A DNA stretch of 64,000 nt. Source: Spiroplasma litorale (GTDB lineage: Bacteria > Bacillota_I > Bacilli_A > Mycoplasmatales > Mycoplasmataceae). Both the position numbers and the translations under genes were made by a program. The notes beneath the pieces were generated by a model. The model worked only from the letters and a program-made list of their open reading frames with translations, was not told the DNA's origin and ran no database searches. The stretch covers positions 744,001 to 808,000 of the forward strand of contig NZ_CP012357.1 of assembly GCF_001267155.1 (NCBI RefSeq), in the 5' to 3' direction. Each line of letters starts with the position of its first letter. Position 1 is the first letter of the stretch. Below, piece after piece: positions 1 to 64,000 of the stretch.

Positions 1-239
1 TAAATAAATTTATTAATTCCACCATATTCTTTATCTATATTATCAAATGTATTTATCACATTTTTTTCATCTGTTAAATCACATACATAAGTAATTAAAT
101 TATCATTCTCTTTTTTTAACTCGTTTAAACTATTTTCATCAATATCCAAGACAATTACTTTATATTTTTTTTCACTAAATTTAATAGATAAATACTTTCC
201 TAAACTTCTAGCTCCTCCTGCTATAACTAATACTTCCAT
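1..239 (-). CDS. Short-chain dehydrogenase/reductase, N-terminal part (runs off the window)
   Basis: The first 79 codons of a gene whose 3-prime end lies outside the window. The N-terminus MEVLVIAGGARSLGKYLS fits the Rossmann dinucleotide-binding loop of the SDR family, with GGARSLG in the place of TGxxxGxG, followed by a beta-strand ending in VLDID, where an acidic residue usually selects NAD. It starts 3 bases after the stop of the upstream mannitol-type PTS gene, so the two are co-transcribed. Inference: it oxidises the hexitol phosphate brought in by that PTS, as sorbitol-6-phosphate dehydrogenases of the SDR family do. The family assignment is fairly sure from the loop and context; the substrate is not shown. 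Confidence 0.7.
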   Translation of the reverse strand, partial: MEVLVIAGGARSLGKYLSIKFSEKKYKVIVLDIDENSLNELKKENDNLITYVCDLTDEKNVINTFDNIDKEYGGINKFI

Positions 240-242
240 TAT

Positions 243-1829
243 TTATTCCTTCCCTTCAATATTATTAGCATTTAATATTTTTTTATAAAGATCATCATAA
301 ATTCCTTTTCCTAAAAATTTATCTACTGGGTAAATATATGCACTAGGTGCTTTTTCAGAAGCGAATTTTGCAAAACCCTTCATAGTAACAACTACATCAA
401 ATTTTGAATCAAGATCTTTTACTGCAATGTTTGAAACTTTAATGTCAAGTTTATTTTCTTTGACTCATTTTTTTATAATTCCTGATGCCATTGCGCTTGA
501 ACCCATTCCTGCTTCACAAGCAACTACTATTGTTTTTATGTTTTCTCAACTAAAACTTGAGTTTGCAATTGTGTTGGCTTCATTTTTAACATCTTCACTA
601 AATTGGATTCCTTCATCAGTAATTTTAAAGTTTGTTGTTGAGCCTACTTGATTTCTTTTTTTATCAGAGATTAATAAAATTGATGCTATAGCCAATGAAA
701 CACCTGTTCCTACTGCAAATGCTAATAAATTAATTAATATTGCAGTTGTTCCTGGTGACAATGCAATCATTGATATTATAGAACCTGGTGAAGGGGTTGC
801 GACTGTGCCCCCTCCAAGATAAGATGTAATGAATTGTGCTCCTACAACTCCTGCCATTGTAGCAAGAACCATTTTAGGTTTTGCTAATATGAATACAAAA
901 TATACTTCGTGGATTCCTCCTATTAAATGAATTGCAGAAGATCCTGCAGCATTTGTTCTGCTTTCACCTTTTGTAAATATTATGTAAGCAATCAACATTC
1001 CCAATCCTGGTCCTGGGTTTGGATCAAATAGGAAAAATATTGATCTAGGATTTTCAGCATGTGCTTTAGCAAGATTATCTACTTCCATGTAACCAATTGG
1101 TCCTAAAACACCATGATTAATGGCATTGTTTAAGAAACTAACTTTTACTGGTTCAGTAAATATTCCTAATAGTGGTGCTGCTCATTTATTATTACCAAAT
1201 AATCCAATTATTTGCATCATAACTCATGTTATTCCTCACATTACCCAACCTCAGCCAAAGAATGCAACTAAACAAATTATTATTGAATATATTGCGATTC
1301 CAAAATTTTTAACTAACATGTCATAGCTTTTGTTTATTTTTTCTATGTAAATTTTTTCTATATATTTTAAAAATAATGCAGATAATGGTCCCAAAACCAT
1401 CGCCCCAATAAATTGATTTGGAGAACCAGGAACAGATCCATTACTCAATCTTATAAATTCTTGATATGTTCAGTCTGTACCTACAATTGTACCAATAATT
1501 ACAAAAGTACCCATCATACCACCTCTTATGCCATAAACAAGTTTTCCACCATTAAAAGCTATAAGAATTGGTAACAATCATTTTATTCCTGGTTCAATTA
1601 ACCTCCCTAACATTGGTGCGTCAAATCAACCAAGTTTTTTATTTGCATCATAATCATACAAAAACATTGCTGTTCATAGCCCTCATGCTAGTAAAATACC
1701 TATCGAAGGCATTATCATACCAGCCATAAAAGCACCTGTTTTTTGTAATTTAACTTTAAATAGTTGTGCTTTATTACTTTTTTCTGCTTTTAAAATTGCT
1801 ACAGTTTCATTTTTAATTTCTTTTTTCAT
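243..1829 (-). CDS. mtlA: PTS mannitol-family transporter, IICB
   Basis: A 528-residue membrane permease that imports and phosphorylates a hexitol. The IIC part carries family landmarks: an IMPSIGILLAWGLW first helix, GGKLVYG, the NNAINHG loop, NPGPGLGML and GGIHEVYF. A IIB domain follows, with the phosphorylated cysteine in VACEAGMGSSAM (Cys438). There is no IIA domain. It contains several in-frame TGA (Trp) codons and starts 6 bases after a strong TAGGAGG ribosome site. It is transcribed away from the IIBC gene at 1972 and leads into an SDR dehydrogenase, so its substrate may be mannitol, sorbitol or another hexitol. A second, clearly distinct copy lies at 13792 with mtlR and mtlD; this one is therefore the less certain mannitol carrier. 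Confidence 0.9.
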
Positions 1830-1863
1830 ACTACCTCCTACAAACATTATATTACTAAAATAA

Positions 1864-1932
1864 AAATATTTACATTAAATTGTAAATATTTACAAGAATT
1901 ACAAATAAACTTATAGTTATAAGTTTATTTGT
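1864..1932. promoter_or_regulatory. Two palindromes in the divergent PTS promoter region
   Basis: The 142-base gap between the two divergent PTS genes holds an 11-base inverted repeat (AAATATTTACA at 1864-1874 and its complement at 1881-1891) and a separate palindrome with 15-base arms and a 2-base centre (1901-1932). Dyads of this size between divergent sugar-transport genes are typical of regulator binding sites. Which protein binds them is not visible; a dead RpiR-type regulator lies nearby at 4987-5741. Confidence 0.55.
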
Positions 1933-1971
1933 AAGAAAATAAATAGTAATATATCATTAATAGGAGGATAT

Positions 1972-3651
1972 ATGGCTAAAAGCATTTTTTATGACAATGC
2001 TGTTCTTATGTTAGAACTGCTTGGTGGTAAAGATAATATCAAAGATATACAACATTGTGCAACAAGATTAAGATTTGAATTAAATGATGATAGTAAATTT
2101 GATATTGAAAAAATAAAAAAACACCCTTTATTTAAAGGGTATAAAAAACAAGAATCTCAACATCAAATTATAATCGGAACTGGTGTTGTTGATAAGTTAT
2201 TTAAACAAATAAAAATATTAATTAAAGACGATAGCAAAAGTGATGATTTAAAAGCTGAAAAAAAAGAACCTTTATGAAGAAAAGAACTATCAGTAAAATC
2301 AAATATATTTATGATCTCTAAAAGAGGAATGAACTCATTTGCATCAATCTTTGTACCATTAATACCAGTCTTTATCGCAGGAGGAATGTCACTGGCATTA
2401 AAATCATTAGTGTCAACATTTGCAAAAGGGTCTGGTTTTGAAAAAATATTAGATATAATTGGAGGAGCAATTTTGGGTTCATTACCTGCTTTTGTTGGTT
2501 ATACTGCTGCAAAAAAATGAGGTGGGAACCCATTTTTAGGAATGGCAATGGGGCTAGTGTTGATTTCACCAGGACTGTTAAATAGTTATGCTACAAATAC
2601 ACCTGTATTGCTTGGGTTTAACTTACAAGCTACAAGTTCACAAATAGAAGAAGCAAGGAAAGCTGCATTTGAAAAATATTTAGCAGACGGTGGATTTACA
2701 GTCCCACAAAGTACTGATGAATATAATGATTTATTAAACAAAACAGTCGGAACATACTATTATATATTTGGAGATTTTGCTAATAATTTCTTTAAGATCA
2801 ATTTAATAGGTTATCAAGCTCAAATTATACCTGTATTATTGGTGTTAGCAATTTCTGTAAATATTGAAAGATTACTTAAAAAAATAACACCAAATGTTAT
2901 TGCAATAATTGTAGTACCATTAGTAACTGTATTGGTTTCATCATGATTAGCATTTTGAATTATTGGACCACTTGGTCAAATAATTGGTAATGGACTTTCA
3001 ATTGGACTTGCTGGACTATTTAAATATACAAACTGAAATTTTATTGGATTTGGTGGAATGGTATTTGCATTCTTCTACCCTTTCCTTGTAATTACTGGTC
3101 TACATCAAGGATTTCTACCAATTGAAACACAACTTCTAGTTGATACACAACTTAAATATGGTCACTCATTTTCATTTATAACACCAATTGCATGTGTGTC
3201 AAATATCGCACAAGGTAGTGCAGCATTTATGTTAATATTCTTTGCTAAAAAGAATAAAGAACAGATTACTAAAGCTTCTTCAAGTGCTTTAGGAGGATTT
3301 ACAGGTATTACAGAGCCCGCAATGTTTGGGATAAACTTACAAATAAAACCGTTATTTATATCAGCAGCAGTTGGTAGCGCAATTGGTGGTTGATGGTTGG
3401 GTATGACTCACACTGTTGCAAACTCATTGGGAAGCGCTAGTTGAATTGGTTTAGTACAATTTGATTGAACAACCGAAGCCACAAAAAACTATTTTGCAAG
3501 CGAAGGAATTAATTCAATACTACAATCAGTTCCAATGGGAGCACATATTTCAATTGCAATGTTAATATCAATAGCAGCAACGGCTGGGGTAAGTTTTGGA
3601 TTATTAAAAACAAAATGAGGAAAAAAATCAATTGAAAATTTCTTAAAATAA
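1972..3651 (+). CDS. PTS transporter of the glucose superfamily, IIBC
   Basis: A 559-residue permease with IIB first and IIC second. The IIB domain has its phosphorylated cysteine in HCATRLRF (Cys29) and the IIGTGVVDKLF end motif. The IIC domain follows from about residue 115 with FASIFVPLIPVFIAGG, a TGLHQGFLP loop and ITEPAMFGINL, all typical of sucrose/trehalose/beta-glucoside-type IIC domains. There is no attached IIA, so phosphate must come from a IIA elsewhere. The start follows AGGAGG by 6 bases. No hydrolase gene is next to it, because IS copy 1 begins 19 bases after the stop; the element may have replaced or displaced a downstream partner. Substrate unknown. Confidence 0.85.
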
Positions 3652-3693
3652 ATAAAAAAATGCACCAGATGAAATTGTCAATTAAAATTGACA

Positions 3694-4856
3694 TTAAAAA
3701 GATACTTTCTCCATACGAATTTCGTATGGAGTTTTTTATGCTTTAGACAAGGTCTAACGTAATTATAAAACTATATATAGTCAGAGATAATTTTATAAAT
3801 ATTTGAGTGATGTAGTTCTTTTACTTTATATGTATATATACATTTATTTTTAAAAGTTCCAAAAAAAGACTCACATGCACCATTATCTGGGGAGTTCCCT
3901 CTTCTTGACATAGAAATATTTATATTATTATTTTTACATAATCTTTCTCAAGTTTCATTTGTGTATGGTGCTCCCTGATCTGAATGAATTATTTTTGGAG
4001 CACCTCTTTTTTTAATAGCACTTATTAAATTTGTATGACATAATTTATTATTAGGACTAACCGATAACTTTCAATCAACAATTTCAGAATTAAATAAATC
4101 TTTTATAACAGATAGATAAACATTTCCATTAATAGTTTTTATATAAGTCACATCTGTTACTCATTTTTCATTTATATTTTTAGAATTAAAGTTTCTATTC
4201 AGTAAATTTTCAAATCTTAATGAACCTGATTTATCATAGTTTGGAACTTTCTTTTTCTTTGCAGCTTTTAAACTCATTGTTTTCATATATCTATAAACAA
4301 CTCAAGGGTTTAATCTTTCTTTAAAGTATTTGTTTAAAAATAAAGTTATCATATTATAACCATATCTTTTTTTAAACAAGTAAAAAAGGCATCTTATCTT
4401 AATTGCTAAAATTCTATTATAATTTTTATACTTTGGTTTTCCGTTTTTAAGTCATTTTAAATATCCATACCTTGAAACTTTTAAATATAAACAAGATAAT
4501 TTCAAAAAAAACATTCTTTTAACATTAAAAATGGCGAAGTACTTTTCCTTAGTCGTCTTCGCCAAATGCTTTTTTAAAGCTCGTTCCAGTTTCAAAGCCT
4601 CTCTTAATTCTTCAACGCTCATATCATCAGGTTCTTTAAAAATTCAATCATGAGATTTAAATTTTTTAATATTTCCTTTTGATTGTGTTCCACTACCTCA
4701 TTCAAGAGCGCCTTCACCTTTAACTTTTACCTCTGATTTTCATCTTTTGATTGTGCTAGTACTAATATCAAACTTTAATGCCGCATTTAAAATACCGATT
4801 TTTTTTGATTCCTTAATTATATTAAGTTTTTCGTTTTTTGTTCATTGTTTTGCCAT
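3694..4856 (-). pseudogene. IS3-family transposase with a 3-prime frameshift
   Basis: Translated with code 4 this is the same 387-residue DDE transposase as copy 2, beginning MAKQWTKNEKLNIIKESKK, with a helix-turn-helix near the N-terminus and catalytic Asp, Asp, Glu in WVTDVTYI, HSDQGAPYT and PDNGACESFF. Near the 3-prime end the A7 run of copy 2 is A6 here, so the last residues (TPYEIRMEKVSF in copy 2) are lost and the frame continues out of the element, antisense to the PTS gene, to a TAG at 3489-3491. The catalytic core is intact. Activity of the altered C-terminus is unknown. Confidence 0.85.
3709..3737 (+). terminator. Palindrome plus T run inside the transposase 3-prime end
   Basis: A perfect 11-base stem (CTCCATACGAA) with a single-base loop is followed on the plus strand by six T. 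It is a good intrinsic terminator for the upstream PTS gene, whose stop is 58 bases before it. The same bases encode the C-terminus of the transposase on the other strand. The same structure with seven T is in IS copy 2 (34238-34267). Confidence 0.7.
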
Positions 4857-4986
4857 ATAAAAAGAACACCTTTCAATAAAATTTTAACAATAAAAGTAAT
4901 TTTTTACTGTCAATTTTATTTTAGATGTTCAAATAGTGAAAGTTTTTTTAATATACGTCTGTTTTTTTTAATAAATTTATATAGTC

Positions 4987-5741
4987 TTATGATAAAATTA
5001 TTTTTTCAACTATGAACAATAATATTGATAACATTGTAACTTCACCATTATCTCTATATGTTAAAAATCCTTCACTCATAGGAAAATCTATAATTATATC
5101 ATTATTTTTTATCTTAATTTTTTTAGGCATATTTTTTGTAACAAAAATTGATGTGCTATTATTTTTATTAAAATTATATAATATTTCATTTCAAGAATCA
5201 TGTCTAAATAAATAACTAACAATTATATTTAAAGAATTTTGATCTACTATTCTAGAATAAGCAACTTGATTATCTTTGTCATGTAAATAAACTACATTTA
5301 TCCCAATTTTAATAAGGTAATTTCTAAATATTTTAATTATATAAGAGTTGTTCCAAAACCATATATATAGATTTTTTTTCTAAAAGTTATTAATCTTGCA
5401 ACTTCATCTATTTTATCTGATATTGAATTTAAATAATTAACATTTTGATTTATAGCTTGTAAGAATGTTGGATAGTTTGCTCTTTAATTTTTTTCTATTG
5501 GTTTGCTCATTTCTAATTCTAATTTTAAAAATGATTTAAACTCCTTAAATCCTTCAACACCTAACTTTTTACAAAATCTTGTAATTGTAGGCATTTAAGT
5601 CGAGGTTTTTTTTGCAATTAAATTTATATCAAATTTATCAATATTTTTTAAATTATCTAAAATATATTTTGATATTATTTTATAACTAAATGACTCACTT
5701 TCATTTATATATATATTTTTTAAATTATTTAATATTTTCAT
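4987..5741 (-). pseudogene. RpiR-family sugar regulator, decayed
   Basis: Pieced together in code 4 this region reads as an RpiR/MurR regulator: an N-terminal helix-turn-helix (INLIAKKTST then MPTITRFCKKLGVEGFKEF) and a SIS sugar-phosphate domain (KKIYIYGFGTTL, IIVSYLFRHD, a C-terminal MLSILLFIVEKIILS). It carries two in-frame TAA codons, at the start of recognition helix and after EMSKPIEKN, and a frameshift in the SIS domain after FGTTLI. It is therefore dead. It lies just beyond IS copy 1 and probably once controlled a neighbouring PTS operon. Confidence 0.8.
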
Positions 5742-5838
5742 TTATTATCCATTAAAAATTTCTTATACAATTACTACTATTATAAATGAAATATATAATA
5801 TAAAAATAAATATAAATTTTAATTTATTAGGTGCTATT

Positions 5839-6504
5839 TTATGAAATTAAAAGTTTCTGAATATTATTTTTTATAATATCTGCACTAGTGCCTAATAATA
5901 ATGTTTGATTTATAAAAAAGTTATAACCACATTGTTTAATATGTTTTTTTATCTCTGAAATTTTAATTTTTTTGTTTGAATATTTGCCTTGATTTATATC
6001 TATATACTCATTATCTTTATTTTCAATAAATTGAACCAAATATGCAACTATAATCGAATAATATAATTTTTTACCATGTTTTGTTAGTTTAGTAAAGTTG
6101 TCTACAAGTGTTTTAAAAAGATTTTTTAAATACATATCAATGTCAAAATTTTTATTCAATAATTGACAAATATTTATATCATAAATAATACTATAATTAG
6201 AGTTCTTTTTAATTATAAAAAAAGCTTCTAAAACATCAAGAAATTGTCTCATTGTCGATCAAGAAACACCATTTTCAAAAAAAGTTAATGAAGGAGTTAC
6301 ATCAAAATTATTACATAAAATTTTGTACCTATTATTTAAACTAATTAAATTTATATAACTTACCCTATCTGAAGATTTAATAACACTAATTTTTTCAAAA
6401 AAAGTTTCAATAATTGCAGGTATGTTTGTTCCCATTTTTCAAAATTGATAGTCATTATTATTTTTGAATAAATCAAGAATTTCATTAATTTCTTTTAATT
6501 TCAT
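5839..6504 (-). CDS. Uncharacterised protein of the defence-like cassette
   Basis: A 221-residue protein that I do not recognise. It begins MKLKEINEILDLFKNNNDYQF, is rich in Lys, Asn and Ile, has no convincing membrane segment or signal peptide, and contains Trp-coding TGA. The chosen ATG at 6504 lies 6 bases after AGAGG; an ATG at 6510 abuts that site directly and is less likely. The start lies inside the last 20 bases of the DUF262 gene, so the two are translationally coupled, which suggests a joint function. It is the last gene of a four-gene run (helicase, methyltransferase, DUF262 protein, this). It could be a small nuclease, sensor or partner subunit; nothing in the sequence decides. 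Confidence 0.7.
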
Positions 6505-8980
6505 ATACATCCTCTAAAAGTATTTGTGCTAATTTTGCACTTCTATTATCAATATCGTTGAATGTAAAACTATCAATTGTTATTAAATTTTCATCATTAA
6601 TATTAAATGGTATTTTTGCCAATCTAGAAAAAGTATTAGAGTAATTTTGTTTCTTTTTATAAAATGATATATTTTTTAGTTCAGAGTTATTAGGTGAGTC
6701 TAATAATAAATAATTACCAATTTTATCTAAGCATTCATTATATTTATCTTCAAATTTACTATCTCATTTTTTACCATTTGTTAACATATTTTTTCATTCA
6801 TCAGTTAGTTTTTGCGGCATTATATGTTCTACTGTCATCTTTTTATAGATAACGCTTTGGTCAGCTTTTGTTTCACTATTAATTCAATATTTTTCAATTC
6901 TAGTTAAAAATACTAATGATAACGCGTTATTTTGAACTTTATTATTTTTAAATGAATTAATTATTTCATCATAAGTTGGTAACTTATGGTCATTTGGAAT
7001 TAGATATTCTAAAATTGATTTATTAGAAATTGGACTTTTTCCAGCAAATCAATTTCTCATTAGTTTTGGTAGATTTGATTTAAAATCATTTGAATACTGA
7101 TATGATTTTAAATAATTTATAAGTCTTACAAAAATGGTTTCTTTAAAAGATTGTCCTGTACCTCTTGTTTGAACTAACAAAGAAGATCATTTTTCAATTT
7201 CAAAAAGAGCTTCTCTTAAATATTCTTTGTTATAAAAACTTATTTTTTTTTCATCTTTATTTCAGGCTTTATCAGAATACACATCTACTAAATAAAAAAC
7301 TAAAACTGTAAAATCTTTATGGCTAATATTTTTAAAAATATCTCCGAATTCTGAAAATTCGCTTGCCGAATTCATATACATACCAACTTTATCTACTCTT
7401 AAAGTTTTATATATATAAAAATATCTACCTAATTCAGAGCATAGCTTATAATATTCTTCTTCATCTATATTATGTTGATCATAAAAAGATTTAAAACCTT
7501 TTAAAAGACTTCTTTTATTTTTTTGGATTTTAAATTTTAAGGCGTCTTTTTTTATAGACTTTGTTGCATTCAAATAAGTTATATAGTTATACAAAAACTC
7601 TTCATATTTTTTATTAGCCTCATCTCCTATCAAATCTGTTTTAGTTGTACTTAGTCTAAAATATTTTGAAAATTCCATCACAAACTCCTTAGATTTTGAT
7701 CTAAATAAATTTATCTCTACGGTATTAAAAATATAATTTTTGATCATATCAAAAGTATCTAAATCTTTTCCTTTAGAGTTTAAATTTTCAAAAATTTCCA
7801 TTTCGTTATTATTGTCATTACTATCAAACGTTATACAAGAAAATATGAATTTATTATAATAAAATTTATATAATTTTTCTAAATCTTCAAGACTTTCACT
7901 TTTAAGTTCATTATAAAAATACATGTAGTTATCATAAACTTGATTTTTTGAAAGTTTGATTCTTATTTCTTCATCATAACTTGCTCTATTATTGTATCCT
8001 CTAAGTATTATTGAAATACCTTCTGTTGTTGATTTTCTATCCGTTGTATAATTTTGATATTTTTCATTAATTCTTTTTTCTGAATAAACGCCATTATCTT
8101 TGTAATCAAACAATCATAACAAATCATCAGGCATTTCAAAATTAATATTATTTTCTTCTAATTCTTTTCTTTTCATTACATCAAATAAAGCCTTAAATAG
8201 GATTAACGAAGTTGTTATTCTCTGTTGTCCATCAATTAATTTTATTTCAAATTTATCTCTGTCATTTGGAACATTTGTGTATTTGCAGGCAATTGAGCCA
8301 AAATAGACAAGTTCATTTGAATTCATTTTATCAATAATTTGTTTTAGCAATTCAGAGCATTCATCTATAGTTCAACGATAGTCTCTTTGATATGGTGGAA
8401 TAATAAAAAATTTATTTTTATCTAAAACCAAATTTCCTACAGATACCTTTAATATATCAATTTGCGGGTCATCAAACTCTTTTACGTTATCGTAGTTTAG
8501 TCTTCCTTTATTTGATTTTTCAAAATAAATTTCTTCATCAAATGGCTTAGATTCAACATCTTTTTTTTCAAGCTCAAATATAAAATAACTAAATATTGAT
8601 TTTAAATGTTTTAAAATAGTTATGCATTGATTAAACGATGGGGCAATAGTATCCAAGTAATTATTGTTATCACCATGAACTCTTGCATTTCTTTCATAAA
8701 CTATATAGTCAAGCAAATTTGATATTCTATAGTCGATTCTTTTGTCTAATCTAGATCTAAAATATTCCTTTAATTCACCAACTAATTTTCCTAGGCCTAA
8801 TTTACTATTTTCTAATCCTAAAATATTTTTAAAATACTTTTCTAAAATAGTATAAGAATTAATTAATACTGCATTGTAATCAGATTCAATAATAAAACGT
8901 TCTTCAATGATGCTTAGTTCTTCTAATATTCACTTATACTCATAAAAATCATTCATAAAATTATAATTTGTACTAATCAT
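6485..8980 (-). CDS. HEPN-like / DUF262 / DUF1524 protein (GmrSD-like)
   Basis: An 831-residue protein with three recognisable parts. Residues 1-120 form an alpha-helical region ending in YERNARVHGD, which carries an R-x4-H pair (Arg97, His102) like HEPN ribonuclease/toxin domains. Next comes a DUF262 domain with IPPYQRDYRW (about 193-200) and the hallmark LIDGQQRITTSL (DGQQR at 250-254), the motif of GmrS/SspE-type NTP-using nucleases. Near the C-terminus EHIMPQ (Glu718, His719) is the HNH-like signature of DUF1524 (GmrD). GmrSD proteins and relatives (SspE, BrxU) are anti-phage, modification-sensing enzymes; the HEPN-like front is not a usual part. The start overlaps the methyltransferase stop by 8 bases, so the two are coupled. 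Family assignment of the middle and end is firm; the HEPN call is inference. Confidence 0.85.
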
Positions 8981-10289
8981 TATTTTTTACCTCATTATCA
9001 ATATCATTAATTTTTTTAAATATCGAGACTAAAACATTTACCGTTATCGAATTACCTGCTTGCCTATATAAAACAGCTTTTTTAATGTTATTTTTTATTA
9101 CTTTGTTAAAGTCTTTTTCATCAAAACCCATTAGCAAGTAAGTTTCTCTGGGTGTTAAAAATCTATAATTTGATTTATGTTTTTCTTTTAATAATTTAGA
9201 TTCTCTAATATCTATTATTCCTGCATTTGGATGTCTATCTTGTTTTGTTGTAATGGTTCGACACAACTGTAAATAATAACCGTCATTTTTTTTTACATAA
9301 AGTTTATTATTCTTTTTTATTGTTAGCGGATATTCATAATTTTTTTTAGTATATAAGATTGGATTTTCACAGTACATCCTAATCCTACTTGGAGTGTTAT
9401 TAGGAATTGCATTTATCGCTTCATCTTTATATATATTATTCGTATAATTAGTTTTTAATATTTCGTTCAATGATTTAATTAAATTTAGTTCTTTTGAAAC
9501 ATTTTGAAACTTTTCATTCTCAATAATTATATTTTTTTGGTTTAAAGTATCAGGGAATAAATTATCATTACCCAATACACTAATCGCATAAACTCTTTCT
9601 CTTTTTTGAGGAATACCAAATTCTAATGAATTTAACAAATATGTTTGAGTATTATAACCTATTGTTTTTAAAAAAATTAATCACTCAATGTAGTCTTCTT
9701 TGTGTTTTTCAGAAATCATATTTTTTACATTTTCTAATAATAAATATTTAGGAAGTTTATTAATTTTTTTTAATTCTTTTAAAATTCTTTCTATTTCTCA
9801 TAGCAAACCACTTCTAGTTCCACTTCCTTTTTTCATACCTTGATTAAAACCATGAAAGCTACCAGCAACAGACAAGTCTTGACATGGAAATGAATAAGTA
9901 ATTACATCAACATCTCCAACATTTTTAATTAAATCTTCTCCCTTTAAATCAACTATACTTCCTTGATTATTACAAGCTTCATAAGAACTATATAGTAATT
10001 CTCTTGTATTTCTATCTAATCTATTTAAAAACTTTTTATCAATTGGTTTTTTACCATCATTGGAGTGTGTAAATTTTGATAAATATTTATTTATTTCACT
10101 ATCTTTTAAATTTATTGCTCTATTTTCATTATTGTTATGCATTGCATTATAACTTATATTGGCTCAAATATCTCATTCACTTGTACCAACAACTTCAAAA
10201 TCAATTTTCATTTTATTTTTTAATATCTTTAGAGCCTTATTTTGTGCTCCTATACCCGCAAATGCTTCAAAAACTTTCAATTTCGACAT
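8973..10289 (-). CDS. DNA cytosine-5 methyltransferase, M.SssI-like
   Basis: A 438-residue C5 methyltransferase. Motif I is FEAFAGIGAQ near the N-terminus, motif IV is YSFPCQDLS with catalytic Cys136, motif VI is LLENVKNM, motif VIII is QKRERVYAIS (about 228-237), and the end has LTPRETYLLMGF and QAGNSITV (motifs IX-X). The segment GMKKGSGTRSGLLWEIER after motif IV closely resembles the CpG enzyme M.SssI of Spiroplasma, as I recall that sequence; the target-recognition region between VIII and IX differs, so the recognised site cannot be stated. The start follows AAGGGG. Upstream, a poly(A)16 tract sits in the likely promoter, so its expression may vary. It is flanked by a helicase-nuclease and a DUF262 protein, as expected for the modification arm of a restriction cassette. 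Confidence 0.93.
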
Positions 10290-10293
10290 AAAA

Positions 10294-10343
10294 AAATTAC
10301 CCCTTAAGGATAATTTTAGTTTTTTTTTTTTTTTTGCAAGAGT
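10294..10343 (-). promoter_or_regulatory. Putative methyltransferase promoter with poly(A)16 spacer
   Basis: Between the helicase stop and the methyltransferase start the minus strand reads TTGCAA, then the rest of an uninterrupted run of 16 A (plus-strand T run at 10320-10335), then CTAAAATTATCC, then AAGGGG before the ATG. TTGCAA resembles a -35 box and TAAAAT a -10 box, so the homopolymer would set their spacing (15 bases as sequenced). This is an inference from box-like sequences. Confidence 0.45.
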
Positions 10344-13300
10344 CTAGAAAGCTTTCTTTAATTTTAATAATAATACAAGTTTTTCTTCTTCAATATTAGA
10401 CTCATTTTTTCTAATAATTGTTTTTCTTTCTATTACTTTTTCAACTTTACCAATAAGTTTTCTATTTCTATAAGTTTTTTTCTCTGAAATTTTATCATCA
10501 TTGTAAAATAAATAAGTTTTATATAGATCAAGATTTAAAAATTCTGCTTGTTGATCATTTAATTTTTTTGGACCTACTTTTCAAGAATTTGGTGTATCTC
10601 AATAAAAAATATCATCTACATCATCATAGTAATTTCCACTATCTGAAAATAGGTTTGTTTTTGTTCTATTTGCATCTATACAAAACAATTTATCTTTTTC
10701 ATTTTTTATAATTCCTTGAACACCTTTTCCCTTAAATCCAGCTTCGTTAATGTTTATTGAACACAAAGCTTGCATTTGCGAATGATTCAGTTCTACTCCA
10801 ATAAAACTTTCAATGTTATCAGTTAATATATTATTAAGATTTTCTTCATTTTTTAATTTAAATTTCAATAAATACAAAACTTCTTTGATAATCAATTTAT
10901 TTTTTTCATTAAATATTAATTCCAATGCTAAATTAATATCATTGTAGTAGATGTCTTTTTTATTTGGACTATGATAAAAAGATGCTAAAATTATGTATTT
11001 TATAAGTTTGCTTTTAGGAATTCTTTTTTCAGATAAAAATATAACGATTTCTTCAAGTAATTGTTTAATATTTGGAAATAAAAATGCTTTAATAACTGCT
11101 AAACTTTTTGAATTTTCATTGAAAAAAGTTTTATTTTTTGACAAATAAAAATCATATATATCAACATTTTTTTCTGTGAAATAATTTTCATATTCTTCAA
11201 ATGTTCCATCAGCGCGATATTCTTCTAATATGGACTTGAATAAATGATTTTTTTCATAGTTTTTTAACTTATCAATAAAATCTTTTTTTTCTAAATTTGT
11301 TAAATGAAAGTTTGAATTACCAGGTAAATAATTATTTATTGAATTTATCGCTTTTTCTAGACAGTTAACTTTTATATTATTAGTTAAATGTATAAATGGT
11401 AAAAAAGGATTAAAGTTATTGTTTACATTTAAATCAACATTATTAACAAAATCATATATTTGTAATTTTTTATCTAAGCTTTTTCTAAGTCCTCTACCTA
11501 ACTGTTGCAGATAAATTATTAAAGAAGTTGTTGGTCTTAAAAAGAAAATAGTATCTACTTCTGGTATATCTACACCTTCATTTAGTATATTCATAACGCA
11601 TAAGTAGTTTATTTTTGCTTTTTTAAATAACTCTATATTTTGATCTCTATTTTTATTATTTTCAGTAGTTATGTAACTACTTCTTTCTCCTTTTTCTGAT
11701 AAAAATGCAGATAATTCTTTTGCATTTTGAGTTGAAGAGCAAAACAAAATTGCTCTAATATCTTTTCTTTGTTTACCAATTCTATTAATGATTGTATTAT
11801 ATATAAACTCATATCTTTTTAAATTATTAAATGTTAATTCAAATTTTTTATCTTTAATACTTAAGTTTTCCAAGTTGATTGTGTCATCTTTTATGAAATA
11901 ATAATCAAAATCAGATAGCATTTCATTTTCAATTGCATCATATAATCTTAATTCACAAGCATGTTCATAATCAAAATATTTATTTATATTAACTCCATCA
12001 GTTCTTTCTGGGGTTGCTGTCAAGCCAAAAACTTGTTTTGAATTATTTGCAATAAATTCAAAAACTTGTTTAAACGTTTTAGCTTCAACGTGGTGAGCTT
12101 CATCAAATATAACAAATTCAAATTTTTTGTTTTTAAATCTTTCTATTCTAAAATATAGTGTATCTTTAGTTATAAATATAAAATTCTCATTTTGAATATC
12201 TACTTCATTGTTTCTTCCATCATACAAATCAATACCAAAATCAGGATCATCTAAAATATTTCTAAATGTCATCATTGCTTGATCAAGAATTTCTTTTGAT
12301 GGGGCAATGTAAATGAAGGAATTTATACTTAACATTTTAACTAATTTTTTATAGATAAATGCCATAGTTGCTGTTTTACCAGTACCAGTCGCCATAACTA
12401 GTAAATGTTTTTTCTTATTTGATTTAATTCTATTTATTATTTCATTAATTATTTTATTTTGATAATCAAATGGTATTAATGCTTTGTTTTTATTGTAAGT
12501 TTTTGAAAATATAGTATTTATATTGTTATTCTTATCATATTCTTGATCAAAATTATCCTCATTTAGTTGTTGTAAAGTAATTAATTCCTTAATTCTTTCT
12601 TCATCATAAACTCTAATGAAATTTTTATCATTTATAAGATTGTTAAAATCTCATAAAAACTGGTCAATTATTTGCGGTTCTTTAAACTCACTAATTTTTA
12701 TATTATATTCTTTACCTGCTATCTGACCTGTTTTGGTAAAATTACTGCTTCCTATATATAAAGTGCTAAACTTATTGTTTCTTTTAAAGAAATAAGCCTT
12801 AATGTGTAACCTACTATTTGTTCTTTCAAATAAGTTTTCAATGTATATATTAACTTTATCTTTATATTTTTTTTCAAGCCTTACAAGCTGTTCTATTGCT
12901 AAAAACTTTGCTCTACCATCATAAGTAGTTGTAATAATTATCATTTTAAATAATTCATTTTTATTTTCTTTAATAAAATTTTCTAACTTATTTACCATTT
13001 CAGCACTAATAAATGGTGATATTATGTAAACAAATTCTGAACTTAAAAATTCTTTTTCAAGGTTATTTCATACTTTTTTAATAATTAACTCATTTTTACT
13101 TAGGTTATCTAATTTCACTTGATTTTTAGTATCAAACTTAATCGCCTTTATTGATGTAAAATTTTCAGGTACAACAATATTTAATATATTATTTAAAAAA
13201 TTAATTTTATCATTTATATTATTTAAGTCTTTTAAATGATCTCTTAAATATTTATTTAATTGTCCTAAAAGCCAATCATTGTCAATGTTGTCAATAATTT

Positions 13301-13379
13301 CTTTATCATCCTCTTTAAACAAATTAACATTTTTATTTGTTAATAACAAATCCAAATGCCCTTTCTTTATTTTTTTCAT
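10344..13379 (-). CDS. PLD-nuclease / DEAH helicase / DUF3427 restriction-like protein
   Basis: A 1011-residue protein. After an unassigned N-terminus, residues 110-240 form a phospholipase-D-type nuclease domain with HIKAYFF (His192, Lys194) and IGSSNFT (210-216). A superfamily 2 helicase follows: Walker A ATGTGKT (330-336), FDEAHH (DEAH 426-429), GLTATPER, and QQLGRGLRKS (about 625-634). The C-terminal 300 residues match DUF3427 in layout, including NHSQMQALCSININEAG and DTPNSWKVGP. Such proteins are ATP-dependent restriction factors; the PLD plus helicase plus C5 methyltransferase combination recalls the NgoAVII and CglI systems, where PLD and helicase are separate chains. It is the first gene of the cassette, read away from the mannitol operon. 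Many TGA Trp codons split it in standard code, but the frame is continuous. Confidence 0.88.
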
Positions 13380-13791
13380 ACTTATAACATTTTCTCCTAA
13401 TTCCAGTTTAACAAAAAATTTTATATAATTTCCTTTTTTATTAAACTAGATTTAAAATACTAAGAAAATTATGATTAAAATATAATAATTTAATGTAACT
13501 TAAATTTTTATGATGCATCTAAATTTAACTACATAAACTAATTTAACTATTTTTAATATTACAAAAATGCTACATTTATAATTATAAAATCTTTATCATC
13601 TATAAAAAATATGATTTTTAAATAAAATAACAAAATTTATTAGATTTTTAATAATAAATATAGCTAAAAAAACCTAAGAAAAAGAGTTGGAATACATAAG
13701 TTTTTTTGTCTAGTAAGTAGACAAAAACAATCTCTAAAACACTTTATATTATGTTTAATTTTTATAATAATTTGAATGAAAGGAGAATTTT
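13380..13791. other. Divergent intergenic region, helicase and mtlA
   Basis: This 412-base gap contains no gene I can support. It is almost pure A/T and must hold the promoters of the defence-like cassette (minus) and the mannitol operon (plus). The helicase ATG has AGGAG about 14 bases upstream, and mtlA has AAAGGAGAA 7 bases upstream. The only distinct structure is the inverted repeat at 13703-13727. Confidence 0.6.
13703..13727 (+). promoter_or_regulatory. Inverted repeat upstream of mtlA, possible MtlR site
   Basis: TTTTTGTCTA and its exact complement are separated by GTAAG, 65 bases before the mtlA ATG. The position fits an operator for the MtlR activator encoded in the same operon. It could instead act as a weak hairpin; no second copy was found upstream of the other mannitol-type gene. 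Confidence 0.45.
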
Positions 13792-15342
13792 ATGGAAGAA
13801 ATAATAAAAGATATTAATAAAAGAGATATTAATAATAAATTTAAATTATTTATTATTAATAATTTTAATAAAAGAACCTCAATGAGAAGAATTCAAAAGT
13901 TTGGTGGTTGATTAAGCGCAATGATTATGCCTATTATTGGATTAATGATTGCATGAGGTTTACTTACTGCATTTTTTATACCAGATGGTTGAACTCCAGT
14001 GCAAGCAATTAATGACTATGTAGTTGGTAATATAATAACTTATTTAATTCCTATATTGATTGGATTTAATGCTGGTAGATTAGTTCATAAAGATCGAGGT
14101 GGTTTTATTGCAACATTTGTTGTTTTTGCAGTAATTGTTGGTAATCAAAGAAACCCAGGGTTTGCAGAAGGTTCTAGTGCTTCACCCCAATTTTTATCAG
14201 CAATGATAGTTGGTCCTGCATCAGCAGGAATTTTAAAGGGAATAGACAAATTACTAGAAGGTAAAATAAAACAAGGATTTGAAATGCTTGTTAATAACTT
14301 TGTAATGGGTTTTCTAGCATTTGGATTAGGTATAGGTGCATTTTATGGAATGCCTTATGTTTTTAATTCAATAACATGAGCTCTAGCTGAAATGGTTAGA
14401 TTTCTAATTAATAATAAACTTATATTTTTAGCAGCTTTGATTGTTGAACCAGCAAAAATATTTTTTTTAAATAATGCAATTAACCATGGTGTGTTTACAG
14501 CACTTTCACCTGAAATGGTTTTGGGAAAAGGAAAATCAATTCTTTATTTACTAGAATCAAATCCAGGTCCTGGACTAGGAGCTTTAATTACATTAATAAT
14601 TTTTGATAAAAAACAAAGAGAAAACGCTGCAGGTGCATCGATCATTCATTTTTTTGGAGGAATACACGAAGTATACTTCCCTTTCATATTAATGAAACTT
14701 GAAATGATAATTGCACTTATAGCTGGAGGTCTTGTAGGTGATGCAATATTTCAAATATTTGATGCTGGATTAGTTGCACCAGCATCACCTGGATCAATTA
14801 TAGCTATTGCAGCATTCATTAAATCTGAACCAATGAATTATGCAGGTGTATTTTTAGGTGTATTTGGAGCATGTGGTGCTTCAGTACTTATGGGATCATT
14901 AATTCATATTATAATGAGAAAAAAATACAAAAAAATGAGTGGGCAAGAATTGGATAATGCTACAAAAAAACTTGAAGAAATTAAAGGTAAAAAATTGAAT
15001 TTAAATAAAAATACTATAGTTAATTTAAGTCAAGTTGAAACAATTATATTTGCTTGTGAAGCAGGAATGGGTTCAAGTGCAATGGGAGCTTCGTTATTGA
15101 GAAAAAAATTAAAAGAAAATGAAATAGATGTTAAAGTAATTAACTATCCTGTAAAAGAATTACCAAAAGATTGTAAATACGTTATAACTCAAAGTCAATT
15201 AACTGATTATGCAAAACAAAAAGCTCCAAATGCAATCCATAAAAGCATCTCAAATTTTTTAGACAAACAATTTTATGATAAAATAATTAATGAGTTTAAA
15301 GAAATTAAAGAGATAAATAATGAAAAAAGAGAGACAGTTTAG
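13792..15342 (+). CDS. mtlA: PTS mannitol transporter, IICB
   Basis: A 516-residue mannitol permease. The IIC part begins after a 35-residue cytoplasmic lead with FGGWLSAMIMPIIGLMIAWG and has GFNAGRLVHKDRGG, the NNAINHG loop, SNPGPGLGALI and GGIHEVYFPF. The IIB domain has Cys422 in FACEAGMGSSAM. No IIA domain is present. It starts the operon mtlA-mtlR-mtlD and its last 23 bases overlap mtlR. Since mtlD follows, mannitol is the likely substrate and mannitol-1-phosphate the product. It is a diverged relative of the permease at 243-1829. Confidence 0.95.
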
Positions 15343-17194
15343 AATAATCTATATATTATTAAACTATAAAAAGGTTGATAAAACTGTCTTAATGAATCAT
15401 TTTAATATCAGTCAAAAAACTATTAATAGAGATATTGACGATATTAATATCTGACTAAATGAAAATAATGAAAATAATGAAAATAATATTATAGTAAATG
15501 ATAATGAAATTGAATTCTTTGGAAAATCAATGAATATTTTGGATAAACTGCAGTTAGATGATAATTTTCTTTTAAAAGAGGAAAGACTTCTTTACATATA
15601 TTTAACTGTAAGCAAAGACAATTGTGTTACAAAAACTCAATTAGTAGACGATTTAGATATATCACCCAATTTATTTGAAAATGACTTAAAAAACTTAAAA
15701 CAAATTTTAAAGAAGAATGATATAAATTTATTCATAACAAAATACGGGGTAAAATTTTCAACTATTTCATCAGAAAGTAATATAAATATTTTAATTGAGT
15801 TGACAATTAATCATTTGTTATTTAAAAAAGTTTATTCAATTTTAAAACTAAATAAAATTGAAAAACTTTTTTCAAATTATATTTATAATTTTTTAAAAAG
15901 TAAATACAATATTAATATTTATAACAAAATATTTTATTGAATTTTAGAATATACATCTAATCAGATTAATATGTCAAATTTGAATGTAATTATTTTATCA
16001 ATTAAGTTGACTTTTTGACTTAATCATAAAAATAATCAAAGCATATTGAATAAGGTTGATTATATTGAATACTACAATGAATTTATAGAAACAATTAAAA
16101 GTATATATATTAAAGATAGTATAGATATTTTATTTGAAGATAGTGGTAATCTTTTACAAAACAAATTAGTAATAAACAAATTTATTATAAAACTAATAAA
16201 TGATATAGAAAAATTATTTAAATATAAAGTTAAAATAAATGAGGAAATCATTGAAAGAATTCAAAATCATATTTCTTCTAATTTATTTATAACCAATAAA
16301 GATGAGTTTATCTTAGAAGAGTATTCAAAGAATTTATCGAACTATAGGGATAAATATGATGAATTATGAAATGTTATTAATTCTAATGTTTTTAAATATT
16401 TTAAAGAATTTAATAATTATGAATTATTAAGCTATGAAATATTTATACATATACTTGTTTGATATGATTCGTACATCTATAGCTTAGATTTTAAAATTTT
16501 AACTGTGTGTATTGGCGGAATGGGTCAAAGTGCAATGATAAAAAATCATTTAAACTCTTTGTATAGGAATGCAAAAATTAATAACATGTCATATTCAATG
16601 ATAAATATCAAAGAATTAAAAGATTATGATTTGGTTATTTCTTCAATTGACTTAAGCGAGTATAACCTAAGTAATTTATTGGTATTGCCAATTCTTATGT
16701 TGTTAAGCAAAAAAAATGAAGTACATAAAATTATATGTGAAAAAATATATAGAAAATTAATAGGTATTGATATGAAAAATAGTATTTTAAAAAAAGAAAA
16801 TATAAAAATTAATCAATCTGCAAAAGATAAGTATGATGCAATTAAGCAATGTGGAAAACTTTTAGAAGAGCTTGGATATATAGAAAATAAATATATTGAG
16901 TCAATGTTAGAAAGAGAGAAAAAATACTCTGTATACATAGGAAACTACTTAGCAATTCCACATGGTATGAATGATGAGGGAGTAATTAATGATGGTATTG
17001 TCATTATTCATTTTAAAGATCCAATAGATTATGACTCAAATCCAGTACATTTCTTTATAGGGATTGCAGCAAAATCTGATAATCATGTTGAAATACTTGC
17101 AAATATTGCAGAAAAAATGATGGACATAGAATATGTTGAAAATTTAATTAAAAATCCTTCTGAAGATTTATTTGTAAAGGAGTTCAATTTTTAA
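15320..17194 (+). CDS. mtlR: Mannitol operon activator MtlR with intact IIB and IIA domains
   Basis: A 624-residue PTS-regulated activator. The order is an N-terminal helix-turn-helix (HFNISQKTINRDIDDIN), a second DNA-binding module, two PRD regions that are strongly diverged, a IIB-Gat-like domain with Cys397 in VCIGGMGQS, and a IIA-Mtl-like domain with His548 in YLAIPHGMN. MtlR proteins of Firmicutes have this layout, and their activity is set by phosphorylation of PRDs, the IIB cysteine and IIA. Here the IIA end is very well kept (LEREKKYS through GIAAKSDNHVEIL) and the operon has no separate mtlF, so this domain may also feed phosphate to MtlA; that is inference. The start overlaps mtlA by 23 bases. 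A possible target is the repeat at 13703. Confidence 0.88.
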
Positions 17195-18319
17195 ATGAAA
17201 ATAATACACTATGGAGCAGGAAATATTGGACGAGGATTTATCGCCCCAATATTATTAAACAATAACCAAAATAATGAATTTTGATTTGTAGATAGTAATG
17301 AAAATATTATAAATTTATTAAAAAATAAAAGCAGTTATAAAGTTATAGAATTAGATGAAAATAAAAATACAACATTTATAACAGGATACAAAGCTGTAAA
17401 ACCACAAGATTTAGAAAAAAATGTTGATATTGAGAATATCGACATAATAACTACATCGATAGGTTCTAATAATTTAAGTTTTATTAAAAATCAAATCATA
17501 TCAATAATTAAGATAAAAGAAGTATCTAAAAAGAATTTAATTATAATGTGTTGTGAAAATGGAGTAAATATTTCTAATTGGTTTTCTAAGGAAATATCAA
17601 AAGATTACTCTTATGATAATAAATTAATATTTTTTGTAGATGTAATGGTGGATCGAATAGTACCTAATAAAGTTTTAGAAGACGCTAATGTTGAGGTAGA
17701 ACCATATTACTCATGAGTTGTTGATGAAACAAATTGGCCTGTTAAGGTTGAAAAAATAAATAATATAACATACACCAACAATATAAATGCTGAAATTTGC
17801 AAAAAAGTTTGAATGTTAAATGGTGGTCATGCATCATTATCTTGAAAAGAATGAAAATTATCAAAATTTAAAAATAAAATAATCAACAAAACTTTAAATG
17901 ATGAAAATAATAAAGAACTAATTTTATTTCTAAAAAATTATTTATTAGAAATATCAAAAGTATTAGAGTTAGAATTTAATTTAAAAAAAGAATCTTTAGA
18001 TACTTTTATAGACACAGTAATTAAAAGATTTAAAAATATTCATATAAATGATGAATTTGAAAGAGTGGCTAGAAACACAATAAAAAAAATTCAGCTAGAT
18101 GAAAGGATTTTAATGCCCTTTTCTTTGGCAATAAAAAATAATATTGAATGCAACTATATAAAAGAAACAATTATAAATGCAATTTCTTATAATAATGTAA
18201 ATGACGTAGATGGAAATACTATAAATGAATTAACTAAGAAAGGTTATAATAAATTCGATTTAATTAAAGAGTTAATTAATAATATAGATGATAGTTTAAT
18301 TAATGAAATATTGAAATAA
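17195..18319 (+). CDS. mtlD: Mannitol-1-phosphate 5-dehydrogenase
   Basis: A 374-residue NAD-dependent enzyme that turns mannitol-1-phosphate into fructose-6-phosphate. The N-terminus KIIHYGAGNIGRGFIAPIL is the family's dinucleotide-binding signature. Other markers are CCENGVN, VDVMVDRIVP, the LNGGHASLSW segment (family N-G-x-H) and a C-terminal helix bundle. Its ATG follows the mtlR stop directly, and AAGGAG lies inside the mtlR end 13 bases upstream. A terminator at 18394 closes the operon. Confidence 0.97.
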
Positions 18320-18393
18320 TAAAAATGTAACTTAAAAAACGTAAATACTTAATCAATAAATAATGTATATTAAATTAAAATGTTGCACTAATT

Positions 18394-18423
18394 ACTCCAT
18401 AATAATTTTTGTGGAGTTTTTTG
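18394..18423 (+). terminator. Terminator of the mtl operon
   Basis: ACTCCA pairs with TGGAGT across a 12-base loop and six T follow. It lies 75 bases after the mtlD stop. Confidence 0.75.
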
Positions 18424-18554
18424 TATTTTAAATTTATATTTTACAATATAGTTTTTAGTATATTTAATACAAATAAAAATACTATTCACATGTATTAAAT
18501 GATTATAAAAAATAAATATCCATTTATTAAAACTTTTGAACATTTAATTATTTA

Positions 18555-18580
18555 ATTTAATAACTTACAAGTTATTAAAT
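18555..18580. repeat. Palindrome between two terminators
   Basis: A perfect 12-base inverted repeat, ATTTAATAACTT and its complement, with a 2-base centre. No T run follows on either strand. Function unknown. The rest of the gap 18424-18593 holds nothing I can support. Confidence 0.5.
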
Positions 18581-18593
18581 ATAAAAATATTAG

Positions 18594-18624
18594 ACAAAAA
18601 ACCATCTATTTTTTTAATAGATGG
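18594..18624 (-). terminator. Terminator of the lac operon
   Basis: ACCATCTATT pairs with AATAGATGGT and, read on the minus strand, six T follow. It closes the lac operon after the small membrane protein gene at 18670. Confidence 0.8.
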
Positions 18625-18669
18625 TTAACTTAAGTTTCTGAATTCTTTCTTTATATAAATTTATTTATG

Positions 18670-18894
18670 TTAAAAAATATAGTAAATTATTAAACATAGA
18701 CCAACAATAAAAAGCATTGTAAACACGGTATTAAATATAATTTTTGAGTAAACTTTTTTTTGATCTTTAATTACTTCAAAACTATCTTCATTAACTTTTT
18801 TTAAATTTATTTTACTTTTTTTTAAAAAAATAATAAAACCAATAACTGAAAGAGATACTAGTAAAATGCCAAATATTAATAAAAATATTTTCAT
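18670..18894 (-). CDS. Small two-helix membrane protein at the end of the lac operon
   Basis: A 74-residue protein with two hydrophobic segments, IFLLIFGILLVSLSVIGFII at the N-terminus and a C-terminal one with FTMLFIVGLCLIIYYIF, joined by a basic linker. Its ATG comes one base after the lacF stop, provided lacF is read through a TGA Trp codon; this favours this ATG over the one at 18915. I do not recognise the family. A similar-sized two-helix protein sits in the amino-sugar operon at 30979, so these may be small PTS-associated membrane proteins. Confidence 0.65.
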   Translation of the reverse strand: MKIFLLIFGILLVSLSVIGFIIFLKKSKINLKKVNEDSFEVIKDQKKVYSKIIFNTVFTMLFIVGLCLIIYYIF

Positions 18895-18895
18895 A

Positions 18896-19210
18896 TTATT
18901 TTTTTCAAAGTGCAATTAAGTGATCTGCTATATCTTTTAATAAAATTGTTGTCATTAGATGATCTTGACCGTGAACCATTGTAATTGTTACGTCACTGTA
19001 ATTTCCCTTAGCTTCATCGAATAACATATCAGCTTGTGCACGATGTGCTTGATTTATTAAATCTGTTGCTTCTTTTAAAAGATCATCAACCTTATCAAAG
19101 TTATTATTTTTTGCTTCATCTAAAGCTTCTAATATATAACTACGAGCTTCACCTGCATAAGCAACTAATTCAAGACCTTTCATTGTAACTTGTTTTTTTG
19201 TATCAGACAT
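18896..19210 (-). CDS. lacF: PTS lactose/cellobiose-family IIA
   Basis: A 104-residue cytoplasmic phosphocarrier. The helical-bundle family is recognised by MKGLELVAYAGEARSYILEA, INQAHRAQADML and the active-site region VHGQDHLMTTILL, with His80 as the likely phosphorylated residue. In code 4 the C-terminus is ALWKK, because the first TGA is Trp and the stop is TAA at 18896. It passes phosphate to the IIB domain of lacE at 20664. Confidence 0.92.
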
Positions 19211-19225
19211 AATAATACCTCAATT

Positions 19226-20671
19226 CTAATTTTTACCTATTTTCTTTAATAATTCATCAATATTAATTTTTTCATCAAGTCTATTTTGTTTTGATTTTTC
19301 TAATCATCAATAGGAACTTAATTTTTCGTATCTTTTTTGATTTTCAAAATCTACATAAAATAAACCATATCTTTTATTATACCCATTTGTTCAACTAAAC
19401 ATATCCATATGACTTCATAAATAATAATGTTGAATATTTTCACCCTTATCATTTAATTTTTGAATAACATCAAAATGATCTTGAATATAATTAATTCTAT
19501 CAATATCTTTAATAAATGGTGTATTCTTTATATCTTCTAAATCACCAAATCCATTTTCAGTTATAAATATTGGTTTTTTACAATTATATTTATTAGATAC
19601 TCAATCAACAACAATAGCTAATCCATCTGGATAAATATTTCAATCTCAATTAGTTGTTTTAACACCATCTTTTTTAACAACTTTTCATAATCAAGGAACG
19701 CTGAATTTTGATTTACCTTTTTCACCAGTAGTATTAACTTCAAATTCAAATTTATCATCTGGTTTTTCAACAAAAGTTGTAAAGTAATAATTTATACCAA
19801 TTCAGTCAATTATTTCAGCTGCTTTTTTTATAATTTTTAAATCTTCTTCTTGAGGTTTAAAAATAAAATCATAATTTTTTAATACATCATTAATTAAACC
19901 TATTGTTTCTTTTGAAAATTCTCCTGATGTAATTGGTTCTAAAAAACTTCAATTAGTAATTGCATTTGCTCTATTAGAAGCACTAATACTTTCAGGTTTA
20001 TTATCTATTGGTTGAAATGGACACACATTTGCAGGAACTCCTATTTCTCCTTTATATTTATTTTCTTTAAACATAATTACAGTTTTTGCATGTGCAATTA
20101 CCATATTATATTGTTGTTTAAAAAAGTGTCCATATTCCAAATTAAAGAATGGAGGTAGTGCTGCTTTTATATTTTTTTGTTCTGAATAAGCGTTTATTTC
20201 ATTAATTGTAGATCAATAATAAATTTCAGTAAATTCTTCAAAGCAGAATCTTGCAAAATATAAAAAGTCATCAACATTATTTCTTGATAAAAAGTCCCCT
20301 TTTTCAACAAATCATTGCGGTGAATCAAAATGGTGTAATGTTACATTTGGTGTTATACCGTATTCTAACATTTTTTTAAAAAACCTATGATAATGATCAA
20401 CTGCTTTTTTATTCACATCTTTTGCGTTTTTTGGAAATATTCTACTTCAAGGTATTGATACTCTTAATACTTCAATCCCGTACTCTTTTGCCAACCTAAA
20501 GTCTTCGTCATATTTTGTATAAAACTCACTTGCAGGTTCTGGGTTATATTTTGCAATAGACTTATCATCTAATAAAACATCATCTCAAACACATTTTCCT
20601 CTATTATCAGTTTTTAAGTTACCCTCACATTGAAAAGCAGCTGTTGCGGTTCCCAATTTTACTTTAATCAT
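19226..20671 (-). CDS. lacG: 6-phospho-beta-galactosidase, GH1
   Basis: A 481-residue GH1 enzyme that splits phosphorylated disaccharide inside the cell. The N-terminus GTATAAFQCEGN, the acid/base region YWSTINEINAYS and the nucleophile region FITENGFGD are GH1 landmarks. The neighbours lacA, lacB, lacE and lacF make 6-phospho-beta-galactosidase (giving galactose-6-phosphate) more likely than 6-phospho-beta-glucosidase. The start follows GGAGGAG and overlaps the lacE stop by 8 bases. Substrate choice rests on context. Confidence 0.9.
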
Positions 20672-22523
20672 TTTTTTTCTCTCCTCCACTAGTTAATTTT
20701 TCAATTACTTGTATTTTTGCAAAATCCTTATCATTAATCATTTTTAAAAACTCTGCACCTTTGGTTTGATATACCTTTAAATTTGAAGTTTTAGAAATAT
20801 TTATTAAATCTTTTTCTATAGCTCTTGCTTGTGGTGATATTATGACTAAATCTGTGTCATTTATAAATTCTGAATAATTACCTGAAGAACAAGCTTTAGC
20901 ATTAATTTTTAATTTGTCATCTTTAAAGGTACTGTTAATTGATTCGGCTAACATTGCGCTAGTTCCAGCTCCAATACATACAACTAATATTTCGATTTGT
21001 TTATTTGAATAATCATTAAGATTTTTAAATTTATTTGTAATATTTTCACTAGATATTGGCTGAGATCCTTTTGCATTTAAAACTGCTTTTTGTGCTAATA
21101 TTTTTTCTATAATTTCTTTGTGTTTTTGTTTATGGAATAAGTAATCACCCAGTCATCTAACACCACTTCGATAATCAACAAATTCATCATTTTGAACTGA
21201 TATTTCTTTTTTATAATAAACATTATCTTGCAATATTATAAATGGGAAATACATTCCAAAACTAACACCAAACCAAACAAATGGAACTATAAATGCTTGC
21301 CATTGGAATCCAACACTTATTGGCATCGCAAGGAATATCGGCATACTTCAGGGCATTGAAATGTAACTTGAATTCATCCCTAATAGTTCAACAAAAATAA
21401 CACCAATTGTTCCATTTATTAATGGAGTTATCAAGAAAGGAACTGCCATTAATGGATTTAAAATTGATGGTACTCCAAATAATATAGGTTCATTAACTTG
21501 AAACATAACAGGAACCAAAGCAACTAGTCCTATTGACTTTAATTGTTTAGATTTACAAAATAAAATTATAAGTAGTGGAACTGCAATTTGTGCACCTGTA
21601 CCACCCATTGAATATGCCCCCATTGCCATTGGATTGGGTCACATATTTTTTGCTTGCATCCCATTTTTTATTGCATCAATATTTTCTTGCAAACCTAAAG
21701 CTCCAAGACTATCAGTTACACCACTTCAAACTGATGTATGAATTCCGCAAAATCAAGTTAAAGCCAATACAAATGATCAACCTACAAAGAAATAATTATT
21801 TTTCGCCCCTTCAATTAAAGGTGTAAGTCAACCAAATATAGTATTAAGCATTGACTCTTTTAAAAAGTATGAAAATAAAAATCCAATTACACCATATATT
21901 ATTATTGTAAAAAGCATTGGAAAGATATTTAAAAATGAGTGTGATATATTTTGAGGTACTTGTTTTGGTAATCTAATTGTTAAATTAAATCTATAACATA
22001 ATCAAAATATTCACGGTACAGTAAGTCCTGTAATCATAGCTATAAAAATACCTTTTACACCAAATATTTCATAAACAACTTCTTTAAATGAACCATCAGC
22101 TGAATAACCTAGTGATATTAGAACATATGCTATCATTGATGCTGTACCAATTATAAATAAGTTCATTTTCTTTTCAGGTTTTAATGTTGAATTAATTTTA
22201 TCTGCCATTCTTGCTGAAATGGTTGTACATAATGCAAAACCAAGTAATCCATATGATAAGTTGTAAAGTCTCATACAAAATGCATGATATGCAAAATAAC
22301 CATCACCTTCACTATATTTCAAACCAAAAGATGGAGCTAATTCTGCTAACAAAATAAATATAGTTGATGCAATAATTATTGGCATTACTAAAATGAAGCC
22401 TTCCATTATTGAAGATACAAATTTATTTTGTGATACTTTTTGAGCAAACGAAATCATAACTTGACCAAACTTTTTTAGCTTGTTATTATTTTTGTTCTGC
22501 CCTTTTTCTAAAGCATTTTTCAT
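20664..22523 (-). CDS. lacE: PTS lactose-type transporter, IICB
   Basis: A 619-residue permease with IIC first and IIB last. The IIC domain has SSIMEGFILVMPIIIAST, NPMAMGAYSMGGTGAQIAVP and NEPILFGVPSILNP, typical of lactose/cellobiose carriers. The C-terminal IIB domain has Cys516 in VVCIGAGTSAML. The fused IICB form is characteristic of LacE, whereas cellobiose carriers usually have IIB apart. Several TGA Trp codons are in frame. It lies between lacB and lacG. Confidence 0.93.
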
Positions 22524-22555
22524 TTGTTCAAATCCTTTCTATATAAAGTTTATTT

Positions 22556-23059
22556 TTACTCGTTATAATACCCTGAATCTCATTTTTTATTTTCTTCATC
22601 AAATATATTTTCGCTAAAGTTATCTTTTTTGATTAAACTGTTAATTTTTGAGATTAAATCATTATTTTTGTTTAAATATTTTGTATTTATAAACGTTTCA
22701 ATAATTTCATACATTAATCCAAGACCAATTATTCTTCCTCCAAAACCAACAATATTTGCATCATAATTTTCTCTTGCATCAATTGCAGTAATTACATCTT
22801 TTGCTAGGATTGCTCTTGCGCCTTTTGTTTTATTAGCCCCATTACTTATACCAACACCAGTTCCACATATAACAACCCCAAAATCAACTTCTTTTTTTGT
22901 TACTAAAGTTGCAACTTTATGTCCAAATATTGGATAATGAGTTCTTTTAAAATCATATGTTCCACAATCAATAACTTCAATTTTATCGTTTTTCAACATT
23001 TCAACTATTTTATCTTTAATATCAGTTACTATGTGATCACATCCAATTGCTATTTTCAT
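22556..23059 (-). CDS. lacB: Galactose-6-phosphate isomerase subunit LacB
   Basis: A 167-residue RpiB/LacAB-family protein. MKIAIGCDHIVTD, RTHYPIFGHKVA, VICGTGVGISNGANK and IVGFGGRIIG match the LacB subunit closely. Reading through a TGA Trp codon gives the typical LacB tail WDSGYYNE, which confirms code 4 and the stop at 22556. It works with LacA to make tagatose-6-phosphate. Its ATG overlaps the lacA stop by one base (TAATG). Confidence 0.95.
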
Positions 23060-23493
23060 TATTCTTCCTCCAATAAATTTTCTAACATATTAATTCTAAC
23101 CATATGTCTTCCAGCCTCAAATTTTGAGTTTAAATAAGAATTAATAATATTTAATAGATTTTCTTTTGCTAAGATTTTATAACCTAGTGATAATACATTA
23201 GAATTATTATGTTTAATTGTCATTTTTGCTGAATGATAATCACTTATTTGTGCTACTACAATTTTTTTAAACTTGGATAATATCATAAATGGTAGGCTTC
23301 CAAATTCATCTAAAACTATTATTCTATCAATTTCTTTGTTTTGTATCTTTTTAGCTAATGATTCCATGTCAGAAAAAAAATCAACTTCATTTTGATATAT
23401 AAAAGCGAATTTATTATTAACAACCCCTTGTTTTATAAAATCCAAATATTTTAAATCTATGTCTTTTTTTGTGTAAATTAATAATTTTTCCAT
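23059..23493 (-). CDS. lacA: Galactose-6-phosphate isomerase subunit LacA, diverged
   Basis: A 144-residue partner of LacB. The C-terminal half keeps the family pattern (ISDYHSAKMTIKHNNSNVLSLG and FEAGRHMVRINML), while the N-terminal half is poorly conserved and lacks the usual GSDKAG-like start. In LacAB the active site is shared between the subunits, so a diverged LacA paired with a well-kept LacB is plausible. It is the first gene of the operon, downstream of lacR and the operator at 23535. Confidence 0.88.
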   Translation of the reverse strand: MEKLLIYTKKDIDLKYLDFIKQGVVNNKFAFIYQNEVDFFSDMESLAKKIQNKEIDRIIVLDEFGSLPFMILSKFKKIVVAQISDYHSAKMTIKHNNSNVLSLGYKILAKENLLNIINSYLNSKFEAGRHMVRINMLENLLEEE

Positions 23494-23534
23494 TTTCTTC
23501 CTCCATATTTATAATACACCTAAAAATAAAAAAA

Positions 23535-23568
23535 TGATAATTATTTATCATTTTTTATCATTTTATAT
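23535..23568. promoter_or_regulatory. LacR-type operator upstream of lacA
   Basis: TGATAA-N4-TTATCA (23535-23550) is followed by a stretch matching the one at 24373-24396 except at two or three bases. The two copies flank lacR, so they are probably its binding sites. This copy overlaps the 3-prime end of lacR and lies 42 bases before the lacA ATG. Confidence 0.65.
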
Positions 23569-24328
23569 CTACAAGTTGAATTAATTTATTATAAGTTTCG
23601 TCATCTGGTTTTGAGTCAATAACCAATTTATTAACTTTACTTATTTTTGCAATTTTATTACCATATGTTGTGTTATTTAATTTACTATTATCAATTAAAC
23701 AAATTGATTCATTAGATTTTTCAATTACTTTATTTGTCAAATAAGCTTCATCCTCATTATTATTAAACATATTAAATTCATTATCTAAATTTGTTATTGT
23801 TATAAAAGATTGAGAAAACCTCAATTCTTCTAAAACAATATTTGCAATTGGTCCGCACATTGCACCTGATTGTGGTCTTAATTTTCCCCCTATTAAAACT
23901 ATCCTATTAATATTTAAGTTATTTTTTGCAATTCTTGCAACTTCAAAACCATTAGTATATAAAATTTTTATTTTTTTTGTAATTGCTTTAACAAACGCTT
24001 CACATGTGGTTCCTGCCCCAACAAAAATTTCATTATTATTTATTAATTCAACTGCTTTTAATGCAATTCTATTTTTTTGATCTCTATTTTTAAGAATTTT
24101 TTCATCTCTAGTTGCTTCGTATTCTTTTTCTTCTTTAAGTTTTATTAGTCCCATCTCAATTGTTATATAGTTAAATTTTTCTAGCTCTTTCAAATCTCTT
24201 CTAACTGTTATCTCTGGTATACCATATTCTTTGCCACAATTTAAAAAAGCCTTAATTGAAGTAGAAAATTCCTTATTTAAAAATGAAATATATATTTTAT
24301 GTCTGTCACCTTTTTTAATTTTATCCAT
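23558..24328 (-). CDS. lacR: DeoR-family repressor of the lac regulon
   Basis: A 256-residue regulator. The N-terminal helix-turn-helix carries GIPEITVRRDLKELEKFNYI, and the sensor domain has the DeoR-type ligand loop IFVGAGTTCEAF, YTNGFEVARIA, VLIGGKLRPQSGAMCG and LIDNSKL. Its position between the lac operon and a divergent aldolase, with the same dyad on each side, supports a role as LacR sensing tagatose-6-phosphate; the inducer is inferred from the family. The start has AGAGGG close upstream. Confidence 0.88.
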   Translation of the reverse strand: MDKIKKGDRHKIYISFLNKEFSTSIKAFLNCGKEYGIPEITVRRDLKELEKFNYITIEMGLIKLKEEKEYEATRDEKILKNRDQKNRIALKAVELINNNEIFVGAGTTCEAFVKAITKKIKILYTNGFEVARIAKNNLNINRIVLIGGKLRPQSGAMCGPIANIVLEELRFSQSFITITNLDNEFNMFNNNEDEAYLTNKVIEKSNESICLIDNSKLNNTTYGNKIAKISKVNKLVIDSKPDDETYNKLIQLVDIK

Positions 24329-24362
24329 TATACCCTCTCGTAGTTAAATTTATTTATATTTA

Positions 24363-24396
24363 TGATAATATTTTATCATTTTATTTCATTTTATAT
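24363..24396. promoter_or_regulatory. LacR-type operator between lacR and the aldolase gene
   Basis: TGATAA-TATT-TTATCA at 24363-24378, followed by TTTTATTTCATTTTATAT, repeats the operator at 23535. It lies between divergent lacR and aldolase starts and could control both. Confidence 0.65.
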
Positions 24397-24426
24397 TAAA
24401 ATTATAGTTAGATAATGGAGATAAAT

Positions 24427-25272
24427 ATGAAAGCAAGTTTAAAAGATGAATTGATAAAAGCAAAAAAAGGTAAATATGCAGTTCCTGCATTTAATTTTGA
24501 TAACTTAGAAATGATGAAAGGAATCATTGAAGCGGCAGAAGAAGAAAAATCACCTGTAATATTAATGGTTACAGAAAGTGCTGCAAAATATATGGGACTT
24601 GATTATGTATTCTCATTTGCACTAACTGCTGCAAAAAATGCAACTGTACCTGTAGTTCTTCATTGAGATCATGGGTTTGATATTGAACTTATTAAAAAGG
24701 CAGTTGATGCAGGATTTTCAAGTGTAATGCTTGATTCTTCATTAAAACCTTTTGATGAAAATATAAAAGAAACACTTGAAGTTGTAAATTATGCAAGAAA
24801 TAAAGGTGTTGATGTAGAATCAGAAATTGGTCATGTTGGTGGAAAAGAAGATGATAGAAACTCAGCATCAAATGGTTATACTAATGTAAATGAGGCTTTA
24901 GAATTTGAAAAACAAACAAAAATAGATGCATTAGCAATTGCTATTGGTACAAGTCATGGTTTATTCAAAGGAGAAATTAAACTTCAATTTGAATTACTTG
25001 ATGAATTAAATAAAAAAATAAAAACCCCTCTTGTATTACACGGTTCTAGTCAAGTTCCACTTGATGATTTAAAAAAAGCAATTAGTTTAGGTATAACAAA
25101 AATAAATATTGGTACTGATTTAAAAATCGCTTGTGCTGAAGGAATTAAAAAATGGTTTAATGATAATCCAAATGGATATGATGCTAGAAAATATGGTAGG
25201 AATGCAGTTGATTTTGTAAAAATAGAAGCTAAAAAGAAAATAATTGCTTTTGGTTCAAATAATAGGGCTTAA
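24427..25272 (+). CDS. Class II ketose-bisphosphate aldolase
   Basis: A 281-residue zinc aldolase that would split tagatose- or fructose-1,6-bisphosphate. Zinc and catalytic segments are LHWDHGFD, ESEIGHVGG, AIGTSHGLFKG and LVLHGSSQVP, followed by INIGTDLK. The usual LHLDHG is LHWDHG here, with Trp from a TGA codon. I chose the ATG at 24427 because GGAG lies 7 bases upstream; the ATG at 24415 overlaps that site. The shared operator and divergence from lacR argue for tagatose-bisphosphate aldolase in the lactose route, but a plain fructose-bisphosphate aldolase cannot be excluded. Classical LacD enzymes are class I, so this would be a replacement. Confidence 0.88.
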
Positions 25273-25416
25273 CTTTTTTAAATAATCAAATAATTCTAGA
25301 TTAATATTATTAACTCTTTTAAAAATATATTTTAGAAAATAGAAGAAAAATCTATTTGAGTAATTAATATAATAAATAATTTATTATATTATATAAACAT
25401 TTTTTAAATAAAAAAT

Positions 25417-25455
25417 ACCCTAATATAAACAATGTATGACAATTTATATTAGGGT
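25417..25455. terminator. Bidirectional terminator, aldolase and lipoprotein
   Basis: A 13-base stem, ACCCTAATATAAA with its complement, a 13-base loop, and T-rich sequence on both outer sides. It separates two convergent genes. Confidence 0.85.
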
Positions 25456-25496
25456 GTTTTATTTTTTTTAAATTTTATTATTAAAACAATTCTATT

Positions 25497-27482
25497 TTAA
25501 AAATCTTTTCCTAATAGCATCAACTTTATAAAAACACTAGCTCCAGAAGGTTGAGAAGTAAATTGCTCATCAATTTCATATTTTATGTTCAAAAAATTCA
25601 TTTTTAAATTGCCATAAAATTTTTTAGTATTTCCGCCAAAAACAGATACACCTTTTTGATTGTCTCAGTCAATATATCTAAATTTCATTCCATTAAAATC
25701 AACACTTCAATTATAAAATTCTTGCTCACCTGAATTTAAAATATATTTAAGATAGTCGCTTTGATTAGAGTTTTTTAAAGAAAGATTATTTGAAAGGTTT
25801 TTTTCAATTTCAGTCTGAAGGTTTTTATAATTAAAAGAGTCTCATAAATTTTTGCCATTTGTTCAGTTGTTTGTAATACCTTTAAAATTAGACATGCTTA
25901 AACCTTTTCAATTATAATTTTTGTTACTTTCTACAAAATTTTTGTTACTATTATCTTCAGTGAAACCATAGACATCTTTCATTGCTCTAATACCTAATAT
26001 TGTATTTTTATAAACAGAAGCAAAAACATCGCTATTATCAAAAAAATCTTGATTAAATTGTGCTGAAGCTAAATTATATGATTTATTATTTTCATCTGAT
26101 GAGAAAGATGTAAGAACTTTTAGGTTTGGTAATTGTTGTACAAAATTAGATCCGATTTTTAATTGTAAATTTTTTATACTTAATTCGCCGACTCGTACGT
26201 TATTTTTTAGATTTTCTTTGTCCTTTACTTCGTTTTTATTTATTTTCAATAGATTAGCTACATTTTCATTATTATTAACGAATATAGTTGGAAATGTATT
26301 TTTTAAATACTCATAAACTTTATTATTCACCAAATATGATTTGTCTCCACCAATTGTAGCAGAACTATCGGATGTTATTTTATTTTCTCTAAATAAAAAA
26401 TCATATAATTCAACGTTTGTTGTATTATAGTCATTATTAATTTTTTTGTTGCTTTTTCAATTAATTGACTCTTCAACTCCCTTAATTTGTGTTAAATTAT
26501 TGTAGGATTCAAAAGATTCTTTTTCATCTATTTTTTGACTAAACTTGAATTCTACATTATTTTCTAATTTATAATTTTTATTTAAATCATCTACAAAAAT
26601 TTTTTTAAAACTATCACCATTTATATAGTTTTTTAATAAACTATTATACTTTTCTTCTGTAATTCAATTTTGTTTTTTTGCAATTAATCCAAGTTTTTCA
26701 TGATTAATTTTAAAAATATCATTATGTTTTTTATCATCTAATACACCTTGGATTCTTAAAGAATTAAATAAATTATTAACTGTTTCAGTAACTTTTTTAC
26801 TATTTGTGATTCCATATATAAATCTATTCTCAAAACTTAGTAAACTTATATTATTGCTAAAGTCTTTGTAATTTAAACTTATGTTGTAGTCAAAAACAAC
26901 ATTTGCAGCAGTTATTTGTTCAGATTCTGTAAATGCTATTGCACAAGATTTATAGATAATATCTAATATGATATCGCTATCTGTGTCAGGTTTAAGAATT
27001 TTATATTTTTCATTATCTAATACTTTTTTTATCAATGTATTTAAACTATCTAAAACAATCAACTTTGCAGCATCTTCTTTTAAGTTAATTTTATCACCAT
27101 CAGTAAAATCAATTTGTTCCCCAAATGGTTTTTGTTTTGTTTTAAGTACAGATAAATTTAAAAATTGATTTTTTAACTTACCATCACCCTCATCTAATTC
27201 ATATAAATTTGATATATTTTCATTTAAATGAGAATTAATAGTATTATTCACATCTTTTTTAAATTCATCAATAAGATTTTTGAAATCTCCTTGTGGATCA
27301 ACACCGTTTCCACCACCATTTGGATCAACATTTCCACCAGTTTCGGGTTTAGTTCCATTACCGTTAGAGCTTGATCCGTTATTATTTGCACCTGGCAAGC
27401 TACCTAAACTACATGATACCGCAAAAGATGCAATTCCCGAAATTGATGATATAGATAAAAGTAATTTTGTTAGTTTTTTCAT
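25497..27482 (-). CDS. Large surface lipoprotein with Gly/Asn-rich linker
   Basis: A 661-residue exported protein. The signal peptide MKKLTKLLLSISSISGIASF ends in a lipobox with Cys24 (AVSC). Residues 25-65 are a flexible Gly/Asn/Pro-rich linker; the rest is Asn/Lys-rich with no recognised domain, apart from resemblance in layout to mycoplasma surface lipoproteins. Several Trp codons are TGA, and the frame is intact to a TAA at 25497. It stands alone between a terminator and rmuC and has its own start after AGGTAC-like sequence. Function unknown, probably surface exposed. Confidence 0.82.
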
Positions 27483-27636
27483 AGTACCTCCAATATATAC
27501 TAATTATAACATATCCAGATAACTTGTAATAAGAAGTACATGTTTTAATAAAATTATTTATAGACTGAAAATAATTATACAAAGACTATAGAATCTTTAT
27601 TAGCATTAAAATACATTACATCTATCAAATTATTTA

Positions 27637-28770
27637 TTATTCGACTTCTATATTATTTTCTTTTAAAAGTTTGTTATAAATCTTTCTTAAAGAAGTTTCT
27701 TTAGTGTTGATTTTTTTGTATTCTTCATATAATTTTTCAATTAAACTAAAAGTATTCGATATAACTTCATCATAGTTATCAATATATTTAATAGCTTTAT
27801 CTAAAATATCTATTTTTTTATCATAACTACTAATAGAATCAAATAAACTCATATATCTATCTACTGAGTTAATGATTGCCATTAATGTACTTGGTCCTGC
27901 AATTATAACCTTATTTTTAAATGCAAAATCAATTAAATCATGATTATCTGTTAAATAATAAAATATTGATTCACTAGGTATAAACATAATGGCATAGACG
28001 GTTTTATCTTCATCACTAACATATTTTGCGGTTTCTGTGATTCTTTTTTTGCAATCCAAAATAAATTGACTATTTGCAACTTTATATTCATTTGAATTAA
28101 TTTTAGTTGAAGTTAATTTTTCATATGCGTTAAAGGGAAATTTAGCATCAACAGGAATATTAACAAAGTTTTGAGAACTTCCTTCAATAAAAAGATCTAC
28201 TATTAAATTTTTATTTTCTGAACTCTTTTTTTGTAAAGTGTATTGTTTTTTATAAATAATGTTATCAGATTTACTATTTCCAACAATATTGCTTAATATT
28301 CTTTCTAATAAATATTCTCCTGCTCTACCAGCTTTATTATTTTGGCTAAGCAAATTATCAAGACGATCAACTTTATCTTTTACTTGACTAATTGGAAGTG
28401 TATGATCATTTAACTTTGTCAATCAAGTTTCAAGATCTTTTTTTGAGTCCTCTAGTTTTTTTCTTGTATCATTTGTTTGATTTAAAATAAAATCTCTGAC
28501 TTTATTATCAACATTATTCAAATTTTTATTAGATTCTGAGTATACAGCATTAATCAAATTAGTTAAATCCTTTTCGGTTTGGTTTATAATACTTTTTTGT
28601 TCACTTAATATTTTTTCATTTTTAAGTTCGATTTCTTTTTTTAATAACTCAATATCATTTTTATCAATTCCTTCAATTTTAACATTATTTTTTTTCAATA
28701 AAAATAATATAAAAAAAGTTATAAATAATAACATTAAAATTGATACTAAAATAATTAATATTATCTCCAT
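27637..28770 (-). CDS. rmuC: RmuC-family DNA recombination protein
   Basis: A 377-residue protein with one N-terminal membrane segment (residues 2-27), a coiled coil to about residue 130, and the RmuC core: NNKAGRAGEYLLERILSNI, VDLFIEG, VDAKFPFNAYEKL, and YAIMFIPSESIFYYL, with an endonuclease-like D...D-x-K arrangement. RmuC proteins limit recombination at inverted repeats in E. coli. One TGA Trp follows residue 115. It is an ordinary chromosomal gene between accessory operons. Confidence 0.92.
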
Positions 28771-28807
28771 AATTAATTCCCCTAAACTTCATTTTTTGTA
28801 TAAAAAA

Positions 28808-28852
28808 ACATCTACTTTAATAATAACAATAAAATTTTATTATAATAGATGT
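28808..28852 (-). terminator. Terminator of the amino-sugar operon
   Basis: ACATCTA pairs with TAGATGT, with further TAATAATAA/TTATTATA pairing inside; on the minus strand seven T follow. It lies 14 bases after the stop of the IICB gene. Confidence 0.7.
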
Positions 28853-28865
28853 ATTTTTTATACTA

Positions 28866-30872
28866 TTAAGTTATAGTATTGTTTTTTAAATTGGCAATAT
28901 GTATCTCATATAGTTTTTGTAGTTTATTTGTAACGTGTTCAACATCTGTACCAATAATTAGTTGCAATCCTTGATTTCCTAATCGTTTAATTCCATAAAC
29001 TCCTAGTTTTTTAATTGCATTATCATCAATATCAGTTTTGTTATCTTTAACTGTTAGTCTTAATCTTGTACTACAATTTTCTATTTTTAAGATATTGTCA
29101 AGTCTTACTAATTTAGCAATTCCTTCAGCTAATACTTCATATTTATCAGCTTTTAAATCATTTTTAGTAGTTTTTTCTTTATTATTTAAATTAGTTTGAC
29201 CAATTGATTCATTGTCATCTCTTCCAGGTGTTTTTATATTCATTTTTTTGATTAATATTGTAAATGTGAAGAAGTACGCTGGGAATGCAAGACCTGCTAA
29301 TACAAACATTCATAATGGATTTGACATTACTCCATATGTTGTACCATTTGCCATTCCTTCATATTTACTCATTCCTCATGAATTTGCAAATGAAATAACA
29401 TAATCTATAAATCCACCACTAAATCCAAATCCAATGTGCATATGCATTGCAATTGCAATGGCTGCAAAAATTGATGTAAATAAAGCATTTATAACCCAAA
29501 GTACGGGGCCTACAAATATGAACGAGAATACGAGAGGCTCATCAATACCAGTTAACGCTGCAACAAATGCTACACCAGCTAAGAAAGTAGCTGTTTCTTT
29601 TCTTCTATCTTTTTTAGCACAATAAATCATTGCTACTGCTGCACCTGGTAAACCACCTCAAAACATTGGAAAGTATCCAGTTTGAAAGTTACCTGATACC
29701 ATTGATTTTTGAAAGGCATTTATATCTCCAAATATAGTAAATGTTACCAAACTTCCTGTTTGTTGCATTAATACGCCATTTGGTAACCCCCCACCTCTAA
29801 CATTAAAGAATTCTTTAAAGTTATCATTGGTTATATTTACCCCTCCAAATATTGAATCAGAAATAGCTTGCATAATTTCTTTACCTTGATCTGTAATGTT
29901 TCCAGCACTATCTAATAAAGTTGTACCTCCAGATAACATATCATTTCAAAGTTGGACATGTCCATAAAAATCAACTATATAACCATCAATAGGCATTTGA
30001 AATCATAAAAATGTATTTATAATGTGATGTAAGCCAGTTGGTTGCACCATTCTATTTATAAATCCATATAAGAAAGCTCCAGGTATTGCTCACGAATCAC
30101 CTGATGAAACTAATTTACCAAATGATATTAAACCAAATTGGAATCATGGTCATATTGCAGCAAACAAGAATGCCACTGGAACTGAAGCAACCATTATAAT
30201 CATAGGAACAAATCTTCTTCCACCAAAAAATGAAAGAGCTTGAGGTAGTTTAATTTCTCTAAATTTATTATATGATCATGCTGATAAACAACCTGCTACA
30301 ATACCTCCTAAAACTCCAATATTTAAGATGTATTGCCCTCCAATTACACTTAATTTGCCATTAACGAGACCATATGTCGGAACATAGAATAAACTTGATA
30401 GTTTTTGACCTGCTTCTTGTCATGTTCCGTCTTCATTTTTTGTTCAAACATCAAATGTTTTTGTTTGATCATAAAATAATTTTGGTAATCCACCTTCATT
30501 AAGCATAGCTACAAGTATTAAATAAAACGCAGCTCCAACTAATGCAGCTTCACCTCTTTGGTCTTTTGATAAACCAAATGCAGTACCTATTGCAAACAAT
30601 AAAGGTAAATTATCAAAAATAGTCGAACCTGGTTTAGCAATTATGAAACCAATTCACCAACCCGCATTATATTCAGACTCTGCATTTAATTCCATAGCAA
30701 GCGAACCAAATCTATTTAACAAAGCCGCAAATGGAAGTAAAGCAATTGGATACATCAATGATTTACCTAAACCTTGTAATTTTACAAGTAAAATACTAAA
30801 AAAATTGTTTTTAGGATGTGGTATATCATTGAGAACTTCTTTTTTTTCTTTTCTTTTAAATAAAGTCTTCAT
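28866..30872 (-). CDS. nagE: PTS glucose/N-acetylglucosamine-family transporter, IICB
   Basis: A 668-residue permease, IIC then IIB. IIC markers are LQGLGKSLMYPIALLPFAALL, GGLPGAAVAMI, TGIDEPLVFSFIFV and a long extracellular insert around residues 330-400; IIB has NCSTRLRL with Cys600 and IIGTDVEHV. Family and IICB order match glucose and N-acetylglucosamine carriers. It is the last gene after a DeoR regulator, agaS and a small membrane protein, so an amino sugar is the likely substrate. No IIA is attached. The gene symbol reflects family, not proven substrate. Confidence 0.85.
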
Positions 30873-30978
30873 ATTAATCTCCTTTCACAAACTAATTATA
30901 GAAAAAAAGATTTAATATTATTATAATATTTGGAAATTTTTTTAATATTTATGAAAGAGTTTGTAAAAATATTTCAAA

Positions 30979-31224
30979 TTATTTCAACATTTCTACAATA
31001 AACATAGATAAACAGAAAAATACTATTAATGACAAGGTAAATAACATAAATATTTTAAATCACTTATTAAAAAATATGTATACAAATTTTTTAGTTGAGG
31101 TTGTAAGTTTTGTGTCTTTTTTTAAGTATTTATTGGAGTTAAAAACTAAATATAAAATGTATAAAGCTAATAATATTGAACTAATAATAAAACCAACCAA
31201 TAGAGCAATTTCTGTATTATTCAT
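30979..31224 (-). CDS. Small two-helix membrane protein in the amino-sugar operon
   Basis: An 81-residue protein with two hydrophobic segments (ALLVGFIISSILLALYILYL and FMLFTLSLIVFFCLSMFIV) around a basic loop. The ATG at 31224 overlaps the agaS stop by 8 bases; an upstream ATG at 31242 lies inside agaS and is less likely. A TGA Trp codon is read through at 31060. Similar in size and layout to the protein at 18670 in the lac operon. Function unknown. Confidence 0.65.
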
Positions 31225-32335
31225 TATCAAATATACCTTCATGAATTTTAAATTTTTTAACTACTCTATTTACTTCTCCTGAAGGACAAGGATTGTCTGG
31301 ATTAAATCCCATACTTTTAGAGTTTCTTAATGCAAAAATTTGAAAGAATATTATGTATTGTAATATTGTTAAAATAGTATTGTATCCCTTCAAATCAAAA
31401 CTAATATTATTAATTTCTTCTTTATTTTTTAAATCACTTACAATAAACAAGTTTTTAACTTTATTTTCATTAATTATTTCATTAATTAAATCAAACTCAA
31501 ATTTTTTTGAATTTTTATTATCGGAAACCAAAAAGAATATTAATGTATTTTCTGATAATATTGATTTTGGTCCGTGTCTAAAACCTAAAAAAGAATCATA
31601 AAAAGTAGCTATTTTCCCTTGTGTAAGTTCTAAAAATTTTAATCTAGCTTCTTTTGAAAGCCCATAAAATTCACAATCTCCTAAAAATACAATTCTATTA
31701 ATATTATTAATATTTATATTAGTTATTGAATTTTCGATTATTTCAAATGAATTTTCTACTTTTTTAATGAAGTGATCAAATTTATTAAATGAATCATCAT
31801 TAATCATTATACTTAAAAATAATGAACATGCTAATAACATAGAAGTGAAACTTGATGTCATTGCAAAACCTTTATCATTTGATTCTTCAGGTAATAAAAT
31901 TGTATTGATATTATTTAATTTTTGTTTTAACTTATATAATTCACCATTTTCATTACAAGTTATTATTAAATGATGAACGTTTTTAGTTACTTTATTTAAA
32001 AAATCAACAGCCGCCACTGATTCAGGAGAATTTCCACTTCTAGCAAATGAAATTAGCAATACCTTTTCATCTTTTTTAATAAATTTATAAGGGTTTACAA
32101 CTAAATTTGTTGTAGCGATACTATAAATTTCTAAACCTTTTTCAGTAAAATAATTATAAATTGAATCTCCAACAAATTGACTTGTTCCAGCACCAGTCAA
32201 TATTATTTTATAATCTTTAAACTTTTTAGCGATTTTTTTTAACTCTTCTTTATTTTTATTAAAATAATCATATACTTTTTTTCAAACTTGAGGTTGTTGA
32301 TAAATTTCAACCTCTGTGTTACATTTACTATTCAT
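31217..32335 (-). CDS. agaS: SIS-domain sugar-phosphate isomerase/deaminase AgaS
   Basis: A 372-residue protein with two SIS domains. The first has LTGAGTSQFVGDSI and SFARSGNSPES, the second has FLGDCEFYGLSKEARLK and FRHGPKS, and the C-terminal NPDNPCPSGEVNRVV is the hallmark of AgaS. AgaS acts on galactosamine-6-phosphate in the N-acetylgalactosamine route; related SIS enzymes act on other amino-sugar phosphates. It overlaps the regulator gene upstream and the small membrane gene downstream by 8 bases each. No deacetylase gene is in this operon. Confidence 0.9.
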
Positions 32336-33104
32336 TTTTACCTCCATATATTATATTTGTATTTCAATTAAGTTTATCAATACAAGTTTTTGATTCATAA
32401 TCTGTAATAACATGACATATTTCTGATACATTGCACACTAAGTTAATCCCATAATCTAATAACTTGGTTGAATCAATTAAAAGAATGTTCTTTTGAGATT
32501 TTTTCAATGCTTCTTTTAATAAATTTGATTCTGGGGCAAAATCATCATATATATTCCCTTCTTTGTCACAACTAATACAAGAAAAGAAAGTCTTTGAAAA
32601 CTTTATTCCTTCAATATATTTCTTAATATCCCTACTAAAAAATACTTGACTTTTTTCTTTAAAAATTCCACCAATTAAAAAAACATCAATTACATTTTTA
32701 TTTTTTCAAGCTTCTAAAAAAACTGGAAAAGAATTTGTAACTATTAACTTAATTTTTTTATTAATTAATTTAACAAAATTCTCTATTGTTGTACCTGGAG
32801 CACAATATATAATGTCTTCATACTCTAATAATTCAACTGCTTTTATTGCTATTTGTTCTTTTTTATCAACATTTTTTTTAGCTTTTTCTGTTCTTGCTAT
32901 TTCATATTGATCATAAACCTTAGAAGTTATTGCACCAAATGATAATAATATTTTATTCTCAGATTCTAACTCTTTTAAATCTCTTCTTGCTGTTGATTCA
33001 TTTATTCCAATATCTTCTAAATAAATCAGCAAATCTTTAGTTTCAATGAATCTATTTTTATTGACTTTATCTAAAATAATATTCTTTCTTTCCAATTTGT
33101 GCAT
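32328..33104 (-). CDS. DeoR-family regulator of the agaS operon
   Basis: A 258-residue regulator. A helix-turn-helix (GINESTARRDLKELESENKI) precedes a DeoR sensor domain with IYCAPGTTIENF, VTNSFPVFLEAW, FLIGGIFKE and LLIDSTKL. It begins the operon with agaS, and the stop overlaps the agaS start (ATGAATAG). Direct repeats upstream at 33161 resemble part of the lac operators and may be its site. AgaR-like by context. Confidence 0.87.
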
Positions 33105-33160
33105 AAACTAACCTCTTTAAATATATTATATTAACTAATTTTATTAAAATGATAACTATT

Positions 33161-33183
33161 GCTATAAAATGAAAGAAAATGAA
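33161..33183. promoter_or_regulatory. Direct repeat upstream of the DeoR gene
   Basis: AAAATGAAA occurs twice in tandem, 57 bases before the regulator start. Its complement, TTTCATTTT repeated, resembles the 3-prime half of the lac operators at 23535 and 24363. A binding site for the DeoR regulator is plausible but not shown. Confidence 0.4.
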
Positions 33184-33287
33184 ATAATTTACTAAATTCT
33201 TTCAATTTTATTATTTAATATTTTTTTAAAAGAAAACTATAATTATATTTGTAATAAAATACTACTGTAGTTTAAAGGAGAAATAAA

Positions 33288-33884
33288 ATGAAAAAATTAC
33301 TTAGTATATTTGCAGCTACAGGATTAGTGACAACTACTGGAGCAACAGTAGTTTCATGTGGTAATAAAGATGAGGAAGTTGAAAACATGACATTAGCAGA
33401 AGGAAAAAATGATTCTGATGTTGTAAATTATTTAGCTGATAAATCTAAAACCCAAATATCAAAAAATGCTAATAATGAAAATAGTAACGATTGAAAGCCT
33501 CTTCAAATTGAAGATAACAAATTAAGTGTAGATTATGAAAACTTTAATACAAATGAATGATATGATACTGAATATTTTAAAATTGGTACAATATCTGGTT
33601 CATTAGTTTTGATTGAAGACGGTACTAATACAAATTATTTTGGATCGATGAGAGATTACTTTAATGAAATTAAAACATTAGAGAATAGTTTTGATAATGT
33701 AGAAGGTAAAGATAATGTAATGACAGTAAAATTATATTATTTTACAGTCAAAGGTTTAAAAGGAAATAGCATATTCGATTTAAGAGTAATTTCAGTAGAA
33801 GGAACTTATGATTTTAATGAAGAAAAGTACATAACAGGACCTATTGTAAAGAACGAATTCTTAAAAAGAATTAAAATTTCATAA
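33288..33884 (+). CDS. Lipoprotein of the 198-residue family, copy 1
   Basis: A 198-residue lipoprotein with a signal peptide ending in VVSC (Cys24). The mature part has an N-terminal LAEGKNDSDVVNYLADKSKT motif and a C-terminal VKLYYFTVKG...IFDLRVIS beta-rich segment. It is a paralogue of 35515-36111, which has exactly the same length, and of 59349-59921. The start follows AAAGGAGAAATAAA, and a small ACTAC/GTAGT hairpin lies just before that. Function unknown; surface anchored. Confidence 0.85.
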
Positions 33885-34198
33885 AAAATATTATTTATTT
33901 GCATAAAGTAAATTTATTAAAATATATTTATTTTAAAAATATTTTTTCAATATGTAACCTAAGTAGACCATTTATCCAAAAATAGATGGTTTTTTTTATT
34001 CATTATATTTAATTAATTTCTAATTTATTGAGTTAATAATAAGTGGTTTAAAAGTTTTATGAAACCACAATTAAAAACATTTATTTTAACTAAGTGTTAT
34101 TTTTTTTTATAGAATTTACTTTAAAATATCTATTTTTCATATAAACGTTTTTTTAATAATATATATAAATATTTTATTAAAAAAAAAAAAAAACGAAC
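33885..34198. other. Intergenic region between a lipoprotein and IS copy 2
   Basis: No gene is supported here. It holds the terminator at 33967-33997, an A15 tract at 34179-34193, and the left target triplet AAC (34196-34198) of IS copy 2. Confidence 0.6.
33967..33997 (+). terminator. Terminator of lipoprotein copy 1
   Basis: ACCATTTAT pairs with ATAGATGGT (one G-T pair) and eight T follow. The stem resembles that of the lac operon terminator at 18594. Confidence 0.75.
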
Positions 34199-34222
34199 TG
34201 AAATTGTCAATTAAAATTGACA

Positions 34223-35386
34223 TTAAAAAGATACTTTCTCCATACGAATTTCGTATGGAGTTTTTTTATGTTTTAATGAAGGTCTAACATAATTATAAAA
34301 CTCTATATAGTCTGAGATAATTTTATAAATATTTGAATGATGTAGTTCTTTTACTTTATATGTATATATACATTCATTTTTAAAAGTTCCAAAAAAAGAC
34401 TCACAGGCACCATTATCTGGTGAATTTCCTCTTCGTGACATAGAAATATTTATATTATTAGTTTTACATAATCTTTCTCAAGTTTCATTTGTATATGGTG
34501 ATCCTTGATCTGAGTGGATTATCTTTGGTGCACCTCTTTTTTTAATGGCGCTTATTAAATTTGTATGACATAATTTATTATTAGGACTAACCGATAACTT
34601 TCAATCAATAATTTCTGAATTAAACAAATCCTTTATAACAGATAGATATACGTTTCCATTAATAGTTTTTATATAAGTTACATCTGTTACTCATTTTTCA
34701 TTTATATTTTTAGATTTAAAGTTTCTATTTAGTAGATTTTCAAATCTTAATGGACCTGATTTATCATAGTTTGGAACTTTCTTTTTCTTCACTGCTTTTA
34801 AACTCATTATTTTCATATATCTATAAACAACTCAAGGGTTTAATCTTTCTTTAAAGTATTTGTTTAAAAATAAAGTTATCATATTATAACCATATCTTTT
34901 TTTAAACAAGTAAAAAAGGCATCTTATCTTAATTGCTAAAATTCTATTATAATTTTTATACTTTGGTTTTCCGTTTTTAAGTCATTTTAAATATCCATAC
35001 CTTGAAACTTTTAAATATAAACAAGATAATTTCAAAGAAAACATTCTTTTAACATTAAAAATGGCGAAGTACTTTTCCTTAGTTGTCTTCGCCAAATGCT
35101 TTTTTAAAGCTCGTTCCAGTTTCAAAGCCTCTCTTAATTCTTCAATGCTCATATCATCAGGTTCTTTAAAAATTCAATCATGAGATTTAAATTTTTTGAT
35201 ATTTCCTTTTGCTTGTGTTCCGCTACCTCATTCAAGAGCGCCTTCACCTTTAACTTTTACCTCTGATTTTCATCTTTTAATTGTGCTAGTACTAATATCA
35301 AACTTTAATGCCGCATTTAAAATACCAATTTTTTTTGATTCATTAATTATATTAAGTTTTTCATTTTTTGTTCATTGTTTTGCCAT
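34223..35386 (-). CDS. IS3-family transposase, single continuous frame
   Basis: A 387-residue DDE transposase read in code 4. The N-terminus (FDISTSTIKRWKSEVKVKG) is the helix-turn-helix normally encoded by orfA. The catalytic part normally encoded by orfB has WVTDVTYI, HSDQGSPYT and PDNGACESFFGTFKNE. I followed the frame codon by codon across the element and found no stop and no frameshift; the usual AAAAAAG slip site is present but a -1 shift there reaches a stop after a few codons. So OrfA and OrfB are fused. It keeps the normal C-terminus lost in copy 1. Confidence 0.92.
34238..34267 (+). terminator. Palindrome plus T run inside IS copy 2
   Basis: The same 11-base stem with single-base loop as at 3709, followed by seven T on the plus strand. 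It would stop transcription entering the element from the left while encoding the transposase C-terminus on the other strand. Confidence 0.65.
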
Positions 35387-35514
35387 ATAAAAAGAACACC
35401 TTTCAATAAAATTTTAACAATAAAAGTACTTTTTTACTGTCAATTTTATTTTAGATGTTCAAACTTTAAGTTAATTTATTATAAAATATTATTGTTATTT
35501 AAAAGGAGAAAAAA

Positions 35515-36111
35515 ATGAAAAAATTACTTAGTATATTTGCAGCTACTGGATTAGTAGCAACTACTGGAGCAACAGTAGTATCGTGCGGGAATAAAGACGA
35601 GGAAGTTAAAAATTTAACATTGGTTGAAGGAAAAACTGATGCTGATATTATAAATTATTTAACAGATAAAGATAAAACATCAATATTAAAAAATGATAGT
35701 AGTGAAAATAGTAATGAATGAAAGCCGCTTGAAATTGAAGATAAAAAATTAAGTGTTGATTATGACGACCTTGATACAAATAAATTTGATTTTGAAGAAA
35801 TTTATACTATCGGTAAAGTTACTGGGTCATTAGTCGAAGTCTTCGATTCCACTAATGAAACTTTGCTTGGGTCATTAGGAAGTTTTTTTAACGAATCTAA
35901 AACATTGGTAAATGAAAATGATAATAATGATGGTAAAAAAGATGTGTCAAATATTAAGTTTTATTGTTTTACAGTTAAAGGTTCTAAAGGAAGTAGCACT
36001 TTTGATTTAAGAGTGATTTCAATTACAGGTAGTTTTAATATTAAAGAAAACAAATACACAGCTACTCCAGTTGTTAAAAATGAATTTATAAAGACTATTA
36101 CAATATCTTAA
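35515..36111 (+). CDS. Lipoprotein of the 198-residue family, copy 2
   Basis: A 198-residue paralogue of 33288-33884. Signal peptide and lipobox are the same (VVSC, Cys24). The motif LVEGKTDADIINYLTDKDKT and the C-terminal FTVKGSKGSSTFDLRVIS repeat the family pattern; the middle, which follows VSGS-like KVTGSLVEVF, is more variable. The start follows AAAAGGAG by 7 bases. Its promoter region now borders IS copy 2, whose right end is 53 bases before the ATG. Confidence 0.85.
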
Positions 36112-36122
36112 AATATTTTTAT

Positions 36123-36170
36123 AAAAAGCAAGTAATTTAAAATTAACCATTTTAATGAGCTTGCTTTTTA
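36123..36170. terminator. Terminator of lipoprotein copy 2
   Basis: AAAAAGCAAG pairs with CTTGCTTTTT over a 27-base loop, with T-rich sequence after it. Confidence 0.7.
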
Positions 36171-36283
36171 TTTATTTTTATTCTAAAAAAATATTTTATA
36201 GTGATTTAAAGTTATTATTTATTAATTTATGTTATTATTAAATATAAATTAAATAGTTTAAAAAAAATATTAAGGGTAATGTT

Positions 36284-37043
36284 GTGTTTAATTCATGAAA
36301 TATTAAAAAAATGTTAAAGTGTTTTTATATATATTTATGTGTTTAAGTCTACTCCCCTTTTTCATTTCATTCTTTTTATTACAAGTTAACAGTGATAAAA
36401 AATATGTTGTTAATAATATGCACTCAAATAAAAAAGTATGTATGTTAACTTTTGACGATGGACCTTCAACTGAAAATGATAATGAGATTTTAAATATTTT
36501 AGAAAAATATAAAGTACCTGGAACATTCTTTTATGTTGGTAAAAATATTGAAGATAATATTAATAACTTAAAACCACTATTTAACAGAATACTTGAAAAT
36601 GGTTCTTATATAGGAAATCATACATTTACTCATAACAAATATGTTTTAAAGACAAATTCACTAGTTAATGAAATTAATAAAACAAATGAATTAATAATAT
36701 CTGTTTCAAATGAATTAAATAATGAATACATACCCTTAAGAATGCCTTATTTACAGTTTTACTCAGGAATTGATAGTGCTTTATCAAAGCTAAATCAAGA
36801 TAATTTTATTGGCGGTTATTTAAGTGGCGATTGAGTATATGATAAATACGGAAAAGAAGAAATTATTAAAAATATATAAATAATGTAGAAGATAAAAATA
36901 TATTAATAATGCATTCTACAAAGTATGTTAAAGTTTTTTTACCAGATTTAATTGAAAAATTAATTAATAAAGGATATAGTTTTGCAACATTTAATAAAAA
37001 TGATAAAAACTATTATAAGAATTATGGAGAGTTAGTGAATTAA
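36284..37043 (+). pseudogene. Polysaccharide deacetylase (NodB family), frameshifted
   Basis: A NodB-type deacetylase with an N-terminal membrane anchor (SLLPFFISFFLLQVN), the metal/catalytic motif MLTFDDGPSTENDNEIL, YIGNHTFTHNKY (the H-x3-H type metal pair) and LRMPY. The frame stops at TAA after EEIIKNI, but the next frame continues NNVEDKNILIMHSTKY and KGYSFATFN, the expected C-terminus; two extra bases in an AT repeat explain it. The N-terminus also seems shifted: the frame with a ribosome site (TTAAGGG before GTG at 36284) breaks in a TATATA tract, and the membrane frame opens only at a GTG at 36319 without such a site. It would modify amino-sugar polymers if functional. Confidence 0.78.
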
Positions 37044-37366
37044 TGGAATACTTTAACATATATCAAATAATTGATTTAATTACATCAATTATATTCTTGA
37101 GTTAATCAATTTATGTAATATCAAAATCAATTATATATAAAAAAATAATTAAAAAATATTTTTTAGCTATTGATTCAATTATATTGATTATAAATACGTA
37201 TTTTCTTATTTGTTATGCATTTTCTATTTTCTTTTATTTAAATTCGTATTTATTTATAAAAATAAATTCGATAATATCAATTTTTTATTTTTCTGGAGTA
37301 TTTATTTATTGATCAATTATAATGTTTTACAAAAAAAGTTTTTATCAAATTGAAACAAAAAAATAA
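37043..37366 (+). pseudogene. Small membrane protein with in-frame stop
   Basis: A 107-codon frame that starts at an ATG overlapping the end of the deacetylase (TAATG) and encodes at least two or three hydrophobic segments (YFLAIDSIILIINTYFLICY and INSIISIFYFSGVFIYWSII). A TAA interrupts it at codon 21, after SIIFLS. The translational overlap suggests a former operon with the deacetylase. I do not recognise the family. Confidence 0.6.
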
Positions 37367-37422
37367 AATACCTTTTCTAATTCATGTAATATAATTTATA
37401 TTCATGATGTAAAAGGTATTTT
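37365..37422. terminator. Bidirectional terminator
   Basis: AAAATACCTTTT pairs with AAAAGGTATTTT across a 34-base A/T-rich loop that can itself pair. It separates the plus-strand membrane gene from the convergent lipoprotein at 37454. Confidence 0.7.
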
Positions 37423-37453
37423 ATTATTTTATAGAGTTATAAATAATTATAAT

Positions 37454-38747
37454 TTAACTGCTTGTTCTTTCATATGTCAATTTTGTTTCACCAGTGAATA
37501 ATTTATTTCCTTCTAGTGCTTTAAATTTAATAGTTGTTCCACCTAATATTTCAAAACTATATATATTTTCGTATTTACCTTCAACATCTGATCTTGCTAT
37601 TGGAAAGTAAGGATTTTTTTGAAATAATTTTGTACAAATTTCATATAATTTAACCTTATCAGTATCATCATCTTTAAAACTTAACTTACCTAATTCATTA
37701 TAAGTTAAAGCATTTACGTCCATTTTTTTTAGGGTTTAAAATTCTTAGCATTGCAGAGTTTTCAAAATACTTAAAAGTATATTGATTATTTAACTTAGTT
37801 AGAGGTAGCACATTCATAATAAATTTTTCTTCTTCATCATCGTAATTGTAAGATTTAATATAAAAATCTAAATCATCAATCTTAAATATTTCATCAAACT
37901 TTTTAGTTTCGTTTTCTGATATTTTTACACTCTGATTAACAGTTGCTATTGTTTTATAGATTTGTTCTTTTGAAGGCATACTATCGGTATTATTTAAATC
38001 AATATCAGTACCATCATAATCCATAAAATCACTTTTGATGCTAAGTTCTGTTCTTTTTTTATCACTTATATTTACATTGAATTCTTTACTTGAATAATTT
38101 CCATATTTAAAAGTTATCTTTGAAGTTCCTGATTTTGGATTTCTTCAATCCTTAGGATAAAAGTTTAATTCAAAAACTCCAGTTCCATTATCTGTATACC
38201 TATATGAGTCAACTAAAATAACCTCTTCATTACTTGAAGTTGTTGAAATTTTAGTATCTTTTTTAAAATTTTTTACTGTAACTGTTGTTTTGTATTGTAG
38301 ATTAAATAATTGAACGGTCGATGAATTTTCACCAACATAACCATTTATATCAGCTATATCTTGTATTTCTGGAGCTGGCGCTGATTCACTTTTTGAATAA
38401 GTATAAGTAACTTCAACACTTCCTGTAAATTTAGTTGAAGTGCTTTTAGCAGTTAATTTTGCACCTTTTTTAAGATCATTTAATGATGATGTGGTTATAT
38501 CAACATCAGATGAAGTTAGATTGTAATCTTTATTTTTTTCATTAATTTGTTTCACAATCTCATCATTTGTAGGACTATCTCCAACACCTTTTCATTCTCC
38601 TAATTGTTTAACACTTAATTCAGATAAATTTTTTTTAGTATTTGTTGATGGTGTATCTTTTTCTTTACTATCACCACATGATATAACACCAGCACTTGTT
38701 GTTGTAACAAGTGAAACAGTTGCTAATAATCCTAATATTTTTTTCAT
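37454..38747 (-). pseudogene. Repeat-domain lipoprotein with A8 frameshift
   Basis: A lipoprotein with Cys24 (VISC), one copy of the about 75-residue module also seen at 41493, 43611 and 61765 (LSVKQLGEWKGVGDSP, TSSDVDITTS, STKFTGSVEVTYTYSK), and a beta-rich remainder. Near the 3-prime end an A8 run (plus-strand T8 at 37723-37730) breaks the frame: as sequenced it ends NPKKNGRKCFNL at 37698, while with A7 it would run on into DVNALTYNELGKL and end at 37454. It is a good candidate for slippage-controlled switching or for a sequencing error. A leader hairpin lies at 38762. Confidence 0.8.
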
Positions 38748-38761
38748 TCTTTTTTCCTTTC

Positions 38762-38783
38762 AAATGTAAATAATTTTACATTT
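38762..38783 (-). promoter_or_regulatory. Leader hairpin before a lipoprotein start
   Basis: AAATGTAAA and its complement with a 4-base loop sit immediately before the ribosome site of the lipoprotein at 38747. The position matches the leader hairpins of the Ig-like lipoproteins at 41514 and 43633, but the sequence differs. Confidence 0.45.
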
Positions 38784-38943
38784 ATTTCATTTTACAACTT
38801 TTATAATTACTTTTTTAATACTTTAATAAACTTAAAATATGTTTTATATATAAAAAGTTTTTGGTTTTTCAAATAAAAAGGTTTTATATAATATTTTGTT
38901 TATAATCAACCTAACCACTTAATAGTTGTACAAAGGAGAGATT

Positions 38944-39711
38944 ATGAAAAAAAGTATAAAAGTATTAGGAGCAACATTATCAGTTTTAGGTACATCTGCA
39001 TTAATATACCCTTTAACTAAATTAGGCTCACAAGAAAATAATTCAGTATTTGCTATCAATGAAAGCGAATTAAACAACAATAACATATTTAACAACTATG
39101 ATAGAAGCGAAATAAATCTAAGTTTAGTTGGTGAATTTGTTGAAGGTAAAGGTATTTATGGTTTGTTTAACCCAGCAATTGTTAAAGGAGCAATAACTAT
39201 TGATCCAGGAAAACAAAATTCACAAGAAGAAGTGTTTAAAGCAACAAAAGTTTATACAGAAAATTTATTAGGTATTGTCAAGACATTATTTGGTTATGAC
39301 ATTAAAATTGATACACTAGTTGAAATGATAAAATTTGAATATTATTCAGATGAAAATGGTCAAACATTACAAAACAATGATAAAGAAGATATAAAATCAT
39401 TTAAAATTTCAATTATACCAGGCAAAGAAGATACAATTGATGGTTTACATGTTTATGGAAACACATTAATAAAAACAAAACTTAAAACTTCATTAAGTGA
39501 TGCAATAAAAGTAAGAAAAATAAATGAAAAAATACTTAAGGAAGCACTCTTAAAACAAAGAGTTGCAGTTCTTAACAACTTGGTTAGTTTAGATAGAAGT
39601 ATTGAAATAAAAGATTTTGATAAAGATAACAAAACTGCACAAGTAATTGTTGGTAATGGATTTAATAATGCTTATTATGATGATCAAAAAATAGTAGTAA
39701 CATTTAAATAA
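38944..39711 (+). CDS. Secreted protein of the PGKED family
   Basis: A 255-residue protein with an N-terminal signal (SIKVLGATLSVLGTSALIYP) and no lipobox cysteine, so it is secreted or membrane anchored. The C-terminal half has FKISIIPGKEDTIDGLHVYG, KVRKINEKILKEALL and a beta-rich end. The same C-terminal pattern appears in the broken lipoprotein at 60056 (TAKPGKEDDIDGVHCKG), and a 3-prime fragment of a second copy lies at 41642. I chose the ATG at 38944 because AAAGGAGAG lies 4 bases upstream. Function unknown. Confidence 0.75.
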   Translation: MKKSIKVLGATLSVLGTSALIYPLTKLGSQENNSVFAINESELNNNNIFNNYDRSEINLSLVGEFVEGKGIYGLFNPAIVKGAITIDPGKQNSQEEVFKATKVYTENLLGIVKTLFGYDIKIDTLVEMIKFEYYSDENGQTLQNNDKEDIKSFKISIIPGKEDTIDGLHVYGNTLIKTKLKTSLSDAIKVRKINEKILKEALLKQRVAVLNNLVSLDRSIEIKDFDKDNKTAQVIVGNGFNNAYYDDQKIVVTFK

Positions 39712-39735
39712 GAATTATATATATTTCATAAATAA

Positions 39736-39766
39736 AAAAATCTTCATATAATATATGAAGATTTTT
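39736..39766. terminator. Bidirectional terminator, block A of the duplication
   Basis: AAAAATCTTCATAT pairs with its complement over a 3-base loop. It separates the secreted protein gene from the convergent lipoprotein and is repeated with small changes at 41847. Confidence 0.8.
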
Positions 39767-39783
39767 AATTATTTATATTAGTT

Positions 39784-41493
39784 TTATGCTATAAATTCTG
39801 TAATTTTAATTGTTAGTTCGACTTCATATGTACCATAAACTATTTTAACTTTAGTTTCAACGTTGGCTTTAATTGATTCTACTTTTGTTGTATAGTAACT
39901 TGCTCCTGCATTTCCTAAAAAATTCAAAATAAAATTATTTGAGTTTACATTTGTAGGTTTTACTAAATTTTCTGAATTAGTGTAGGCCCCTGCTGCATTT
40001 GTTTTAAATGAAATTTCTTTTTCTTTCTCATATGATACAACCATTGTTTTAGTTTGCTCATCATAACTTGTGTTATTATCGCTTTGACCTTCAAATTGAA
40101 TATAGTTTAAAAAATATTTGAATGCAAGGGTTGTTTGTCCATAATAGTTTTTTGATGTACTTTTAGCCTTGATTTTTGCTTCTGTTGCAGTTGGTTGATT
40201 AACAAATTCAATATCATCACTAGTTATTTTATATTTATTATTTTTTTCATTAAATACTTTAATAATAAGATCTAAAGTTATGCTAGATACAGCACCATTA
40301 ATAGTACCTAAATTTTTTTCAATTTCTGAATTTGCTAAATCTGTTGTTCTAGTTTCAACATATTTTAATGTAAAAGTTGCATTATTTTTTAATAATTTAC
40401 TTGTTGAAACTGAATTCACCATTATTGAACCTGCAGATTCTGGTGTAGCTTCTTTAAATCCACTGAATGTATAATCTGCGTTTAATTTTGCTCCTGGAGA
40501 AAGTTTTGTAATTTCTTCAGTTGCAGCAGTTTTTGCATCTTCTTCTTTATTAGATTTTGGAGACAATTCTTTTCCAATTGTATTCAAATCTTTTTTTGCT
40601 TCTAATACAGTTACTTTAAAAGTAACATCTTTAGCACCATTATATTTAAGAGTAATTGTTGCTTCTCCTGCTTTAACTGCTTCTAAAGTTAATGTAAATT
40701 TAGCTTCTTCTTTAGTAGAAGATGGAGCAACTTTAACTTTAACAACTTCTTCAGTAGATGATGCTGCTGTTAAAGTTTTTTAACTTTTTGAGTTAGCAAC
40801 AGTTACACTTATTGGGTCTATTTTTTCACCCATTTGGATTTCTTTGTCCCCAACAGCCCCAATTGTAGTTGCTTTTGTTTTACTATATGTTTGTGTTAAA
40901 GTAGCATTACCAGTATAATTAGTTGATGTTGTTTTTGCTTTTAATTTAGCTTGACTAGCAGTTGGATTACCGTCAAATTCAACATCATCTGATGATAAGT
41001 TAAGATCAGAGTTTTTTGTATTAACTTGTTTTAAAACTTCATCAATTGTTGGTAAGTCGCCAACCCCTTCATATACTCCTAAATCCTTAACTTTAATTAC
41101 ATTATTTAAATCTTCTTTTTGTGGTGTTTCACCATTTGATGTAACTTTAACTGTAAAATCTTTTGCAGCATCCCCATATTTAACAGTTAATTTTGCTGTT
41201 CCTTCTTTTAAAGCTGTTACAATAACATTAAATTTTCCTTCTTTTTTTGTGTCTTTTTCAAGAGATGATTTTCCTGTAACGATTGTAGTATCACTTGAAA
41301 TAACGCTAATTGAAGCATCATCAATTGGATTTATAACTGTTACTTCAATAGTTTTTGATTCCTCAACTTTTAATGTTATATCATCAATATTGTTGATAAT
41401 AGTTTTTTCTTCACTAGTCCCACATGAAATGACAGTAATGCCTGTTGTTGCAACGATCCCTGTTGCAGCTAAAATACTTAATAATTTTTTCAT
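39784..41493 (-). pseudogene. Ig-like lipoprotein, copy 1, one nonsense codon
   Basis: A 569-codon lipoprotein frame. Signal peptide and lipobox end in VISC (Cys24). An Ig-like segment follows (TLKVEESKTIEVTVINP through GTAKLTVKYGDAAKDFTVKV), then the shared 75-residue module (VKDLGVYEGVGDLPTIDEV through STNYTGNATLTQTYSK), a second Ig-like segment and a beta-rich C-terminus ending VELTIKITEFIA. It is interrupted once, by TAA after VANSKS, where copy 2 at 43611 has a Glu codon; the frame is otherwise open to 39784. The truncated product would be about 238 residues. Its promoter holds a poly(A)16 tract (41542). Confidence 0.85.
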
Positions 41494-41513
41494 TTTTAAA
41501 TTTATTCCTTTCT

Positions 41514-41563
41514 GTTGGATAACCAACTAATACAATTATACTTTTTTTTTTTTTTTTGTTAAA
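41514..41563 (-). promoter_or_regulatory. Promoter with poly(A)16 spacer and leader hairpin
   Basis: Read on the minus strand: TTTAAC (41558-41563, -35-like), then C-terminal spacer of A16 plus G (17 bases), then TATAAT (41535-41540), then the hairpin GTTGG-TTAT-CCAAC (41514-41527), AGAAAGGAA and the ATG at 41493. The homopolymer fills the promoter spacer at the ideal length of 17, as in the phase-variable vlp promoters of Mycoplasma hyorhinis. Confidence 0.7.
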
Positions 41564-41641
41564 AAAGTATAAATAATATATAAACAAAATATGATAAATT
41601 GTATTAAATATTTATAAAAATAAAAAAATTAAGAAAAAAAC

Positions 41642-41818
41642 ACTTAATAAAGCACCATTAAAACAAAAAGCTTTATTTCTTAATAACTTGGTTGGTCTAG
41701 ATTGAAGTAATGAATAATAGATTTAGATATAGATAACAAAACTGCACAAGTAATTGGTGTTATTGGGTTTAATAACGCTTATTATGATGATTAAAAAGTT
41801 GTATTAATATCTAAATAA
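41642..41818 (+). pseudogene. 3-prime remnant of a PGKED-family secreted protein
   Basis: This stretch matches bases 39538-39711, the end of the secreted protein gene (ALLKQR, LNNLVGLD, DNKTAQVI, FNNAYYDD), with an internal TAA-containing gap and other damage. There is no 5-prime part. It marks the left edge of the second block of a tandem duplication. Confidence 0.8.
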
Positions 41819-41831
41819 AAAATTATATTTC

Positions 41832-41877
41832 AAAAAAAAAAAAAAAAATAATCTTCATACAATGTATGAAGATTATT
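41832..41877 (-). terminator. Terminator of Ig-like lipoprotein copy 2, with A17 tract
   Basis: AATAATCTTCATAC pairs with its complement over a 3-base loop (41847-41877). On the minus strand a run of 17 T follows (plus-strand A17, 41832-41848). It corresponds to the terminator at 39736. Confidence 0.8.
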
Positions 41878-41893
41878 AATTATTTCATTAATT

Positions 41894-43611
41894 TTATGCT
41901 GTAAATCCTGTAATTTTAATTGTTAGTTCAAGTTCATATGTACCATAAACTATTTTAACTTTAGTTTCAACATTCGCATTTATTGATTCTACATTTGTTG
42001 TTCAATAACTCACTCCTGGGTCTCCTTGAAATTTTAAACTAAAATTATCTGATGTTACATCTGTTGGTTTGATTTTATTAGCTTCACTTCATTATCAAAT
42101 GTACCTTTTGCATTTGTTCTAAATGAAATTGTACCTTCTTTTACATATGATACATTCATTGTATTTGTGTCTGCATCATAACTTGTGTTATTAGCACCAT
42201 CATTTCCTATTTCAATATAATTTGAAAAATATTTAAAAGTTAAATTGATTTCACCATAATAATTTTCAGATGTACTTTTAGCTTTTATTGTTCCTCCTGT
42301 TGCATTTGAAGTTAGCAAATCAACATCGTCCTTAGTAATTTTATATTTACTATTTTTTTCATTAAATATTTTTATAACCATATCTAAGGTAGCAGCAGTT
42401 TCTTTCCCATTAATAGTACCTAAATCCTTTACTATTTCTGGGTTAGCCAAATCCGTTCTTGTTTCAACATATTTTAATGTAAATATTGCACTACTTTTTA
42501 ATAATTTACTTGTAGAAACTGAATTAACTTTTAATGAACCTGCAGCTTCTGGAGTTGCTGCTTTAAATTGATCAAATGTATAATCAGTATTTAGTTTTGC
42601 ACCTGCTGAGAATTTTGTAATTGCTTCAGTTGCAGCAGTTTTTGCATCTTCTTCTTTATTTAATTTTGGAGATAAATCTTTTCCAATTGTATTCAAATCT
42701 TTTTTAGCTTCTAATACAGTTACTTTAAAAGTAACATCTTTAGCACCAGTATATTTAAGAGTGATTGTTGCTTCTCCTGCTTTAACTGCTTCTAAATTTA
42801 ATGTAAATTTAGCTTCTTCTTTAGTAGAAGATGGAGCAACTTGAACTTTAACAATTTCTTGTGTTGATGAAGTTGCTGTTAAAGTATTTTCACCTTTTGA
42901 ATTAGCAACAGTTACACTTATTGGGTCTATGTTTTCACCTATTTGGATTTCTTTGTCCCCAACAGTACCAATTGTAGTTTCTTTTGTTTTGCTATATGTT
43001 TGTGTTAAAGTAACATTACCAGTATAATTAGTTGATGTTGTTTTTGCTTTTAATTTAACTTGACTAGCAGTTGGATTACCATCAAATTCAACATCAGTTG
43101 ATGATAAAATAAGATTTGAGTTTTTTGTATTAACTTGTTTTAAAACTTCATCAATTGTTGGTAAGTCGCCAACCCCTTCATATACTCCTAAATCCTTAAC
43201 TTTAATTACATTATTTAAATCTTCTTTTTGTGGTGTTTCACCATTTGATGTAACTTTAACTGTAAATTCTTGTTTAGCATCCCCATATTTAACAGTTAAT
43301 TTTGCTGTCCCTTCTTTTAAAGCAGTTACAATAACATTAAATTTTCCTTCTTTATTTGCATCTTGTGCTAAAGAAGATTCTCCTTTAGCAATTGTTGCAT
43401 CACTTGAACTAACACTAATTGCAGCTCCTGTAACTGGATTTTTAACTGTTACTGCTACAGTTTTTGTAGCTCCAACTTCTAATGATACATCTCCAATTTT
43501 ATTAATAACAGTACTTTCATCAGCCTTAGCGTCATCTCCACATGAGATTACAGTAGCACTTGATGTTGCAACTAATCCAGTTGCAGCTAACATACTTAAT
43601 AATTTTTTCAT
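41894..43611 (-). pseudogene. Ig-like lipoprotein, copy 2, C-terminal frameshift
   Basis: The best-kept member of the family: signal peptide with Cys24 (VISC), an Ig-like segment (VSLEVGATKTVAVTVKNP through AKLTVKYGDAKQEFTVKV), the 75-residue module, a second Ig-like segment (NTLTATSSTQEIVKVQVAP through DVTFKVTVLEAKK) and the C-terminal part. It is open for 518 codons to a TAA at 42055. The expected last residues (IKPTDVTSDNF through TYELELTIKITGFTA) follow in another frame to 41894; one missing base around 42085-42090 explains it. The protein may still work without the last 60 residues. Signs point to surface display; role unknown. Confidence 0.85.
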
Positions 43612-43632
43612 TTTTATTTTTTATTCCTTTCT

Positions 43633-43646
43633 GTTGGAAAACCAAC
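43633..43646 (-). promoter_or_regulatory. Leader hairpin of Ig-like lipoprotein copy 2
   Basis: GTTGG-TTTT-CCAAC lies just before AGAAAGGAA, as in copy 1 (41514). In the third paralogue (50716-50727) the stem is GTTGT-ACAAC, so one pair has changed on both sides. A TATAAT box lies a few bases upstream. Confidence 0.6.
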
Positions 43647-43739
43647 TAATTTCATTATAAACTAATATATTTATATAGGAGGAAATTATTTTAAAATATA
43701 AAAAAATACTAATAATTATATTATTATTATTTCAAGTTT

Positions 43740-44444
43740 TTATTTGATATCTGCATCATCGTCTATTATTAAAGTTAAATTTGGGTGTAACATTAATATT
43801 GAAGCTGGAAAATTACGATCTAATTCTAGTTTTAACAAGTTTTCAACTGCTTTTTGTTTATGTTTACCATTTACAATTAATAATATGTTTTTTACACTCA
43901 TTATACTTCTTGGCCCCATTGTTATATAAAAATTAGGAATATCTTCTTCGTTTTTATAAAAATTTATAGCATCTTTTTTATTTAAATTCACAGAAACAGT
44001 TCAATCATCAAATGTTGTCACTCCTGGTAGATTTCCACAAAAATGTCCATCTTCTCCTAAACCTAATACTACCAAATCAATTCCACCAATTGACTCAATG
44101 TATTTGTCATGATTTTTATAGTTTAATGCATTTAAATGATAAAAAGATTCTAGATTTATATTTATTTTATTTAAAAAAATATTATTTAACTCTTCACTAA
44201 CAAGACCTTTAGATAAATCATTTTTATATGGTAATTCATCAAAGTTAAAATATTTAATTTTGTTATTTTGTAATATATCTTTGTATTTTTCAGATAATAT
44301 TTCATACATTCTAATTGGTGTTTTACCAGCTGTAATAGCAATATTTATTTTTGAAGAACTATAATTATTTTTAATAAAATCAATCATAAATTTTGCTGCT
44401 TGTTGACTCATATCTTCATAATCTTTAGCAATTATTTTTTTCAT
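43740..44444 (-). CDS. nagB: NagB/AgaI-family amino-sugar-phosphate deaminase
   Basis: A 234-residue protein of the glucosamine-6-phosphate deaminase family. ITAGKTPIRMYEIL is the phosphate-binding loop, YFNFDELPY the catalytic Asp/Glu region and VVLGLGEDGHFCGNLPG the active-site histidine region; a C-terminal TMGPRSIMSVKNILLIVNG follows. The usual HIAFNEPG is HFCGNLPG, so another amino sugar (as in AgaI-like enzymes) or a lactonase-like role is possible. It is the last gene of the beta-glucoside-type operon, which is unusual company for a deaminase. Confidence 0.82.
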
Positions 44445-44465
44445 TTTTTTATCTCCTTAAAATAA

Positions 44466-45920
<1,455 letters not shown>

Positions 45921-45955
45921 AGCTACCTCTTTTATTTTTCTAAATTAATACTTTG

Positions 45956-48529
45956 TTATTTTAGATTTAGTTTGTACATTTTAAAGTTATTTTTTTCTTC
46001 TTTTGAAAAACTTATATATTCTTGATCAACATAACCAAAACTTATATCAGTTGCATTTATTGCATTAAATATACCTTTGTTATAGATTATTAAATTATCA
46101 AAATTAATATTTTTTAAAATACTATTCATTACGTCAATTGATTCTTTTAGCAATTCTTTTTTAAGTTTTTCAAAATTATTTATAGCATCTTTGTATTCTA
46201 CTTTTAATTGATTAACTTTTTCAATTAAAGGTTTTTTAACATCTTCAAAACTAAATTCATTAAACAGTTTAATTGATGCATTCACTTTTGATAACTCTAA
46301 TTTATCTTTTTTTTCAATAATTTTTAAAGCATTATAATATAATTTTTTACTTTTTTTATCTTCTTTATTATTTAAATTAATTAAAGCTTGTTCAAGTTTT
46401 GTTAGTTTACTCATATATTTAAAATATTCAGTAAATATACTTTTATTTGTTTTTATTTTATTCAAAATAACTGATTCTTGCTCAACAAAATCTTTTTTTA
46501 AAGATTGTTTTTGTTCTTTATTATAAATTACAGATAAAACTTTTTTATTAAATTTGTCGAATATATGTTTGGAATATTTAAACTCATCATTTTTTTCTTT
46601 ATACAATAAAATTGTAAATCCAGCAGCTGATCCAATTGATATAAATCAAGTTAAAACATATAACGCTTGTTCTTTAAAACCATCAATTCCTGTAACTGAA
46701 AACACTCCCATACCAGAAGGTCTAATAAATTCAATTTTCAATATTCCAGAAATAAACCCAGCAACTCCAGCTCCTAAACATCCACAAAAAAATGGTCTAA
46801 CCTTTGGTAAATTAACTCCATAAATCATTGGTTCAGTAATTCCAAACATCCCTGCGGTTAGTGCTCCTAAAGAAACTGTTTTTAATTGTTTATTTTTAGT
46901 TATTACTAATACTCCAACTCCTGCTCCAACTTGTCCGAATGCCCCTAAATAAACAGCACTTAGCATCAAAGTAGGTTGTGCTGGATTTGCCATAATTGTT
47001 GGAATCATAATTGTAAACACAATAGCAACGTGAACTCCAGTTAAAACTAATATTTGTCATGAGAAGGCAAATATCGCAACTCCAATCCCGATTGGTCAAT
47101 CTTCAATAAATTTAACAACCATTGATAAACCATATTCAATAAATGAAAGTGCTGGTCCTAGCACTAAAAATACTGGAATTATTGAAAATAAATATACAAG
47201 GAATGGTCTAAAAACTATATCAATGCTTGTTGGCATCCAAGTTTTTATTCATTTATCAGATAAAGCACATAAAACTCCAGCTGCTATAAATGGCAATACT
47301 GATCCTTCATATGATTTAACCAATACATCATAGTTTCCTAATTTAAATAATAATCAACCATTCCCAACTCAATCACCAAATGTTGGGTCAGGGTTAGGGT
47401 TTGGCATTATTCCATAAAACATTCTTGAAGTTAGTGTTAAACCAACAACAATTGCCATAACAGGATTACCTTTTAAATATTTACAAGTTGTATAGCAAAA
47501 CACTATTCCAATTAAATTTAATCCAACTTTACTAAGAATAAACAATACACCAGATAACATATCAGCAGATCAAACTGTATCTTCAGTAACTTCTTTTGTT
47601 ATATTTAAATTTACAAATAAAGATTGTAAGGCAGCTAATAATCCAACAGCCATTAAAATTGGAATATTGGGTGCCATTATACCAGACAACATCGTAAGTA
47701 ATCTTTTACTAATTGGAGGTTTTTTAATTAAATTTTTATTAATTACATCTTTAACAACGACTCCACTTTTAATTTTTACAACTTCATCTTTAACTTTATA
47801 ACATTCTCCTCCAATAATTATTTGTAACTCATTCCCATTTCAGTTAATACCTTTTACTAATTCATTTTTTGAAATACTTTTAGTATCAACCTTTGTTTTA
47901 TCAACGATATTAAATCTTAATCTTGTCATACAATTATAAACATCACTAAAATTTTGTAAACCTCCAACATCCTTAACAAAATCCTCCGCTGCAATTAAGT
48001 ACTTAGATTTATAAGATTTTAATTCTAATAGAGTATCATTATTGTTATCAGTATTTTTTATTTCTTTAATATCAACATTTATAATTGCAATTAAATCACC
48101 TTTTTCAGCATTTTCTTTTATTAATTCTTTAGAGATAATTTTAGTTTTTTCATCTTCAACAATTAATATTGGTGTTTCAGTAGATAAATTATTACTTTTT
48201 ATTTTATCTAAATCTACTGATAATAATTTTGATTTATTATTAACTATATCATTTTGATTAACAAAGTAATGAAAAGGTTCCCCATTTAATTTAACTGTAT
48301 CGATCCCTATATGCATTAATAATTTTAAATTATTTGAACTTAAAAATATTGCATGTTTAGTTTCAAAGATTAATTCAACTTTTGCGTCATTAATCGGTGA
48401 AAAAAAATTATTTTCTAAAGGCTTTATAAAAATACCATCACCCATTACTTTAGAAGAAAAAACATCATCACTACAATTTTCAATAAGTTTAACTTCACAC
48501 TTACAAGGTGCATATAATTTTATTTCCAT
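45956..48529 (-). CDS. PTS beta-glucoside-type transporter, IIA-IIB-IIC with coiled-coil tail
   Basis: An 857-residue permease with an unusual domain order. IIA comes first (YAPCKCEVKLIENCSDDVFS, LLMHIGIDTVKLNG with His73), then IIB (NCMTRLRFNI with Cys200, IIGGECYKV), then IIC (LTMLSGIMAPNIPILMAVGL, GVHVAIVFTIM, FGITEPMIYGVNLP). After the IIC a tail of about 200 residues is predicted from its heptad-like, Lys/Glu-rich sequence to be coiled coil, and it is not part of the normal family. The ATG at 48529 follows GGAGAG; one at 48562 lies upstream of that site. It carries its own IIA, which could also serve the IIBC and IICB permeases here that lack one. Confidence 0.88.
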
Positions 48530-48594
48530 ATAACTCTCCTTTCTATATTTTGATTTTTTCATATTAAAAAAATATATACTACATTATTAAGCTA

Positions 48595-48628
48595 ATAAAA
48601 AAGTACTTGCATTCTCTGCAAGTACTTT
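48595..48628 (-). terminator. Terminator after the RpiR gene
   Basis: AAAGTACTTGCA pairs with its complement over a 5-base loop, with T-rich sequence after it on the minus strand. It lies directly at the regulator's stop, so the regulator and the permease operon are separate transcripts or are linked by read-through. Confidence 0.75.
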
Positions 48629-49393
48629 CTAAGTATCAAATTTTATTGAAAAGTATGTAAATAAATAAATTAAAGCAAAATGTCTTATAACAAATTGAGA
48701 ATTATCCCCTTCAAAGTTTAGTATACATTTTTCCTTAAATGCCTTTAAATCAATTTTGTTTTTTTGGTATATTGAGGTTATAATGTAATTTTTTGAAAAA
48801 GAGTTTTCATTAATTCTATTTATAAAAAAATTAATTAGCGTTTCAACGTCTCTTCCTGTTAAAATCACAATATTTACAACATCTTTTTCATATAAGTAAG
48901 AAGTATCTCTCATAAAATTATTATGAATGTTAATTAATTCACAATATATATTTTTAGATTGAATTATCTTGTATATAAAATCAGATGATTCAATTGCTTG
49001 ATATGAAGAAAATATTCTTACCTTTTTATTTATTTTAATGTCATTGATAAGTTCTTTAATAAAATATTCATTTTTAATTACCCAAGTATTAACAGAGTCA
49101 AAAACTTGAATATTTTTTTTATTTTTGATAATTTCTAAATCATTTTTTGTTTTAATTATTATTCTTTCATACTCCATTTTTAATTTTGTTAATAATTCTC
49201 TATAACCACTACAACCTGTTTCTTGTGAAAATCTAGTTATTGTTGATTCAGAAACAAAACAATCTTTTGAAAACTCTTTTTGACTTTTAAAACTTCCTAC
49301 CAAAAACATTTCTAATATTTTTTTACTAATAATTTGCTTTGTTGTATTCTTGTTGTCTTTAGCCATATTTTCTAAAATTTCATATATATGCAT
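48629..49393 (-). CDS. RpiR-family regulator of the beta-glucoside operon
   Basis: A 254-residue regulator with an N-terminal helix-turn-helix (FSKDCFVSESTITRFSQETGCSGYRELL) and a diverged SIS-like sensor domain (KVRIFSSYQAIESSDFIYKI, VVNIVILTGRDVETL). The usual SIS glycine and serine motifs are weak, so its ligand may differ from known sugar phosphates. Its position before the IIABC gene suggests control of that operon. A large palindrome (49455) lies upstream of its start. Confidence 0.85.
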   Translation of the reverse strand: MHIYEILENMAKDNKNTTKQIISKKILEMFLVGSFKSQKEFSKDCFVSESTITRFSQETGCSGYRELLTKLKMEYERIIIKTKNDLEIIKNKKNIQVFDSVNTWVIKNEYFIKELINDIKINKKVRIFSSYQAIESSDFIYKIIQSKNIYCELINIHNNFMRDTSYLYEKDVVNIVILTGRDVETLINFFINRINENSFSKNYIITSIYQKNKIDLKAFKEKCILNFEGDNSQFVIRHFALIYLFTYFSIKFDT

Positions 49394-49454
49394 TTATTCA
49401 CCTCTAATAGAAAATATTAATTACTTTTATATTATTTTATATTATTTTAACTTT

Positions 49455-49504
49455 GAATATAAACAATAAAAATTAGCATATGCTAATTTTTATTGTTTAT
49501 ATTC
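49455..49504. repeat. Perfect 50-base palindrome
   Basis: The 25 bases 49455-49479 are followed at once by their exact reverse complement (49480-49504), with no spacer; the centre is AGCATATGCT. It lies between the start of the RpiR gene and the end of a broken lipoprotein. It may be a terminator for the lipoprotein (T-rich arms) or an RpiR operator. No loop means it could extrude only as a cruciform or act as a protein site. Confidence 0.75.
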
Positions 49505-49517
49505 TTTATAAGATTTA

Positions 49518-50699
49518 TTATTTATTATAATCTACAATTTTGATTCCCATTTCAACTTCGTATGTTCCATATATGATGATTACTTTAGTATTTACATTAG
49601 CTTTAATATAATCAACAGTTGAAGAAAAATAATCTGGATTGTTAAGTTTATAAAACGAAATAGAAAAATCTTTATTAGTTACAGTACTTGGAGTTAGTGA
49701 ATTTTCAGGATCATCAAATTCCCTTTTTGTTTAGTTGTAAATGAAATAGAGTCTGCTTTTTTATAATTAACAGTTATTATATTTGATTGTTCATCGTAAG
49801 TTGTATTATGTTCTTTTTCTCCTTCAAATTCTATATAATTTTTAAAATATTTAAAAACTAAATCTATTTCACCATATAGTTTTTTTGAGCCATTTTTAGC
49901 TGTTAATTTTGCAGATTTTGTATTTTCTTCTAATAAGTCAATATCATTTTTTGTAATTTTATATTCAGTATTTTTATCATTAAATGCTTTTACTATTACA
50001 TCTAGAGTTGGAGTTTCTCCTTTACCATTAATTGAACCTAAATCTTTTGTTGCTTTTGATAAATCTTTTTTAGCTTCTAATACAGTTACTTTAAATGCTA
50101 CATCTTTTGCATCCTTATAACTAAGAGTAATTGTTACATTTCCTGCCTTAACAGCTTCTAAAGTTATTGTAAATTTAGCTTCTTCTTTTGTTTTTGATGT
50201 GCTGACACTAACTTTAGCTATTTCATCTGAAGATGACGTAGCTGTTAAATTAATATCACTTTTTGAATTTGTAACTGTAACATCAAAAGGTTCAGACTTT
50301 TACCAACTTGAATAGTTTTTTTTCAACATTTGAAATAACTGCATTAGTTTTAACTGTAACTGTAAACTCCTTAATATAATTATCATATTTAACAGTAAAT
50401 TTAGCAACGCCTTCTTTTAAAGCACTTACAACAACATTAAATTTACCCTCTTTGTTTGTATCTTTATCTATTGAAGTTTTACCACTTGCTACTGTTTCAT
50501 CACTTGAACTAACACTAATTTCAGCATTTTCTACTGGTTTATTTACTGTAATTGCTACTGTTTTGCTCTCATTAACATTAATTAAAACATTTTCAATGTT
50601 ATTAATTTCAGTTTTATTTACGTCACCACACGAAATAACAGTGGCACTTGTTGTCGCAACGATCCCTGTTGCAGCTAAAAAGCTTAATAATTTTTTTAT
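49518..50699 (-). pseudogene. Ig-like lipoprotein, copy 3, decayed
   Basis: A third paralogue of 39784-41493 and 41894-43611. The signal peptide and lipobox are kept (VISC), but the start codon ATG of the others is ATA here; the only in-frame ATG is at 50726, before the ribosome site. The first Ig-like segment is open, then two shifts occur near VISNVEKK and GKS, and another near TTKQKGN, before the expected end TYEVEMGIKIVDYNK. The 75-residue module is missing. So this copy is dead unless ATA initiates and slippage restores the frame. Confidence 0.82.
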
Positions 50700-50715
50700 A
50701 TATTTATCCCTTTCT

Positions 50716-50727
50716 GTTGTAAACAAC
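50716..50727 (-). promoter_or_regulatory. Leader hairpin of Ig-like lipoprotein copy 3
   Basis: GTTGT-TT-ACAAC just before AGAAAGG on the minus strand. Compared with GTTGG/CCAAC in copies 1 and 2, the innermost pair changed from G-C to T-A on both sides, which suggests the stem is selected. Confidence 0.55.
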
Positions 50728-50858
50728 GTTTTATTATTATAAACTAAAATAATTCATTTATAAAACTTCTCAAGAGCTTAATTCATTCGAGTCACAAATA
50801 TGCTATAGTTTGTAAAAAATACAATGTGTTATAACTTAATTTATAAAGAGGTACATAT

Positions 50859-51308
50859 ATGAAAAAAATACTTACTTTTTTAATATCAGCAAATTTGTTT
50901 ACATTTAGTTTTATAAATGTAATTTCATGTTCAAATGATGAGTTTGGATATAATGTTAATACAAATAAAGTATATTCAACAAAAAATGAACTTATTAGTT
51001 ATGGAGATAAAATATATCTATTTTTTATTCTTGGAAATTATAACGATATTGATAAAACTCCCGATTTTCAAATTGAATCAAAAATGATATAAAGCAATAA
51101 AGATACTAAGACTATTGTAACTTATTTTAAATTAGCCAATATCGTTAAAAATAAACAAGAACAAAAATTATATTCTGCAAATTTAGGTTTTAACTTTAAC
51201 AATGAAAATAATAAGCCTCTAGATGATACGAATTATCAAATCGAGTTTAAAATTAAAGATATTATTGATAGTTTAGGAATAATTAACATAATTTTTAAAA
51301 AAAATTAG
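50859..51308 (+). pseudogene. Small lipoprotein with nonsense codon
   Basis: A 149-codon lipoprotein frame with signal peptide and Cys24 (VISC). It starts after AAAGAGG. A TAA interrupts it after FQIESKMI (51090), and the frame then continues SNKDTKTIVTYFKLAN to a TAG at 51306. It resembles the next gene at 51330 (shared TNYQIEFKI / TKYQLSFSL pattern), so the two are tandem paralogues. Function unknown. Confidence 0.72.
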
Positions 51309-51329
51309 TAGTTTAATGAAGGAGAAAGT

Positions 51330-51816
51330 ATGAAAAGATTAATTTGTTTTCTTTCAACATTTACTTTTGTTGCATCAACATCAACAAATGTTATATCATG
51401 TGGTAATGAGGATATAAGTTATCATACATACAAAACAATGCTTATGCAAATAAAGAAATTTTAAATGGATTAGATGATAGTATATCAATTATCCTTATTT
51501 TGGGAAATGATTGAATTCTTAATAACGGATTCACAATAATCCCAAATTTATCCGTATATAAAAATGACTCAGAATGGTTTGTTACTAGCTCTAAATTATT
51601 TAAATATTCAACACCAGAAAAAAAGAAGATAATAGCAGAATTTGGACAATGATAGTTATAGCAAATTATGATGAATCAAATAAATATTTGAATCCAACTA
51701 ATAATACTAAGTATCAATTAAGCTTTTCATTGTATGGTCCAAACAGTGACTGAAATCAAGGTTTGTTTGGAAGTTTTGGAAATGTTGAGTTATTGTATAA
51801 AGAAACTAATAAATAA
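51330..51816 (+). pseudogene. Small lipoprotein with two frameshifts
   Basis: Starts after GAAGGAGA with a lipoprotein signal peptide (Cys24 in VISC). The first frame stops after MQIKKF; a second frame carries NAYANKEILNGLDDSISIIL through KKKIIAEFGQW; a third carries MIVIANYDESNKYLNPTNNTKYQL to TAA at 51814. It is a paralogue of 50859-51308. It ends 19 bases from the convergent GH85 gene, with a short bidirectional hairpin between (TAGAAAT...ATTTCTA). Confidence 0.72.
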
Positions 51817-51835
51817 AAAAATAGAAATATAATTT

Positions 51836-54628
51836 CTATTCATAGTTATAAGAAGTATTAATTTTAGAATAATATATTTTTCCTGGAACACCGTTTTTAT
51901 CCACAGCTTGAACACCAATGTATATATACTGATTTTCATTTTCATCTAACTCATGAATATAGTGTCTTTTCATTGTAGTTTGGCCTAATTTATATCAACT
52001 TATTAAATTGTTAGAATAAAATAAATTATAATAGTCGGCTTCATTTCCTTCTGTTTCTCAATTAAATCTAATATTTGTATTATATTTTTCAGAATCTCTT
52101 TTAACGACATATTCATTATTTATTTTTTTAATTTTTGATTCAGTATTATCAATATTTGACTCTTTATTTTCAATTTTAAAGCATCCAACTGATAATAAAA
52201 ACTTTTCATCTTTTGGGTTTATGTTTAAACCTAGTTTTGCAATTCTGTTTTCAGAGTTAATACTGTTAAGTGTACTTAAGTCAGCGCTTATCTTGTATCA
52301 ACCATCATTAATTTCTTCAACATTAGTTGTTATTACGTTAGGTGATGAATTGTCTTTTGAGTCAGTATATGTAATATTAATCTCATCTGAAGTTAGTTTA
52401 TTATTAAAACTTTTATCAGATGAACTTTTTTTAACATAATAAGATACTTTATAATTATTTTTTGATAAATTTGTTCCCATTAAATTTCAAAAGTATTTTT
52501 GGCTTGTATCTCATGTTGGTTCAATTACTTTTCCACCATCATCAAAGTCATAACCCATACCTATTGAAATCGAATTACCTTTAACATAAGGATTGTAATA
52601 ATCATAATATGGACTTAATTGTCCTTTATCAGTTATTTTAGTTACACATTTACTACCATCATTTGTAGTAATTTTTAAAGTTTCACCACCACATGAATCA
52701 CCAATAGGTTTTGTAAAAAAGTCTCATTGGTATGTAGGATTAACATCGCCTAATCTTGAATTTGATCAAGGAAAAGTTTGATTATATAACAATTTACCAT
52801 CTTCATCCCTGTTAACAAAATAGATCCCTGAACCTGTTGAAAAGTAAGTAGTTAATGAAGGGTCATTATCTTTTTCAACATCTTTAATGTTTGTATCACC
52901 ATAATCACTATAATCATTTTCAATAACTTTATCAGCAATTACAGTTTTTTCTAAAAAGTTTTTACCAACTCCAACTCCAAATTCATATAAACCATTATCT
53001 TTATTAATTTCAAAGAATTGTTTTTTTGGTGAAGTAATTTCTGTCTTATCAAATTCTGATGATTTAATTCTTGGATCGGTTTGATAAATTTCATCAATGT
53101 TTTGAGTACCTTGACTTATCATTTCATTGATTCCCTTAGATTCTTCGCTCAAATAACTGTTCTTACCTGTCATTTGATATATTGAATAAAGATTTGATAT
53201 CTCTTGTTCCATAAGTAAATATTTATATTCATTTTCTTTTGTTAGAAATGGTTTTGAATTTACTCAATTTCTAAATGATTTTGCAAATTCATTTGCAGCA
53301 CCTGAGCCAAATAATGCAAATGAGCTACTTGGATTTTCAGTATCATAGCCACTATCTTTAGATCAAGGAAATATCATATTTTCATAATCATATGTCCCAA
53401 CACTTGGTATTGCAACACTTTCGTTATATAAATTATAGATATTTTTTCTTGCTTCATTATCATTATCTCTCTCTCTTTTAATGTAAGAATCAAGATTTAA
53501 TGATCTTGTTGAAAAATCTAACTGCATTCCATCGGCATTTTTTGCAGCTTCTAAAGATTTTTTTGATTTAGGTTTGTTTGTATACTCATCATATTCAAGT
53601 GATGCATCATTTGTATAATAAAAAATTCTTAATACTTTACCTGTTTTTTCTTCGAATGATTTTGCTTTTTCTCTAAATTGGCTCATTATTTTATTCATTT
53701 CTTCATTTGAAATTACATAACCATCACCTTGTGAACCATTTGCCTCATTATTAATAAATCAACCATCAAATCCAAGTTTTTGACATTGTTCAATTAAAAC
53801 ATCAACAATTTTTAAATATCCGTCTTTGTCATTTTCTAAAATAGTTCTAACAGATTCTCTTGTTAAATCTTCTCAACCAGACATGTATCATAATCCTAAA
53901 ACTGGTACCCCACTTTTATGAAGATACTCAGAATAATCTGCAAAAGCAGAAGTTAATCATCCTTTATTTGTAATAGCTGGTCAAGTATAAGATTGATGGG
54001 TGTAATTTAAATTAGTTAAATTTCCTCCAAAAGGATTTTTAGTTCCAATTATTGAACTTGATGAATTTGAAGGGTCATGAAACATATTAAAGAATGTTTT
54101 TGTTTGCTGAGTTTTTAAAGTTTTTTTAGCAACATAATTTCTATCTCTTAATTCTACTGTTGAAGTATTGTATGGTATGTCCATATCAGTTCCATCATTT
54201 CAATCAACTAGTTTATTAATATAATTATATTTTCTAGATCTTGAATTATATCCAAAATCGACCCACTGATTACCATTAGGTCTATATGATTTTATTAAAG
54301 GAGAACCTGTGGTTGCTTGTTTTCTTATAGAGTTATAACCTTTATAAGAGGTTGAATATTTATCATAATTAAATATCTTATCAACTGGACCTTGTCCTGC
54401 ACTAATCTCTTCTAAACTAAGGTTTTTATTATCTAAATTACCTTTAAAATCATCATACATTCAATTATAACTATCACCATCATCTGTTTGTCCTTTTGAT
54501 CAATCAAAATCTTCAAAAGATTCTAGGTATTCTCTAGATGTAAAATCACCAATATTACAAGAAATTACATTTATTGTTAAACTTGCGCCTAATGATATAG
54601 ACATTGCTAAACTCATTAATTTTTTCAT
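51836..54628 (-). CDS. GH85 endo-beta-N-acetylglucosaminidase lipoprotein
   Basis: A 930-residue surface enzyme. The signal peptide ends in NVISC with lipid-anchored Cys24. Residues about 60-560 form the GH85 catalytic barrel: NPFGGNLTNLNYTHQSYTWP, GVPVLGLWYMSG, and GFDGWFINNEANG with the catalytic Asn-x-Glu (Glu295). Beta-rich C-terminal domains follow (carbohydrate-binding-like FSNSRLG/TTYFSTGSG region and a fibronectin-like end, IRFNWETEGNEADYYNLFYS). GH85 enzymes cut the chitobiose core of N-glycans, so host glycoproteins are the likely target. Its start overlaps the stop of an ABC permease (TAATG), placing it at the end of a transporter operon. Confidence 0.9.
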
Positions 54629-55560
54629 TATTTTATACTCCTCATATATGCAAATCTAGCACCAACTCCAAATAATACAATTCATATTGATGACATTACA
54701 AAACTAACTGGTAAAACTATTTTAGAATTGTTTGTAAAAAAAGTAAATGGCACTTCTAATTTTGGATTATCAATAATTTGCAAAATATTATAATCATAAG
54801 AAGTTACGTTTGTTAGTAAACTTAATGCTAATCATTGAAAAGCCTTAATTGGGAAGAAATATCCTGCTGCATTGAAAGCAGCATTTATTATTGTGTCTAC
54901 AGTATAATTACCATTTAAAGCACAATCTCCTAAAATTAAAAATGTTATAACAATTATAGTATTTATTCCTTGGATTACATATTGCGATTTAATTAATGTA
55001 CATAGTATGTATGAAATCAATAATAAACATATCATATAAAACAAATATGTATTAATAGACATTACTATTGAAAAAAAGAATAAAAAACCTTCTCCAACTG
55101 TTTTATCCACCATAAACAAATCACTTAAGTTATTAAAAACATGTAAAGTATTTTTGTATATAAGAAATTGTTCAACAATAAGCAAAGAAATAATAAATGT
55201 AAAAAATGAGATTAAAGATACAATTACACCACAAATTAATATAGATAAGTATATTTTTCACTTACTTATAGAAAATATCTTAGTTTGTTTTAATAGAATA
55301 CTAGATTCAAAATTCGAGATAATAAATGATAATGTAAATAAAGAAAATGTGAAAGGTACTATAAACAATGTGAGAACTTCTCCCATTCTTTCAGAATAGT
55401 CCACATTCCCAAATTTAGTTTTAATTAAAAATAAAGAAACCCCTGCAAAAGTAGGCATAATTATTGAAAATATATACATTTTTGATGTTTTAAAGATTGC
55501 TTTAAAAATGTAATTAAATAAATCTCTAAAAGAAACTTTGTTAATTAATTGAGTTTTCAT
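54628..55560 (-). CDS. ABC transporter permease, second subunit
   Basis: A 310-residue protein with about six hydrophobic segments, starting after a cytoplasmic lead MKTQLINKVSFRDLFNYIFK. The layout (IFSIIMPTFAGVSLFL, LFIVPFTFSLFTLSFIIS, SILLKQTKIF) resembles ABC-2 type exporters. The stop overlaps the GH85 ATG by one base. It pairs with the permease at 55568 and the ATPase at 56412. Confidence 0.8.
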
Positions 55561-55567
55561 AATACAC

Positions 55568-56425
55568 CTACTTTCATTTAAAGAATCAAATTGATAAAAA
55601 TACTGTTGTGCTTGTTATTATAATTGACAATATTAACAACGCATAAATGTTACTAATAAAAACATAACTGTCCTTATCATTTATTACTTGATAAATCCCA
55701 CCCTCATAATCTACAAATGAAAATGAGCTAGTCATCAATATCAATCAAGACATATATTTTGTTAAAGATAAATATCCAAAATAAGTTAAAAAACCTGAAC
55801 TTGTTGTTATAAATGATGGTATTAATACATCAGAAAAAAGAGCTAGAAATGTAACCAATATTACTGGAACGATTGGTCTAAAAGATTTATATTTTATGAC
55901 ATCCATTATAGCGACACTAGTACAAAATACAACTATTTGTATTAAAATTAAAGCTAAAATAACTCAAACTCAATTTCATCATAATAAATTAGATAAATTA
56001 GAAAACCTTAAATTTAATTGAAAAGTTGACATTATATAGACCCATAATAGTGATAAACAAAAACCTATTATAGTGAATATAGAACTACAAATTATAAAAG
56101 AAAATATAATAGAGTATCTTTTAATTCCTACAAATTTCATCCTTTTAAGCAAAGATGATTCTTTAAGATTAGATAAATATAGTGCAAAATATCCCCCTGA
56201 TATAAATGCAGGTATTAGACTTAGACATATTATTTGAGGTGGTAATAAAACAAAGTTACTTGAATAATTAGAATATCCAAATGATAAAATAGATACAATT
56301 ATTAAAGAAGACAGATTTATTATTACCCATGCTCTTTCATTTCTTAAACTTAATGAAAGCGATATTCTCATTATTCTTCCAAAATTTGAAAAGCTTTTTT
56401 TGAAGTTTATTTTATTTTTGATCAT
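55568..56425 (-). CDS. ABC transporter permease, first subunit
   Basis: A 285-residue membrane protein of ABC-2 type, with six hydrophobic segments and the family-like PQIICLSLIPAFISGGYFALYL followed by ESSLLKRMKFVGIKR. In code 4 its C-terminus reads through TGA codons to a TAG at 55568. Its start overlaps the ATPase gene by 14 bases. Like its partner it has the exporter-type short loops rather than an importer EAA motif. Confidence 0.8.
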
Positions 56426-57131
56426 GATTTATTTCCTTAAAGTAATTTTGTAAAAATAATCTAACAGATCCAAATTCTTTAACAATTTCTTTTACGCTAC
56501 TATCTCTATAAATTTTCCCATTATTCAAAACTATAATTCTATTACTTATTTGTTCAATTTCTTCTGGTATATGAGAAATTATTAATAGTGTAATTTCTTC
56601 TTTTTTTCTCAATTCATCAAAGAATGAGATTAATTTCATTTGCATTTTTAAATCAAGACCTGTTATAAGTTCGTCTAAAATCAAAATTTTTGGTTTTTTA
56701 ATTAAAGATAACAATGAATTAAATCTTTGTTGCTCACCACCAGAACAATAATTTAGTCTTTTATTAATAATGTTTTTAACTTCAAAAATATCTATAAGAC
56801 TATTGATGTAATCATCATTTTTTCAATTTTTACCAGAAAGTAAATTTAATAAATCTATTGCTCTTGTATTAAAAGGTCAATCACCCTTTTGGAATTGAAT
56901 ACCAATACTTTCTTTTAAAACATTATCAGTTTCATTTTTACTATCTAAGAATAATACTTTTCCTTCTGTTGGTTGAGTTATTCCAGCGATTATTTCAACA
57001 AGAGTAGTTTTACCACTACCATTTGCACCAAGTATACCTATACTCTCACCATTTTTAATTTCAAAGTCAACACCATCTAAAACAACCTGGTTTTTATTAT
57101 ATTTTTTTGTTACATTTTCTATTTTTATCAT
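56412..57131 (-). CDS. ABC transporter ATP-binding protein
   Basis: A 239-residue ATPase. Walker A is GANGSGKTT, the signature is CSGGEQQR, Walker B is ILILDELI, and the switch histidine is in IISHIPEE. It powers the two permeases that follow. The closest family by layout is the ABC-2/multidrug or polymer exporter group. The operon order is exported protein, ATPase, permease, permease, GH85. Confidence 0.93.
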
Positions 57132-57148
57132 ATTTATATCTCCCTAGA

Positions 57149-58447
57149 TTAAAGCATCTTATCCATTGCAAATAATAGTAAGTTTCATGTTTTTTGAACA
57201 AACCCTCTTACTTGATCATTAAACTCAATTCAAGGATTAAAACCAAGTTTAGTTCTATTATTATAATTATTTGTAACTTTATCAATATCATCAACAACAA
57301 CATTATCTTTATTATTTTTATCAAATTCAATAATATTATTTTGATCATAACTTATATAAATGTATCTTAAGTCTGTTGTACTATAAGTCAATGCTATTAT
57401 TCTCAAATCATAAAAAGAACCATATTTGTAAGCATAATATAATAATGAACCTGGGGTTGCTCCACCCCCTCCACCTTCTTTGTGTGAGAATACATTATCA
57501 ATACCTTCTAATGGATATGCTTTTACATTATACATACTTGAGTTGGGATCAATAAAATCAATGTAGTTAAGTCCAATTTCAACATAGAACTTAATTAAAT
57601 TACTTGCAATATAACATAATAGATTTTCATCATTGAAATTATATTGATTTCAATCCCATAATTTATATTGAATAAATTCATTTGATGTATGGGTAATAAT
57701 TCTAATACCAAGACTACTTCTATGATATTTAGGATCATAAATACTTAAGACTCTACTGTCTGAGTCTTTTTTTGCTATTAGTTTTAATGTAATATTTTGA
57801 TTATTTCATTTAGTAATTGTATCTTTATTTACTTTTGAAGACGTTTTATAAAAAATATTATCAGTATTATTAAAATTTATTAATTTATAATATTCTTTAT
57901 TTTGATAATTTCTTTTTTCTGAATCATCAATATTTAAAATATTAAGCAAAGAATTTGGGTCTTCTTTGTTAATATACAAAGTATATCCTGCATTTTCAAG
58001 TGCTGTAAAATTTGATATTTCATATCTACCAATTTCATTTAATTCTGATGCACAAGGAGAGTTATGCCCCATAACTTGTAAACCTAAATAGATATCATCA
58101 ATTAACTCACTTTTATATTTAAGTGGTTTTTTTTGTTCAAAACTAGCGTTTATATAATCCATATTCCCATCAATAACTCTATTCATTATGTTATTTAGAT
58201 TAACTTTGTAGTTTCAATCATATGCAGAAGCATATGATTGTGAACCTTCTAGTAAATTATATCAATTTGCTCTAAATCTTGGGTCTAATTTTAAATCCTC
58301 AAAATTAAGTAAATTAGATAATGCTGTTGCATAACCATTTGCATTAGTTGTCTTTTTTACAAGCCAAATTATTGATGATATAGGTACTGAGAGTAGACAA
58401 AATAAACTCAATATCATCAATGAAATTGATTTTCATTTTTTTTTCAT
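57149..58447 (-). CDS. Exported protein of unknown function, first in the GH85 operon
   Basis: A 432-residue protein with one N-terminal membrane segment (SISLMILSLFCLLSVPISSI) and no lipobox, so it is probably anchored with the rest outside. The body has SQSYASAYDWNYKVNLNNIM, a GHNSPCASELN segment and a Gly-rich loop (KEGGGGGATPGSLLYY), none of which I can assign. It lies 17 bases before the ATPase gene and is co-transcribed with it. It may be a substrate, a receptor or an assembly factor of the transporter. The start is ATG at 58447 with in-frame TGA Trp at codon 5. Confidence 0.75.
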
Positions 58448-58515
58448 TTTTTATTCCCTAAAATTTCCTTCTAATTATGTAAAAATATAATATCATAAAT
58501 TTTATAATAAAAAAA

Positions 58516-58546
58516 ATCAATACAAATTTTAAAAGTTTGTATTGAT
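58516..58546 (-). terminator. Terminator upstream of the GH85 operon
   Basis: ATCAATACAAA pairs with its complement over a 9-base loop; on the minus strand eight T follow. It closes the transcript from 58582. Confidence 0.8.
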
Positions 58547-58581
58547 TTAGAAACAATAATATAATTTTATTTTAAAAAATT

Positions 58582-59148
58582 TTATCTAAATTTTGAATTT
58601 ACTAATGATGCTCCAACAACATGCCCAATTAGAACTATTACAATTAAAGCTGTTGATATAAAGTAACTTGAACCAATTTTATACACATCTATGCCTCAAG
58701 CTTTATTCAAATCACTTGTTAAACCACAAATTCCTGCAAGATATAAAACTGCAAAAATAGCTATAAATATTGTAAATAATATATCCATAATTAATTGAAC
58801 TTTATTATTTATCAAATCTTCTTTTTTGAAACTTACAGCATAAATAGTTATATTGTAAATAAAATAAATTAATGAGAAAACAAATGCTAGTAATGAAAAA
58901 ATAAAAATTCCTTTTGATAATCCACTGAACATTCCTGAATCTGTATCGTTATTAATTACTCTAAATCCAGAGGTTATTGACTCCATGTTACTTGCAGCAG
59001 TTGTTTTATCTCCTCATCCTTTAAAATATCAATATTCTGTTCCCTCAACTTTAATACTTGTCCCAATTGCTAAAACTGATATTGTAATGATTAATTAGAC
59101 AATTCCAGAATAAATCATTCTTACTAAAAATTTCTTATTTAGACTCAT
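58582..59148 (-). pseudogene. Multi-helix membrane protein with in-frame stop
   Basis: A 188-codon frame that starts after AAGGAAA (MSLNKKFLVRMIYSGIV) and is stopped by TAA at codon 18 (59095). Beyond it the frame runs on through ITISVLAIGTSIKVEG, EYWYFKGWGDKTTAASN and three hydrophobic segments (IFIFSLLAFVFSLIYFIY, QLIMDILFTIFIAIFAVL, FISTALIVIVLIGHVVG). It resembles tetraspan-like membrane proteins by layout only. The final 97-residue part after the ATG at 58986 could be made separately, but no ribosome site stands out. Confidence 0.65.
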
Positions 59149-59348
59149 ACTATTTTCCTTTCTGTAAAGATTATTCTTTACATATAAGGATTATACACTT
59201 ATAAATATGTAAACTTCAATGATTATCAACTAATAACTGGTTTATAAATTTAATTTAAGATTGATATAGACTTGAATATTAATTTTAAGCCCTTAAATAA
59301 AGGGTTAAAACTAATTATTTTTATATTAACAATTATTTATAAAATTAA

Positions 59349-59921
59349 TTAAGATAATTTAATATTTTTAAAAAATATTTTTGAAGCAAAAAAACTTCCT
59401 TTTCCTGTATCACTTAACTCTAAACTAAATTCATAAATGCTAAATTGAAATAATGAATCACCTTTTGAACCTTTTATAGTTGATACATATACTGTTATTT
59501 TTAAACTATTTTCAGTTGTTTCGTTAATTGTCTGTAGTGAAGAAACTTCATTAAAAATTTCATTTAAATCTTTACCTAAAAATTCCATTGAATCTTTTGG
59601 CATTGATTCAAAAATTAAAACTTGTCCATCAACATTACCAAAACTATATTTACCTCAATTAAATTTATCAGTTAAATCTAAATAATCTTCTCCTAGTTTA
59701 TTATCAATTACACTAACTGGATGATGTTCGTTTCCTTCTTCATAATTAAAAATATTTGTTTTAGTTTTATCTATAAATAAATTAACTACGTCTTTGTTAC
59801 TTTTTCCGTCTTTAAAAGTAAGCTCTTTTGAGTTATCTGCACATGAAACTACATTTGATGATAATGTTGCAGATGATGATATTATTCCTAATGATCCTAA
59901 TATGCTTAAAATTTTTTTCAT
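59349..59921 (-). CDS. Lipoprotein of the 198-residue family, copy 3
   Basis: A 190-residue lipoprotein with lipobox Cys27 (NVVSC). LTFKDGKSNKDVVNLFIDKTKTNI and VYVSTIKGSKGDSLFQFSIYEFS match the family members at 33288 and 35515, though more distantly. The frame is intact with one TGA Trp codon, and the start follows AAGGAGAA. Function unknown, surface anchored. Confidence 0.82.
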
Positions 59922-60008
59922 AATTTCTCCTTGTTAAATACATTATAATATTAACAAAAATATTTACTTAAATAAAAAATAATAACACTTTAAAATTTAT
60001 TTCACAAA

Positions 60009-60040
60009 AAAACTATTTATTATAAATAATAAATAGTTTT
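60009..60040. terminator. Terminator of the repeat lipoprotein
   Basis: AAAACTATTTATTA pairs with its complement over a 4-base loop. It lies 16 bases after the stop of the pseudogene at 60056. Confidence 0.75.
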
Positions 60041-60055
60041 ATGGTTTTATTTTTC

Positions 60056-61765
60056 TTATAAACTACTTGCAAAAGTAAAAGTTACAGGTATATCTTCATC
60101 TGTATATGATGCATTTCATTTTGCTTTAACTGTTGCACTTGTATCAGTCATGTTTGTTACATCAAAGTGAGAAGAATAAAAATTCAAATTCTCATCAGCT
60201 ACTCCATTTTTAATAGTAATGCTTTTTTAATTGCATCAATTTTATCACTTTCACTATTACTTACTGGCGTGAGTTCACCTAAATCTCTAACTTTTAATAC
60301 TGATGAATATTTTTTTACTTTAAGTTTAATAATTCCTTCACCTTTACAATGTACACCATCAATATCATCTTCTTTTCCTGGTTTTGCAGTTACTCTCATG
60401 TTTGCAATTGTAGTGTTTTCTGTTGGTTCGGCCACAACATTACCATTACTATCTAAAAATTCGATATTTGCTACATCTTTCATTTGTTCAAGACTTATAA
60501 CAAAGCCAATCATTACCGCCATATCTAATAAAGGTTTTACAAAACCATCAAAAGTTGTTAAAATATCTTCTTTTTTATAACTTTTAATCATAAGTTTTTC
60601 CAATGTTTACACTATTTGGTCTACCTGCTGCTCCTAAACCTTTTCCATCAATTACATCTTTAAGCATTGAAACATCAAAACTAATTCTAAAATTATATTT
60701 TACATCAACAGTACCTGTAAATTTTATTGATTTTAGTTTAGCTTTTAAAGAAGTATCTTTATTTGAAGGACTTTTTACATAGTCAAGATCACTAGTTTAA
60801 ATTTCAAAACCTGGGTTTTTTAAGTTAATTACTTCAACAATTTCAACAAGATCTATACTAGTCATTAAATCGGTTTTACCAATTATATCACCTAAATCTT
60901 TTGCTTTAATATCTCCTATATTTTGTTTTTTAAAGTAGCTGTAATCTATTTCAACTTTTCCTGAAAAATATTTCGATCCGCTTTTAGCTTTTAAGGTTGC
61001 TTTTTGTTTTGTTGGGTTTCCTTCCAATTCAACTTCAGCTTTTTTAGGTTCTCAATCATCATTTTTACTATTTATTGGAGTAATAATTTCACTTAAAACT
61101 GGTAAGTCTTTTATTCCTCCGATATCTCCGAGAGATTTAATAGGTAATGTAGATAAATCTTTTATGTTTAGTTTTGTATAAACATACTCAACTTCAACAC
61201 TTCCTGTAAATTTTGTAGATGTTGAAAGTGCTTTAATTTTTGTTTTTGTTGCAGAAATCTGACCATCAACCTCAACTTCTGAAGAAGTTAAACCGTAGTT
61301 ATCATTAATTTTGTTAATTTGTTTAACAATTTCATCTAAAGTAGGTAACTCTGCTTCTCCTTCGAAATTTCCCAATTCTTTTGTTGGAAGCCCACTTAGG
61401 TCTTTGGCACTAATTTTTGAATAACTATATGTAACCTCAACACTTCCTGTAAATTTTGTAGAAGCATCTAAAGCTTTTAATTTTATAGTTTTAATTGATT
61501 GAGTTCCATCAATTACTACATCACTTGTTTTTAAACCATAATTTGAGTTTTTATTATTTATAGCACTAACAATTAGGTCTATTGTTGGAAAATCAGTTGT
61601 CCCCTCTTTGTTACCAAGTTGCTTTGTATTTAATTTTGATAAATCTGTTTTGGTTGTTGTGGCATTTCCATCTGACGCCTTATCATCACTATTACATGAA
61701 ACAACAACAGTTCCACTTGTTGATATTAATCCTAAAGTTGCTATTAAACTTAATAATTTTTTCAT
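60056..61765 (-). pseudogene. Triple-repeat lipoprotein fused to a PGKED-like end, broken
   Basis: The signal peptide has Cys24 (VVSC). Three tandem copies of the 75-residue module follow (LNTKQLGNKEGTTDFPTID, LPTKELGNFEGEAELPTLDE, LPIKSLGDIGGIKDLPVLSE; each ends in a FTGSVEV-type strand) plus a diverged fourth. A TAA stops the frame after NPGFEI (60797). Further on it resembles the secreted protein at 38944 (NIEFLDSNG, TAKPGKEDDIDGVH), with shifts near 60595 and 60205 before the end FTFASSL. It shows that the two families were joined in one protein. Dead as sequenced, although the first 322 residues could still be made. Confidence 0.82.
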
Positions 61766-61806
61766 AAATTATTCTCCTTCTTTTTTTTACAAAACTAGAT
61801 AAAAAA

Positions 61807-62208
61807 TTAGAATTTGAAGAATAGAATTACCGTACCTTTCTTTTTATCTCTTAATTTTTGGTTTAATAATTTAAAAACCTTCATTGTTTTTTCATTTTTA
61901 TATGAAGTTATTGAAACTAGTAAAAAATTTTGAAATACAAAGTTTTCATAAAAATAATTGGTATCATAATTTATATTTAAAAAATTAATAAAATTATCAA
62001 TTACTTCTAAATTAAAATTGTTTTCTATAATTTTAATTTTTTTGCTTTTACACAAAAAGATAAAAGATAAAAATAGAGAAAATATTACTAAGTTTAATAT
62101 TAAAAACACAGACAGCAATAGTAAAAAAGAAACAAATAAATCATAATTATCGTTACAATCATAAAGACTAAAAAACTCACAAATTTTTAATGAAACTATT
62201 GGAGTCAT
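61807..62208 (-). CDS. Small membrane-anchored protein
   Basis: A 133-residue protein with a hydrophobic segment at about 28-55 (FVSFLLLLSVFLILNLVIFS and on), and a cytoplasmic or outer part of about 75 residues with no recognised motif (DNFINFLNINYDTNYFYEN). I do not recognise it. It follows a broken membrane protein gene by 48 bases. No strong ribosome site is visible, which lowers confidence. Confidence 0.5.
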   Translation of the reverse strand: MTPIVSLKICEFFSLYDCNDNYDLFVSFLLLLSVFLILNLVIFSLFLSFIFLCKSKKIKIIENNFNLEVIDNFINFLNINYDTNYFYENFVFQNFLLVSITSYKNEKTMKVFKLLNQKLRDKKKGTVILFFKF

Positions 62209-62256
62209 AATAAAAATATAGTTTTTTAATAATTTTATGTTTTTTTCTAATAAAAA

Positions 62257-62511
62257 TTATAACAAATGATCATTATATAGGCTAGTTTTATATTCGTTTA
62301 TTATTTTTACTAATAATGAAAATTTTCACATTAAGAAAGAAGAAAATAATATAATACAGGTTATAAAAATAAAGTTGTTAAAGTGCTGTATTATTTTTAT
62401 ATTTTTAAATAATTCTATATTGAATTCAAAAATCGTATTTAAAAAATATATTGATGCTAAAAACAACAATATATTTAATATAACTTTCTTTCCTTTTTTT
62501 TATTTTTTCAT
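62257..62511 (-). pseudogene. Small membrane protein with an early stop
   Basis: An 84-codon frame with two hydrophobic segments (VILNILLFLASIYFLNTIF and FNNFIFITCIILFSSFLMW). TAA is the fourth codon (ATG AAA AAA TAA), next to an A8 tract, so it cannot be made from this start. It may have formed a pair with the gene at 61807. Unrecognised. Confidence 0.5.
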
Positions 62512-62634
62512 TTTAATCATTATATAACTTTATAAATATAAGTCAATTATTAGTGTACTTTAAAAATACCATTATATATGGATTAAAATAGAATTTAATT
62601 ATTTATTTTATTTTAGTATTATAAAAAAATTTAA

Positions 62635-63936
62635 TTAAAAAATTAGTCCTTCAATGTATTCTCTAATATTATGAAGTGCATTATTTTGCATTTTTTCACG
62701 TGCAATTCTTATATCATCTACACGTTTTAAAATACTTGATTCATTTTCCTTTATTCTTTCAAAACTATCTTCAAATATTTTTAGTAATTTTGGTAAATGT
62801 ATTTCTTTTCAATTATTAAACTCTTTAATTTTTTCATCATAGTTTGTGATTAACTTTTGAGATTCATATTTATTTTCTATTTTTATAATACTTCTAATTA
62901 TTTGACCTATAAAGACAAAGTTATCAGGATCACTAAGGTAAATATTAGGATTTAAATCTGATTTTTTAAATGGAATACCTGGGTATTTTTTATTGAAGGA
63001 TGTGGCGACTATAATTCCATATTTTGAACCTTGTTTTGCCATGTCTTCAATAAGTTTTTTTTCTCACACATTACTTCACTCTGCATTTTTAACTTCATAA
63101 ACAATTTTACCTATTAGTTTTGAGTCTAAAATTACTTCTTGTAAATAATCAGCTTTTTTATCTTGAGAAGTTATTTTTGTAACTCTATCTTCTTCAAAAA
63201 CCTTAAGCAATTCGCCATGAACGTCGTGCTCAAAATTTTCTCCTTTTGTTTTATTTTGTATAACTTTATTTGTTGCATTTGCTATTTCTAATTGCAATAT
63301 TTTATCATTATATGTTTTAATTTCATATTCATACTTATTCTCAATTTCTTTTTGTTTTTGAAGAAACTCGGCTTGTTTTTCCGCTAAAATTTTTTCAAGT
63401 TTAATATTGCTATTTGTCAGTTCTATATTTTGGTCATTTATTATTTTATTTAGTTTTTCAAGCTCTATTTGTTTAGTTTTATTAAATAATGCTTCTTTTT
63501 CAAGAATAGTGTTTTCAAGAGTACTTTTGTTATTTTCTACTAAAATATTTAATTTAGAAATTGTATCTTTTAATTGATCAATTTCTTTTTGTTTGTTACT
63601 ATTAATTTCAATTTCTTTTTTTGACAATAATACTTCGAAATTTGATTTTGCATTATTTAGTTCTATTTCTTGATTTTTAATTAATAAATTTAGTTTATCA
63701 ATTTCTTTTTGTTTTTCTTTATTAAATTCATTTTCTTTTAAAGCAAGTTGTTTGTCAATTTCAATTTTTTGACTATCTTTAAATTCTTCAGTTAATTGTT
63801 TTTTGATACTCTTTATATATTCTTCTCTGTGGTTATCAAATATTGTTTTTAAATTTGCTAAAATTTTTTCATTTTTATCAAAATCTTCTTCTGTAATTTT
63901 ATGCCCACAGTTAGGGCAATTAAAAAATAAATTCAT
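62635..63936 (-). CDS. DUF2130 coiled-coil protein with nuclease-like domain
   Basis: A 433-residue protein. The N-terminus has CPNCGHKIT, a single Cys-x2-Cys that may be half of a metal site. Residues about 35-240 are a long coiled coil of Lys/Glu/Gln repeats (KQKEIDKLNLLIKNQEIELN and similar). The DUF2130 core follows: KGENFEHDVHGELLKVF, KKADYLQEVIL and GKIVYEVKNAEWSNVWEKKL, with the D...E-x-K pattern of PD-(D/E)xK nucleases. The start follows TAGGAGGG. Role unknown; its relatives are often beside DNA-processing genes. Confidence 0.85.
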
Positions 63937-64000
63937 TAGTTTTCCCTCCTAAATCAAAAATAATAAATTTGATTTATTTATTAGTTTTTTAGTGATTAGA

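Follow-up and report, generated by a model that had tools for sequence, protein, structure and literature searches.

What does a run of sixteen adenines do when it fills the spacer of a lipoprotein gene promoter? Such a run lies in the window (the whole 64-kb stretch of DNA analysed here), upstream of a lipoprotein gene on the minus strand (hereafter copy 1) that has a tandem duplicate (copy 2). A sequence-only reading of this stretch had compared the arrangement with the vlp genes of Mycoplasma hyorhinis, which switch through a poly(A) tract in their promoters. Judging from comparison with related genomes, we put at about 60% the probability that the tract is a slipped-strand switch or rheostat, acting through the promoter spacer of a spiralin-domain lipoprotein gene. 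The evidence for this is drawn largely from other promoters of the genus; several features of the locus itself point the other way.

The promoter and gene of copy 1

The core of the copy 1 promoter reads TTAAC-A16-G-TATAAT on the minus strand. Direct reading of the upstream region gives ACTTTTTTAAC-A16-G-TATAAT-TGTATTA-GTTGG-TTAT-CCAAC-AGAAAGGA...ATG, and a longer rendering from promoter to start is TTTTTTAAC-A16-G-TATAAT-TGTATTA-GTTGGTTATCCAAC-AGAAAGGAATAAATTTAAAA-ATG. The tract is exactly 16 A long (41542..41557, minus strand) and, as the sequence-only reading had proposed, fills the spacer between a -35 box and a -10 box. The -35 box is TTAACA (41557..41562, minus strand), which agrees with TTGACA at 5/6 positions and shares its final A with the start of the tract; the -10 box is a perfect TATAAT (41535..41540, minus strand; 6/6). 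This combination, with a 16-nt spacer, tops a consensus scan of the region at 11/12 matches. The register suggested earlier, TTTAAC with a 17-base spacer, is possible but weaker, and the G that had been placed with the A16 in the spacer is present but separates the tract from the -10 box (at 41541) rather than preceding the tract. The predicted leader hairpin does follow TATAAT, as GTTGG-TTAT-CCAAC (41514..41527, minus strand). It starts at approximately the expected transcription start and has a modest folding score (-6 kcal/mol, z -1.3); for 5' hairpins in lipoprotein leaders in general there is a weak trend only (p 0.08). The stem GTTGG/CCAAC is kept in three genes, namely copy 1, copy 2 and the best homologue from another species (locus L046 of genome G006), with differing loops.

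The stretch from the -10 box to the ATG is common to these same three genes, and the promoter is counted as real for this reason. L046 agrees at every base with the sequences flanking the tract, TTTATACTTTTTTAA on one side and TATAATTrTATTAGTTGGTT on the other, with GTT in place of the tract and TTGTTT lying exactly 17 nt before TATAAT. Because the flanks match and a -35-like hexamer stands at this distance, the comparison shows TATAAT upstream of copy 1 to be a true -10 box, with the A-run sitting in, or displacing, a working spacer. By the same alignment the tract of copy 1 is lineage-specific, having been either gained here or lost in the G006 lineage, and conservation of a poly(A) spacer between orthologues was not found at the lipoprotein locus itself.

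Copy 1 is also interrupted. TGA encodes tryptophan in this organism, a code that together with the spiralin domain and the relatives suggests a Spiroplasma. Codon 238 is an in-frame TAA (40782-40780), in agreement with the nonsense codon noted before. It closes a frame of 237 codons (40780..41493, minus strand) that begins with an LP_plasma signal peptide (NCBIfam NF038029, E 2e-8). The frame stays open for another 331 codons beyond the stop (39784..40779, minus strand), and this remainder holds the spiralin domain (PF05215, E 8.9e-17). Copy 2 (42055..43611, minus strand; ATG at 43611) is 76% identical and has both signal peptide and spiralin domain (PF05215, E 7.9e-17), its frame ending about 50 codons earlier than that of copy 1, i.e., it is cut near the 3' end. 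Between the copies dN/dS is 0.59 before the stop and 0.42 after it, which argues that the part behind the stop was constrained for most of the divergence and that the nonsense codon is probably young. A short N-terminal product had been proposed, and a lipoprotein of 237 aa that lacks the spiralin domain is indeed what the sequence predicts, but the gene that would make it is probably decaying. Codons 100-300 of the two copies are almost identical and both ends have diverged, a pattern that suggests gene conversion.

The earlier statement that the duplicate at 43611 is without a tract was correct: TATAAT is present (43654..43659, minus strand), and upstream of it there is neither a homopolymer nor a good -35 box. 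Since copy 2 has no tract, the two copies can differ in their mode of expression. Its leader hairpin (43633-43646, minus strand) has the copy 1 stem and a different loop. The intrinsic terminator of copy 2 (41832..41877, minus strand) consists of a hairpin (41877-41847) followed by T17, seen as A17 on the plus strand. The paralogous terminator of copy 1 (39735-39765) has T7, so that the pair is an example of a jump from a short to a long run. A fragment at 41640-41815 (plus strand) resembles the 3' end of the gene at 38926-39711 (plus strand), and for this reason the lipoprotein pair seems to have arisen by tandem duplication of a two-gene unit (38926-41815).

Lengths of A/T runs in the window, genome and genus

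Is a length of 16 peculiar to this promoter? A/T runs in the window reach 9 and then none is found until 15-17; about 0.06 runs of 16 are expected per 64 kb and two are seen, so A16 is far beyond the normal distribution, which ends at 9-10. The genome as a whole contains 57 A9, 5 A10 (both counts slightly low, as the search pattern also required a non-G at the far end), none of 11-14 and 20 tracts of A15-A18. Across 20 genomes of the genus a single exact A12 compares with 256 exact A16, counted whatever the context and including some in repeated insertion elements, e.g., in G019. Run lengths in the genus are thus bimodal, with 11-14 almost absent and 15-18 common, and the same distribution holds in promoters, terminator T-tracts and the ends of insertion elements. 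Because long tracts also serve terminators and adjoin insertion elements, the length of 16 is not tuned to the copy 1 promoter but is a genome-wide tendency. A slippage equilibrium as the cause of the two modes is our guess. An assembly or sequencing artefact, in the tract length or in the nonsense codon, would be in keeping with the error-proneness of homopolymers. It is very improbable: the genome is a single contig of 1,225,519 bases (99.5% complete), 20 genomes assembled independently show the same lengths, and homopolymer errors would not leave a gap between 10 and 15.

Insertion-element sequences also lie beside such runs. In G019 three copies of a 1.3-kb element (L199, L200 and L201), 98.7% identical, have exactly A16 at both ends, and one of these tracts is a terminator T-tract on the other strand. 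That all six are A16 points to tight control of length rather than wide variation. In the genome studied here the element end TGAAATTGTCAATTAAAATTGACATT occurs at 25 places (e.g., 34179-34224 of the window), mostly with a short A-run some 8-12 nt upstream; at two of the 25 the adjoining run is A15/A16. This looks like an insertion element with a target preference for A-tracts.

The idea that all 20 A15-A18 tracts of this genome are promoter spacers was rejected, as it fails for most of them: two are terminator T-tracts, two adjoin the ends of insertion elements and one is inside a degenerate transposase frame. Only two of the 20 are in promoter spacers with a -10-like hexamer (p = 0.12), which is no more than chance, and this genome alone gives no support for a vlp-like reading.

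These observations could also be accounted for by a neutral tract, in which runs past a threshold slip to a mutational equilibrium near 16 and one of them arrived by chance in the promoter of a decaying gene, with no regulatory role. The shared length distribution and the scarcity of A12 beside A16 are what it would lead one to expect. Three of the points that speak against a switch at copy 1, namely the small share of tracts in spacers, the tractless closest homologue and the nonsense codon downstream, are also in its favour. We nevertheless regard it as rather unlikely, since it leaves unexplained several features of other promoters in the genus (below), and because a spacer run that slips alters the spacing whether selected or not.

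Homopolymer-spacer promoters across the genus

In the genus, 16 of 42 TTGN-A(n) tracts with n at least 11 have TA[TAG]AAT within 0-4 nt, where about 1.3 would be expected; not all 16 are independent, as several are orthologues, and about seven separate genes remain when each orthologous gene is counted once. TTGN-A(n) per se is about as frequent as its mirror image (42 vs. 41), and the enrichment is confined to tracts joined to a -10 box. The pattern A12-N0-3-TATAAT matched 15 distinct tracts, spread over 10 of the 20 genomes; across the order it had 120 raw matches and its reversed form 18. Many of these runs begin right after TTG, TTGC or TTGT, i.e., inside the -35 box, and the spacers of the genus promoters range from 14 to 19 nt. 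A gene for an FtsX-like permease has a poly(A)-spacer promoter in four species (A16-A19). Among relatives, three lipoprotein genes (one at L053, two in L060) have poly(T) spacers of T16-T18, in the arrangements TTGAC-T16-AATA-TATAAT, TTGC-T17-A-TAAAAT and TTGC-T18-A-TAGAAT. Runs of at least 14 are in marginal excess upstream of lipoprotein genes (6/49 vs. 2/67, p 0.058), and a search of named genomes for the lipoprotein gave no match. Of the tracts in promoter spacers 5/16 are A18 or longer, compared with 1/26 of the others (p 0.02), and lengths there reach A18-A20; the variance of tract length in promoters and in other tracts did not differ significantly (Levene test). By this comparison homopolymer-spacer promoters are a recurrent class in the genus, with the same architecture at orthologous genes and spacers around 17.

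The most widely kept case has a representative in the window. A second A16 spacer, TTGC-A16-C-TAAAAT (tract 10320..10335, minus strand), lies upstream of a gene for a C5 DNA methyltransferase of 438 aa (8973..10289, minus strand; PF00145, E 1.5e-53; TIGR00675; related to M.MpeI, 4dkj), which is located between a helicase/PLD restriction-like gene (10344-13379) and a GmrSD-type gene (6485-8980). Orthologues with 58-67% identity are present in ten other genomes, and in 8 of the 11 species, that studied here included, the gene has a promoter of the type TTG[CT]-A16..18-TAAAAT with spacers of 15-19. One further such promoter precedes a second methyltransferase of G003. The G011 orthologue provides a natural control, with a tractless TTGATT-17-TAAAAT in the same place, and the methyltransferase promoters of Mesoplasma and other named genomes outside the genus contain no A-tract. 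Such conservation of the promoter design raises the possibility of a phase-variable methylome. The N-terminus of a methyltransferase of G009 (L149) looks like that of M.SssI, a likeness which suggests that the genus contains the source organism of that enzyme.

It is these promoters that a neutral tract does not explain: the spacer tract of the methyltransferase in 8 of 11 species, that of the permease in four, and the excess of tracts with a -10 box. Another proposal is that the A-tract is a fixed structural element, a rigid or curved spacer or a UP-like element that raises promoter strength and whose length is kept. The clustering of most lengths at 16-17, near the optimal spacing, agrees with such a role. 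We consider it improbable, since orthologous methyltransferase promoters range from 15 to 19, one species has no tract, and poly(T) occupies the same position at other lipoprotein genes.

How, then, would a slipped-strand switch or rheostat work? The copy 1 promoter is of the sigma-70 type, and its -35/-10 spacer would be a slippage-prone poly(A) tract. Replication slippage would add or remove one A at a time and shift the spacer between about 15 and 18 nt, A16 giving a spacer of 16 and A17 a spacer of 17. RNA polymerase would be efficient near 16-17 and poor outside this range, so that expression would differ among cells of one clone, as an ON/OFF switch or, if the range of lengths is narrow, as a rheostat. 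The orthologous promoters with spacers of 15-19 look like frozen states of this slippage, and the lack of MutS-dependent mismatch repair would favour it: MutS_V (PF00488) is absent in 21/21 genomes (that studied here and its relatives) and present in 11/14 control genomes by profile search. On this reading the tract would vary within a population, the variation would alter transcription and the cell surface would be affected. At the copy 1 locus this would amount to a lineage-specific switch driving a lipoprotein gene whose 237-aa product lacks the spiralin domain. As a counterpoint, variation may be mostly from 16 to 17, both good spacings, because lengths are held tightly at 15-18 everywhere and all six tracts of the G019 elements are A16. 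With most tracts of the genus at 16 or 17, slippage may usually grade expression instead of turning it fully on or off.

A broader and more tentative proposal, which we would not yet call probable, is that replication in this genus pulls every long A/T run to about 16, such that a run caught in a spacer would become a self-tuning switch without selection on length, since a length of about 16, with one or two further bases, comes near the best promoter spacing. The methyltransferase switch, kept in at least eight species, may on this proposal drive a phase-variable methylome.

Relation to known switches and wider meaning

In M. hyorhinis, vlp expression is switched by a poly(A) tract of the promoter region (Citti and Wise 1995, as summarised in PMC10502178), and the comparison drawn in the sequence-only reading holds for the anatomy: in both, the promoter region of a mollicute surface lipoprotein gene contains a poly(A) run, with slippage as the driver, here as a proposal. 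It does not extend to the family as a whole. Every vlp member has the tract, whereas here one of this genome's lipoprotein genes examined has it; it is missing from copy 2 and the rest of the lipoprotein genes examined in this genome, and from the G006 homologue. The gene is of the spiralin type, with a single, putatively switchable copy and a nonsense codon, and the organism probably lives in an arthropod or plant rather than in a mammal. A vlp-like reading of the copy 1 promoter is plausible from its layout. Since one vlp feature, the tract in every member, fails and the key functional features are drawn by analogy, the locus is better assigned on its sequence to the general kind "homopolymer-spacer promoter" than to the vlp systems.

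The vmm gene of Mycoplasma mycoides SC likewise has a repeat within its promoter spacer, whose changes in length alter the -35/-10 spacing (Persson 2002, as given in PMC10502178), but that repeat is a dinucleotide and the present one a mononucleotide run. In Mycoplasma agalactiae a phase-variable CpG methyltransferase has a poly(G)/(GA) repeat inside the coding sequence (PMC9465063). There, as here, a C5 methyltransferase gene is paired with a slippage-prone repeat, but the repeat described here is poly(A) in the promoter spacer. Both lipoprotein copies resemble the spiralin (PF05215) lipoproteins of Spiroplasma in domain and LP_plasma signal peptide, and copy 1 is unlike the others in having its domain behind a stop codon. 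Searches of the openly accessible literature turned up nothing on poly(A) promoter switching in Spiroplasma.

To our knowledge spiralin has not been reported to have a phase-variable promoter. Among mycoplasmas exposed to adaptive immunity, slipped-strand switching of promoters is textbook knowledge. Spiroplasma-like bacteria are apparently associated with arthropods or plants, and hence free of antibody pressure. If the present reading is true, genus-wide switches without such pressure would lead one to ask what the cells evade or hedge against. The conserved methyltransferase would be the best test case for promoter switching across the genus, and the gap between tract lengths of 10 and 15 would tell how slippage behaves without mismatch repair.
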